43,247 nucleotides of DNA, from positions 1 to 43,247 of the forward strand of contig JAITIP010000045.1 of NCBI GenBank assembly GCA_031279415.1, read 5' to 3'. Below are positions 1-43,247 of this stretch, piece after piece. The notes beneath the pieces were generated by a model that was not told the DNA's origin, did not search any database, and worked only from the letters and a program-made list of their open reading frames with translations. The translations under genes were made by a program, and so were the position numbers. This DNA is from Candidatus Endomicrobium procryptotermitis (lineage in GTDB: Bacteria; Elusimicrobiota; Endomicrobiia; Endomicrobiales; Endomicrobiaceae). The stretch's first letter is position 1. Each line of letters starts with the position of its first letter.

Positions 1-2
1 AC

Positions 3-65
3 AAAATTTATAAGTACGCTGCCATTATAGCAGCGTCAGCTGCTATAGTTTTAGCGTTGAAATGA
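3..65 (+). CDS. 3' tail of a hydrophobic protein (truncated by window edge)
   Basis: An open frame entering from the left edge ends at the TGA at 63-65. Its last 20 residues are KIYKYAAIIAASAAIVLALK, a short hydrophobic, alanine-rich stretch that could be a membrane helix. It lies about 50 bases upstream of a phage-type DUF5675 gene, so a holin-like or other phage-module protein is possible, but the visible part is too short to assign. Confidence 0.4.
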   Translation, partial: KIYKYAAIIAASAAIVLALK

Positions 66-114
66 AGAGGTATTAAAAGGATAAAAGAAAATCTTTAATG
101 TGGGAGGTGAAAAA

Positions 115-531
115 ATGAAAATATTGATTAAGCGGTTTGCGTTTAAAGAGAATTACACTATTGGTAAACTGTATGCAGATAACGAGTATATTTGCGATAC
201 TTTAGAAGACACCGTGCGGCTTGACGGCGGCCCTAAAATTTATGGTGTAACGGCAATACCTGATGGGAAATATTTAAGCAATTTAACGTGGTCAGCAAGA
301 TTTAAAAGCTATTTGCCTATAATAGAAAATGTGCCAAATTTTGAGGGAATACGAATTCATGTAGGAAACACATCATTAGATACTGAGGGCTGTATTTTGG
401 TCGGGAAAAATGAAGCGGCTGGGAAAGTCCTTGAGAGTAAACAAACCCTTGAAAAAATTGTCGCACTATATAAAGAGGCAATAAATAGAAATGAAATTAT
501 TGTGGTGAATATAATGGAGATAAGGAGATAA
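115..531 (+). CDS. DUF5675 family protein (phage-associated)
   Basis: A 138-residue protein matching the DUF5675 pattern: an N-terminal strand region with YTIGKLYADNEYICDTLED, the central YGVTAIPDGKY motif, and the C-terminal block IRIHVGNTSLDTEGCILVG. DUF5675 genes are usually found in phages and prophages, often near lysis genes. The His-Gly...Gly-Cys arrangement faintly recalls the active site of L,D-transpeptidases, but that is only an inference. An in-frame GTG lies at 100, but the Shine-Dalgarno GGGAGGTG at 102-109 sits correctly for the ATG at 115, so I chose the latter. The short hydrophobic tail just upstream fits a small phage-derived module. Family assignment is fairly firm; function is unknown. 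Confidence 0.8.
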   Translation: MKILIKRFAFKENYTIGKLYADNEYICDTLEDTVRLDGGPKIYGVTAIPDGKYLSNLTWSARFKSYLPIIENVPNFEGIRIHVGNTSLDTEGCILVGKNEAAGKVLESKQTLEKIVALYKEAINRNEIIVVNIMEIRR

Positions 532-549
532 TTGTCAATCTCAACATAC

Positions 550-581
550 TTTTAAACTGGTCGAATTAGACCAGTTTAAAA
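550..581. terminator. Perfect 13-bp inverted repeat after the DUF5675 gene
   Basis: TTTTAAACTGGTC and its exact complement flank a six-base loop, GAATTA. The hairpin starts 18 bases after the DUF5675 stop codon, so it probably ends that transcript. It lacks a long T-run on either strand, so it may instead be an operator for the Panacea gene downstream. No other signal was recognised between it and the next gene apart from a TATAAT at about 646-651 with no clear -35. Confidence 0.5.
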
Positions 582-747
582 TCCTATTGATTAAATTCTA
601 AATAACTGATATAGTTTTATTAGAAAAAGAATATCTGAGCAGCGAGATATAATTTAATATGGGCTAAAAAGCAAATCCTTTTGAAAACTGATTAAGTTTT
701 AATTAGCGGTTTGTTTTTTGTTTTCATATTTTCAGAGGGAAATTATT

Positions 748-1206
748 ATGTATAACCCAATCTATACTGCAAATAATTTTATTGAACGTTCTTTTGAAGA
801 TAATATTTATATATCGCCTATGAAACTTCAGAAGATGTTATATTTCTTTTATAGAGACTATCTTAAAAGAACGAATGAACCGCTTTTTGCAGAGAGATTT
901 ATGGCTTGGCCATACGGACCTGTACTTATAAGTATATATTATAATTTTAAGAAATATGGAAGTAGACCTATTGATAAATTTGTTGAGTTGGAAGGGAAAC
1001 TTTTCAAAATTAAAGAAGAAATAGACACTAATTTTAAAGATATTATATGTGAGATTTGGAATAGGTGTAGAAATTTGGACGCTATTACTCTATCTAAAAT
1101 AACACATAAAGAAAATGGCGCATGGATAAAAGCATATTTGCATAAAAAACCTTTTTTAGAAGATGAAGATATAAGGAATGATAATATTGAAATATCGACT
1201 TGCTGA
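748..1206 (+). CDS. Panacea-domain (DUF4065/SocA-like) antitoxin-type protein
   Basis: A 152-residue protein that is almost entirely a Panacea domain (formerly DUF4065, SocA-like). Visible hallmarks are ISPMKLQKMLYFFY near residues 22-35 and AWPYGPVLISIYYNFKKYG around residues 56-74. Panacea proteins act as antitoxins that neutralise many unrelated toxins encoded beside them, including small membrane-damaging ones. The ATG at 748 follows AGAGGGA at 734-740; an upstream in-frame start at 718 lacks such a site. A small two-helix membrane protein begins 11 bases after the stop codon, with an alternative TTG start overlapping the stop. The pair is therefore a candidate PanA-PanT toxin-antitoxin module, bounded by hairpins at 550-581 and 1558-1591. 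Domain call firm; antitoxin role inferred. Confidence 0.85.
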   Translation: MYNPIYTANNFIERSFEDNIYISPMKLQKMLYFFYRDYLKRTNEPLFAERFMAWPYGPVLISIYYNFKKYGSRPIDKFVELEGKLFKIKEEIDTNFKDIICEIWNRCRNLDAITLSKITHKENGAWIKAYLHKKPFLEDEDIRNDNIEISTC

Positions 1207-1217
1207 GATCTAACAAT

Positions 1218-1535
1218 ATGATTGAAAAAAAACCAAATATCCCAGAGATAACTAAAGAAGAAGATATCCCACCAAAAGAAAACACATATATAACTTTAGA
1301 CCCTGTCAAGCAAAGAGAACAAGACAGAGAGGACGCAAAGCAAAAGCACTCTGCCACTATGGACAAGGCAATTTCTTTAATGGGACTTGTTCTGCTGTGT
1401 ATTTTTGTAATATTTGCCTTTATTATGTGCATAATTTCCAATAATGTATCCTTAACAGAGAAATTTATTAGTATGATTTCTTCAGCAGTACTTTTAATAA
1501 TAGGTTATTTGTTCGGTTCAAAAGAAAAAAAATAA
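1218..1535 (+). CDS. Small two-helix membrane protein, candidate toxin partner of the Panacea protein
   Basis: A 105-residue protein with a charged, proline- and lysine-rich N-terminal half (to about residue 52) followed by two hydrophobic segments. These are LMGLVLLCIFVIFAFIMCII and, after a short turn, ISMISSAVLLIIGYLFG, with a basic tail KEKK. I do not recognise the family. It lies immediately behind the Panacea gene, is read in the same direction and is followed by a strong terminator, so the two are probably co-transcribed. In the known Panacea systems some toxins are small membrane proteins that depolarise the cell, which this architecture would fit. The start is uncertain: ATG at 1218, or a TTG at 1200 overlapping the preceding gene. 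The toxin role is inference only. Confidence 0.65.
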   Translation: MIEKKPNIPEITKEEDIPPKENTYITLDPVKQREQDREDAKQKHSATMDKAISLMGLVLLCIFVIFAFIMCIISNNVSLTEKFISMISSAVLLIIGYLFGSKEKK

Positions 1536-1557
1536 ATTTTTTATAGAATTTTTTTAC

Positions 1558-1591
1558 AAAAAAACACACTCTTAATCGGATGTGTTTTTTT
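1558..1591. terminator. Rho-independent terminator after the Panacea pair
   Basis: An 11-bp perfect stem, AAAAAAACACA with TGTGTTTTTTT, encloses a 12-base loop and has the A-run/T-run layout of a bidirectional intrinsic terminator. It begins about 22 bases after the stop codon of the membrane-protein gene. Confidence 0.75.
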
Positions 1592-1703
1592 ATTTCTTGT
1601 AGGAAAAATCAACTTGTGAAATGAAGTTAAAAAGAGTTGTTAAAGTTTACGTGCCGAAAGTCGAACGGCGGCGTAAACCGAGAAGAAAAACTCGTAAAAA
1701 AAC

Positions 1704-1737
1704 AGCCCTTACGATTATTACCGTAATCGTTAGGGCT
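1704..1737. terminator. Hairpin AGCCCTTACGATTA / TAATCGTTAGGGCT
   Basis: A 14-bp stem with one T-T mismatch and a six-base loop. It is the first of two large hairpins in tandem upstream of a MobC-like relic. It may be a terminator for transcripts entering from the left, though there is no T-run, or part of an origin-of-transfer-like region. Confidence 0.45.
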
Positions 1738-1743
1738 TAATAA

Positions 1744-1787
1744 AGCGTAGTGATATACTAACAATGTAGATTGTATATCACTACGCT
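1744..1787. repeat. Perfect 15-bp inverted repeat upstream of a MobC-like relic
   Basis: AGCGTAGTGATATAC at 1744-1758 is exactly complementary to 1773-1787, with a 14-base spacer. The right arm ends 25 bases before the ATG of the small ribbon-helix-helix gene relic, which has its own AGGGGAA ribosome-binding site. Such a long perfect inverted repeat beside a MobC-like gene is the kind of site relaxosome accessory proteins bind. It could equally be an operator or terminator. Confidence 0.6.
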
Positions 1788-1811
1788 AAATAAAAATCAA
1801 GGGGAAATAAA

Positions 1812-1969
1812 ATGAAAAATAGAAATTTAGAAAATAAACAAACTGAGGAAAAAATACTTGTATAACGATAAGAATTTTAAAATCAGAAAAAGAAGAAATA
1901 GTAAAAAAAGCAAAGCTTGATGGAAGAACCCTGTCTAATTACATAAGATGGGTTTGTTTAGGAAAATAA
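1812..1969 (+). pseudogene. Frameshifted MobC-like ribbon-helix-helix gene
   Basis: From ATG 1812, preceded by AAGGGGAAA, the frame reads MKNRNLENKQTEEKILV and stops. In the -1 frame from about 1862 it continues ITIRILKSEKEEIVKKAK, then LDGRTLSNYIRWVCLGK and a stop at 1967-1969. Joined, this is a roughly 50-residue ribbon-helix-helix protein of the kind found in mobilisation accessory proteins (MobC-like): a basic beta strand, the E-K-E-E-I-x-x-x-A helix and the S-x-Y-I-R helix. The A-run at 1848-1853 is a likely site of an indel. I looked for a programmed slippery heptamer and found no convincing one, so decay is the simpler reading. A second, related gene lies at 2446-2637. Confidence 0.55.
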
Positions 1970-1980
1970 AAAATAGCCAT

Positions 1981-2158
1981 AACGGCGGGACCTATCAGAG
2001 CGTCAGCACTGTCGTTCTAAATTGCCGCCCGCTAGAGCTGCTGCCTGCTAGGCTGCCGCCTTCTGGCACCGCCAGCCCTGCTAACACATAGCGGACGGTG
2101 CTAACGCACGGAAATTTAATGATACAGCCTTTTCCATAAAAAGAAGCCTTTTTTATTT
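1981..2158 (+). other. GC-rich, hairpin-rich island with a terminator-like end
   Basis: About 130 bases here are strikingly GC-rich against the AT-rich surroundings and contain no open frame I can support. Several short perfect hairpins are visible: CTGGC-acc-GCCAG, GCTA-acaca-TAGC and GTGC-taac-GCAC, with repeated TGCTAAC and CTGCC words. The segment ends in ATAAAAAG-aagc-CTTTTTTAT at 2136-2156, which looks like an intrinsic terminator. It sits directly after the MobC-like relic. Possible identities are a structured RNA, an origin-of-transfer or replication remnant, or foreign DNA of different composition. The strand is assumed from the terminator; I cannot decide between the options. Confidence 0.4.
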
Positions 2159-2209
2159 GTCGACGATAAAGTCAACTTATAAAATATTTGTGAAGTATGA
2201 AAAAAGATA

Positions 2210-2237
2210 TTGACAATAAAATATATTATGTTGTAAT
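2210..2237 (+). promoter_or_regulatory. Candidate promoter TTGACA-16-TGTAAT
   Basis: TTGACA at 2210-2215 is followed 16 bases later by TGTAAT at 2232-2237. It could drive the short frames at 2297-2972, the last of which is an intact antidote gene. Confidence 0.4.
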
Positions 2238-2296
2238 AAAGTTCTTTGAAAGTTGAAGTAAACGGCGCATGCAGGCCGTGAGGGAGGAGGATAAAA

Positions 2297-2461
2297 GATG
2301 AGCCTCAAACTGCTTATACAGGAGTAGAAAATACCGCTCTTGCAGGTAGCTTTTTCCCGAAAGATTTAGATTTTACTATTATGTGGCTTAAAAATATAAA
2401 AGTACAAGGTTATAAAGAAAGTACAAAATTTACTGGAGCAATATTGAGAGAAAGAGAATAA
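2297..2461 (+). pseudogene. Short unrecognised reading frame, probably a gene fragment
   Basis: An open frame of 54 codons contains ENTALAGSFFPKDLDF and later IMWLKNIKVQGYKESTKF, then ends at TAA 2459-2461. I do not recognise it. It has no start codon near its beginning. A very strong Shine-Dalgarno (AGGGAGGAGG, 2281-2290) and an ATG at 2298 exist, but in another frame that closes after nine codons, suggesting a frameshift just behind the start. Its tail overlaps the beginning of the ribbon-helix-helix frame that follows. Coding-like composition and a neat ribosome-binding site argue that it was once a real gene. Confidence 0.35.
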
Positions 2462-2637
2462 AACAAAAAACGGGGCGGGAAACCACCCCAAAAAAGGCAC
2501 ATATCCATATTCTCATCTTGCCAGAAGATAAGGAAAAAATAGAAAAATTAGCAAAAGAGGCTAAACGTACAACGTCGGATTATATACGTTTGGCTGCGTT
2601 AAAGGAAATAAAACATCTGTTAGGAGGTATAAAATGA
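2446..2637 (+). CDS. Second MobC-like ribbon-helix-helix protein, start unclear
   Basis: The frame reads, in part, KTGRETTPKKAHIHILILPE and then DKEKIEKLAKEAKRTTSDYI followed by RLAALKEIKHLLGGIK, ending at TGA 2635-2637. The basic N-terminal strand, the amphipathic E-K-I-x-x-L-A helix and the S-D-Y-I-R-L-A motif are typical of MobC-type mobilisation accessory proteins and related ribbon-helix-helix regulators. There is no ATG, and the likely start region (LRERE, around 2443-2458) sits in the adjacent frame, so a one-base frameshift may have broken it. Its TGA overlaps the ATG of the antidote gene downstream (ATGA), indicating translational coupling. The coordinates give the conserved part, not a proven start. 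Confidence 0.5.
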   Translation, partial: ERKRIKQKTGRETTPKKAHIHILILPEDKEKIEKLAKEAKRTTSDYIRLAALKEIKHLLGGIK

Positions 2638-2972
2638 AAAAAACAACTATAACAAAAGAAGATTTAGTATTAAGCGATTTTAATGAAGATTTTGCTAAAA
2701 ATTTAAAAGAGAATTCTAAAAAACTATCTAATTTCATCAAATTCATTATCAAAGAATATGAAAGAGACGGCGATTTTGGGTCATTTCTTGAAGGTGTTAA
2801 AATAGTTGCCCGTGCCACAAAAGGTATGACAAAAATAAGCAAGGAGACTAACGTTAAAAGAGATACCTTATATAAGGCGTTTTCAAAGACAGGAAATCCT
2901 GAAGCAAAAACATATTTTGAAGTTTTAAAAAGCATAGGCATAAATGTCCGTTATGATTATGTTCCTGGGTAA
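2634..2972 (+). CDS. HigA-type addiction module antidote (XRE-like HTH), orphan
   Basis: A 112-residue protein of the TIGR02684-type addiction-module antidote family. The central block YERDGDFGSFLEGVKIVARA is followed by the helix-turn-helix TKISKETNVKRDTLYKAFSK and the family signature TGNPEAKTYFEVLKSIGI. These proteins repress their own operon and neutralise a RelE/HigB-type mRNA interferase, normally encoded immediately upstream. Here the upstream neighbour is a ribbon-helix-helix gene, and no RelE/HigB-like frame is visible within 2 kb, so the antidote appears orphaned. The start is secured by TAGGAGGT at 2620-2627. A decayed relative lies at 21857-22052. Family call firm; present function unknown. 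Confidence 0.8.
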   Translation: MKKTTITKEDLVLSDFNEDFAKNLKENSKKLSNFIKFIIKEYERDGDFGSFLEGVKIVARATKGMTKISKETNVKRDTLYKAFSKTGNPEAKTYFEVLKSIGINVRYDYVPG

Positions 2973-3051
2973 ACGGTATCGTAATTGCGCTTAAATTGCT
3001 TTAATTTATCTTAAATATTTCTAAAATAGGAAGAAAAAATGTATATAATTT

Positions 3052-3612
3052 TTAATTTTTATTGTCAGTTTTTTCTTGGCTTTTGTCGACGGATTTAGCT
3101 TTCTTTTTGCTGTCGTTCCAAAGTCCTTTTTTCCTTTTTATACTCTTTTTTTGGGCTTCTCTTAATTTTTTTTCATATTTGACATTTGGAGGTATAGTCA
3201 TTACAGTACCGTATCCATCTTTTATAATTTCCTCGTTTAACATTCTTTTCTTTTTTGAATCTAAATACACATAGCCTAGCGTTCTGCCGTATTTATCTTT
3301 TTTTTGCACGTCGGTTTCAATATATACTTCTTTATTATTCTTTAGCAGTTTTTTTGTATGTTTTGTTGATTCCTTGCCTAGTTTGGTAATCGTGTCAATA
3401 TCTTTTTTAGCGCGTTTTGCATCCTTTTTTGCTTTTTTATTTCTCTTACTTTCTGGCGTATCCACGCCAATAAGCCTGACGGTTTCTTTTTTACCACTGC
3501 GTTCAATTTTTATAGTGTCACCGTCAATAACCTTATTAATCTTAACTTTCTCAGCCGCAAAAGAAAACGTACACAAAAACATAATAATGGAAAATACTGA
3601 TAAAAATTTCAT
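3052..3612 (-). CDS. Secreted thermonuclease-like (SNase) nuclease
   Basis: A 186-residue staphylococcal-nuclease-fold protein. Residues 1-20 form a signal peptide (MKFLSVFSIIMFLCTFSFAA), so it is exported to the periplasm or outside. The catalytic set is present: D30 in VIDGDTIKI, R46 and D51/E54 in RLIGVDTPES, and R110 in DKYGRTLGYVYL. These correspond to the calcium-binding acids and the two catalytic arginines of the family. The family degrades DNA and RNA; secreted versions may help in nutrient scavenging or competition. The region between the catalytic blocks and the C-terminal tail are extremely lysine-rich, which would favour nucleic-acid binding. A divergent weak promoter (TTGTCA-18-TAAAAT) overlaps the plus-strand promoter at 3673. 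No operon partners are visible. Confidence 0.9.
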   Translation of the reverse strand: MKFLSVFSIIMFLCTFSFAAEKVKINKVIDGDTIKIERSGKKETVRLIGVDTPESKRNKKAKKDAKRAKKDIDTITKLGKESTKHTKKLLKNNKEVYIETDVQKKDKYGRTLGYVYLDSKKKRMLNEEIIKDGYGTVMTIPPNVKYEKKLREAQKKSIKRKKGLWNDSKKKAKSVDKSQEKTDNKN

Positions 3613-3672
3613 TTGTTTATTATATAATTTTTTTTTATATTTATGATTGATTTTATTTTATAAAAAAAATCC

Positions 3673-3701
3673 TTGACAAAAAAAATAAATTATTATATAG
3701 T
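3673..3701 (+). promoter_or_regulatory. Strong promoter TTGACA-17-TATAGT with no gene downstream
   Basis: TTGACA at 3673-3678 and TATAGT at 3696-3701 are separated by exactly 17 bases. No open frame follows for more than 700 bases, but a terminator-like hairpin lies about 100 bases downstream. Confidence 0.6.
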
Positions 3702-3707
3702 TTGAAC

Positions 3708-3830
3708 AGAATCAAAAGTGTCCGATAAGATGTATTATGTTAAGTACAGGAATAAATAACAGAATTATTAACATTAAAGTTTATTATTATATAAATTGAA
3801 AATTATGCTTATAAATATGCATAATTTTTA
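3708..3830 (+). ncRNA. Candidate small RNA of about 120 nt
   Basis: A near-consensus promoter (3673-3701) and a hairpin with trailing Ts (3799-3830) bracket about 120 bases without coding potential. The expected 5' end is near 3708. I recognise no known RNA family. The region is AT-rich, so the promoter could be fortuitous. Confidence 0.3.
3799..3830 (+). terminator. Terminator-like hairpin
   Basis: AAAATTATGC at 3799-3808 pairs perfectly with GCATAATTTT at 3819-3828 across a 10-base loop, and the right arm runs into TTTTTATTT. It would end a transcript from the 3673 promoter. From here to about 4110 I see only very AT-rich sequence with no supportable feature. Confidence 0.5.
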
Positions 3831-4112
3831 TTTACGTAATAAATTGCTTTAAATGTTATTATATGTTACTCAGATATTTTAAAATTATAACAGAGATTTT
3901 TGTTTAAGAAATAAGTTTTGGATATTTTTTAGATAGGTTTATTATACAAATACTTCTTTTTTCAGTGTTTTTTGGAAAGCTAGAAGTGATACTTTTTACT
4001 CCTTTTGTACAATGCAAAATTACATTAATATTGGATTGAACCAGATTATTTGAATGGATTTATGTAAAAAACTGCTTATATCAATGAATTTACAAATAAA
4101 TACTTTTTGCAC

Positions 4113-4314
4113 TTATCTGATTTTGTCTTCATTTTCCATAAATAAGCTTCCAAATAACATATTCTTATCAAATTCTTCCCTTAATTCATAGCTTTTTAAT
4201 ACAAACCTTATATTTTGTATTTGAATGTAAAAAAATATGACTTTTTGATGCAGATGACAGAACAATTTTTAATTTTTTATGTTTTGGATTATCATAAACA
4301 GTAAGGAAGGACAT
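4113..4314 (-). pseudogene. Frameshifted short gene of unknown family
   Basis: On the minus strand an ATG at 4314 opens MSFLTVYDNPKHKKLKIVLS, continues SASKSHIFLHSNTKYK and then stops. A neighbouring frame carries on with RFVLKSYELREEFDKNMLFG and SLFMENEDKIR before its own stop at 4113-4115. Together they would make a protein of about 65 residues with one frameshift. The residue composition looks coding, but I recognise no family, and no ribosome-binding site is visible. Confidence 0.35.
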
Positions 4315-4491
4315 TGTTGAAAAAAAGAAATAAGTTCTAATTTTACAATCAATATAGATTATTAGAACTTTAACTTAATATAATTTAATTATTCTTCTAA
4401 GAAAATAATTTGTGCTATAATATACTATAGCTTTAATACGATAAAACTCTTTTAAATTCATAAAAAAATTTAATAATATGAGGACTTGCAT

Positions 4492-4890
4492 ATGAAAAAG
4501 TTTATTTTTTTGTTTATTGTAACTTTGTTTTTTTTAACTGCTTGCGATAAAGAAGACAGCAATAATTCTTATAAATTTAAAGGGACAGTTGAAATTAATC
4601 AGTATCCTTCCGGTTCGAATCTTAGTCTTGAGGAATTAGCAAAACCTCAATATGACTCTAAAATAAGATTCGAGGCTTTCATTAAAGATGCATCTGGAAA
4701 ATTGGTTGAAAATGTATCGGTTTCATGGGGAACTAAGAATATTTTAAGTAATTGTATTAAATATTCCTCTCTTAATAAGATGGTTGTTGATGTCAAAGAG
4801 GCTGATTTTATGCCTGGTAATATAATACAAGTAACAGCTAGTTATGGCGGAGTGTTTTCTTCTTCAATAATGATAACTTTTAGAGAATAA
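4492..4890 (+). CDS. Small lipoprotein with an Ig-like domain
   Basis: A 132-residue predicted lipoprotein. The signal peptide MKKFIFLFIVTLFFLTAC ends in the lipobox L-T-A-C with Cys18 as the lipidation site; the next residue is Asp, which in enterics signals retention in the inner membrane (not known for this lineage). After a linker, residues 60-130 resemble a bacterial Ig-like fold, with the pattern KDASGKLVENVSVSW typical of Big-type domains, and a closing strand SSSIMITF. The start is set by GAGGA at 4480-4484, seven bases before ATG 4492. It stands alone, facing the convergent DUF262 gene. A role in surface adhesion or envelope structure is possible but unproven. Confidence 0.8.
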   Translation: MKKFIFLFIVTLFFLTACDKEDSNNSYKFKGTVEINQYPSGSNLSLEELAKPQYDSKIRFEAFIKDASGKLVENVSVSWGTKNILSNCIKYSSLNKMVVDVKEADFMPGNIIQVTASYGGVFSSSIMITFRE

Positions 4891-4891
4891 A

Positions 4892-4935
4892 AATAATGGC
4901 AGAAGCTTAGAAGCTTGAAAAGTAATGCTATTATT
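4892..4935. terminator. Possible bidirectional terminator between convergent genes
   Basis: AATAATGGCA and TGCTATTATT form a stem with one wobble pair, enclosing an inner AAGCTT-ag-AAGCTT hairpin. It lies between the lipoprotein gene and the convergent DUF262 gene. No strong T-run. Confidence 0.35.
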
Positions 4936-4950
4936 GTATGCGCTAAGTTA

Positions 4951-6687
4951 TCACGAAGGAATATAAGAGGTTATTTTTTCAAGTATAATCTTTGCTCTCT
5001 TTTCTTGGAAATCCAAGCATCTATCTTCACTCCACAAGTCTTCATTAGCGGGTATTAAATGTAATCTTAAAAAAGCTTTTTTGTCTTTTACGTTTTTTTC
5101 GCCTCTTTTATCTGCACCGTTTATCCATTTGGCAAATGGAGTGTCATTTTTGTTGCCGCGATTTGTCGAATAATCAATAAGTTGATAATTTTTTATATTA
5201 TTGATTTTATCCCATTCAATACCTTTATCTGAAAGTATTTTTCTAGGCATAATATGATCGATGTCATTTACCCGTGCAGGCGGTTTACAATCATACATTA
5301 AAAAAAATAAAAAATCTTTGTCTAGTTTATGTAAATTTTCAGAAGAATAAAATATCGTAAAAGCATTTAATTTTTCATTATATACTTTGAACAATTCACC
5401 AGTAGGAAAATCTTTGTTTCTAAAATTTTTTATAATTTCTAAAATCTTTTTGACACCTGTTTTATATGGAACCCAGCCTGCTCCTCTGCTTCTAAATACG
5501 CCGTTGAGCAAAGAGTGATAAAGCCATTTTTTCATTAATGGAAAATCAGTATTGCCAGAATCATAATTATCAAAATAGCGCTCTATTTTTAAAACTTCAA
5601 TATCTTTATGAAATAAATGATAAACGATAAAAAATAAAGGAATAAATGAGGAATTGTTATTTTGATAAAATTTTAATAATTCCGCTTTATCAAGGAAATT
5701 TTTAAGAGCTTTAATTGCGGCTTTTATTTTATCTGCATTTTTAATTGCAAAATTAGCATCGGAATATTCAAGCAAGGACATTTCTTTGGAATAGTTATCC
5801 TGTAATAAAAAAACTAGCTTGATAAGGTTTTCCTGAGAAAGCCCAATATCTTGGTAAGAATCCAGCATTTGGTTTAAGAAATTCTCCATTCGCCAATCAA
5901 AACCTTTTAAAATAGAAGCGACAAGTTCAAAAGAAGATAATTTTGTCCCACCATCGTTCAATCGCCTAAACATCTCTACGATTTTTTGTCGATTTTCTAT
6001 CGCGCTTTCTTCTTCTGTCCTATCAGGCAAACACTTATTAATTACAACCTTTGAAATACCTAAAGTATTTGAATTCAAAACATTCTCATAAAATGCTAAT
6101 ACATTTTCTTCTATACAATCTTTATGAGACTCATCTGAGATAGAGTTTTCTTCAATTATCATTTTTACAATTTGCTTATACTTTCCCGTATTTTTAAGTT
6201 TTTGCAGCAAATCTTTTATAGAATACCATAAATGTTTTTGTATTGCCCTATCTTCTTTTGTCTGTTTAGGCAAACTACTCATATTATTTTCAAATTTGAA
6301 TTCAAATTCTGAATTATAATCGCTAAATAAATCAAAATATAAAATTTTTCCATTAATACTGCCTTTAAGTCCAATATAGAAAGTTTGCAGTCGTTGTTGT
6401 CCGTCAATGATAAAAAGTTGTTGTTGTGTTAAAGTGCCTGCTTGTCTAGACGGTATGAAGCAGCCATCTTTTGTAAACGGTCTATAATTAAATAACGGCT
6501 GTGCCCCCTTTTCTTCTTCTATTGCCATTATTGCACCAAAACTATCACCTTTTAATAGCGTGTCAAAAAGCAGTTCCATTTTTTCTTCCGTCCAAACTAA
6601 TGGACGCTGAATTACGGGCAAAACAAATTTTTCATCTTCAATCTCTGTAGCTGCGTCTGCAATTCTATAAGTTGTCCAAATTGCCAT
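4951..6687 (-). CDS. DUF262-DUF1524 (GmrSD/SspE-like) restriction nuclease
   Basis: A 578-residue protein with the two domains of the GmrSD-like defence nucleases. The N-terminal DUF262 part has the ParB-like nucleotidase signature IDGQQR at residues 94-99 and the supporting IQRPLVW motif at 26-32. The C-terminal DUF1524 HNH nuclease has DIDHIMPR starting at residue 475, with a later N-x-x-L-I-D-Y-S/N-R-G-N-K block. Family members include the type IV enzyme GmrSD and SspE of the phosphorothioate system, which use nucleotide hydrolysis to license DNA cleavage. No partner modification genes lie nearby, so it looks like a stand-alone nuclease. AGAGGAG before the ATG supports the start. A TATAAT about 60 bases upstream with a poor -35 may be its promoter. 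Apparently intact. Confidence 0.9.
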   Translation of the reverse strand: MAIWTTYRIADAATEIEDEKFVLPVIQRPLVWTEEKMELLFDTLLKGDSFGAIMAIEEEKGAQPLFNYRPFTKDGCFIPSRQAGTLTQQQLFIIDGQQRLQTFYIGLKGSINGKILYFDLFSDYNSEFEFKFENNMSSLPKQTKEDRAIQKHLWYSIKDLLQKLKNTGKYKQIVKMIIEENSISDESHKDCIEENVLAFYENVLNSNTLGISKVVINKCLPDRTEEESAIENRQKIVEMFRRLNDGGTKLSSFELVASILKGFDWRMENFLNQMLDSYQDIGLSQENLIKLVFLLQDNYSKEMSLLEYSDANFAIKNADKIKAAIKALKNFLDKAELLKFYQNNNSSFIPLFFIVYHLFHKDIEVLKIERYFDNYDSGNTDFPLMKKWLYHSLLNGVFRSRGAGWVPYKTGVKKILEIIKNFRNKDFPTGELFKVYNEKLNAFTIFYSSENLHKLDKDFLFFLMYDCKPPARVNDIDHIMPRKILSDKGIEWDKINNIKNYQLIDYSTNRGNKNDTPFAKWINGADKRGEKNVKDKKAFLRLHLIPANEDLWSEDRCLDFQEKRAKIILEKITSYIPS

Positions 6688-6836
6688 TTTATGCTCCTCT
6701 TTAAGCCGCTCATCAAGCTTATAAATAAATTTAAAAAAAATTATAGTCTTTTTAGTGAAAGCAACGACAACTGCAATGACAAATTAGCCTTTATTTTTTC
6801 TGCTACTGTATTTCTGACTTGCTACCTGCTAGTCCT

Positions 6837-7868
6837 TTAATACCCCAACTGCCCACAGGCAGCTGAAATATCAGCGCCTTTTGCTCGCCTTATATTTGTT
6901 GTCAGTCCATTGAGCTTTAAAATATTTTTGAACTTTGTAATGGTTTCTTGCTGTGGAGTTTGAAATTTAACAGCGTTTACCGGATTGTAAGGTATGAGGT
7001 TTATTTGCACGTCTGGATTTATTAAATTGCTATGCCTTAAAATTCGTGCAAGTTTGTGAGCATCTGCGGTTGAGTCATTTATATTATTGACTAGAATGTA
7101 TTCAATTGTAAGTCTTGAATTCGTTTTTTTCAAATAATATTTCCCTGCTTTTAAAATATCTTCAATGGAAAAGCCTAAATTATCAGGTATTAAAATTTTC
7201 CTTTTCCTGTCATCAACACCATGCAATGACAAAGCAAGCCTTATACCGTAGTTGTCTTCGGCAAGTTTTTCAATAGCAGGAACAATTCCTACTGTTGAAA
7301 GTGTTATATGTCTTTTGCCTATAGCAAACTCATTTTTTGAAAGCAGTGATTTTAAAGCAAGGGATACATTGTTGAAATTCAGCATAGGTTCTCCCATTCC
7401 CATAAACAATACTCCACTGACTTTTTTCTTCGTATCATTTTCAATCTGCAGGACTTGTTCCAGTATTTCCCCCCTGCTCAAATTTCTTGCAAGCTTAACC
7501 TTTCCTGAAAAACAAAATTCGCACATGACAGGGCAGCCTATCTGCGAAGAAATGCAAACTGAATTTTTGTCTCCTGCAGGAAGAAAAACAGCAAAAAAAT
7601 ATTTATTGTCTTCGGTTTGAAAAGTATAACGTATGCTGCCGTCAATTAAAGATTTTTCTTTTTTTACAATTTTAAGTAAACGCAGAACAAACTTTTCATC
7701 AAGCTGACGTCTTAATTCTATAGAAAGATTTGTAAACTCATCGAAAGAAGCAGCTTTTTTTATGTAGATCCATTCGATAATCTGGTTTAGTCTGTAATCC
7801 TGTTTGATTATTGAGTTCGACGCCGTTTTAAATTGAGGTGTGGTTAAATCCAATATATATTTTTTCAT
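6837..7868 (-). CDS. rlmN: 23S rRNA/tRNA adenine-C2 methyltransferase RlmN
   Basis: A 343-residue radical-SAM enzyme matching RlmN in length and motifs. It methylates C2 of A2503 in 23S rRNA and of A37 in some tRNAs. The cluster-binding cysteines are C112, C116 and C119 in GCPVMCEFCFSG, preceded by C105 in VCISSQ. The C-terminal catalytic cysteine is C338 in ISAACGQLGY, which becomes methylated during the reaction. The GMGEP motif and the SLHG block are also present. The ribosome-binding site is weak. It is transcribed towards the DUF262 gene but separated from it by 149 bases. Immediately upstream lies the tail of a broken restriction enzyme gene. Assignment is firm. Confidence 0.95.
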   Translation of the reverse strand: MKKYILDLTTPQFKTASNSIIKQDYRLNQIIEWIYIKKAASFDEFTNLSIELRRQLDEKFVLRLLKIVKKEKSLIDGSIRYTFQTEDNKYFFAVFLPAGDKNSVCISSQIGCPVMCEFCFSGKVKLARNLSRGEILEQVLQIENDTKKKVSGVLFMGMGEPMLNFNNVSLALKSLLSKNEFAIGKRHITLSTVGIVPAIEKLAEDNYGIRLALSLHGVDDRKRKILIPDNLGFSIEDILKAGKYYLKKTNSRLTIEYILVNNINDSTADAHKLARILRHSNLINPDVQINLIPYNPVNAVKFQTPQQETITKFKNILKLNGLTTNIRRAKGADISAACGQLGY

Positions 7869-7870
7869 TT

Positions 7871-8000
7871 TTATTTATTCTCGATTAGCTGTATTTCTTT
7901 TTCCGTCAGTCTATAGAGTTCATATACAATCTTATCTATTTGCTTAATAATATCGGCTTTTTGTCGTTAAACTTCTTTCAGTGCTTCAAAATCACTCTTA
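7871..8000 (-). pseudogene. C-terminal relic of a type IIG (Eco57I-like) restriction-modification enzyme
   Basis: Between rlmN and the lipoate-ligase-type gene the minus strand reads DFEALKEV, a stop, then RQKADIIKQIDKIVYE and LYRLTEKEIQLIENK before the final stop at 7871-7873. The pattern I-D-x-x-V-Y-E-L-Y-x-L-T-x-x-E-I-x-x-I-E is the characteristic last segment of type IIG restriction-methyltransferases and related N6-adenine methylases. Only about 40 codons remain, interrupted by in-frame TAA, so this is the last scrap of a deleted gene. The flanking gene stop at 8003 marks the deletion edge. Confidence 0.6.
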
Positions 8001-8002
8001 TA

Positions 8003-8683
8003 TTAAAATTTTTCATTCCACTGCGGGTTTAAATATATTTTTTTTGCTAAAACTTTTGCTCGTTCAATTTCTGTGTTTGTAAAATCACATTCAATTATTT
8101 CTCTATCCATACATTGTGTTAGGTTTTTTGCTGTTTCTTCGCATAAAATATTTTTTTGTTTATCACTAAGTTTGATATACAAAGATCCTTGTACAAGTAT
8201 TTTATTTCCCCTCCTTCTTGAACATGAACCTAATATTTTTTTATCGTGATATATTAAATCATTTGCATATTTTGTCTGCACGCATATATCATTTGTAATA
8301 TCATTTGCGCTATTTAATAAAATTGTATGAATATCTAAATTATTCAATGCTTTTTGTATCGCAAGATGTATTTGCTTAAAAGTATCGTTTTGACTATATA
8401 CAAAATTCCATTCATTTGAAGAAGTTATGAAGCTATAAGAAATATCATTTTCATGATATACGGTAAGTCCGCCGGTAAATCTTCTTGTAAAATTTTTTTT
8501 CTTTAATTTCGCATGTTTTTGGAAATAGCCTATTGTAGTATAAGCCCCGTTCCAAGTATAAAACCTTAAAACAGGAACGGTCAAGTAATTATTAAATAAA
8601 GCTTCATCTAAAGCCATATTCATTACTGCACTGCGTGATTTATATTTTATCAAACGAAGCGTCTTTTCCTGTTTCTTTTTCAT
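8003..8683 (-). CDS. Lipoate-protein ligase/octanoyltransferase family protein (LplA/LipM-type)
   Basis: A 226-residue member of the BPL/LplA acyltransferase fold. It has the N-terminal NMALDEALF block, the substrate motif RRFTGGLTVYH around residues 67-77, and the lysine motif KKILGSCSRRR followed by ILVQGSLYIKL. These enzymes attach or transfer lipoyl or octanoyl groups onto E2 and GcvH domains. The sequence alone does not separate ligase from transferase; the length without a C-terminal accessory domain resembles LipM-type or short LplA proteins. The start overlaps the end of ogt by 44 bases, and starting later would remove the conserved N-terminal strand, so translational coupling is likely. 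It is the last gene of the antiporter-ogt-lplA operon. Confidence 0.83.
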   Translation of the reverse strand: MKKKQEKTLRLIKYKSRSAVMNMALDEALFNNYLTVPVLRFYTWNGAYTTIGYFQKHAKLKKKNFTRRFTGGLTVYHENDISYSFITSSNEWNFVYSQNDTFKQIHLAIQKALNNLDIHTILLNSANDITNDICVQTKYANDLIYHDKKILGSCSRRRGNKILVQGSLYIKLSDKQKNILCEETAKNLTQCMDREIIECDFTNTEIERAKVLAKKIYLNPQWNEKF

Positions 8684-8975
8684 ATTTCAGCATTTTTTCT
8701 TTTGTTTTTATTCCACCTTTTGCAGAATATCCACACATTTTTCCATTCGAACCGATTACTCTATGACATGGAATTATTGGAGCAAAAGGATTATTGCGCA
8801 TTGCTGCGCCGACGGCTCTTGCAGCCTTGGGAGAACCAATTCTTTCTGCAAGCTCACCATATGTCATGGTTTGCCCTGCAGGAATTTCAAAGCAGTCCTT
8901 CCACACTTTTACATAAAAATCAGGATAGTTTTTAAACCTTTGTTCTATTTCTTTAGGTATTTTTTTATTTTTCAA
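8640..8975 (-). CDS. ogt: Methylated-DNA-cysteine methyltransferase domain protein (Ogt-type)
   Basis: A 111-residue protein consisting only of the DNA-binding/active-site domain of O6-alkylguanine-DNA alkyltransferases. It has GQTMTYGELAERIGSPKAAR, the arginine-finger region, and the active-site PCHRVI with acceptor cysteine C70. Retention of the cysteine argues for true repair of O6-alkylguanine rather than the alkyltransferase-like proteins that lack it. The usual N-terminal domain is missing, which is common in short family members. Translation starts with TTG at 8973-8975, behind AGAGG, and the TTGA overlaps the stop codon of the antiporter gene. Its 3' end overlaps the lipoate-ligase-type gene. 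It is the middle gene of a compact three-gene operon. Confidence 0.88.
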   Translation of the reverse strand: MKNKKIPKEIEQRFKNYPDFYVKVWKDCFEIPAGQTMTYGELAERIGSPKAARAVGAAMRNNPFAPIIPCHRVIGSNGKMCGYSAKGGIKTKEKMLKYEKETGKDASFDKI

Positions 8976-10777
8976 TTTTTTACCTCTTGATTATCAGGCT
9001 TTTCCACTGAGGTTTCATGAGGCTGTGATGCAATTTCCATAGCGGCTGACAAAAGACTTTGCTGTTCCAAATCATCAAGAATAAGAGAGGTTAATGATTT
9101 TGCAACTTCCTCTTCTTCAAACGCTATCCCGGAAACACCTATCTGTTTAAAATGAGCTTTACTGCTTAAAAATCTTGTCCGTACGAAAAGTCTTGTCTCC
9201 GGATTCAATCTTGAAGCAAGAGAGGCAGTTTCAGAAGTTATGTTTACCGAAGGAACAGTTATGATAAGATAATCTGCACAGTGTATGCCGGCTGCTTCCA
9301 GAATTCCTTTTTTTGAAGAATCACCATAAACCGCGTTTTGTCCTTCGGCACTTAAAGAATTTATAGTGTCTACATTCATATCTATAACGACATAATTTAT
9401 GCTGTGCTCTTTCAATGCCTGAGCTACTCTTCTTCCCGTAGGGCCGTAACCAACTATTATAGCCATTTTTTCGGCAAGATATTCTTCTGTAGGCAGAAGA
9501 TTTTTTGCAAGCTCTTGATTTTTGCTTAAACGCTCTCCTCTTTTGTTAGCTATGTAATTTAAAAATTTCCATAATTTTTCTTTTGACTTTAAAAAGCTTT
9601 CCACTTGTGGAATATTTTTAAATATGGAAGGGTTCATCGATATGGAAACTATCGCGCATATTACGATAGTGTTATATACTATATCTACAGCGAGTTCAAG
9701 CCTTTTGGCTTCCTGAGCGAGAATGAAAGAAAATTCTCCGATCTGCGATAATCCAGCCGCAACAGTTAAAGCCGTTCTGGGTGAATAGCCGAGAATTGTC
9801 ACTACAATCACGGCTGTCAAAGGTTTTATTATCAATACTATGAGAAGTGCCGCTAGAATAATAAATGGATACTCTATTATAAATTTAGGGTCAAACAGCA
9901 TGCCGACAGCAAGGAAAAACAATACTGCGAAAGCATCTCTTAAAGGAAGAAGATCAGCGCCAGCCTGATAGCTTACTTTGCTTTTTCCCACAACCATACC
10001 GCCGAGAAACGCTCCCAAGGCAAGTGAGACCTGAAAAATAACGGCGGCACCCACAGCTGTCGCAAAAGCCATGACCAAAACCGTCAGTGTAAACAATTCC
10101 TGTGAACGTGTTTTTGCAACTTTTGAAAGTATCCAAGGCACAAAACGTCCGCCCACACTCATAGTCAAAACCCACAGCACGACTATTCTCAATAATGCAA
10201 CAACGATTTCTTTTATTATTTGTATGCTGCCAGTTGTAGAAGAAAATCCTCCTGCTGCCACTATACTTGAAAGGCTTGGAAGAATAACAAGGATAAGAAC
10301 TGTAAAAATGTCTTCTACCACAAGCCATCCGACTGCAACATGACCATGCACAGTGCTTATCATATTATTGTCAGAGAGTACTCTTAAAAGCACGACCGTG
10401 CTTGCAACCGCAAGTCCGAAGCCCATTATAAGCGCAGATATTAAGTCCAGTCCGAAAAACATACCGATTGCCGTTCCACATATTGTTGCAGCTGTACTCT
10501 GTGCTATAGCACCGGGTATTGCGACATTTTTTACTGCCATCAAATCTTTCGTATTAAAATGCAATCCTACTCCGAACATAAGCAAAATTACTCCTGCTTC
10601 GGAGAGTTGAAACGCAAGACTGTAATCGGCCACAAAACCTGGCGTCACCGGGCCTATTAAAAAACCGGCGATAAGATATCCGACTACGGAAGATAATCCT
10701 ATTTTTTGGGTTATAAAACCAAAGACAAGAGCAAGCACAAAACCTATGGCTAATATTTGTAAAAGTTGTTGATCCAT
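8972..10777 (-). CDS. ybaL: YbaL/KefB-type CPA2 cation:proton antiporter with TrkA-N domain
   Basis: A 601-residue CPA2-family transporter. About twelve membrane helices fill residues 5-390; the first contains GFVLALVFGFITQKIGL, followed by VVGYLIAGFLIGPVTPGFVA and the conserved LLMFGVGLHF. A cytoplasmic RCK/TrkA-N nucleotide-binding domain begins near residue 436 with the glycine loop GYGPTG at 443-448. The N-terminal motifs are closest to the YbaL (RosB-like) branch rather than KefB/KefC. Such proteins exchange K+ or Na+ for protons and are gated by NAD(H) or small metabolites. It heads an operon with ogt and the lipoate-ligase-type gene. An extended -10 element lies about 40 bases upstream. 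Substrate not determinable. Confidence 0.9.
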   Translation of the reverse strand: MDQQLLQILAIGFVLALVFGFITQKIGLSSVVGYLIAGFLIGPVTPGFVADYSLAFQLSEAGVILLMFGVGLHFNTKDLMAVKNVAIPGAIAQSTAATICGTAIGMFFGLDLISALIMGFGLAVASTVVLLRVLSDNNMISTVHGHVAVGWLVVEDIFTVLILVILPSLSSIVAAGGFSSTTGSIQIIKEIVVALLRIVVLWVLTMSVGGRFVPWILSKVAKTRSQELFTLTVLVMAFATAVGAAVIFQVSLALGAFLGGMVVGKSKVSYQAGADLLPLRDAFAVLFFLAVGMLFDPKFIIEYPFIILAALLIVLIIKPLTAVIVVTILGYSPRTALTVAAGLSQIGEFSFILAQEAKRLELAVDIVYNTIVICAIVSISMNPSIFKNIPQVESFLKSKEKLWKFLNYIANKRGERLSKNQELAKNLLPTEEYLAEKMAIIVGYGPTGRRVAQALKEHSINYVVIDMNVDTINSLSAEGQNAVYGDSSKKGILEAAGIHCADYLIITVPSVNITSETASLASRLNPETRLFVRTRFLSSKAHFKQIGVSGIAFEEEEVAKSLTSLILDDLEQQSLLSAAMEIASQPHETSVEKPDNQEVKN

Positions 10778-10816
10778 TTGATTGCAATACCTTAATATAA
10801 AAAATTTTTGGATATT

Positions 10817-10825
10817 ATTATAGCA
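10817..10825 (-). promoter_or_regulatory. Extended -10 element for the antiporter operon
   Basis: On the minus strand TGCTATAAT lies here, a full TGnTATAAT extended -10, about 40 bases upstream of the antiporter ATG. A TTGTCA further upstream is 21 bases away, too far for a normal -35, so the extended -10 would have to act mostly alone. The rest of 10826-10991 shows nothing I can support. Confidence 0.4.
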
Positions 10826-10991
10826 TATTTAAAAACGTAAGCTTGACAACTGTGAATGGGCTGGCTGTAAAAATTTGTACTTTTTTCTGTTTATAAAGGA
10901 AAAAAAGGATAGATACTATTTTGCATAATACGATAAGCTGTTCTAGTTAATATGTGAATGTTTTTATATAGCGTTCGCTTAGAAATAAAGT

Positions 10992-11696
10992 TTATCCATG
11001 TCGCCAGAAATTTACCAACGATTTTGTTGCTTCTAAAGGATCTTCCGCTCCCGCTATGGCGCTTACGATAAAAAAACCGTCAACGCCGGCAGCTTTTAAC
11101 GCAGACAAATCTTCAAGTTTTACTCCTCCGCCGATTACTACAGGCAGCGGACTGACGGATTTTAAACGTTTGATTTCATCATATGTACGTTCCAAAATTA
11201 TGCCGTTAACTAAGCCGCAGTCGGGTTTCGTGGCAGTTGCATGCACGGGACCGACTCCAAAATAATCTACAATTCCAGTTTTAAAATTTTCAATATATTC
11301 AAACAAATCTTTTGCTCTTGCGGAAAGTCCTACTATAGTGTCTTCGCCCAATATTTGTCTTGCTAACTCAACAGGCATATCGCTTTGGCCCAGATGTACT
11401 CCGTCAATTTTTACGCCTTCAAGTCTCAAAGCAAGCGCAATATCAACCCTGTCATCTATAACTAAAGCTATTTTATCCTGTTTATCGGCCAATTTGATTT
11501 CTTGCGCAGCAATACGCCCTAAATCCATAAGTTCCCTTGAAGTCGTGTTTTTTGACCGCACCTGTAGAAAAGTTATTCCCCCCTCTATTGACTGACGCAC
11601 AATATGTCGGAAATCGCGACCTTGTGTATTTTCTGGACCGACTACAAAATATATCGATAACTCAAACGAATCACGCAGATGATTATATCTAGTCAT
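10992..11696 (-). CDS. thiE: Thiamine-phosphate synthase ThiE
   Basis: A 234-residue TIM-barrel enzyme that joins hydroxymethylpyrimidine diphosphate and thiazole phosphate to give thiamine phosphate. Recognisable motifs are LQVRSK near the N-terminus, DDRVDIAL, GVHLGQSDMP, GVGPVHATATKPD (phosphate-binding and substrate loop) and the C-terminal VVIGGGVKLEDL. Its start overlaps the end of thiM by 8 bases, so the two are translationally coupled. The TPP riboswitch in front of thiM should regulate both. No thiC, thiD or thiG is present in the window, so the pair suggests thiazole salvage here; the pyrimidine source cannot be seen. Confidence 0.93.
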   Translation of the reverse strand: MTRYNHLRDSFELSIYFVVGPENTQGRDFRHIVRQSIEGGITFLQVRSKNTTSRELMDLGRIAAQEIKLADKQDKIALVIDDRVDIALALRLEGVKIDGVHLGQSDMPVELARQILGEDTIVGLSARAKDLFEYIENFKTGIVDYFGVGPVHATATKPDCGLVNGIILERTYDEIKRLKSVSPLPVVIGGGVKLEDLSALKAAGVDGFFIVSAIAGAEDPLEATKSLVNFWRHG

Positions 11697-12525
11697 TGAG
11701 GCTTACCTCCGAAAGATGTTTCTTGGCGTATTCAGTTATGGATTCTGCATTTGTTAAGCTTAAATTATCGATAAAAGCATTTTGAAATGAAGCAGTGCCA
11801 ATTTTTTCTTTTTGTGCAGTTTCCGAAGCCCATTTATAGATTAGAGAACCTGCTAAAGCGGCAGTCAGATTATCCGCTACTGCTGCAAAAACGGCGATTA
11901 CTCCACCTAAAGAACATCCTGCGCCCGTGATGCTCTTAAGCATTTGCGAACCGCCGGTTATATGATAAGCTTTTTCAGTACTTAATATTAAATCTGTTTC
12001 TCCAGAAACAGCGACAACTCCTTTCGTAAATTTTGCAAGAACTGCAGCCGACTGTGAAGCTTCTTCTACTGTGTCGGTAGAATCAACACCTTCAACGTTT
12101 CCTTGTCGTTCGGTTTGCAGCTCCCAGAGATTTGCCAAAGCTATAATTTCCGAAGCATTGCCTCTTATTATGTTTGGACGGTAGTCTTTTAGAGTTTTAA
12201 TAACATGATTACGAGTATCTCCTAGACCTGATGCTATGGGATCTAAAACCCATGGTTTGTTTAATTCAAATGCAGTTTTTGCGGCTTGAGGAAGCGATTC
12301 GCTTGCAATTGGCTGCAAAGTTCCCATATTAACGTAAACTGCTTTAGAAATACAAGACAACGGCTTTGCTTCATCAGGCAGAAAACACATCGCAGCTCTG
12401 CCGCCTACTGCCAACTGAGCGTTTGCGACAAAATTAATTGTGACGAAATTTGTCCATGAACCTACCAGCGGATTCTGCCTGCGTACTTCTTTAACTGCAC
12501 GTACAATTTCAGTAATTTCTTTCAT
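11689..12525 (-). CDS. thiM: Hydroxyethylthiazole kinase ThiM
   Basis: A 278-residue ribokinase-like enzyme that phosphorylates 4-methyl-5-hydroxyethylthiazole in the thiamine salvage pathway. Motifs include NFVTINFVANAQLAVGGRAA near residues 25-45, KPWVLDPIASG, IIRGNASEI and the C-terminal anion hole with the catalytic cysteine, SITGAGCSLGGV. It is the first gene of the thiM-thiE pair. The ATG at 12523-12525 is preceded by AAGGAG at 12531-12536, which forms the 3' edge of the TPP riboswitch, so ligand binding should hide the ribosome-binding site. Length and motifs are standard; assignment is firm. Confidence 0.95.
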   Translation of the reverse strand: MKEITEIVRAVKEVRRQNPLVGSWTNFVTINFVANAQLAVGGRAAMCFLPDEAKPLSCISKAVYVNMGTLQPIASESLPQAAKTAFELNKPWVLDPIASGLGDTRNHVIKTLKDYRPNIIRGNASEIIALANLWELQTERQGNVEGVDSTDTVEEASQSAAVLAKFTKGVVAVSGETDLILSTEKAYHITGGSQMLKSITGAGCSLGGVIAVFAAVADNLTAALAGSLIYKWASETAQKEKIGTASFQNAFIDNLSLTNAESITEYAKKHLSEVSLND

Positions 12526-12530
12526 AAGTT

Positions 12531-12628
12531 CTCCTTTCGCTAGAATTATCTAGATCAAGTTTGGCGGTATAATCTCAGCCCTATCCTTAACGGATATACA
12601 GCAAGTTTCCCACTCGCGGGCACCCGCA
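12531..12628 (-). promoter_or_regulatory. TPP riboswitch (THI element) controlling thiM-thiE
   Basis: Read on the minus strand this segment has the hallmarks of the thiamine pyrophosphate riboswitch: GCGGGTGCCCG at the 5' side, the pyrimidine-sensing GGGCTGAGA (CTGAGA at 12573-12578), then ACCGCC, and the pyrophosphate-sensing arm GATCTAGATAATTCTAGCG at 12538-12556. Its last bases are AAGGAG, the ribosome-binding site of thiM, which argues for translational control. It begins only about 15 bases after the upstream gene's stop codon. Confidence 0.92.
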
Positions 12629-12643
12629 TTATTATTTAATTTT

Positions 12644-13906
12644 TTATTTCTTCTTTTGAATTTTTAGTTTAGCTATATTTCTTTTTGAATAGCTTACTTT
12701 TATGGTCTCTGTAGGGAGACCTATATTATTTAGCAGAGCCAAAAAAGGATCAGGATCAAGCTCTTCAACGTTTACCATTCGGTTACAGTCCCATTCCCCG
12801 TTAGCAATCAAAATTGCAGCTGCGACGGCCGGGGTTCCCGCGGTATAACTTATTGCCTGAGACTCAACTTCTTCATAACAGGATTTATGGTCGCATACAT
12901 TATATATAAAGAGTTCTTTTTTCCGTCCATCTTTTGTGCCTTTAATCAGATCTCCTATGCAAGTCTTTCCGGTATAATCAGGCGCAAGAGTTTTGGGATC
13001 CGGCAGACACGCTTTTACGACTTTAAGTGGAACCACTTCAAGTCCTTCTGCCGTTTTAACCGTCTGTTCCGACAAAAGTCCGATATTTTTAAGTACTGTA
13101 AAACAATTTATATAATGATCGCTGAATCCCATCCAAAATCTTATCGAATTTGCATCTATATTTTTTGAAAGAGAATGTATTTCATCATGTCCAGTCAAGT
13201 ATACAGTTTGTTTTCCAACAGTAGGAAAATCATATGACATTTTTTCTTCATGAACGTTTTTTGAAACCCATTTTTTGTCTATCCATGTCCAAACTTTGAC
13301 AAACTCTCTGAAATTTATTTCTGGATCAAAATTTGTGGCAAAATATTTACCATGATTTCCTGCATTTACATCCATTATGTCTATCGTGTCTATCTTATCA
13401 AAAAAATGTTTCTGTGCATAAGCAGCATACGCATTTACAACGCCGGGATCAAAACCCGCTCCCAAAACCGCCGTAATGCCTTTTTCTGCGCAACGCTCCT
13501 TGCGTTTCCACTCATAATTGCCGTACCAAGGTGGATTTTCACAGACTTTTGTAGGCTCTTCATGTATGGCGGTATCTATGTATGCTGATCCCGTTTCAAT
13601 ACAGGCCTCAAGAATGGACATATTGCAGAAAGCCGAAGCAAGATTTACGACTATGGAAATTCCTTTTTCTTTTATAATATTTTTCATGCCTTCTGTGTCT
13701 AAAGCATCGCATGACATGGTTTTTACAGTTTTTGAAGGATCTTTATAATTGTTTTTTCTGTCAATACTTTTTAAAATCGCATTGCAAGCTTCTATTGATC
13801 TCGAAGCTAAATAAATATTATCGAACAAATCATTGTTTTGCGCAAACTTATGCGCTGCGACATGTGCAACTCCACCTGCTCCAACAATAAGCACATTTCT
13901 TTTCAT
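12644..13906 (-). CDS. Carboxynorspermidine/carboxyspermidine dehydrogenase (saccharopine dehydrogenase family)
   Basis: A 420-residue saccharopine-dehydrogenase-family protein beginning with the NAD(P)-binding loop VLIVGAGGVAHVAAHKFAQN. Further family features are VVNLASAFCNMSILEACIET, the AIHEEP stretch and GAGFDPGVVNAYAAYA. Its neighbour 30 bases upstream is a carboxynorspermidine decarboxylase, which identifies it as the enzyme condensing aspartate semialdehyde with putrescine or diaminopropane to carboxyspermidine or carboxynorspermidine. This is the alternative, S-adenosylmethionine-independent route common in gut and anaerobic bacteria. The thiM riboswitch follows almost directly. The sequence does not tell which diamine is used. 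Catalytic role inferred from family plus operon context. Confidence 0.87.
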   Translation of the reverse strand: MKRNVLIVGAGGVAHVAAHKFAQNNDLFDNIYLASRSIEACNAILKSIDRKNNYKDPSKTVKTMSCDALDTEGMKNIIKEKGISIVVNLASAFCNMSILEACIETGSAYIDTAIHEEPTKVCENPPWYGNYEWKRKERCAEKGITAVLGAGFDPGVVNAYAAYAQKHFFDKIDTIDIMDVNAGNHGKYFATNFDPEINFREFVKVWTWIDKKWVSKNVHEEKMSYDFPTVGKQTVYLTGHDEIHSLSKNIDANSIRFWMGFSDHYINCFTVLKNIGLLSEQTVKTAEGLEVVPLKVVKACLPDPKTLAPDYTGKTCIGDLIKGTKDGRKKELFIYNVCDHKSCYEEVESQAISYTAGTPAVAAAILIANGEWDCNRMVNVEELDPDPFLALLNNIGLPTETIKVSYSKRNIAKLKIQKKK

Positions 13907-13936
13907 TTATTCTGTTTTCCTCCTTTTATGATTTTT

Positions 13937-15043
13937 TTATGATAAATTCTTTACGAATTCCATATACTGAAACTCTTTTATTATTTCGGTTTTGCCATTA
14001 AGCCTTTTTACGACTATGGACGGCATTTTCACACCATTAAACCAGTTTTTCTTCACCATGGTATATCCTGCGGCGTCGGCAAATTTCACTGTTGAACCTA
14101 TTTTCAGTTTACTTGCAAATTTGTATGTGCAGAAAACATCTCCAGCAAGACAAGATCTTCCCGCAATGATATATTCATATTTTCCACGTTTTGATTCCAG
14201 TTTTGCGGGAGTTTGGTATATAAGCAAATCAAGCATATGTGCTTCAATGGAAGCATCTACAATGGCTATATCTTTTTCATTATGAACGATATCCAAAACA
14301 GTGGTAACAAATTCACAGCTTTTTGTTATTGCCGCTTCTCCGGGTTCAAGATAAACCTGCACATTATATTTCTGGGAAAATTCTTTGAGTTTTCGGCAAA
14401 ACTTATCAAGCGGATACCCTTCTTTTGTAAAATATAATCCCCCGCCCAAACTTACCCAGCCAACTTTATTTAGAATATCTTCATATTTGGAAGCTATTTT
14501 ATCAAGCATTAGGCTAAAAAATTTAAAATCGTCGTTCTCACAGTTATAATGGAACATTACCCCGCTGATTTTATCTAAAACTTTTAAAATTTCACTCTTA
14601 TCAAAAACGCCTAGTCTTGAATATCTTCTTGATGGATCGGCTAAATCAAAATGAGAATAACTTAATCCAGGATTTATCCTCAAACCGATTTTTAAATGTT
14701 TGACGTCTTTATAAAATGTTTTCAATTGCGATACTGAATTGAAAATAATCTTATCTGATATTTTTTTTAAACTTTTTATATCGTCTTTTGAATAGGCAAC
14801 GCTAAAAGCATGTGTTTCTCCGCCAAACTTTTCATATCCGAGCCTTGCCTCATATAAAGAACTGCTCGTAGTGCCAGCCATATATCTGCTCATAAGAGGA
14901 AAAACAGCCCATGTCGAAAAACATTTAAGAGCCAAAACTGATTTTGCCGATGAATGTTTATGCACATATTCGACTTTCTTCATATTTTTAAGAAGTTTTG
15001 ATTCGTCTATCAAATAATAAGGGGTTTGAATTTTTACTTTCAT
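13937..15043 (-). CDS. nspC: Carboxynorspermidine decarboxylase NspC
   Basis: A 368-residue PLP-dependent decarboxylase of the alanine-racemase fold. The N-terminal TPYYLIDESKL and the PLP lysine K40 in SVLALKCFS are followed by the NspC-type AGTTSSSLYEARLG. HYNCENDD, WVSLGGGLYFTKEGYP and YLEPGEAA line the cofactor site, and a C-terminal AGRSCLAGDVF carries the intersubunit cysteine/aspartate motif. It decarboxylates carboxyspermidine or carboxynorspermidine to the free polyamine. It is read together with the dehydrogenase gene downstream, so the two steps are adjacent in one operon. The DUF1805 gene starts 20 bases upstream and probably belongs to the same transcript. Assignment is firm at family level. 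Confidence 0.92.
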   Translation of the reverse strand: MKVKIQTPYYLIDESKLLKNMKKVEYVHKHSSAKSVLALKCFSTWAVFPLMSRYMAGTTSSSLYEARLGYEKFGGETHAFSVAYSKDDIKSLKKISDKIIFNSVSQLKTFYKDVKHLKIGLRINPGLSYSHFDLADPSRRYSRLGVFDKSEILKVLDKISGVMFHYNCENDDFKFFSLMLDKIASKYEDILNKVGWVSLGGGLYFTKEGYPLDKFCRKLKEFSQKYNVQVYLEPGEAAITKSCEFVTTVLDIVHNEKDIAIVDASIEAHMLDLLIYQTPAKLESKRGKYEYIIAGRSCLAGDVFCTYKFASKLKIGSTVKFADAAGYTMVKKNWFNGVKMPSIVVKRLNGKTEIIKEFQYMEFVKNLS

Positions 15044-15062
15044 TGTTTATTTGAAAAATTAT

Positions 15063-15353
15063 TTAAGATATTTTTTCCAACGCTTTTATTACAGGCATAC
15101 CTACGGTAATTCCAGCAGACTGAGCATAACTTGTAGCTTTAACTATCAAAGCATTAAGCATATCTTCGACACATTTAATGCCGGTAGCTATGGCGGCAAT
15201 ATTTTGAAGTTTTTCGGCGGTTTCAAGATTCAAGTATCCGCACATAATAAAACCTTTTTTCCCCGTTATGAAAACAAGAAAACTTCCTGGAGCAATCTCC
15301 CCTTCAAAAGTTTTAAAAGTTTTCCCATTAAACATTATTTCTTTTATCTGCAT
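15063..15353 (-). CDS. DUF1805 (YunC-type) protein
   Basis: A 96-residue protein matching the small DUF1805 family, whose members include Bacillus YunC. Typical features are the opening strand with a gly-rich turn, the central LVFITGKKGFIMCGYLN and the closing AQSAGITVGMPVIKALEKI. The biochemical function of the family is not established. A good AAGGAGATG site (plus strand 15357-15365 region) precedes the ATG. It lies 19 bases upstream of nspC, so co-transcription with the polyamine genes is likely, though that does not prove a shared role. Confidence 0.8.
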   Translation of the reverse strand: MQIKEIMFNGKTFKTFEGEIAPGSFLVFITGKKGFIMCGYLNLETAEKLQNIAAIATGIKCVEDMLNALIVKATSYAQSAGITVGMPVIKALEKIS

Positions 15354-15417
15354 AACATCTCCTTAAAAAATTAACTGATAGAATCTGCCCAATACCATTA
15401 TCAAGCTTTCCCTGATT

Positions 15418-17613
15418 CTAGACCGTCAAGCTTAAAAAATTAAAGTTTTCCGAAGGTTTTGGTATAACTATGGAAGATTGAAAAGGCCATCTTTCGATTT
15501 CCATATTATTTTTATCTACACTGACCACAAATTCGATATTTTCATATTCTTGAGGCAAATCTAAATCCTCAAGAGGTATTGTCATTTCAATAATTTTATC
15601 AAAACAGGCATTTGCAGAATCTAAAACTTTTTCTTTTTCACCAGTTTTTATAACAAAACGCAAAACTTTCCCTTCCGCGTCAAAGTTAAGAAATACATTA
15701 TGTTTTACCGGCACTAAAAAGATTATATGAAAAGTAAAATCCTCAAGTGGTTTTAAAGAGATATCACCGCTCAAATCAAAACGGGCATAAAAGCTCTGCA
15801 TATTAAAACCGTAATAAAACCGTTTCAGCGATGTAGAAACTTGATGCATCGAACCGCCGGAATGCCCTACTTCATAATATCCTGCACCTTTCCATTCAAA
15901 AAAGTTCGTCACTTTACCGTCAATTTCAGGATTTATTAAAGAAGACGGTTTTGCCTCATTATGTTTTTTTGAAGTATTTTTAATAGATTTATACAATATG
16001 TCAGGCGGCCGCTGTCCCATACACTCATAAACTTTTATTAAATGTTGTCTGTATATAAAATCAAAAACGGCATCACTGCTTGAAGAATGTTCTGTTCCGT
16101 ACCACCAGTTCCAATCTGAACCTTCAGCGACATACAAAGTATCCCAAGCTTCTTTTTCCTGCTTGGATCCTTTAAAGTCCGGATTTTTCTCTAAAAAATC
16201 CGTGAGAAAATCTCTTGTCATCGAAAGATAATCCCAAGAGGCATTGTCTTCATTATGGCCTATCCATATACCGAAATCTCCGTTGATCCATGAACCTGCT
16301 GTAAGTTTATGTAAAGTATTTTTAGGAGGAAATTTATTCATATATTCATTTATTTTTACAGTTTCTATCACGGGATCATTGCTCAATATTTCATAAAGCG
16401 CTTCCAAAAAATCCCAGCCGTCATTTTTATAATATTCCCAGCAGTTTTCTCCGTCCAGTATGACTGAAACCAAAGGTGCGTCATAATCGTTCCCGGCATA
16501 ATCCGCTATGCCATGCACTTTATTTACAAAATCAGCTGCCGCATCGCGCGCATTCCATTTAGAATAAACGAATCCTATAGCGTCCGACAAACCATGATCC
16601 CTAAAAACCATATTTAATTCTCTTGAGTTTACGGAAAGTTTATAAGGCCTGAACAAAAATTTTCTGTTACCGTTAATTTCTTTTGAACTGTTAAAAAGCA
16701 CGGCTTCGTCGGTGGCAATCCATTTTATGCCAGCGTCGGCCGCTATCGCAGCCATTTCATCGGAAACGGAACCTTCTGAAGGCCACATTCCCGAAGGCTT
16801 GCATCTGAAAAGTTCTTCATAATACCGTACCGCATTATTGACATGCCAGACAGCATCTTCTGGATGAGAAAATCTATTTTTTGGAAGTATCATTCCCGGA
16901 GCCGCCTGATGAGCCGTGTCTGTATTACATAAAAGCGGTAAAATCGGATGGTAATACGGAGTAACCGAAATTTCTATCTGTCCTCTGTCCTGCGCCTCTT
17001 TGTGTTTTGCAACTACTTTTCCGCAAATTTCAAGCTGTTTAGCGATAAGCTGCCGTTTTTCTTCTTCTGTAAAATATCTTTCTTTATTGTACAAATAAGC
17101 AATTAGTTCGTCTCTTTTGCGCCAATATGGGTCAATCCACGCAAGATTAAACCATACCTGTAAATCTCGCAAATCTTCGACTTTAAAACAATTTAAAATT
17201 TTTCTTATTTCAGCTTCAGTCGTTTGCCGTCCGCGTTTTTCAAGAAGCTGCAAATATCTGTTGTAAGGAAAAATCATATTCTCCCAGTTTGCCATAAAAA
17301 AATTCATGAGAATAAAAACTTTTTCATCGGCTCTGAGTAAAGATGCATCTTTGAGAGTTAAATCAAGAAAAGTGTCTTTTGCTTTTCCAGAAGAATATTC
17401 TTCCAGTTGTTTCAGTAGGGAAGGTACGAGGTTGAAATTCGCTTTTATTTTTGGAAAATTGTCGAGAATGGCTACCATGTCGTAATAATCTTTTGTTGCA
17501 TGCAGCCTTACCCACGGAAGTTCATAATTGCACGTGGAAGGGTTTTTATACATCGGTTGATGTTGATGCCATAAAAAAGCCAAATATATTTTCTTCATTC
17601 TAAAATTTTGCAT
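15418..17613 (-). CDS. Glycoside hydrolase family 57 (alpha-amylase/4-alpha-glucanotransferase type)
   Basis: A 731-residue GH57 enzyme. The N-terminal HQHQP at residues 16-20 is the first conserved region. The predicted catalytic nucleophile is E280 in GMWPSEGSVSDE and the predicted acid/base is D387 in VILDGENCWEYY; WIATDE at 298-303 is a further signature. GH57 enzymes act on alpha-glucans such as starch or glycogen by a retaining mechanism. There is no signal peptide, so it probably works in the cytoplasm on storage glycogen or imported dextrins. The C-terminal 150 residues look like a beta-rich accessory domain. The start overlaps the upstream gene by 14 bases; an alternative ATG lies at 17598 but has no ribosome-binding site. 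Substrate not determinable. Confidence 0.9.
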   Translation of the reverse strand: MQNFRMKKIYLAFLWHQHQPMYKNPSTCNYELPWVRLHATKDYYDMVAILDNFPKIKANFNLVPSLLKQLEEYSSGKAKDTFLDLTLKDASLLRADEKVFILMNFFMANWENMIFPYNRYLQLLEKRGRQTTEAEIRKILNCFKVEDLRDLQVWFNLAWIDPYWRKRDELIAYLYNKERYFTEEEKRQLIAKQLEICGKVVAKHKEAQDRGQIEISVTPYYHPILPLLCNTDTAHQAAPGMILPKNRFSHPEDAVWHVNNAVRYYEELFRCKPSGMWPSEGSVSDEMAAIAADAGIKWIATDEAVLFNSSKEINGNRKFLFRPYKLSVNSRELNMVFRDHGLSDAIGFVYSKWNARDAAADFVNKVHGIADYAGNDYDAPLVSVILDGENCWEYYKNDGWDFLEALYEILSNDPVIETVKINEYMNKFPPKNTLHKLTAGSWINGDFGIWIGHNEDNASWDYLSMTRDFLTDFLEKNPDFKGSKQEKEAWDTLYVAEGSDWNWWYGTEHSSSSDAVFDFIYRQHLIKVYECMGQRPPDILYKSIKNTSKKHNEAKPSSLINPEIDGKVTNFFEWKGAGYYEVGHSGGSMHQVSTSLKRFYYGFNMQSFYARFDLSGDISLKPLEDFTFHIIFLVPVKHNVFLNFDAEGKVLRFVIKTGEKEKVLDSANACFDKIIEMTIPLEDLDLPQEYENIEFVVSVDKNNMEIERWPFQSSIVIPKPSENFNFLSLTV

Positions 17614-19282
17614 TAACCTCTATCTGAAATAAATATGACGTTTCCATATTAGAAAACACTTTGTATCCGTTCGACGGGGGAGTATACATTGCAAACATCA
17701 AATTTATGTCAAAATAATTTAAATATTCATACTTTACAAAAAAATCAAATTCATTACCCAAATCTGTTTTTGCTCCGTATAGTTTTGAAAAACCGGCGTC
17801 TCCTGCATCGGATGGAGCGTCAGATGCGGAATACATATAAAAGCCAAATCCTGTCTGCAAAAAATTCCACGGGGTTATGTCAAAATTTACGCCTATAGTA
17901 TTTATGCCGCGATAACCTTCGGGTAAAATTAAAAAAGAGTCACTGCTGCTTGCGGCGAAAAGAGTTCCGTAACCAACTCTTTGAATGCCGTCATATCTTC
18001 TTGCAAAAGTTGGATTGAAGGAATTGTCATTTTCAGCTTCGGCATATGAAAATATCATTTTTGCATTTGACTGTCTATTTAACAGCAGTCCTTTCCAGCT
18101 TCCTTCGGCTATAAAAGCAAAAGCTTCGTAATCTGTTGTGTCGGTAGAAGTTTTTACGAATTTGCCAGTTTGTTGCGCAGCTTCCAATCTGTATTTATAC
18201 TTTTGATTGCCGCCGGTGAGCCTTATATCATAAAATGTTTTAATATCCGACTTTATCACATAAGCAGAAGAATCTATAAAAACGCCCTTTTCATATGCAA
18301 AGCCCGTGTCATTTCTTTCCTGATAAACTCCTATTTCTATTTCCGGAAATATTTTAAATTTTATATTTCCGCCATAAACGCCGAAATCCAGATTGTCTAC
18401 TTTTCCTGCAAAAGCATCAACAGAAAAAAAATCCAGAATGTCAGCTTTTACTCTTGCGCCCAGCAGACCGTTTTGATTGGAATCAATAATAAAACCGTCT
18501 CCAACAGTAAAATATTGTTTTCCAAAAGTTAAAATATATGGAATAAGAGCATCGGTTTCACTTCTAAAATTTAAATACGCACTTTCAAGAAAGAAAGAAA
18601 AATCATCCTGCGAATAAGTCATATTGAATATTTCATTTCTTTTTCCGGACAGCCCATAAGAAACAAGTTTTGCCGACATTTCAATTCTTTCGTCAAACCT
18701 GCCGATCATGTTTATTGCAAGATACTGCCTGTATATATTTTCACTTTTTGCTTTTTGCGAAGTATAGTCTAAATTTGAATACGAGACTGCCGCAAATCTT
18801 AAATCATAATCCAGAATAAGTGAAGAAATCCGTCCCTGCATTTCCTGATTTTTTTGTAGTTTCCGCTTTTTTTTCTCAGATTTTTCGAGTTTTCTCTCTT
18901 CTTTTTTACGTTGTTTTTCTACTTTCTTTTTCTGTTTTTCTTCAAGCCTTATTTTTTTGGATTCCTGTTTTTGTATCTGTTCCTGTTCGGCTTTTTGTTT
19001 ATCTTCAGATGCTCTTTTCTGCTCTTCCAGTTTCTTTTGTTCTTTTTGTTGTTTCTTAAGTAATTTTTCTTGCTCTTTTTTCTGTTTTACTTCCTGCTTT
19101 TTCTGTTCCTGTTGCTGCCTTTTTTGTTGTTTTTCTTCTGACTTCCTTTTATATTCTTCCTGTCTCTTGAGCAGTTTTTCTTGTTTTTGACTTTGTGTAT
19201 CCTGTGCAGACGGAGACACATTTTGGGCAAAAATATTAATCGCTATAAACAAAAAAATTAAAGACAAAATTATATGTTTCAT
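17600..19282 (-). CDS. Envelope protein: signal peptide, K/E/Q-rich coiled coil, C-terminal outer-membrane barrel
   Basis: A 560-residue exported protein. Residues 1-19 form a signal peptide ending in IAINIFAQ. Residues about 30-150 are an uninterrupted lysine-glutamate-glutamine repeat region (runs such as EEYKRKSEEKQQKRQQQEQK), a very long charged coiled coil. From about residue 155 to the end there are alternating amphipathic strands with aromatic girdles (for example RDFLT-type absent, but YLNYFDINLMFAMY and a terminal SYLFQIEVNAKF), consistent with an outer-membrane beta barrel whose last residue is Phe. I do not recognise a family. The layout resembles porins with a periplasmic stalk. 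It overlaps the GH57 gene, implying co-translation, and might bring oligosaccharides across the outer membrane; this is inference. Confidence 0.75.
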   Translation of the reverse strand: MKHIILSLIFLFIAINIFAQNVSPSAQDTQSQKQEKLLKRQEEYKRKSEEKQQKRQQQEQKKQEVKQKKEQEKLLKKQQKEQKKLEEQKRASEDKQKAEQEQIQKQESKKIRLEEKQKKKVEKQRKKEERKLEKSEKKKRKLQKNQEMQGRISSLILDYDLRFAAVSYSNLDYTSQKAKSENIYRQYLAINMIGRFDERIEMSAKLVSYGLSGKRNEIFNMTYSQDDFSFFLESAYLNFRSETDALIPYILTFGKQYFTVGDGFIIDSNQNGLLGARVKADILDFFSVDAFAGKVDNLDFGVYGGNIKFKIFPEIEIGVYQERNDTGFAYEKGVFIDSSAYVIKSDIKTFYDIRLTGGNQKYKYRLEAAQQTGKFVKTSTDTTDYEAFAFIAEGSWKGLLLNRQSNAKMIFSYAEAENDNSFNPTFARRYDGIQRVGYGTLFAASSSDSFLILPEGYRGINTIGVNFDITPWNFLQTGFGFYMYSASDAPSDAGDAGFSKLYGAKTDLGNEFDFFVKYEYLNYFDINLMFAMYTPPSNGYKVFSNMETSYLFQIEVNAKF

Positions 19283-19479
19283 AAGAAATTATTTTACTAT
19301 TTTCATTATGATTTATCAACGAAAAACATAAAGTGTGGATTCAACATACTAACGCAACGCTTATCGTTGTTTGCAAAAGGAAACCGTTGCAGCAAGCAGC
19401 ATCACTGCTTCTTTTTTCTTTAAGTACAAGTTGAATGGATTGCAAATAACGAGTAGTCATGGGGAGTAGAATTAGTAAA

Positions 19480-19599
19480 ATGGAACAATAAAAGTGCGAA
19501 AGTAGAATTTTTACTTAGCAATAGATATAGATCAAGAAAATGTCTTGATTATTTCACACCAATAAGGTCTTTAATTATATTGTTGCATTAGCAACTTGA
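19480..19599 (+). mobile_element. Decayed C-terminal remnant of an IS30-type transposase
   Basis: The plus strand reads LSNRYRSRKCLDYFTPIRS and, after a frameshift, VALAT with a stop at 19597-19599. IS30-family transposases end in an L-N-x-R-P-R-K-x-L-x-Y-x-T-P block followed shortly by V-A-L and the stop, which this matches with several substitutions. Upstream codons (19430-19500) hold more stops. Only the last 40 codons or so remain. The stretch from 19283 to about 19430 shows nothing I can support beyond a TGTGGATTCAA word shared with 22055-22065. Confidence 0.45.
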
Positions 19600-19629
19600 A
19601 TTGGCCTATTCTACAATTTGGTGTTAGAG

Positions 19630-19898
19630 TCAAGAAAATATGTCCATATTCGAAAACAGTCGGCTGTTAAAAATTAAAGATTTATGAAGTCTTGAATAAT
19701 TATAATCAAATTGTTTTTGTTTAACAAATTCTTATAAGCTGTCAAAATTGTTAGAAAGTTCTTTTTTGCTTTTGCCATCTACTTAATGCTTCACACTTTT
19801 GCCGATTATTTCTGATATTTCGCTTAAAATCAGTCCTTTAATTTATCAACTTATTCTAAAATCTTTCGCCTTTGTTGTATTTTTTTGGAAGTATTCAT
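19630..19898 (-). pseudogene. Decayed small HTH-type gene, copy 1 of a dispersed pair
   Basis: On the minus strand a strong GAGGGGG site (19903-19911 region) precedes ATG 19898. The frame reads MNTSKKIQQRRKILE, stop, VDKLK, then shifts frame into LILSEISEIIGKSVKH, stop, VDGKSKKELSNNFDSL, stop, EFVKQKQ. With the stops read as lost Gln/Glu codons, this is a small protein with a helix-turn-helix-like ILSEISEIIGKS core. A clearly related leader and gene start occur at 43141-43247 on the plus strand. I do not recognise the family; a phage or element regulator is plausible. Confidence 0.45.
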
Positions 19899-19948
19899 TA
19901 TTATCCCCCTCTTTTAGTGCCATTTCTATTTTGACCTTAACGTTGATA

Positions 19949-19977
19949 TTGAAAGAAATATAAAAATTTTATATACT
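19949..19977 (+). promoter_or_regulatory. Promoter TTGAAA-17-TATACT, probably for tRNA-Leu
   Basis: TTGAAA at 19949-19954 and TATACT at 19972-19977 are 17 bases apart. Transcription would start near 19984, about 57 bases before the tRNA-Leu gene and in front of the hairpin at 20012-20035. Confidence 0.5.
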
Positions 19978-20011
19978 TATTATGTTATTTTAAGTATTTG
20001 AAAAATTACAT

Positions 20012-20035
20012 AAAAGATTGAATTTTCAATCTTTT
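20012..20035. terminator. Hairpin with T-run between promoter and tRNA-Leu
   Basis: AAAAGATTGA pairs perfectly with TCAATCTTTT, followed by another T, giving a terminator-like hairpin 6 bases before the tRNA-Leu gene. It may end a transcript from the left, or be a processing or attenuation element in the tRNA leader. Confidence 0.45.
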
Positions 20036-20040
20036 TAGAT

Positions 20041-20126
20041 GGGCGGATGGCGGAACTGGCAGACGCACAGGACTTAAAATCCTGAGGCTCGCAAGAGCCG
20101 TGAGGGTTCAATTCCCTCTCCGCCCA
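20041..20126 (+). tRNA. tRNA-Leu (anticodon UAA)
   Basis: Acceptor stem GGGCGGA/TCCGCCC, class II long variable arm GGCTCGCAAGAGCC, T-arm GAGGGTTCAATTCCCTC and anticodon TAA in the loop of GGACTTAAAATCC. The discriminator is A; no CCA is encoded. Confidence 0.97.
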
Positions 20127-20155
20127 TTTTTCTATTTTATAAGGAAACATAAAAA

Positions 20156-21025
20156 ATGAACGAACATCGTAATGTCCTTGTTGATTTTGGGACAATTGAA
20201 AAAAATATACAAAAATATAAGTTCAAAGACAGAGGAATCGAAGCTATACCTACGGATAAAATTGTCGGCAGTCTCGGTCGTTACAATGACTTTTCAGAAA
20301 ATCTTCTTCCTCATCGCGGAGATATGGGAATACGTTATGAAAGTATTAAAAAGGGAATGCTCAGCGGCGTTATTTTTCCTCCGATAAAAGTGTATCAGGT
20401 GCTGGACAATTACTTTATTATAGATGGTCATCACAGGGTAACAGCTGCGAAGAACGTTTTTAATGCAAAATACATAGATGCCGAAGTGCTGGAGATAGAT
20501 TTTGACTTTGAAATTTCTCCGAAAAAAACTTATACCTATAACACTGAAAGCGCAAAAGGTTTTTTAATAAAACTTGAAGAACATTTTTTCCAGCTGAAAA
20601 CGTGCCTTTCAAATACTGTTTTAAAATATCCTCTGAAAGTTACAGAACTCGTCAGTTTTGGAAAACTTTACGAAGAGATAGAAAATTATAAAAACAGCTA
20701 CAATAAAGGGCAGTTCCAAAAACTTTCCATAATTTATGCTTCATATCATTGGTATGAATATCGTTTTATTCCAGCTATATCCATAATAGAAGAAGAAGAT
20801 GTGCTTAGCGGCTTTCCCAATAGAACTTATACCGATTTATATGTCTGGATACAGCAGCATAAATACTATTTAAGCCAAAAAGTCGGATATGATGTGGGTT
20901 TTGATTTTACAGCTCATGATTTTTTCAAAAAATATAAAAAAGTTAAAGGTTTATATCTGATTCCTTCAATGATAAGGGATGTTTTGCGCGGAATAAAAGA
21001 ACAGATTAAAGATTTAAAGGACTGA
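20156..21025 (+). CDS. ParB/sulfiredoxin-fold nuclease-domain protein
   Basis: A 289-residue protein. Residues about 30-110 form a ParB-like domain: the LPHRGDMGIRYESIKKGM stretch leads into PPIKVYQVLDNYFIIDGHHR, with the nucleotide-binding GHHR at 91-94. The remainder is alpha-helical with FPNRTYTDLYVWIQQHKYYL near residues 220-240, a pattern also seen in other uncharacterised ParB-like proteins. Stand-alone ParB-fold proteins can be nucleotidases, kinases or DNA-binding regulators; no helix-turn-helix of the chromosome-partition type is evident. It begins 29 bases after tRNA-Leu behind AAGGAAA, so read-through from the tRNA promoter is plausible. A metallophosphoesterase gene starts one base after its stop codon. 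Fold firm, role unknown. Confidence 0.83.
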   Translation: MNEHRNVLVDFGTIEKNIQKYKFKDRGIEAIPTDKIVGSLGRYNDFSENLLPHRGDMGIRYESIKKGMLSGVIFPPIKVYQVLDNYFIIDGHHRVTAAKNVFNAKYIDAEVLEIDFDFEISPKKTYTYNTESAKGFLIKLEEHFFQLKTCLSNTVLKYPLKVTELVSFGKLYEEIENYKNSYNKGQFQKLSIIYASYHWYEYRFIPAISIIEEEDVLSGFPNRTYTDLYVWIQQHKYYLSQKVGYDVGFDFTAHDFFKKYKKVKGLYLIPSMIRDVLRGIKEQIKDLKD

Positions 21026-21026
21026 C

Positions 21027-21746
21027 ATGAAAATTCTTGCCGTATCCGATATCGAAGATAACAGACTTTATCACATAATAAAGCATAATCGTGAGAAACT
21101 TAATTCTATTAATTATATTTTTTCATGCGGAGATTTACCTCGCAAATATCTTGAATATCTTACGGACAGTATAAAAAAGAGCTTGTATTTTGTTTCCGGT
21201 AATCATTATATTTTTCAGTTTTATGGAGATAATTTCAACTCCCAACAAATTATAAAAAAACTTTATTATGGCAAAGGTATGCGTCTTCGTTTAGGTGGAA
21301 TAGACATGCACGGACGTGTAGAATTTCTTGAAAATTATATAGTCGTTGGTTTCGGTGGTTCGATGAAGTATAATCCCGGAAATTTTCAGTTTGAAGAGTT
21401 TGAAATGGAAAGAATAGTTAGACGGGTGAAAGCTGAAATAAGATGGCAAAGAATCAAAGAATTTTTCTTTTTAAAAAAGAGAAAAGAAGTCATCGTAATG
21501 TCTCATGCTCCTGTTGCAGGAATTCATGATAAAGAAGATAGATGTCATCAAGGGTTTAAATGTTTTAGAGATTTTATACATACAGTAAAACCTATATTGT
21601 GGATGCACGGGCACATTCATTATGAGGGACAGAAAAAAGAGCAGAATACTTTTGTCGAGAAAACGCTTGTATCTAATATTTATTCTTCAAAAGTTATTGA
21701 CATTTTTAACAATGAAGTAAAAGTAAGCCAAGTTTATGATTTGTAA
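21027..21746 (+). CDS. Calcineurin-like metallophosphoesterase
   Basis: A 239-residue metallophosphoesterase. Metal-ligand motifs are in the expected order: D8 in AVSDIED (the usual Asp-x-His is Asp-x-Glu here, with E10 at the histidine place), GD at 35-36 in SCGDLP, GNH at 58-60, SHAP at 159-162 and HGHIH at 194-198. The family hydrolyses phosphomono- or diesters using two metal ions; the substrate is unknown. The Asp-x-His to Asp-x-Glu change occurs in some subfamilies and may alter metal preference. It is directly coupled to the ParB-like gene (one base between TGA and ATG), so the two probably act together, perhaps on nucleotides or nucleic-acid ends. Confidence 0.85.
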   Translation: MKILAVSDIEDNRLYHIIKHNREKLNSINYIFSCGDLPRKYLEYLTDSIKKSLYFVSGNHYIFQFYGDNFNSQQIIKKLYYGKGMRLRLGGIDMHGRVEFLENYIVVGFGGSMKYNPGNFQFEEFEMERIVRRVKAEIRWQRIKEFFFLKKRKEVIVMSHAPVAGIHDKEDRCHQGFKCFRDFIHTVKPILWMHGHIHYEGQKKEQNTFVEKTLVSNIYSSKVIDIFNNEVKVSQVYDL

Positions 21747-21856
21747 ATGTTTTGACATAATTAAATTTAATAGCCGCGATGAGCTTATAAAATTATAAAA
21801 TAAATTGAAAATTCAAGATTCACCAAAAACTTAAATAGTTTCAAAAGCTGTGAACA

Positions 21857-22052
21857 AAAGTTTATGCTAAAACAGGTGATATTGACGTTATTCTCGGTGC
21901 ATTACTAGCTTGTTTATAAACTTGCAAAGGATTCAAACATTGAGATCACAAGTGTTTATAACATTTTCAAAAAAGGCAGCAATCCTATTTTTAAAAACGC
22001 AGTTTCTGTTTCTCAAAACCTTGAAGCTAAAAACACTCTGTCTTCCAGTTGA
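21857..22052 (+). pseudogene. Decayed HigA-type antidote gene
   Basis: One frame reads VYAKTGDIDVILGALLACL and stops; the next continues KLAKDSNIEITSVYNIFKKG then SNPIFKNAVSVSQNLEAKN and a stop at 22050-22052. The order G-D-(I/F)-x-x-(I/F)-L-x-x-L, then an HTH of the form A-K-x-x-x-I-x-x-x-x-V/L-Y-x-x-F-x-K-G-x-N-P, matches the addiction-module antidote family to which the intact gene at 2634-2972 belongs. The start and a toxin partner are missing. The remaining stretch 21747-21856 shows nothing I can support. Confidence 0.45.
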
Positions 22053-22130
22053 TTGTGGATTCAAGCTGCTAATCGTTTCGTTTGGCATTTGTGAAAATAT
22101 ATCAAGCAAAGTGTGAGTTTGACTTTGAGA

Positions 22131-22195
22131 TTGTTTTATTTTTGACTTTGCGGATTTGTGATAATCTTAATTTTCTTTCAACGTTTACTTTAAGC
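22131..22195. repeat. Dispersed 65-bp repeat, copy 1
   Basis: This segment (TTGTTTTATTTTTGACTTTG...TTAAGCAC) aligns with 41472-41535 over about 65 bases with only a few substitutions and two one-base gaps. Both copies lie in gene-poor stretches beside decayed genes. On the minus strand both show the same short reading LK-x-x-VERKLR, so the repeat may derive from an old coding sequence or insertion element. Confidence 0.5.
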
Positions 22196-22239
22196 ACACA
22201 TATTAGCGCTTCTACCAAATCCGTTTCCCAAAATACATA

Positions 22240-22344
22240 AAAACAAGAATATAATGCCCGGTAGAAGACTTGAACTTCTGACCCCTTCCATGTCAAGGAA
22301 GTACTCTAACCAACTGAGCTAACCGGGCATTATATTCTTGTTTT
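22240..22344. repeat. 23-bp perfect inverted repeat enclosing tRNA-Val
   Basis: AAAACAAGAATATAATGCCC plus GGT at 22240-22262 is the exact reverse complement of 22322-22344. The inner 7 bp are the acceptor stem; the outer 16 bp extend the pairing into leader and trailer, so the precursor would carry tRNA-Val on a 23-bp helix ending in a U-rich 3' tail. Confidence 0.75.
22255..22328 (-). tRNA. tRNA-Val (anticodon GAC)
   Basis: On the minus strand: acceptor GCCCGGT/ACCGGGC, D-arm AGCTCAGTTGGTTAGAGT, anticodon stem-loop CTTCC-TTGACAT-GGAAG with GAC, T-arm AGAAGTTCAAGTCTTCT and discriminator A. It is co-transcribed with tRNA-Cys 25 bases upstream. No CCA encoded. Confidence 0.97.
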
Positions 22345-22353
22345 ATCTCTTCA

Positions 22354-22426
22354 AGGTGCGGGCCGGAATCGAACCGGCGAAATAACAGTTTTGCAGACTG
22401 CTCCCTTACCACTTGGGTACCGCACC
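22354..22426 (-). tRNA. tRNA-Cys (anticodon GCA)
   Basis: On the minus strand: acceptor GGTGCGG/CCGCACC, anticodon loop CTGCAAA with GCA, T-arm GCCGGTTCGATTCCGGC, and the U discriminator that is characteristic of cysteine tRNAs. First gene of the Cys-Val unit. Confidence 0.97.
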
Positions 22427-22455
22427 GCAATGAAATTTATACAAATTGATTTATG

Positions 22456-22484
22456 AGTATATAAAATATCACGTTTTTAGTCAA
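22456..22484 (-). promoter_or_regulatory. Promoter TTGACT-17-TATACT of the tRNA-Cys/tRNA-Val unit
   Basis: Minus-strand TTGACT (22484-22479) and TATACT (22461-22456) with a 17-base spacer, about 30 bases upstream of tRNA-Cys. Confidence 0.7.
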
Positions 22485-22594
22485 CAATAGCAGCTGTGGT
22501 CTTTAATCTTTTCATGATACTGAACTATGATAATGCCAACATCCATATTAACCACATTATCTTTTACCATAAAATTTTTAAACTCTTTTAACAA

Positions 22595-25500
22595 TTAATT
22601 ATTCCTGATTCTAATTCCTTTTGACCTTTTATTTGAAGGCATTCCAAAACGGATCTGATGTTGAAGCATAAGCCGTCTGTCAGGTTCATGCAATGAATTT
22701 TCGGATTCAAGTTCATAGCTGCCGCTTAAATACAAATTATTGTTTAACTTATATCTCATCTCCAGTTCATGCCGCAAATCGATTTTTCTTTGTATCTGGT
22801 CAAAAGTTACAGAATAGCCAAGCAAAAACTGGTTTGTGATATTTTTTTCAACAGAATATTTAGTTCCATATAATAAATCAGCGAAAGTAGGATCTTCAAT
22901 AACGCTTTGCTGCTGTTCTGAATTGACGTAAGAAACTTTAAAATTGTCGGCCAGCCCCGTTTTTCTAAGAACATTTCTGGCAATAGGCGTTGCAAAACTG
23001 CTGTCTATAAGTCTCAGCGCCTGCTGGCGCAGATCAAAATCCGATATTATTCCCAATATCAGTTCACGGCTGTTTGACATGTTATCAACGGTTTGTTCGG
23101 TTTTGGTAACCCTCGCCAAAGCCGTCTGAGAATCCAAAGTGGGATCGTCCTTAGAATAAAAACGCACATTCAAATTATCAATTGAAGATCTCGCAATCAC
23201 CATCACTATGGTTTCAGATTCGGCTTTTCCCGGAGAATGAACATTTGTCTCAGCTTCACCGCTTACAAACATCATATTTCCATCGACAATTTCTATTTTT
23301 GCACTTATCACTTCAAAGACTATTCCGAGATATTTAATGCTTCCCCTCTGCGTTTCAATAATTCCCTGTGGTTTCGGTGCGGCGTATGTACCTCTTATAG
23401 ATAATGTCCCATTTATCCATGCGTCGGCAAAAGAGTTTTCAAATTTAGTATTTTTTGCCGCCCTAAGTTCTATGTCAAACTCTGCATCATTGGGAAGAAT
23501 ATCTTCGGTATCAGAAGCAATATCAGGTGGCGGAAAAGTAAATCTAGTATTTTCCAAAGATATCCAGCCAGAAATTTTAGGTTTTTCCGGAGTTCCTTGT
23601 ACAGAGATTTTAAATCTCGGTTCGCCCGAAGATAAATCCTGAAGTATTCCTCTGGAAAAAATCGAATCCGTCATCGGAAGCTGAGGTACTTTTATAGGTA
23701 TTCCTTTATTATCTGTTTGAAGCTCTATATCAATATTTTTTATGTTAAATCCCTCTAAAGTCAAATATCCAGCAGCGTTAACTCTGCCCGAACCTGACTT
23801 TCCGCTCAGCTTATTTATCTTTACCTGATTATCGTCCCAGACTATATCGGCGTTAAAATCTTTCATTCTGTCTAAATACGTTTTGGAATCGAAAACCCCG
23901 TTTGAAATGTTAAGCTGTCCGCTGTTACGTATATTGTTTGCCGAGCCTTTAATCTCTCCTTTAATGAAGATCCTTCCAGACTTCGGTTTTATTTCACTTT
24001 GGGAAAGATATTTTAAAAGATACAATTTTGAATCATCAGATTCATAAGTAACTTCTACCGGCATATTCTTCATTTCTTCGGAGAGAGAATTGTCAATCCA
24101 GAAAGGAAAAAAACCTTTAACGTTTACGTTTATTTCATTTTTTCTGAATATTTTCGCCGTTTTAATTTCAGCTTTATTGTCCAAAGATTCGATTTCGATT
24201 TCAATGTTGTCGTATGGAATTTCCATTATGCTGCCGTTATTCGATTTTACAGAAAACTTCACTTTTGGAGTTTTAAAAGAGCCTGAAGCGTCAATACTAA
24301 AATCCGTCTTGCCGTAAATATCTATGGGAGCATCAAATATATCGCTTAACAATCCTAAATCCACGTATTTTCCCACCGTATTAAAACTAAATTCTTTATC
24401 TTTAAAAAAAGCATTGACGTCTATAGAAGCGCTTGATTTGGAGATATTAATATCTTCAATTTTGATATAATCTGCAAAATCAACAGAGCCTGAAAGTTTC
24501 AGTGGTACGGAACTTTGCAAAATAGTAAATTTCTTATCTTTTATTGTATAATCAAAACTTAAAGAAGAAAGCCGATACTTGTTTATCCACAAATTATTGA
24601 TGTCAAATCTGCCGTTGTAAGTAGAACCGCCTTTTCTTTTGTTCATTTTGCCTTCAATATTAATTCTTCCGAAAATATCAGATGGACCCAGATGTGCATT
24701 TACCAAAAATAAACTGATATCGTATCTGCCGTTTTTGATATTAAAACTGCCTCTGTCAGCCCTGATTTCACTGTCAGCAAGTTTAGCTGAAGCGCTGCTG
24801 ATAGATATTATTGAATCGTAAACTTCTATTTTTGATTTAATATCATTGAGTTTTACACCTTTTACAAAAGCTTTTGAACTGTTTATATCCATTTGCAGTC
24901 GTGTTTGCGATTTTTTATTCTGATAAATGGTTCCACTACCCGAAAACTCACCTGCCACTGGAGTTCTGAAACCCATAAATTTGTTTATTATCACCTCATT
25001 AAAATTTTCAAATTCAATGGAAAAGATATCTTTCTGCTCTTTATCATTTTTTTCCTCAACCAAAAGTTTTGTTTTGCTTGAAAGAAGCTCGGCCTTTTTA
25101 ACTTTTAAAGCATTATTGAGATAGGAAATTTCCGAAGTAAATGAAAAAGGTATATCCGAATATTTTCCTTTTTTTACCGACATTATCATATTGACTACTG
25201 GGTTTTCTAGTGTGCCCGATATTTTAGCCGAAGCGTTAACGAAAGCTTCAATCTCTGGATAAACGCCTTTTATATTAGTATTTTTGAAATTTAATGCTCC
25301 GTTTAACTGCCAGGCTGCTTTTTTGTAAATGCATGAAAAATTTCCATATAAACCGTTGTCTGATTTTATATTTGAAAGTATGAGTTTGTCTAAAGCAAGC
25401 ACGGCATCCACGCTGAATTTATTAAATGATACCCCCGATATTTTTATGGAATTGCTGGCAATAAGTCCCGATACTTCATTTTTTGAATTCAGTTCCCCGT

Positions 25501-27277
25501 TAAAAGTTATATCGCTGTCAACTTGAGCTGTACCAAATTTAATTTTTCGCATTCTTATATTTAATGATGAAATAGGATTCATATTCGTAAAACCTATTAA
25601 ACCGGATGCATAAGCGTTTACGCTTTTGTCTTTGCCTCTTAAATGAAAGTTGCTTATGTGTATTCTGCTTAAATTTACGTCGCCTTTCGCTTCAAGCTTA
25701 TTATATTTATTGTCAAAGAAAGAGCCGTCATATGCTTTAATATCAAAATGCGTAGTTCCGTCTTTTTCATATTTTATACGCCCACTGGCATTGCCTAAAA
25801 TTTTATTTCCAGAATAACTGAAAGCCTTTAAAATGTTTGAAATATCCGTGTTTATGAATTTGAAATCCGTAGAAAGAATTTTTCCAGCCTTTATTACACT
25901 GTTAAGTATTATACTTTTATCGCTTTTATAAAAATAAAAAACGTATGTATCGGCGCTTCTGGTAATAGTCCCAAAAATATCGGTTTTTTCTATTTTTTCG
26001 GTAGTGAAATTTTCAAGAGAAAAATTTATCAGTCCGGAACTTTCATTAAACGCACCTTTTATAATGACAGTTCCGCCGGCATTGTGACTTAAATCCTGAA
26101 CTATCGGAAGTTTTGAAACGAGGGTTTTATTCATGTCAATATTAATTTCTCCGGTTTTAAAATCACCAGAAAACATTCCGATAGGCTTTCCGTTGAAAGA
26201 TATTTTGATATCATAAATTCCTTCTTTTTTATACAAACCATATATTTTGCCGCTTTTTCCATAATCGCATGAAATATAGTAATCACCGCTTGCCTGCCGA
26301 ACTCCGGAAATGTCAAAACTTCCCAACTTTAAACCGTGAACTGAAAGATCTTTTAAAGTAAGGTTGAGATTTCCTTTCCCGTCTTTATAAATGAATGTCG
26401 ATTCCGCTTCGGCGTTTATATCTTTATTTATTTTTGATAAAAAAATTTTAGATTTAGCGTTTATCTCTCCGTAAACATTACGTTCAAAAAATAAATTTCC
26501 ATATTCTCCAAAAATATATGCTTTTATTCCGTTATTGTCTTTTGTCAAACTGCCGGAAGAGTCTGAAATTTCAAAATGATTTGACTTCATTTTTTCAATT
26601 ATTATATTTTGTTTGAGTGAAAAATCTTTAATATTTATGTTTCCCAGAGCACTGACAATGCTTTTGATTTTTCCTTCGGAAACAAATGTGAATTCAGTAT
26701 TTAATATATCGTCAGAGCTGCGCTTCATCACTCCGCTGACATAAATTGGAATTTCAAAAGGTAAGACTACCGATGAAATCGAAATTTCTTCGGGAGCTGC
26801 GCTTATTTCCGCATTTGTGATTTTAACGGTTTCTTTACCAGATTTGACGGTTATTGTGTCAGCTGTTATTCTAATGTTAGATTGAGGCATGGAAAAAGCT
26901 GTTTGCTCCGGTGGTGATTCCTTTTTCTTTTGTCGGCTAAACGTTCTCCGCGAATCTAAATCTATAGAAAGTCTATAAAATTCGATAGAGCTTACATAGT
27001 TTATGGGTTTTGTAATATTTTTTAATATTTTTCCGAGCTTTATTTTTACTACGACTTTATCTGCAAAAACTTTGTTATCCAGAGAAACGCTTGTAAAAAC
27101 AATTCCTCCGCTTAACGGAGAAACATAAAAATTATCCATATTGAATTTATGTCTAGTTTGAACGTAAAGAAAATCTTTAAGAATGGGCACATATAAAAAC
27201 ATTCTTATGTTATATGCCGTAATAAAAATGGCAAATGTTATGCTCAAGTATATTGTATATCTAATAAATTTCCACAC
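22595..27277 (-). CDS. tamB: TamB-like (DUF490/AsmA-type) envelope bridge protein
   Basis: A 1560-residue protein anchored by one N-terminal membrane helix (about residues 4-24). It is then almost wholly made of repeated beta strands, as in the bridge-like AsmA/TamB lipid-transfer proteins that span the periplasm. The last 300-400 residues match the DUF490 (TamB) domain: GTLSIRGTYAAPKPQGIIET, then GSIKYLGIVFEVISAKIEIVDGN split across the conserved strand pair, and a barrel-facing terminal strand region QFLLGYSVTFDQIQRKIDLR. TamB helps assemble outer-membrane proteins and move phospholipids outward, often with a BamA-type TamA. No TamA gene is in the window. It is transcribed alone, with no promoter I can support. 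Family firm, exact cargo unknown. Confidence 0.86.
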   Translation of the reverse strand: MWKFIRYTIYLSITFAIFITAYNIRMFLYVPILKDFLYVQTRHKFNMDNFYVSPLSGGIVFTSVSLDNKVFADKVVVKIKLGKILKNITKPINYVSSIEFYRLSIDLDSRRTFSRQKKKESPPEQTAFSMPQSNIRITADTITVKSGKETVKITNAEISAAPEEISISSVVLPFEIPIYVSGVMKRSSDDILNTEFTFVSEGKIKSIVSALGNINIKDFSLKQNIIIEKMKSNHFEISDSSGSLTKDNNGIKAYIFGEYGNLFFERNVYGEINAKSKIFLSKINKDINAEAESTFIYKDGKGNLNLTLKDLSVHGLKLGSFDISGVRQASGDYYISCDYGKSGKIYGLYKKEGIYDIKISFNGKPIGMFSGDFKTGEINIDMNKTLVSKLPIVQDLSHNAGGTVIIKGAFNESSGLINFSLENFTTEKIEKTDIFGTITRSADTYVFYFYKSDKSIILNSVIKAGKILSTDFKFINTDISNILKAFSYSGNKILGNASGRIKYEKDGTTHFDIKAYDGSFFDNKYNKLEAKGDVNLSRIHISNFHLRGKDKSVNAYASGLIGFTNMNPISSLNIRMRKIKFGTAQVDSDITFNGELNSKNEVSGLIASNSIKISGVSFNKFSVDAVLALDKLILSNIKSDNGLYGNFSCIYKKAAWQLNGALNFKNTNIKGVYPEIEAFVNASAKISGTLENPVVNMIMSVKKGKYSDIPFSFTSEISYLNNALKVKKAELLSSKTKLLVEEKNDKEQKDIFSIEFENFNEVIINKFMGFRTPVAGEFSGSGTIYQNKKSQTRLQMDINSSKAFVKGVKLNDIKSKIEVYDSIISISSASAKLADSEIRADRGSFNIKNGRYDISLFLVNAHLGPSDIFGRINIEGKMNKRKGGSTYNGRFDINNLWINKYRLSSLSFDYTIKDKKFTILQSSVPLKLSGSVDFADYIKIEDINISKSSASIDVNAFFKDKEFSFNTVGKYVDLGLLSDIFDAPIDIYGKTDFSIDASGSFKTPKVKFSVKSNNGSIMEIPYDNIEIEIESLDNKAEIKTAKIFRKNEINVNVKGFFPFWIDNSLSEEMKNMPVEVTYESDDSKLYLLKYLSQSEIKPKSGRIFIKGEIKGSANNIRNSGQLNISNGVFDSKTYLDRMKDFNADIVWDDNQVKINKLSGKSGSGRVNAAGYLTLEGFNIKNIDIELQTDNKGIPIKVPQLPMTDSIFSRGILQDLSSGEPRFKISVQGTPEKPKISGWISLENTRFTFPPPDIASDTEDILPNDAEFDIELRAAKNTKFENSFADAWINGTLSIRGTYAAPKPQGIIETQRGSIKYLGIVFEVISAKIEIVDGNMMFVSGEAETNVHSPGKAESETIVMVIARSSIDNLNVRFYSKDDPTLDSQTALARVTKTEQTVDNMSNSRELILGIISDFDLRQQALRLIDSSFATPIARNVLRKTGLADNFKVSYVNSEQQQSVIEDPTFADLLYGTKYSVEKNITNQFLLGYSVTFDQIQRKIDLRHELEMRYKLNNNLYLSGSYELESENSLHEPDRRLMLQHQIRFGMPSNKRSKGIRIRNN

Positions 27278-27394
27278 TTTTCCTCATTGTGTCAATGAAT
27301 AGAATTGTCAAGGGTTTCAATTTCTAAATTACTTCGTTATATTCTACAAAGTATTGCTTTCTATATAAAGGGCTGAAATATGAACATTTAAACT

Positions 27395-27438
27395 AAGAAA
27401 AACAAAAGTCCACTTATTCTCGAACTTTTGTTTTTCTT
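27395..27438. terminator. Bidirectional terminator between ilvE and tamB
   Basis: AAGAAAAACAAAAGT at 27395-27409 is exactly complementary to 27424-27438, a 15-bp stem with a 14-base loop and T-rich flank on either reading. It lies about 25 bases past the ilvE stop codon. Confidence 0.78.
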
Positions 27439-27463
27439 TTTATGATTTAACATATATTTCCGC

Positions 27464-28339
27464 TTACTTAATCGGAACACCGGTAAGACATGTTAAATTC
27501 TTAAATTCTTTTATAAGTTTAGAAGTTATTTTTCCGGGTTTTCCATCGCCTATCTCTCTTGAGTCTGCGCGGACTACGGGAATAACTTCCGCGGCGGTTC
27601 CCGTTAAAAAGCATTCATCAGCCGTATAGATATTATACATCGAAATGCGCTCTTCTTTAAGCGGTATTCTAAGTTTATTTTTTGCAAGCTCTATGACGGC
27701 ATCCCTCGTTATTCCCATTAAAGCGCCTTCGGAAGAAGGAGGTGTGTATATGACGCCGTTTTTGATTATAAATATATTGTCACCCGTACATTCTGCGACA
27801 TAACCTTCGGAATTGAGCATTATGGCTTCCATAATACCCGCTCTTGTCGCTTCCATTTTAGCCATAATATTATTTAAATAATTTAAAGATTTCACGTTGG
27901 GACTGAAAGCGTCTGCTCTTATTCTTCTTGTAGCTGCAGTGATAACTTCGCCGCCTTTTTCATAGAGCTCACTCGGATAAAGAGAAATTTTATCTGCAAT
28001 TATTATAATTGAAGGAGGTTTGGTGCACTTGTTCGGGTCAAGTCCCAAATCGCCGCAGCCTCTGGTAACTATAAGCCTGATATAGCCTTCGTTAAGTTTA
28101 TTTGACAGAAGCATTTTTATTATGGCTTTTTCCATTTCGTTTTTTGTCATTGGAATAGTGAGATTGATTGCCCTGGCAGAAGCCCAAAGCCTGTCGAGAT
28201 GTTCTTTCAGTCTAAATACTCTGCCATTATAGGCTCTGATTCCTTCAAAAATTCCATCCCCGTAAAGAAAACCGTGGTCAAAAACAGAAATCTTTGCGTC
28301 TTCCTGTGAAACAAGTTTTCCATCCAAATAAATTTTCAT
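27464..28339 (-). CDS. ilvE: Branched-chain amino acid aminotransferase IlvE
   Basis: A 291-residue fold-IV PLP aminotransferase. It transfers the amino group between glutamate and the branched-chain oxo acids in leucine, isoleucine and valine metabolism. Hallmarks are [20 protein letters not shown] at 18-37, the PLP lysine K150 in [10 protein letters not shown], the C-terminal [17 protein letters not shown] and the phosphate-binding [13 protein letters not shown]. The motifs fit the IlvE branch better than D-amino-acid transaminases, though these are close relatives. AAGGAG sits 7-8 bases before the ATG. No biosynthetic neighbours are present; lolD lies upstream, 47 bases away, and a strong terminator follows. 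Confidence 0.94.
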
Positions 28340-28386
28340 TTTGACACTCCTTGTACTTGTACAGTATATTCCTTATACCAATGTTT

Positions 28387-29046
28387 TTATATAATTTTAC
28401 CATCTGTCATTTGTATCTGCCTGTCGGCCTTTTGAGCCAGTTCCCGATTGTGAGTTACTAAAACAAGAGTGGCTTTAAATTCGTTTGACACAGACAGCAG
28501 AAGATTTTCGATTTCAAGTCCTGTGTGTCTGTCAAGATTTCCAGTAGGCTCATCAGCAAATATTATTTTTGGTTTATTTATCAAAGCTCTAGCAAGGGCT
28601 GCTCTCTGCTGTTCCCCACCGGAAAGTTCGCTTGGAAAATGATTTTTTCTATGCGATAGTCCGACTTTTTCAAGTATTTCATGTGCATAAGAATTTTTTA
28701 AGTTTCTCTCATTCCATACTGGCAAAAAAATATTTTCCAAAACCGTAAAATCTGCTAAAAGATAATGAAACTGAAAAACAAAACCGATATTGTCTTTTCT
28801 CATTTTACAAAGGTAGTTATCATCAGATTTATAGCAATCCTTCCCGTCTATAAAAACCTGTCCCGATGTAGGTCTATCCATTAAACCCAAAATGTGAATC
28901 AGCGTGCTTTTTCCTGCGCCTGACGGACCTGTAAAAGCGACCTTTTGCCCGGTAGCAATGTCAATATTGACATTTTTTAAAATCTCAACATCAACTCCTG
29001 TGCGTTTTGTAAAACTCTTATTCAAATTAATCGTCTGTATTCTCAT
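28387..29046 (-). CDS. lolD: Lipoprotein-releasing ABC transporter ATPase LolD
   Basis: A 219-residue ABC ATPase of the MacB/LolD class. From the chosen ATG (29046) it has Walker A GPSGAGKST near residues 40-48, a Q-loop VFQFHYLL, the signature LSGGEQQRAALARAL, Walker B KIIFADEPTGNLD and the switch histidine in VTHNREL. With a LolC/E-type permease it extracts lipoproteins from the inner membrane for transfer to the outer membrane. A GTG at 29055 would add three residues; neither start has a strong ribosome-binding site. The permease gene lies on the same strand about 270 bases upstream, separated by a methyltransferase remnant, which is unusual for genes that normally abut. Confidence 0.92.
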   Translation of the reverse strand: MRIQTINLNKSFTKRTGVDVEILKNVNIDIATGQKVAFTGPSGAGKSTLIHILGLMDRPTSGQVFIDGKDCYKSDDNYLCKMRKDNIGFVFQFHYLLADFTVLENIFLPVWNERNLKNSYAHEILEKVGLSHRKNHFPSELSGGEQQRAALARALINKPKIIFADEPTGNLDRHTGLEIENLLLSVSNEFKATLVLVTHNRELAQKADRQIQMTDGKII

Positions 29047-29114
29047 AAATTCCACTTCTAAATAATATATTCCATTTGCGAAGACGCAAAAAAGTCTGCC
29101 ATTTCGTAATGTTT

Positions 29115-29312
29115 CTATTTTGTATCCATTTTTATTTTTCGAAAATTTCTCATTAAAAATTTAGCTCTGGGTGGTAAAGTATTGACAATCAAAAAGTGCC
29201 CTTCTTTTGTTATTCTATGCGTTTCTTTAAAAACCTTTTCTAAAAATTCTAAATATGCCTGATATCTTAATCTCTTGCATATAAAACATTTATGCTTTCT
29301 TTTGCTTTGTTT
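29115..29312 (-). pseudogene. Methyltransferase gene fragment between the LolC/E-type gene and lolD
   Basis: The minus strand carries an open frame without start: RLRYQAYLEFLEKVFKETHR, then ITKEGHFLIVNTLPPRAKFL and MRNFRKIKMDTK before a TAG at 29115-29117. The Y-x-x-F-L-x-x-V-F-K-E-T-x-R-I-x-K-E-G-H-F-L-I-V pattern resembles the segment after the catalytic D/N-P-P-Y in N6/N4-type DNA methyltransferases, where the motif E-x-x-R-V-L-K-x-G-G is followed by a beta strand. Other class I methyltransferases share this. N- and C-terminal parts are missing. It has probably been inserted, then deleted, inside the lol operon. Confidence 0.4.
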
Positions 29313-29319
29313 ATGCCGT

Positions 29320-30540
29320 TTATCCGTACCGTATCGCTTCTAAAGGTTCCAGCTTTGAAACCTGATACGCAGGATAAATGCCTGCAAAAACCGTTATTAT
29401 AAAAGCGCAGGCAGCCACGGAAAATATGTCCAACGGAATTATAGCTACAGGCAGCCTGTCAACATAATAAACACCGTGCGGAAGCTTAAATATTTCAAAA
29501 TATTTCAATATAAGGCTTATTCCAAGACCAAATACAAGTCCTAAAAATGTGCCGAAAAATCCAACCACAATCCCTTCGTAAAAGAAAATTTTTGCAATAG
29601 ACAATTTCGAAAAGCCTATGGCTGACATTATGCCTATTTCCTTTGATTTCTGCACGCTTAAAAGCAAAAGATTTGAGATTATATTAAACGCTGCAACAAG
29701 AATTATCAAGCCCAAAATCAAAAACATCATTATTTTTTCAAGTTTTAACGCCGAGAAAAGATTTTTGTTTAATTCTATCCATGCTTTTATTCTGTAAGGA
29801 TATCCGAACTCTCTTTGAAGTTGGGCGGCGATATTTACCGCTTTGTCAAAATTATATGTCTGTATGTTTATGCCGCTGACTTCGCCTTCCATAGAGAATA
29901 TTTTTTGTGCGTAAGACACATCTATAAAACCCAGCGAAGAATCAAAATCATACATAGCTGAATGAAACAATGCCATGATTTTAAATTTATACATTTTCGG
30001 CATGCTCGCAAAATTCGAAGGGAACATTAAAATTACCTCATCTCCCGCCGTAGCGCCAATACTCTTGGCTATTTCGCTGCCTAACACAATCTGTCCTTCA
30101 CCTATACCGTCAAAATCCATATCCGAAATCTGTATGTGTTTTGAAAGATTTACCATAGCATCTTCATCTTTAAAGTTCACGGCCTTTATGATAAGTCCCG
30201 AAGACAGTGAAGATCCGAGCGCTCTTATCATGCCATGTTTGTAAATAAAAGGAGATGAAGCTTTGATATTTTTATTTCCTTTTATTTCTTCTTGTATTTT
30301 TTTGTAATCAGTAAAAGTGCTGCCGTCTATTCTGTTCATTACAACATGCGACTGAATACCTAAAATTTTATCTCTTATGTCTTTTTGGAACCCGCTCATT
30401 ACCGACAATGTGATGACAAGTGCGGCAACACCCAAAGTGGTGCCGCCAATTGCGATCATAGTTGTCAAAAAAGCAAAAAAGCCCTTTTTTCTCGCTTTTA
30501 AATATCTGAAAGCTATGAAAAATTCCACAAGCATTTTCAT
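29320..30540 (-). CDS. lolC: LolC/LolE-type lipoprotein-releasing permease
   Basis: A 406-residue MacB/LolCE-type permease with four membrane helices: one near residues 20-46 (FFAFLTTMIAIGGTTLGVAA), a periplasmic domain of about 200 residues, and three helices in the last 140 residues. The FtsX-like C-terminal fold includes KSKEIGIMSAIGFSKLSIAK and the conserved ending KLEPLEAIRYG. A single gene of this kind pairs with lolD; many non-enteric bacteria use one LolF/C-type permease as a homodimer instead of LolC plus LolE, so the C/E name is nominal. It starts four bases after the lysS stop codon, so it shares a transcript with lysS. Membrane protein of the inner membrane. Confidence 0.92.
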   Translation of the reverse strand: MKMLVEFFIAFRYLKARKKGFFAFLTTMIAIGGTTLGVAALVITLSVMSGFQKDIRDKILGIQSHVVMNRIDGSTFTDYKKIQEEIKGNKNIKASSPFIYKHGMIRALGSSLSSGLIIKAVNFKDEDAMVNLSKHIQISDMDFDGIGEGQIVLGSEIAKSIGATAGDEVILMFPSNFASMPKMYKFKIMALFHSAMYDFDSSLGFIDVSYAQKIFSMEGEVSGINIQTYNFDKAVNIAAQLQREFGYPYRIKAWIELNKNLFSALKLEKIMMFLILGLIILVAAFNIISNLLLLSVQKSKEIGIMSAIGFSKLSIAKIFFYEGIVVGFFGTFLGLVFGLGISLILKYFEIFKLPHGVYYVDRLPVAIIPLDIFSVAACAFIITVFAGIYPAYQVSKLEPLEAIRYG

Positions 30541-30544
30541 TTTT

Positions 30545-32017
30545 TTATTCGGGCCTCATGGCGGGAAAAGTAATCACTTCGCGTATAGATTCCACTCCGG
30601 TCAAAACCATTACAAGCCGATCAATGCCGATTCCTAGCCCACCTGTGGGAGGAAGTCCTTGTTCGAGAGCAGAAATAAAATCTTCATCGTAAGGCATAAC
30701 TTCATCAAAGCCTTTCTTTTTTGCTTCCATCTGTTCAGCAAATCTCATTTTTTGAAATTCTGGATCGTTAAGCTCCGAATAAGCATTTCCGATTTCCATG
30801 CCGTTAATATAGAGTTCAAATCTTTCGGCTATTTCCGGCTTATCAAACTTAACTTTTGACAAAGGAGAATAAACTGCGGGATAATCCATAACAAAAGTCG
30901 GATTTTTGAGGTTTGGGATAACTTTTTCATCAAAAAGCTGGTCGAGAATTTTTTTCTCCGAAGCGTCCTTAGGCAAATCAAGATTGAGGTGCTTTACTTG
31001 CTCAAAAAGTCTGCCGCTTTCCACATAAGGAAGTATATCAAGTCCTGTATATTCTTTTATGAGGTCAAACATTTTTGCCCTTCTGAAGTCAAGATTTATA
31101 TCCGAACCGACTTTTTCCGCCGCGACTCTTATAAGAGTTTCCGTTATATCCATCATATCATTGTAATCGGCGTAAGCCTGATATAATTCCATCATCGTAA
31201 ATTCTGGATTATGATTTCTGTCTATGCCTTCATTTCTGAAATTTCTTCCGATTTCAAAAACTCTGTCCATTCCGCCGACAACAAGCCTTTTTAAATAAAG
31301 TTCCGGCGCTATTCTTAAGAATAAGTCTATGTCCAAAGCGTTGTGATGAGTTATAAATGGATTGGCGTTCGCTCCACCTGCAAGAGACTGCAAAACTGGA
31401 GTCTCTACTTCAATAAAACCTAGCTCTTCTAGTTTATGTCTCATGGCTGAAATTACCATGCTTCTTTTGACAAAAACATCTTTAACTTCTGCATTAGCTA
31501 TCAAGTCCAAATATCTTTGTCTATATCTTGTTTCGGTATCTTTAAGACCGTGCCATTTTTCAGGAAGTGGTCTGAAAGCCTTAGAAAGCATAGTCCAGTT
31601 GTCAACCATTATGCTTAGTTCATTTGTCTTCGTCCTGAAAGGCATTCCTTCGACGGCTATAATGTCTGACAGATCGACCATATTCTTAAAAAGCTTGTAT
31701 TGTTCCACTCCAATTTTATCCGCACGAACGTAAATTTGTATTTTGCCAGATCCATCGCGTATATCCAAAAAAGCGGCTTTACCCATGTTTCTAAATGTCA
31801 TAACTCTTCCTGCAGCTTTTACGGTAACGTCGTCAGCTTTTTGTTCTTTCTCAAGAGAAAAAAACTCTTTTTGTATATCATCAATCTTTTTTTCAATTTT
31901 GTATTTTGCCGGGTAAGGATTTATCCCCATTGCCGCCAAATCTTTGGCTTTTTGTTTTCTTTGAACAATTATTTGCTCTATGGGAGCAGCACTCTGTTGT
32001 TGAGATTTTTCTTGCAT
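30545..32017 (-). CDS. lysS: Lysyl-tRNA synthetase, class II
   Basis: A 490-residue class II enzyme that charges tRNA-Lys. The N-terminal OB-fold anticodon-binding domain covers about residues 55-160 ([20 protein letters not shown]). The catalytic core carries motif 1 around [18 protein letters not shown], motif 2 [20 protein letters not shown] and motif 3 [15 protein letters not shown]. Length and motifs are standard. The start is supported by AAAGGTGA. A promoter at 32065-32093 drives it, and the lolC-type gene follows within four bases, so aminoacylation and lipoprotein export share one transcript here. Confidence 0.97.
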
Positions 32018-32064
32018 ATAATTTTCACCTTTTAGAGTAATAACTCTATAAAATTTTGCTTAAA

Positions 32065-32093
32065 ATAATAACATTTTTTTCAAAACCAGTCAA
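32065..32093 (-). promoter_or_regulatory. Promoter TTGACT-17-TATTAT for lysS
   Basis: Minus-strand TTGACT (32093-32088) and TATTAT (32070-32065) with a 17-base spacer, about 48 bases before the lysS ATG. The rest of 32094-32341, up to the barrel gene, is AT-rich and shows no feature I can support beyond a weak ribosome-binding approach to that gene. Confidence 0.68.
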
Positions 32094-32341
32094 AAAGAAA
32101 ATCTTATTGAAAAAATCAATCATTTTTTAATCCATAAAGGCATTCTGTTCAGGCAGTTTTTATAATTATAATTTCTGTGGATTTATCAATCCGAAACTAT
32201 TAAAAATCAGTATGTTTTTCACAATGCAGAAATTTATTTTAAAAAGAGCTTTAATTTTTCTAAATAAAATAATACAATATTAAAAGTTATAAAATACTTT
32301 ATAAATATTCGCTGATGCTATTAATTTGAAAGGGAGTAAAA

Positions 32342-32977
32342 ATGCGTAAACTATTATTAATTATGTCATTTTATATGTGTTTCTCAACAGCCGCATTATC
32401 AGAATCTTCAGTTGATGCGATTTTAAAATTGGGATCCGCTCCATCTTCACAGATAACCAATAACCCTACGGGAAATGATGCAAAGCGATATGAAGCCGAC
32501 CCAGGATATTCCATTTCTCCCGAAGCGTACTTTTATTTTACTGATAATCTCGGAGTGGGAATAGGTTATAGTCAGATGTTTGAAAGATATATAAAAGGAA
32601 GAGGGGACTTAATATCTTCGAATTTTTATTTTGTTTTCAGACCGAAAATTAAAGTTATTGAAAAAGAGTTTGTATATTTAATAGGCCAGATTGGTTTTTC
32701 AATGATGGATCACAATTTTGAAGTGAATAATGAAGAACTCGACAATGCAACAGGACTATATTACGGAGTAGGAGCTGGAGTAGATATACACAATTTTATT
32801 TTCGAACTTCTGTATACTTCAAATAAAGTTATTTTTAAGAGTCTGAACTCAGATTATGAAGAAGAAGATGAATATACAATGATGACTATCAATATAGGTT
32901 ACAGATTTTCAATGCCGCTTTCAAAAAAAGCTACGCAGCTGACAATGACAGAAGAGTTGAGTTTTCCTGAAGAATAG
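32342..32977 (+). CDS. Small outer-membrane beta-barrel protein
   Basis: A 211-residue exported protein. Residues 1-20 form a signal peptide (MRKLLLIMSFYMCFSTAALS). The remainder alternates hydrophobic and polar residues in short strands, such as DNLGVGIGYSQMF, FVYLIGQIGFSM, GLYYGVGAGVDIHNFIFELL and the late TMMTINIGYRFSM, typical of eight-stranded OmpA/OmpW/OmpX-like barrels. A charged tail of about 20 residues follows the last aromatic strand. I cannot name a specific family. GAAAGGGAG lies 7-15 bases before the ATG. It is a single-gene unit ended by the terminator at 32996-33037. Confidence 0.75.
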   Translation: MRKLLLIMSFYMCFSTAALSESSVDAILKLGSAPSSQITNNPTGNDAKRYEADPGYSISPEAYFYFTDNLGVGIGYSQMFERYIKGRGDLISSNFYFVFRPKIKVIEKEFVYLIGQIGFSMMDHNFEVNNEELDNATGLYYGVGAGVDIHNFIFELLYTSNKVIFKSLNSDYEEEDEYTMMTINIGYRFSMPLSKKATQLTMTEELSFPEE

Positions 32978-32995
32978 AATCCAAACTTTATATAC

Positions 32996-33037
32996 AAAAA
33001 TCTCATCCGCAAAAACTATTTTGCGTCTGGGGTTTTT
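32996..33037 (+). terminator. Rho-independent terminator of the barrel gene
   Basis: A 19-bp imperfect stem (AAAAATCTCATCCGCAAAA with TTTTGCGTCTGGGGTTTTT, two mismatches and two wobble pairs) around ACTA, ending in a T-run, 19 bases after the stop codon. Confidence 0.7.
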
Positions 33038-33367
33038 AATAAAAAATGCGAAGAACAGACGATTTCAAATCGTGCATTAGCATATTTAATTTGGCTCTTT
33101 TGATAATTATTGACAAGTAAAAAGGACCTTTTTTAAAAATGACAAAACATGTTTTATTTGTTTTTAACAATATTCCAGTCAATAAGAAAGCACAGGCTAA
33201 TTGATAAACTGTACACCCAACTAGCCGTAGGACACATTAAACTACATTTCATATGTAAGGTCAAGAATCTTGCATCGCTGAAGCCCTATCTTGCAGCAAT
33301 TCTTTAATAATACGGTTACATACCTAGTATAACACCTAAAAATCATAGTAGTACCGTATCATATATA
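33038..33367. other. Gene-free stretch between the barrel gene and the DNA methyltransferase
   Basis: No supportable gene. Visible elements are a palindrome ACGATTTcAAATCGT at 33059-33073; a minus-strand promoter-like TTGACC-17-TTTAAT near 33234-33262 with nothing obvious downstream; and an inverted pair ATACGGT/ACCGTAT at 33310-33358. A short plus-strand frame from 33139 (MTKHVLFVFNNIPVNKKAQAN) is too short to support. Confidence 0.4.
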
Positions 33368-34225
33368 CTAAACTTTGTAATTAGTAACAATAATATGCTT
33401 TGCGTCTGCTTTAAAACGATTACGTATATTAACTGAATAACTCTTAAAATATTCATCTCTAATGTATTTTTTGTAGAGTTTTTCTGTCAAAGGTGTTTTC
33501 CCAATAATCATTAACGCTTTACAATTCAAATTTCTGAAATCATGTGCCAATCGCACATGTTGTTCTTCATCAAAACCATTCATCATGTCTATATTACCAT
33601 AATCATTAAAAATACAATCATATGGCGGATCCAAAAACATAAAATCTTTTGTATTAGCCATATTAAAAATACTCTCATAGTCAAAATTAAAAAGCTGAGC
33701 TTGTTTTAGCAAAGCTGCATGTTTATCTGTTACAATTTTTGTATTTAAATTAGGATATCGCCCAAATGGAACATTATATTCACCGCTTGAATTATGTCTT
33801 ATCATTCCGGAGTATGCTGTTTTATTTATAAAATAATATATTACACCTTTCATGTAAATTGGTTCAATTTTATTATTGTACATATCTCTTATTTTGTAGT
33901 ACAAGGCCTCATTTTTATTTTCAACATGAGCATTAGGATTTTTAAACTTCTTTTTTTTATATTGTTTTTGATTGTTTTCATACTGCATCTGAATAGTATC
34001 AAGCTCTATTGTCATCTTATCGTACTTTTTTTGAACATTTAAATAAAAGGAAATAAGTTTATCATTAACATCATTTACTATCGCTCTATCTGGCTCTAAG
34101 TGAAAGAAAACAGCTCCTCCCCCTAAAAATGGCTCCAGATAAGTATCAAATCTTTTGGGAATATACCTTGAGAAAAGAGGTATTTCTCTTGATTTTCCAC
34201 CTCTGTATTTTAACATAGGGTTCAT
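33368..34225 (-). CDS. DNA adenine-N6 methyltransferase, D12/Dam class (modification subunit)
   Basis: A 285-residue Dam-type N6-adenine methyltransferase. The N-terminal KYRGGKSREIP and the S-adenosylmethionine motif EPFLGGGAVFF (31-41) are followed by a target-recognition region with NKTAYSGMIRHN and GEYNVPFGRYPN, and by the catalytic DPPY at 199-202. This order is the alpha class shared by Dam and M.DpnII, which modify GATC. The AlwI-type endonuclease gene lies 15 bases upstream, so the pair is a restriction-modification system and this enzyme protects the host. AlwI-family nucleases cut near GGATC, consistent with a GATC-type methylase. Apparently intact. Exact recognition sequence is inferred only. 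Confidence 0.92.
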   Translation of the reverse strand: MNPMLKYRGGKSREIPLFSRYIPKRFDTYLEPFLGGGAVFFHLEPDRAIVNDVNDKLISFYLNVQKKYDKMTIELDTIQMQYENNQKQYKKKKFKNPNAHVENKNEALYYKIRDMYNNKIEPIYMKGVIYYFINKTAYSGMIRHNSSGEYNVPFGRYPNLNTKIVTDKHAALLKQAQLFNFDYESIFNMANTKDFMFLDPPYDCIFNDYGNIDMMNGFDEEQHVRLAHDFRNLNCKALMIIGKTPLTEKLYKKYIRDEYFKSYSVNIRNRFKADAKHIIVTNYKV

Positions 34226-34240
34226 ATATATTTCCTTTAA

Positions 34241-35932
34241 TTATGCAACTAACCAATTAAGCGCTTTTTCTTGTATAGCAGAATACCATTGTTTTTCATC
34301 CTTTGCTATTTTAAGAGCTTCTTGTGAAAACATAAATAATTCCTTAATATGTTTTGAATCAGGCACAAAATCTGCAGAATAAGAATTTTCCACCATTTTC
34401 ATAAAAACATCCAATTCAATAGGAACAATTACAGACTTACCACCATAATATGATACTTGAGTTTTAGCTAGTGTATAAAAATGTGCAATGCTAGCGTCAT
34501 TGACTTGAGGTGCTATAAATAAGCAAAAAGCATCTTTTCCTATATTTTTTTTATATTTAGCCAAATGCTTTGCAACAGGCTCGCCTTCAGCTTCATATTG
34601 TCTTTGCCCTCTCTGCATTGTTACTTCAATGATAACCCCAAAATCTCCATAATCACATTCAATATCTGGCATGTTACCTTGTGCAGTAGATAATGGCTGT
34701 CCAGAGTCATCAATTTTAAAGTTCCCCGTTATTTGTCCACCATTAAGCATGGTCATTGCTCTCCATGTATTCCATTCCAACATTAATGGCACATCATATA
34801 AGTCATCTGAAATGATTTCATTATAAGTGTCTATTACTTCCAAATAAAGACTATATGATTTAAGATCCTTAACTTGTTGCAAAATAATGCTTTCTCTGTT
34901 TTCTTTAATTATATTTATACGAATATCTTTCAATTGTTCAATAGTTTTATTCTCTAAGTAATTCTTTGTAGTTTTACTATATTTTAGTATATATTTTTTT
35001 AAATACTCTTTATTGTCTATGTACAGAACGGGCAAAGTTGAATTAAATAAATATTGTTTATAGTGAGCTTCATTATCTATAAACACAGGGTTTCTATCAA
35101 GTGTCTTTAATATGTATTCCACCTCATGTATTTTATCAGACATAATAGATAAAGACCTTCCCTTTTGTGCAATTGCAACCAATCCAGTAGATCTTAAATA
35201 TCTAAAACAAGCATCGGTATAATCTCTAAGATTGCTACGTTTTGTCTTTTTAAATTTCTTAAGGGAAATATCTTTTGACTCACGAGTATTTGTTTTGCCA
35301 GTTTTTATTTCCTTTTTGAATATTTTTTGTAATTCCTTGTCAAAAACTTCTTGCATATATTGTTTATAGCTATGATTAAACTTTTTACGATTTTTACGAA
35401 ATAACAATATTTTCTCAATGATTTTCTCAAACTGCTTATAATCTGTAAGCTGCATGCCAAATATCATTATTTCGTCAAAAGTAACTTTTTGCAAGGTATA
35501 AATTATTCTTAACATTTCCAAATATGGTTTTATATGAAATACTTTATTTTTTCCAGAAACTTGCTTATGATAAGGGGAAGGAAGTTGAAATTTTAATAAC
35601 TGTCTAAGAATGATTTCTTCTGTATATTTACCACTAACAAAGACTTTCCCTGCATCAGTAAGCTGTACTGTTGGCTGCAAATCAACAAAACCCAATGCTT
35701 TCGGAGCTCTATTAATTCTATCCCTTGCACTAAAAGCCAAATCAGCAGAACCTTGTCCTTCAAAAGTATTATTCTGATCCTTTAAAAGCATCTTAATAAA
35801 CTCAGCTTGAGAGCAAGAATTCCATTGCTTCCCAGAAAATTTTTGTGTTAGCAATTTAATTTCTGGTATCATTTTTGTCGGAGTTCTTGGAGAGGTAGTA
35901 AAAAATAAAGTTTTACTTTTTAATATTGCCAT
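34241..35932 (-). CDS. AlwI-family type II restriction endonuclease
   Basis: A 563-residue protein of the AlwI restriction-endonuclease family (PF09491 type). The N-terminal half has DLAFSARDRINRAPKALGFV and the winged-helix-like LQPTVQLTDAGKVFVSG. The C-terminal PD-(D/E)xK nuclease core is at about residues 418-455: MPDIECDYGDFGVIIEVTMQ, then RGQRQYEAEGEPVAKH, with the aspartate of PDIE and the glutamate of IEVT as candidate metal ligands. AlwI itself is a type IIS enzyme recognising GGATC and nicking/cutting outside it. It is co-transcribed with the Dam-class methylase. ATG 35932 is preferred to the TTG one codon earlier; AAAGGT lies upstream. The promoter overlaps a perfect inverted repeat. 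Apparently complete. Confidence 0.9.
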   Translation of the reverse strand: MAILKSKTLFFTTSPRTPTKMIPEIKLLTQKFSGKQWNSCSQAEFIKMLLKDQNNTFEGQGSADLAFSARDRINRAPKALGFVDLQPTVQLTDAGKVFVSGKYTEEIILRQLLKFQLPSPYHKQVSGKNKVFHIKPYLEMLRIIYTLQKVTFDEIMIFGMQLTDYKQFEKIIEKILLFRKNRKKFNHSYKQYMQEVFDKELQKIFKKEIKTGKTNTRESKDISLKKFKKTKRSNLRDYTDACFRYLRSTGLVAIAQKGRSLSIMSDKIHEVEYILKTLDRNPVFIDNEAHYKQYLFNSTLPVLYIDNKEYLKKYILKYSKTTKNYLENKTIEQLKDIRINIIKENRESIILQQVKDLKSYSLYLEVIDTYNEIISDDLYDVPLMLEWNTWRAMTMLNGGQITGNFKIDDSGQPLSTAQGNMPDIECDYGDFGVIIEVTMQRGQRQYEAEGEPVAKHLAKYKKNIGKDAFCLFIAPQVNDASIAHFYTLAKTQVSYYGGKSVIVPIELDVFMKMVENSYSADFVPDSKHIKELFMFSQEALKIAKDEKQWYSAIQEKALNWLVA

Positions 35933-35966
35933 CAAAATGACCTTTTAGGAAGTGTTAATTACATAT

Positions 35967-36002
35967 TTTTAACATTATATCATGAATAATGTTAAAAGTG
36001 AA
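35967..36002 (-). promoter_or_regulatory. Restriction operon promoter overlapped by a perfect inverted repeat
   Basis: On the minus strand TTCACT (36002-35997) and TATAAT (35979-35974) are 17 bases apart, with TGA in front of the -10 making it an extended -10. The spacer and -10 lie inside a perfect 12-bp inverted repeat, TTTTAACATTAT (35967-35978) with its complement at 35986-35997. A protein binding the repeat would block the promoter. No separate control-protein gene is nearby. Confidence 0.6.
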
Positions 36003-36110
36003 CTTTTGTTTTATGTACTAACAAATATTACATGAAAAATTTAGAAATGAACAAGTATACAACCTTTTTTTTAATTAAAAAATCCCACTTCAGAGCCATA
36101 TTAATTTTTA

Positions 36111-36143
36111 GGACTAATACGGGACTAAAATAGGACTATTTAT
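36111..36143. repeat. Three tandem 11-bp repeats beside tRNA-Arg
   Basis: GGACTAATACG, GGACTAAAATA and GGACTATTTAT follow one another with an exact 11-base period, ending 12 bases from the tRNA-Arg 3' end. Helically phased short repeats next to a tRNA 3' end resemble arm-type sites of a tyrosine-integrase attachment site. No integrase gene is present. Confidence 0.4.
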
Positions 36144-36154
36144 GAGTGAAAAAA

Positions 36155-36228
36155 CGCCCCGAAGAGGAGTTGAACCTCCAACCTTATCCTTAGGACGGAT
36201 CTGCTCTATCCAATTGAGCTATCGGGGC
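36155..36228 (-). tRNA. tRNA-Arg (anticodon CCU)
   Basis: Minus strand: acceptor GCCCCGA/TCGGGGC, D-arm GCTCAATTGGATAGAGC, anticodon loop GTCCTAA with CCU, T-arm GGAGGTTCAACTCCTCT, discriminator G. The outermost anticodon-stem pair is G-A. The apt gene starts upstream of the tRNA on the same strand, six bases away at its stop. Confidence 0.95.
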
Positions 36229-36233
36229 ATTTT

Positions 36234-36767
36234 TTATTCTGTGTATTTTAAAAGAGAAAATATTTCAACTGATTTATTGCAGATTTTTTCTCTTCCGTTG
36301 AGGAAAGCAAGCTCCAAAATGAAAGCTGCCGCAACGACATTTCCATTTATTTGCTCTATAAGTTTTATTGCTGCCGCCATAGTGCCGCCTGTAGCGAGTA
36401 TATCGTCAATAATTAAAACTCTTTCATCTTTTTTAATGGCATCTTCATGAATTTCTATAGCAGCATGTCCGTACTCAAGATTATAACTGACCCCAATGGT
36501 TTTAGCAGGCAGTTTACCTTCTTTTCTTATTGGAATAAAAGGAATATTCATTTTTAAAGATAAAGGCATTCCGAAAATAAAACCTCTGGATTCTATACCG
36601 GCTATTTTATTTATTTTTTTATCCTTAAACTTTTCTGCTAATGCATTGATTATGTAGTTGAAAAGACCAATATCCTGCAAAATTGGTGTGATATCCTTAT
36701 AAATAACACCCTGTATCGGAAAATCTGGAATGTCTCTTACGGTTGATAAAAGTTTTTGCATATACAT
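36234..36767 (-). CDS. apt: Adenine phosphoribosyltransferase
   Basis: A 177-residue type I phosphoribosyltransferase that salvages adenine to AMP. The family core is complete: IRDIP-like opening VRDIPDFPIQGVIYKDITPI, the flexible-loop region GIESRGFIFG, the adenine-site RKEGKLPAKTIGVSY and the PRPP-binding VLIIDDILATGGT. It starts two bases after the sigma factor's stop codon, so it is cotranscribed with that gene. A second ATG lies two codons in, but AAGAAGG upstream suits the first. tRNA-Arg follows six bases after the stop codon. Assignment firm. Confidence 0.96.
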   Translation of the reverse strand: MYMQKLLSTVRDIPDFPIQGVIYKDITPILQDIGLFNYIINALAEKFKDKKINKIAGIESRGFIFGMPLSLKMNIPFIPIRKEGKLPAKTIGVSYNLEYGHAAIEIHEDAIKKDERVLIIDDILATGGTMAAAIKLIEQINGNVVAAAFILELAFLNGREKICNKSVEIFSLLKYTE

Positions 36768-36769
36768 AT

Positions 36770-37717
36770 TTACACCCTTCTGTCTTTTTTAAAACGTCTG
36801 TCATTTTCTCTGTAATAACTCTTTTTGTAGTCCCTTCTGTCTTTTTTATTTACGCGACTATCCAGCATAAGCTTTTTGGCTTCTTCTTTATCTATGAGAT
36901 TATATCTTACAAAAATGCCTTTAAGCCTCTTTAAAGCTTTTACTTCAAGCTGTCTGACGCGTTCTCTGGAAATTTTTAACACTTTTCCCGACTCTTCTAA
37001 AGACATCGGCTTTACTCCGCCGAGTCCGAAACGCATTCTTATTATTTCACGTTCTCTCGGAAGCAGATAATTTAAAGCTGTACCAATATCCGCATTTGTT
37101 CTTATGATTTCCGTAACCGACTCGGGCGACTTAACCTCTTCATCCACAATTACGTCTTTAACAAAAATATCTGAAGCATCGCCTATGGGCGATTCAAGCG
37201 AACTCATACCGTTAAAAACCGTAGCTGCTTTCATTAAATTGCTTGTCTGCTTTTTACTTAACTTAAGTTTAACCGCAACTTCTTCTATCGAAGGATCGCG
37301 GTTAAGTTTTTCTCTGAGATTGCCCCACATTTTCATCCATAAATTCAAGGAATCCCATATATGCGACGGTATTCTGATTGTTTTTGTCTGATTTTCTATG
37401 GCTTTACGCATATACTGTTCAATCCAGTAAACCGCATAAGTGGAAAAAGCTACTTTTTTTGAAAAATCAAATTTCTCCACGGCTTTTATTAGCCCCATGT
37501 TTCCTTCTTCGACAAGATCCATAAAATCTATGCCTTTTTTTATGAATCTTTTTGCAATAGGGATAACAAGTCTATAATTTTGTTCGACAAGCTTGTCAAA
37601 AGCTTCTTTATTATTTTTTGATTTTTCCCACAGTTTCGCCATTTCCTGTTTAGAAAGAGGCTTTATTGCTCTTATGGCGTCAAAATAGAGCTGAAGAGGA
37701 TCATACTTAATAATCAT
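36770..37717 (-). CDS. Sigma-70 family RNA polymerase sigma factor (RpoD/RpoS-like, group 1-2)
   Basis: A 315-residue primary-type sigma factor lacking the long region 1.1 of RpoD, so closer to group 2 (RpoS-like) in length. Region 1.2 begins at DPLQLYFDAI. Region 2 contains LVEQNYRLVIPIAKRFIKKG, DLVEEGNMGLIKAVEKFD and FSTYAVYWIEQYMRKAI (core binding and -10 recognition). Region 4 has the HTH SLEESGKVLKISRERVRQLE near residues 238-257. A lysine/arginine-rich tail of about 45 residues after region 4 (DRRDYKKSYYRENDRRFKKD) is unusual. It is followed immediately by apt. Whether it is the housekeeping or an alternative sigma factor cannot be decided here. Confidence 0.92.
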   Translation of the reverse strand: MIIKYDPLQLYFDAIRAIKPLSKQEMAKLWEKSKNNKEAFDKLVEQNYRLVIPIAKRFIKKGIDFMDLVEEGNMGLIKAVEKFDFSKKVAFSTYAVYWIEQYMRKAIENQTKTIRIPSHIWDSLNLWMKMWGNLREKLNRDPSIEEVAVKLKLSKKQTSNLMKAATVFNGMSSLESPIGDASDIFVKDVIVDEEVKSPESVTEIIRTNADIGTALNYLLPREREIIRMRFGLGGVKPMSLEESGKVLKISRERVRQLEVKALKRLKGIFVRYNLIDKEEAKKLMLDSRVNKKDRRDYKKSYYRENDRRFKKDRRV

Positions 37718-37746
37718 ATTTTTAAAATATCCTTATTTGTATAACA

Positions 37747-37820
37747 TCGGGGCGACTGGATTTGAACCAGCGACCTCACGGTCCCGAACCGAGCGCTCTA
37801 GCCAGCTGAGCCACGCCCCG
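37747..37820 (-). tRNA. tRNA-Pro (anticodon CGG)
   Basis: Minus strand: acceptor CGGGGCG/CGCCCCG, D-arm GCTCAGCTGGCTAGAGC, anticodon loop TTCGGGA with CGG, T-arm GCTGGTTCAAATCCAGT and discriminator A. One T-T mismatch sits in the anticodon stem (CTCGG with CCGTG). It lies about 30 bases upstream of the sigma-factor gene. Confidence 0.95.
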
Positions 37821-37839
37821 ACTTTAGCGTATTTATAAA

Positions 37840-38181
37840 CTAAATAGTTTTAATGTATTTATTGTTTTTATCGACAAAAACAATTTTTGCCGTGACAGGT
37901 TTATCGGAAAGAGCAAATCCCATTATAATAATTTCTTCGCCTTTTTTTATTAAATGAGCAGCAGCGCCGTTGATACAGATAATGCCTGAGCCTGGTTTTC
38001 CGGGAATAATATAAGTTTCCAATCTGGCACCGCTCGTATTTGAAACCACTAAAACTTTTTCGCCTATCCAAAGACCGGCTTTATCGCACAAATCCGTGTC
38101 AATCGTTATGCTGCCTTCATAATTTAAATTTGCCTCAGTCACTGTAGCTTTAAAAATTTTTGAACTTAAAACAAACTTCAT
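37840..38181 (-). CDS. panD: Aspartate 1-decarboxylase PanD
   Basis: A 113-residue pyruvoyl enzyme that makes beta-alanine for pantothenate and CoA. The self-cleavage site Gly23-Ser24 lies in NYEGSITID; cleavage creates the catalytic pyruvoyl group from the serine. Further family features are the barrel strands with [10 protein letters not shown], the R in SGARLETY and the C-terminal INGAAAHL and [12 protein letters not shown]-like end. It stands alone between tRNA-Pro and the mechanosensitive channel gene. Length matches the family. Assignment firm. Confidence 0.95.
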
Positions 38182-38237
38182 GACTTTCTTTTCCTCTATT
38201 ATATACTTCTATTTTAACAAAATTGCACAAAATATTT

Positions 38238-39269
38238 CTAATCTTTCTCTACATTTTTGCGAATACGCACAACTCTTTCCGGGAACGGAATTTCTATACC
38301 CTCTTCATCAAATCTTTTCTTAAGATTCTTTAAAACTGCATGAGTAATTTCCGATTTTACAAAAACCTCTTTGACTCTAAAAGTCAGAGTAAAATTTATG
38401 GAAGAATCGGCAAATTTATTAAAACGACATATTGGAGTATAGCTTTTTACAGCGCCTTCTGAAAAATTTAAAATTTCCCGCGCCGCTTCCACGGCTATTT
38501 TTTCTGCCTTTTCCAAATCGCTTCCATAGGCAATACCACAATCAATGGATGTGGTTACTTCTGCCCGGCTGAAATTGTACTTTGAAATTATGGCAGATGC
38601 AACTTTTAGATTAGGAATAATAATGAGCACATTCGAAGTTTCTCTTATCTTTGTCGCTCTCCATCCTATTTCGATAACCGTACCTTCCTGCCCAGAATCA
38701 AGCTTTATATAATCTCCACGTGCTATCTGCTTTCCGAACAATATATTTATTCCGGCAAAAAAATTGCCCAAAGTGTCCTGAAGAGCTAAAGCTACTGCAA
38801 GAGAACCTATTCCCAATGCTGTGAGCATGGGAGTAAGTTTAATGCCTATTTGGTTTAAAATTAAAAGTCCCCCTACTGCAATTACAACAAACTTAATAAT
38901 GTTTATGCTTATTGTTTCCAAAAAGGTTTTGCGAAATACTCCCGCAAAAATATTTCCCAGCAAAAATACTATGGAAAAAGCAAAAATTGTATAAAATATT
39001 TTTAAGACAACAGGATCTTTATGATTTAATGGCGATATAAAAAAAGCACAGTACAAACCCACAAGAAACGACCAAAAAGATATATATTTTTTTAAAAAAT
39101 CTGAAGTTTCATCGCTTGTTATAATGCCTATTTTTTCTAAAAGTCTTCTGATAAATACAGCTGCATATTTCCTTAATAAAAAGCCTATAAAAAAAACTGC
39201 AAGAAGAACGACCGCGCTTATAATCCACAGAGTAAAATCCGAATATTGCCGGTTAAAAAAGTCAAACAT
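38238..39269 (-). CDS. mscS: Small-conductance mechanosensitive channel (MscS family)
   Basis: A 343-residue MscS-family channel. Five hydrophobic segments are visible, near residues 12-34, 68-84, 89-112, 123-140 and 150-175. The pore-lining last helix continues with ALALQDTLGNFFAGINILFG and the beta domain starts with DYIKLDSGQEGTVIEIGW, followed by RETSNVLIIIPNLKVASAII. These are the standard MscS signatures. The C-terminal alpha/beta domain ends in FDEEGIEIPFPERVVRI, as in many family members. It protects the cell from osmotic downshock. The DksA-type gene lies upstream on the same strand, 30 bases away. Confidence 0.93.
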   Translation of the reverse strand: MFDFFNRQYSDFTLWIISAVVLLAVFFIGFLLRKYAAVFIRRLLEKIGIITSDETSDFLKKYISFWSFLVGLYCAFFISPLNHKDPVVLKIFYTIFAFSIVFLLGNIFAGVFRKTFLETISINIIKFVVIAVGGLLILNQIGIKLTPMLTALGIGSLAVALALQDTLGNFFAGINILFGKQIARGDYIKLDSGQEGTVIEIGWRATKIRETSNVLIIIPNLKVASAIISKYNFSRAEVTTSIDCGIAYGSDLEKAEKIAVEAAREILNFSEGAVKSYTPICRFNKFADSSINFTLTFRVKEVFVKSEITHAVLKNLKKRFDEEGIEIPFPERVVRIRKNVEKD

Positions 39270-39299
39270 TTAATTTCCCACCGTATTCCGTACAGATTT

Positions 39300-39647
39300 T
39301 TATTTTTTAGGTCTTTCTGCTTCTTCCTGACATTGAATGCAATATCTTACCCACGGTATTGCTTTAATTCTTTCCAAAGGTATTTCCTGACCACAGCATT
39401 CGCATTTTCCGTAAATGCTTTTTTCTATTTTTGCCAATGCATCATTTACATCGTTCAAAGTTATTTTATCGGCTGCAGCCAGCTCGAAATACATTTCTTT
39501 TTCGCTGTTTTGACTTGCCGTGTCGATTTCATCACCGACTATAATGTCTGAATCATCTCTTTCTTTCTGCGCATTAACTTTATTTAAAATTTCCGTTCTT
39601 CTCTGTGTCAAAAGCTTTTTAAACTGTGCGGCGTCCTTTTTATTCAT
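39300..39647 (-). CDS. DksA/TraR C4-type zinc-finger protein
   Basis: A 115-residue protein with an N-terminal coiled coil (about 1-75) and a C-terminal four-cysteine zinc finger: C82 and C85 in KCECCGQ and C103 and C106 in RYCIQCQ. DksA-family proteins bind in the RNA polymerase secondary channel and, with ppGpp, tune initiation. The coiled-coil tip here carries acidic residues (DDSDIIVGDEIDTAS) where DksA has its functional DxxDxA tip, so a transcription-factor role is likely. The length is shorter than Escherichia coli DksA, as in many Gram-negative and anaerobe relatives. It sits between the mscS and arginine-decarboxylase-type genes on the same strand. Confidence 0.9.
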   Translation of the reverse strand: MNKKDAAQFKKLLTQRRTEILNKVNAQKERDDSDIIVGDEIDTASQNSEKEMYFELAAADKITLNDVNDALAKIEKSIYGKCECCGQEIPLERIKAIPWVRYCIQCQEEAERPKK

Positions 39648-39669
39648 TTCATAACTCCTTATATTTCGT

Positions 39670-41151
39670 TTAATTTGTAAAAACTTTAACTGTTTTCAGC
39701 ATTTCCGTTTCCTGACCGCTTATTCTTATATCTTTTGAAGACATATCAGTTAAATAATCGCATATTTCCTGAGTTATGCGTTCGCCCGGTATCACAACTG
39801 GAATTCCAGGAGGATACGGTGTAAGCGTTTGCGCGGCAACATGCCCGACGGCCTTTTTTAAAGCTATTCTTTTTGTACTATTTGACAGATATACGTCTCT
39901 CGGGGCCATAACCATTTCTGTAGCCAAAGAAGGAATCCGAAGTATCCAGTTTTTTTGTTTTCCGTGATACTTTTTGCTTATTTCTTTGAGCGCGTTTACA
40001 AAAGCTTCGAGATCAGACTTTTCAGTTCCTATTCCCGATATTGCCACAAGATTGAATATGTCGGCATAATCAAGTTGTATATTATATTCTTTTGCGAGAA
40101 TACTTTCAATTTCATATCCCGAAAGCCCGGTTTTTGTAACATTAACCGTAAGCTTTGTAACATCTAAATCATATCCAAGCTTCAATATTTCTTCTCTTGT
40201 AAAACATTTTACTGAAGCTATGTCATTATTTATATAAGTGCGTCCCCATTCACATGAGAGAATAACTTTATCAAGCATCTGGCTGCCGTGCAAAACAGCT
40301 TGCTTTCTGGCCAAATCAAGAGACGCCAAAGTTAAATAGTTAGGGCTTGTCGTCTGCAGCATTGAAACCACTTTTTTTAATCTGTTAATATCGACAAGTT
40401 TAGAATTATAATGCAAAACCGACCCTTGCGACAATGCCGAAAGTATTTTATGCGTAGATTGTACGCATAAATCCGCACCTGCATCAACGGCAGATTCGGG
40501 AAGATTTTTATTAAATATCAAATGCGCTCCATGAGCTTCATCAACCAAAACTATTTTTCCGCGTCTGTGACATAAATCAACGATTTTTGAAAGATCCGTA
40601 ACTATTCCATTATATGTAGGACTTGTAATGAATACGGCTTTTGTCTCGGGATAACGGTTAAGAGCATCTTTTATCTGCTCGTAAGAAGAATTAAAAATAA
40701 TATCTAAATTTTGATCTATTTTAGGCTGCAGCCAGATAGGCCATACGCCAGATAAAATAACGCCGGCCATTATTGATTTATGAGAGCTTCTTGAAACGAT
40801 AACTGAATCACCGGGATCGCAAGCAGCAAGAAACATCGCCATATTCCCCACTGACGTTCCGTTTACGAGAAAAAAAGAACTCTGTACTTTATAAGCATCG
40901 GACATAAGTTCCTGTGCTTTTTTTATAGGTCCTACGGGATCGTGCAGAGAATCGACTTCGTCAAAGACTGTTACATCAAATTTATATACTTCTTCGCCGG
41001 TATAGTCTTTAAGTTTTTTATCTATACTTCTTCCATTTTTATGTCCAGGACAATGAAACGAAACGACATCTCTTTTAGCGTGTTCCATAAGAATGTCGAA
41101 TAACGGAGTTTTAAAATGACGGGCTAATGACGATTTTGATTGTTTTTTCAT
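39670..41151 (-). CDS. Orn/Lys/Arg decarboxylase family (arginine-decarboxylase-type)
   Basis: A 493-residue fold-I PLP decarboxylase of the Orn/Lys/Arg family. The N-terminal SFHCPGHKNGRS is a strong signature. The PLP-binding core includes FLVNGTSVGNMA, SRSSHKSIMAG, VDEAHGAH (aspartate pairing with the cofactor nitrogen) and the Schiff-base lysine K235 in STHKILSALSQGS. Members decarboxylate arginine, lysine or ornithine; the short form without a wing domain is typical of biosynthetic SpeA-like arginine decarboxylases in Gram-positives and deep-branching bacteria. Agmatine would feed putrescine synthesis and then the nspC route at 12644-15043. The ATG at 41151 has no good ribosome-binding site; an upstream TTG at 41184 would add 11 residues. 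Substrate not proven. Confidence 0.85.
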   Translation of the reverse strand: MKKQSKSSLARHFKTPLFDILMEHAKRDVVSFHCPGHKNGRSIDKKLKDYTGEEVYKFDVTVFDEVDSLHDPVGPIKKAQELMSDAYKVQSSFFLVNGTSVGNMAMFLAACDPGDSVIVSRSSHKSIMAGVILSGVWPIWLQPKIDQNLDIIFNSSYEQIKDALNRYPETKAVFITSPTYNGIVTDLSKIVDLCHRRGKIVLVDEAHGAHLIFNKNLPESAVDAGADLCVQSTHKILSALSQGSVLHYNSKLVDINRLKKVVSMLQTTSPNYLTLASLDLARKQAVLHGSQMLDKVILSCEWGRTYINNDIASVKCFTREEILKLGYDLDVTKLTVNVTKTGLSGYEIESILAKEYNIQLDYADIFNLVAISGIGTEKSDLEAFVNALKEISKKYHGKQKNWILRIPSLATEMVMAPRDVYLSNSTKRIALKKAVGHVAAQTLTPYPPGIPVVIPGERITQEICDYLTDMSSKDIRISGQETEMLKTVKVFTN

Positions 41152-41471
41152 ATTATAAAAAATTAAAATCTCCAATAAAAGCAATTAAAATATGAAACAG
41201 TTCCTGGTCTTTTGTTTTTTTTACCAATGATAAATCATATGTGCATACATTTCATAAACTTCGTACAACTTACTGCAGCATCTACAGTTTAAATTAATAC
41301 AGACAGTAATAATACTTTATTTAATGATTATAGTCAATATCATGTAGAATATTACAATATATTAAAGATTTTAGTTTTTAAGAAGATGTTGGAGTCTCTA
41401 TACAGTCCTCATTTCTATAAATGAACTGCTCTTGTTAAAACCTTCTATAAAAGCATTGGTTGACTGAGGGC

Positions 41472-41535
41472 TTGTTTTATTTTGACCTTGTGGATTTGTA
41501 AAATCTTAATTTCCTTTCAACGCTTATTTTAAGCG
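41472..41535. repeat. Dispersed 65-bp repeat, copy 2
   Basis: Aligns with 22131-22195 over its whole length (TTGTTTTATTTTGACCTTGT...TTAAGCGT). The neighbouring gene-free stretch 41152-41656 contains no frame I can support. On the minus strand the copy reads ISVERKLRFYKS, and other frames near it show several stops, so it looks like a decayed former gene or element. Confidence 0.5.
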
Positions 41536-41656
41536 TGACGACTTATCCTCAAAGAAAGGCAGTGCCTACTGCTAACTTCCTTTTCCCTTTTCTTTTGCTT
41601 CGATTACCATGTTGAAGCTACATCTTTTATCTTTGCATTAACATGAAAAACATAAA

Positions 41657-41676
41657 GCCCGCTTATAAAAGCGGGC
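41657..41676 (-). terminator. Terminator downstream of the TPR gene
   Basis: GCCCGCTT-ataa-AAGCGGGC is a perfect 8-bp hairpin followed on the minus strand by TTTATGTTTTT, about 75 bases past the stop codon of the TPR-type gene. Confidence 0.7.
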
Positions 41677-41751
41677 CAAGAATTATGTGTTTTTCATAGC
41701 AGACAATATCTGAAAACCAAATGCGTTCATCCAATTAATAAAAGTTCTACT

Positions 41752-42402
41752 TTATTTTTCTTCCTGCAAAAAGGCTGCGGCGTATTCTGCTTCCCGTGTT
41801 GCCGGAAATTTTATAAGAATTTCATTATAAACGTTCTTTGCATCTTCTTGAGAATTCGTAAGCAGATAGTACCTTGCAAGTCCGATATAGACATCTTTTA
41901 TAAGAAAACTATCCGAATATTTATTTATAAATTCATTCGAATAAAGTATGGCGTTGGAATAATCTTTCTGTTGGTCATATAAATATATTATTCTGGACAA
42001 TGCCAAAGGCTTTATAAGTTCAGGAACTCCTTTTTCTTCAGTTTCTTTCAACAGAAGCAAAGCATTCGTATAATCTTTATTTTCTATCATCATATCGGCT
42101 TTTACAAGTCTTGCCTGATAAGCTGCCGGGGTGTTTCCCGAATAAATAATAGCATTGTTTAAATGTGCTGCTGCCTGCTGTTGATTGCCACTTCTTAGAT
42201 ACATATATGCGGCGGCCAGTCTATCCGAAGAACTTTCTTTTAAAGTTTGTAATCGTATAAATACAAAACCGCTTAACATAATAACTCCCAGCGTAAAACC
42301 TATGACAGTAAAAAATCTCGTTCTGTTTTCCTTTATTTGTTTTGCCAAAAAATTTACAAATCTGTCTGCCTTTGACATTTTTAGAGACTGCATTTCGTTC
42401 AT
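41752..42402 (-). CDS. Membrane-anchored TPR protein (YfgM-like)
   Basis: A 216-residue protein with a cytoplasmic N-terminus, one membrane helix at about residues 31-50 (FFTVIGFTLGVIMLSGFVFI), and a periplasmic tail of tetratricopeptide-like repeats. The repeats show AAAYMYLRSGNQQQAAAHLN, then KADMMIENKDYTNALLLLKE and IYLYDQQKDYSNAILYSNEF. This layout matches YfgM/tol-pal-type accessory proteins that assist outer-membrane or secretion complexes, but TPR proteins are too general to name a partner. It follows the PHP gene by 16 bases, so the two share a transcript and end at the 41657 hairpin. Confidence 0.72.
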   Translation of the reverse strand: MNEMQSLKMSKADRFVNFLAKQIKENRTRFFTVIGFTLGVIMLSGFVFIRLQTLKESSSDRLAAAYMYLRSGNQQQAAAHLNNAIIYSGNTPAAYQARLVKADMMIENKDYTNALLLLKETEEKGVPELIKPLALSRIIYLYDQQKDYSNAILYSNEFINKYSDSFLIKDVYIGLARYYLLTNSQEDAKNVYNEILIKFPATREAEYAAAFLQEEK

Positions 42403-42418
42403 CTCCTTATATGTTCTT

Positions 42419-43063
42419 TTAATATTTCGATATTATTTCCACCGCATTCTTCTGCATTATTTCATAATAATTTTCTGGTAAACCTGACTCTAGAAGAGTT
42501 TTTGCAATCATCTCAGGCGTCAAAATATTTTCGGGAGTGTGAGAATCTGTATTTAAAACAAGTTTAGCTCCCGCTGCAATGCCTATTTGCGCCACTTCTC
42601 TATTTGTGGCATTATGACCTTTACGCGTACTAATTTCAAGTTTTATGTTATTTTCAGCTGCGGTTTCCGCTTCTTTTTTAGTTATATGTCCGGGATGCGC
42701 AAGGATGTCTATTCTCGCTTCTAAAGCATAAATATTTGTCTCAGGAGGAACGGTTTCAGCGATCGTTTCTCCATGAACGACAATAATTTTTGACCCGAGT
42801 TTTCTGCATTCGTCCGCCGCTTCTTTAATAAGTTTAGGAGGAACATAAGTTATTTCCACTCCCGGCAATACAAGAATTCCGTAATTGTTGGTAAGAACTT
42901 TAGCAACCTTTATTATTCTTGGTATTACAAAGTCCATATTTGAAAAATCGACATGATCAGTGAGAGCTATCGCTTTGTAACCTTTATATTTTGCTCTGTA
43001 AACAAGTTCCGAAGGAAGCAAAACTCCATCAGAAAATAATGTATGAGTATGCAAATCTATCAT
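42419..43063 (-). CDS. PHP-domain phosphoesterase (histidinol-phosphatase/YcdX-like)
   Basis: A 214-residue PHP-domain metal-dependent phosphoesterase. The metal-binding HTHT motif is at residues 5-8 in MIDLHTHTLFSDG; later ligands are in LTDHVDFS, LPGVEITYV, VVHGETIAE, ILAHPGHIT and LNTDSHTPENI. These align with YcdX-like phosphatases and the PHP domain of DNA polymerases; a free-standing gene of this size is usually a phosphoesterase of uncertain substrate, sometimes histidinol phosphate. No histidine genes are near. The start follows the promoter at 43105-43133. The TPR gene is downstream in the same operon. Confidence 0.88.
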   Translation of the reverse strand: MIDLHTHTLFSDGVLLPSELVYRAKYKGYKAIALTDHVDFSNMDFVIPRIIKVAKVLTNNYGILVLPGVEITYVPPKLIKEAADECRKLGSKIIVVHGETIAETVPPETNIYALEARIDILAHPGHITKKEAETAAENNIKLEISTRKGHNATNREVAQIGIAAGAKLVLNTDSHTPENILTPEMIAKTLLESGLPENYYEIMQKNAVEIISKY

Positions 43064-43104
43064 TTATCTTCTATCTTCCTCATATTTATATATAGTAAAA
43101 ATAA

Positions 43105-43133
43105 ATTATACAAAGATATTCACATTCAGTCAA
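43105..43133 (-). promoter_or_regulatory. Promoter TTGACT-17-TATAAT for the PHP-TPR operon
   Basis: Minus-strand TTGACT (43133-43128) and TATAAT (43110-43105) with a 17-base spacer, about 42 bases before the PHP ATG. Confidence 0.75.
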
Positions 43134-43140
43134 TTTCATC

Positions 43141-43247
43141 AAGGTCAAAATAGAGATGTCTCTTTTTTTAGATAAAATAAAGAAGGGGGCATAGAATGAA
43201 CATTCTCAAAGAAATATAATGAAGGTGAAAGATTTTAGAATAAGTTG
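43141..43247 (+). pseudogene. Decayed small HTH-type gene, copy 2 (leader and start; runs off the window)
   Basis: AAGGTCAAAATAGAGATG at 43141-43158, AGAAGGGGG at 43181-43189, an ATG at 43196 and the block AAAGATTTTAGAATAAGTTG at 43228-43247 all recur in copy 1 (19630-19938, minus strand). The frame reads MNILKEI and then meets TAA, TGA and TGA where copy 1 has Gln, Gln and Arg. Both copies share the TAA after KILE. It is truncated by the window end. Confidence 0.45.

Follow-up and report, generated by a model that had tools for sequence, protein, structure and literature searches.

A conserved gene pair of a ParB-fold protein and a metallophosphoesterase inside a tRNA gene cluster of Endomicrobiales

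Why does a gene for a ParB-fold protein stand directly ahead of a phosphoesterase gene, close behind a tRNA gene, and what could the two products do together? The locus that raises this question lies in a 43,247-nucleotide stretch of DNA, the whole of which is called the window here; its own genome, 2.0 Mb in 46 contigs, belongs to the Elusimicrobiota, with Endomicrobium MAGs as nearest named relatives. On the forward strand, tRNA-Leu(UAA) (positions 20040 to 20127; ARAGORN, anticodon TAA) is followed by gene 1, encoding a ParB-fold protein of 289 amino acids (20156 to 21025), and by gene 2, encoding a calcineurin-like metallophosphoesterase (MPE) of 239 amino acids (21027 to 21746). Gene calls and ARAGORN agree on this order, with gene 2 one base after the gene 1 stop, just as a preliminary description of this DNA had it. 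Only 28 bases separate the end of the tRNA gene from the ATG of gene 1, meaning that a promoter for gene 1 must sit in or before the tRNA gene, and a terminator scan from 20127 to 21746 found no terminator-like sites. The transcription unit probably starts with tRNA-Leu(UAA), and the pair would be transcribed from the tRNA promoter. TTGAAA-17-TATACT (10/12; 19949 to 19977, forward strand) is a candidate promoter of this unit, in a region where such sites do not exceed shuffles in number. The spacer upstream of the tRNA holds decayed dispersed repeats, with short pieces of the 753 bases from 19285 to 20037 matching 24 other places in the genome at 71 to 100% identity; downstream of the pair, only two short repeat matches elsewhere in the genome were found. 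These repeats correspond to the element remnants reported earlier. Elsewhere in the window, 13 kb from the pair, a 578-amino-acid GmrSD_N protein (4951 to 6687, reverse strand; PF03235, 3.4e-25) is encoded by the only defense-type gene recognized among the window genes scanned.

Gene 1 is predicted to comprise an N-terminal ParB/Srx/SerK-type fold (residues ~23 to 117) and a helical, DUF4032-like C-terminal part. Its AlphaFold model, based on 13 sequences, is only moderately confident (pLDDT 68.8), and residues ~23 to 117 align with sulfiredoxin, SerK, SbnI, and ParB at Z 7 to 7.8 over 74 to 98 residues, values that are middling by the structure-comparison tool's own note because they fall under 8. 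This middling similarity agrees with the sequence evidence, since a domain profile built from 12 relatives matched ParB (E 0.0022) and SbnI (E 0.012) in the PDB; PHROG ParB-like partition proteins also match residues 62 to 101 (E 3.5e-5). PDB sequence searches with gene 1 alone or with alignment A1 returned nothing useful. Two motifs stand out in the ParB-fold part. The first, IVGSxGRxxDFxxxxLP (codons 36 to 52, 20261 to 20311, forward strand; alignments A1, A3, and A5), has G38, S39, R42, D45, F46, and P52 in 28/28 genomes. The second is DGHHR (codons 90 to 94, 20423 to 20437, forward strand), a ParB-type phosphate-binding motif already recognized as GHHR, in which D90, G91, H92, H93, and R94 are identical in 28/28 genomes; G91 and R94, the fixed positions of GxxR, are also kept in 12/12 of a wider set of relatives. 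In the C-terminal part, residues 170 to 259 match PF13224 (DUF4032) just above threshold (25.6 bits, cut-off 23.8) and over profile positions 79 to 161 only, half of the profile. The corresponding motif, TDLYVWIQQHKYYLSQKxGxDVGFDF (codons 224 to 258, 20825 to 20929, forward strand; PF13224), has H235, S240, D246, and G248 in 28/28 genomes, and the relative in G027, another Elusimicrobiota genome, scores below the DUF4032 cut-off. DUF4032-like motifs were also seen in other settings: one opens proteins of 366 to 375 amino acids of the same class (L053, 5661 to 6776, and like frames in L054 to L059), which look to us like GGDEF proteins with a glycogen-binding-like end, and two copies of an HKWYLSEKxGxDVG-like motif occur in proteins of 110 to 156 amino acids (L060, 2788 to 3162; L061, 4349 to 4681; L062, 4305 to 4775).

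Gene 2 is a clearer case. PF00149 matches it with 38.9 bits (cut-off 21.5, E 1.6e-9), its predicted model reaches a pLDDT of 86.5, and the closest solved folds are 2yvt (Z 18.6), 1uf3 (Z 17.9), MPPED2 (Z 16.6), and Rv0805 (Z 16.2); PDB sequence searches with the MPE or alignment A2 gave nothing useful. D8, D36, N59, H60, H160, H196, and H198 are invariant, so that the metal ligands GD, GNH, H, and GHxH are present in 28/28 genomes. The two-metal site is intact except for one ligand, with Asp-x-Glu replacing the canonical Asp-x-His, as had been noted before. At this position, residue 10, the 28 proteins have Glu in 22, Asp in 2, Pro in 2, Gln in 1, Ser in 1, and His in none. An MPE lacking the usual Asp-x-His ligand could be weak or altered in activity.

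Is the pairing more than chance? When 294 genomes of the phylum were searched at the protein level, 40 had a match, in several cases just to the short DUF4032-like motif. By profile searches of 340 Elusimicrobiota genomes, gene 1 is present in 34 (33 full length and one partial), gene 2 in 32, and both in 31; in 30 of these 31 they stand next to each other. G163 is the exception, with 18 kb inserted between the two genes, which share a strand. The insert contains an open frame of 5,685 amino acids with internal repeats (contig C39; L100, 2663 to 19720), and another giant frame lies behind the pair in L004 (2697 to 9420). The misfits are few: G276 and G208 carry gene 1 without gene 2, in G097 just 41 bases separate the start of the MPE gene from a contig end, and the gene 1 match of G213 is C-terminal only, inside a protein (L103, 575 to 1768) whose domain ahead of the DUF4032-like tail is presumably kinase-like. 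The G213 protein adjoins triosephosphate-isomerase-like and deoxyribose-phosphate-aldolase-like genes.

Within the order, gene 1 occurs in 30/83 genomes, distributed as 0/41 in genus g2, whose genomes measure 0.2 to 1.4 Mb, and 30/42 in the rest; the pair is dispensable in this reduced genus. Distances in the two protein trees correlate with r 0.88 across 28 genomes (the 30 loci minus L015 and L040, both without gene 2), a value reached by 0 of 5,000 permutations. Compared with close relatives, dN/dS is 0.026 to 0.038 for gene 1 (three comparisons) and 0.114 to 0.142 for gene 2 (two comparisons; the third gave no usable value). Both genes are under purifying selection and share one common history. 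The low dN/dS of both genes means that the gene pair is not a product of chance. By co-occurrence and adjacency, the coupling of ParB-fold protein and MPE is real. Of the coupled nucleotide- or nucleic-acid-processing pair proposed in the preliminary description, the coupling therefore stands, and nucleotide-type chemistry is likely.

The tRNA neighbor recurs too. Among the 30 genomes surveyed for this setting (loci L001 and L014 to L042), 23 have tRNA-Leu(UAA) no more than 600 bases upstream and on the same strand, and 13 have it no more than 29 bases upstream. Elsewhere it is found ~1.5 kb upstream of the pair (G031), cut by a contig end just upstream (G115), present as a tRNA-Leu-like stretch uncalled by ARAGORN (G035), 142 bases from the end of another contig (G135), or on another contig (G123 and G068); G276, which has no upstream tRNA-Leu(UAA) within 600 bases, falls outside the order. 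On the far side, a tRNA gene follows the MPE gene on the same strand in 7/30 loci, Lys(CTT)-Leu(TAG) in 2 and Met(CAT) in 5. Empty sites complete the picture. Gene 1 is missing from 16 genomes of the order with a completeness of at least 90%; 14 of the 16 have a called tRNA-Leu(UAA), and in 12 of these 14 tRNA-Lys(CTT) or tRNA-Met(CAT) comes next, 29 to 347 bases on and on the same strand; at the empty sites of G017 and G001, no tRNA was found within 1.5 kb after tRNA-Leu(UAA). Most pair-less genomes thus go directly to a tRNA of the kinds found behind the pair elsewhere, which makes this a tRNA operon and not evidently an attachment site. The pair lies within a cluster of tRNA genes that is closed where the pair is missing, and its linkage to the tRNA is old and vertical. 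In G073, a tandem duplicate of tRNA-Leu(UAA) occupies an empty site without the pair (contig C101; L138, 1628 to 1715, and L147, 1797 to 1883). No other neighbor recurs widely: across 21 loci, with antisense shadows of gene 1 set aside, the next family appears in just 3, in a comparison whose unequal flank lengths make it a limited test.

Beyond Elusimicrobiota, the pair also occurs in Fusobacteriota, Actinomycetota, and Bacillota, which makes four phyla in all, a lower bound because other phyla were sampled through plasmid, phage, and viral records. All six such records with both genes (two Cetobacterium somerae strains, Tsukamurella, Collinsella, Subdoligranulum, and a faecal contig) have them adjacent on one strand. 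The MPE gene comes first in 3 of the six and the ParB-fold gene in the other 3; G027 also has the MPE gene first. The ParB-fold/MPE partnership is old and widespread. Three of these records, those of Collinsella, Subdoligranulum, and the faecal contig, encode a ParB-fold part fused to a PnrA-like domain (PF02608; E 3.9e-16, 2.3e-15, and 3.5e-13 in the three fused proteins), and these PnrA-fused relatives have EGNKR instead of DGHHR; in the first two, the MPE gene overlaps the fused gene by four bases. Since the PnrA-like domain stands behind an N-terminal ParB fold, the fused protein is probably cytosolic. The second domain of the ParB-fold protein has thus been exchanged, being either DUF4032-like or PnrA-like and nucleoside-binding. 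The faecal contig is labelled Bacteriophage sp., a doubtful label given that it carries tRNA-His, tRNA-Arg, and ordinary bacterial-looking genes.

MPE relatives were found in 15 plasmid records, of which those of Cetobacterium (two), Collinsella, Subdoligranulum, Tsukamurella (NZ_LR134459), and Rhodococcus were examined; the Rhodococcus MPE (L117) had no gene 1 relative nearby, and in faecal record L116 the MPE relative lies 234 bases from the record end, so that any neighbor would fall beyond it. IMG/VR scans with alignment A3 or the Subdoligranulum protein returned no gene 1 relative, the Tsukamurella query gave one doubtful match in a 2,052-amino-acid frame, and two distant MPEs were found. 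Two Rubrobacter plasmids carry ParB-fold relatives without this MPE beside them; these are short ParB-fold-only proteins beside arsenic-resistance genes (L051, 5812 to 6291; L119, 5854 to 6129). Together with G276 and G208, such members without an adjacent MPE indicate that gene 1 relatives can act alone.

What, then, might the pair do? The near constancy of the pair and the exchange of the second domain of gene 1 suggest a nucleoside triphosphate (NTP)-binding switch or enzyme that responds to a small molecule and acts together with a hydrolase. Orphan ParB-fold proteins are reported to bind CTP, ATP, or GTP in the parts of PMC12704722 considered here. The reading we prefer, tentatively and at somewhat less than even confidence, is that the gene products make up a two-protein module in the cytosol: gene 1 would be an orphan ParB-fold protein that binds an NTP and whose second domain reads a metabolite, and gene 2 would be its dedicated two-metal phosphoesterase, in contact with it and cleaving a phosphoester or phosphodiester that is made, held, or signalled by the nucleotide cycle of gene 1. 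In the window lineage, expression within the tRNA-Leu operon would give the module a steady, growth-linked level. A more specific version, which we regard as speculative, is that a ParB-type NTP switch gates an enzyme instead of clamping DNA, with CTP or ATP and the ligand of the second domain turning the phosphoesterase on or off; the ligand of the PnrA-fused form may then be a nucleoside, and the pair may be a nucleotide-sensing control unit in at least four phyla. The pair looks like household metabolism, not virus defense.

In a rival reading, gene 1 would be a small-molecule kinase, phosphorylating a sugar, polyol, nucleoside, or amino acid much as the archaeal serine kinase SerK, which has this fold, phosphorylates its substrate, and the MPE would remove the phosphate or recycle a by-product. 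SerK and SbnI rank among the best matches of gene 1 in fold as well as in sequence, and the DGHHR-type motif is consistent with such activity. However, the NCBIfam SerK model NF053625 scores only 15.6 bits on gene 1 against a cut-off of 380, and neither candidate match to Glu30, the catalytic residue of SerK, has a conserved acidic residue, the alignment there being ambiguous. In Cetobacterium, genes for a maltose-type ABC transporter, a TrmB-family sugar-type regulator, and a glucan phosphorylase precede the pair; in Tsukamurella, a sugar ABC transporter precedes it and an alpha-amylase gene faces it; and a GH57 glycosidase gene (15418 to 17613) lies 2.5 kb from the window pair. But the GH57 gene is absent near the pair from all other loci compared, no sugar operon was found at Collinsella, Subdoligranulum, the faecal contig, or G027, and sugar context is confined to 2 of the 7 lineages with both genes (Endomicrobiales, G027, Cetobacterium, Tsukamurella, Collinsella, Subdoligranulum, and the faecal contig). 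A sugar-metabolism role drawn from the GH57 gene was rejected on these grounds, and a kinase/phosphatase couple in general seems possible but doubtful.

Two further explanations are weaker than the kinase/phosphatase one. The conserved position inside a tRNA gene cluster could mean that the pair is kept with tRNAs to process, repair, or monitor them, and fold relatives of the MPE include the RNA-acting Dbr1 and the nuclease Mre11; yet the Cetobacterium, Tsukamurella, and G027 loci contain no tRNA genes, pair-less genomes retain the same tRNA cluster, and an RNA-binding domain was not found in the pair, leaving an RNA-linked function improbable. Anti-phage defense, the possible accessory role that the preliminary description had read from the tRNA neighbor, is more improbable still. 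Among PADLOC profiles, the candidate PDC-S10 recognizes the MPE (1e-8 for the window protein, 5e-18 for its Collinsella counterpart), a gene pair that we take to be AbiE-like lies 2 to 6 kb away in two loci (L007 and L009), and decayed repeats precede tRNA-Leu. Against this, the pair is inherited vertically at one site across an order, with tRNA linkage in 23/30 loci and a tRNA operon at 12/14 empty sites, dN/dS values are 0.03 to 0.14, and the flanks are ordinary: ten flanking window genes compared with PADLOC included no defense gene beyond ABC-transporter lookalikes. Gene 1 has no PADLOC match, no match in 50,697 phage records, and no relative in the IMG/VR scan with A3, and no known PADLOC system with both genes was found, the MPE matching the PDC-S10 candidate profile only. 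The defense reading was thus set aside, with PDC-S10 staying as a hint. That gene 1 is a chromosome or plasmid partition factor, ParB proper, is scarcely credible despite its fold, as Pfam found no HTH or dimerization domain and no PF02195 match in it, and no ParA among ten window genes scanned.

How does the pair, read as an NTP-binding ParB-fold protein with its own phosphoesterase, compare with known systems? Sulfiredoxin shares the fold of gene 1 (Z 7.8 to 7.4), whereas sequence identity is 13 to 19%, and gene 1 has an extra C-terminal domain and an MPE partner. The uncharacterized MPEs aq_1956 (2yvt) and TT1561 (1uf3) and the phosphodiesterases Rv0805 and MPPED2 share the whole-chain fold of gene 2 (Z 16 to 19), but identity is 16 to 18%, and the window protein has Asp-x-Glu for Asp-x-His. 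DUF4032 (PF13224) shares only the C-terminal motif, which in the G213 protein follows the kinase-like domain instead. Neither DUF4032 nor PDC-S10 was found in the open-licence literature searched, where, judged by titles and abstract starts, the ParB-fold/MPE pair is not described either. The free serine kinases SerK and SbnI, in the parts of PMC5120207 considered, resemble gene 1 in fold and in a DG[H/V]HR-type motif; gene 1 differs in its score far under the SerK cut-off, its other second domain, and its MPE partner, and no serine genes were found among the window genes scanned.

The closest comparison is with orphan ParB-CTPase-fold proteins, which, as far as the parts of PMC12704722 considered here go, share with gene 1 a fold outside parAB, an added second domain, and the GxxR motif. 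In its domain figure, that 2025 survey uses PF02195 to define the fold, whereas gene 1 has no match to this model at E ≤ 1 and has a constant MPE partner; DUF4032-like and PnrA-like second domains are unnamed in those parts, and the main text has no word beginning with "phosphoesterase." On this comparison, the pair is a variant of the orphan ParB-fold proteins that escapes Pfam ParBc, the model underlying the survey. Orphan ParB-fold proteins have been an open question since the discovery of CTP switching, and many have no assigned partner. The gene 1 family, beyond the reach of Pfam ParBc, combines an almost invariable partner enzyme with sensor-like domains that can be exchanged, and so allows a small, direct biochemical test of whether ParB folds regulate enzymes, while the tRNA-cluster setting with its natural empty sites provides clean genome pairs for comparison.
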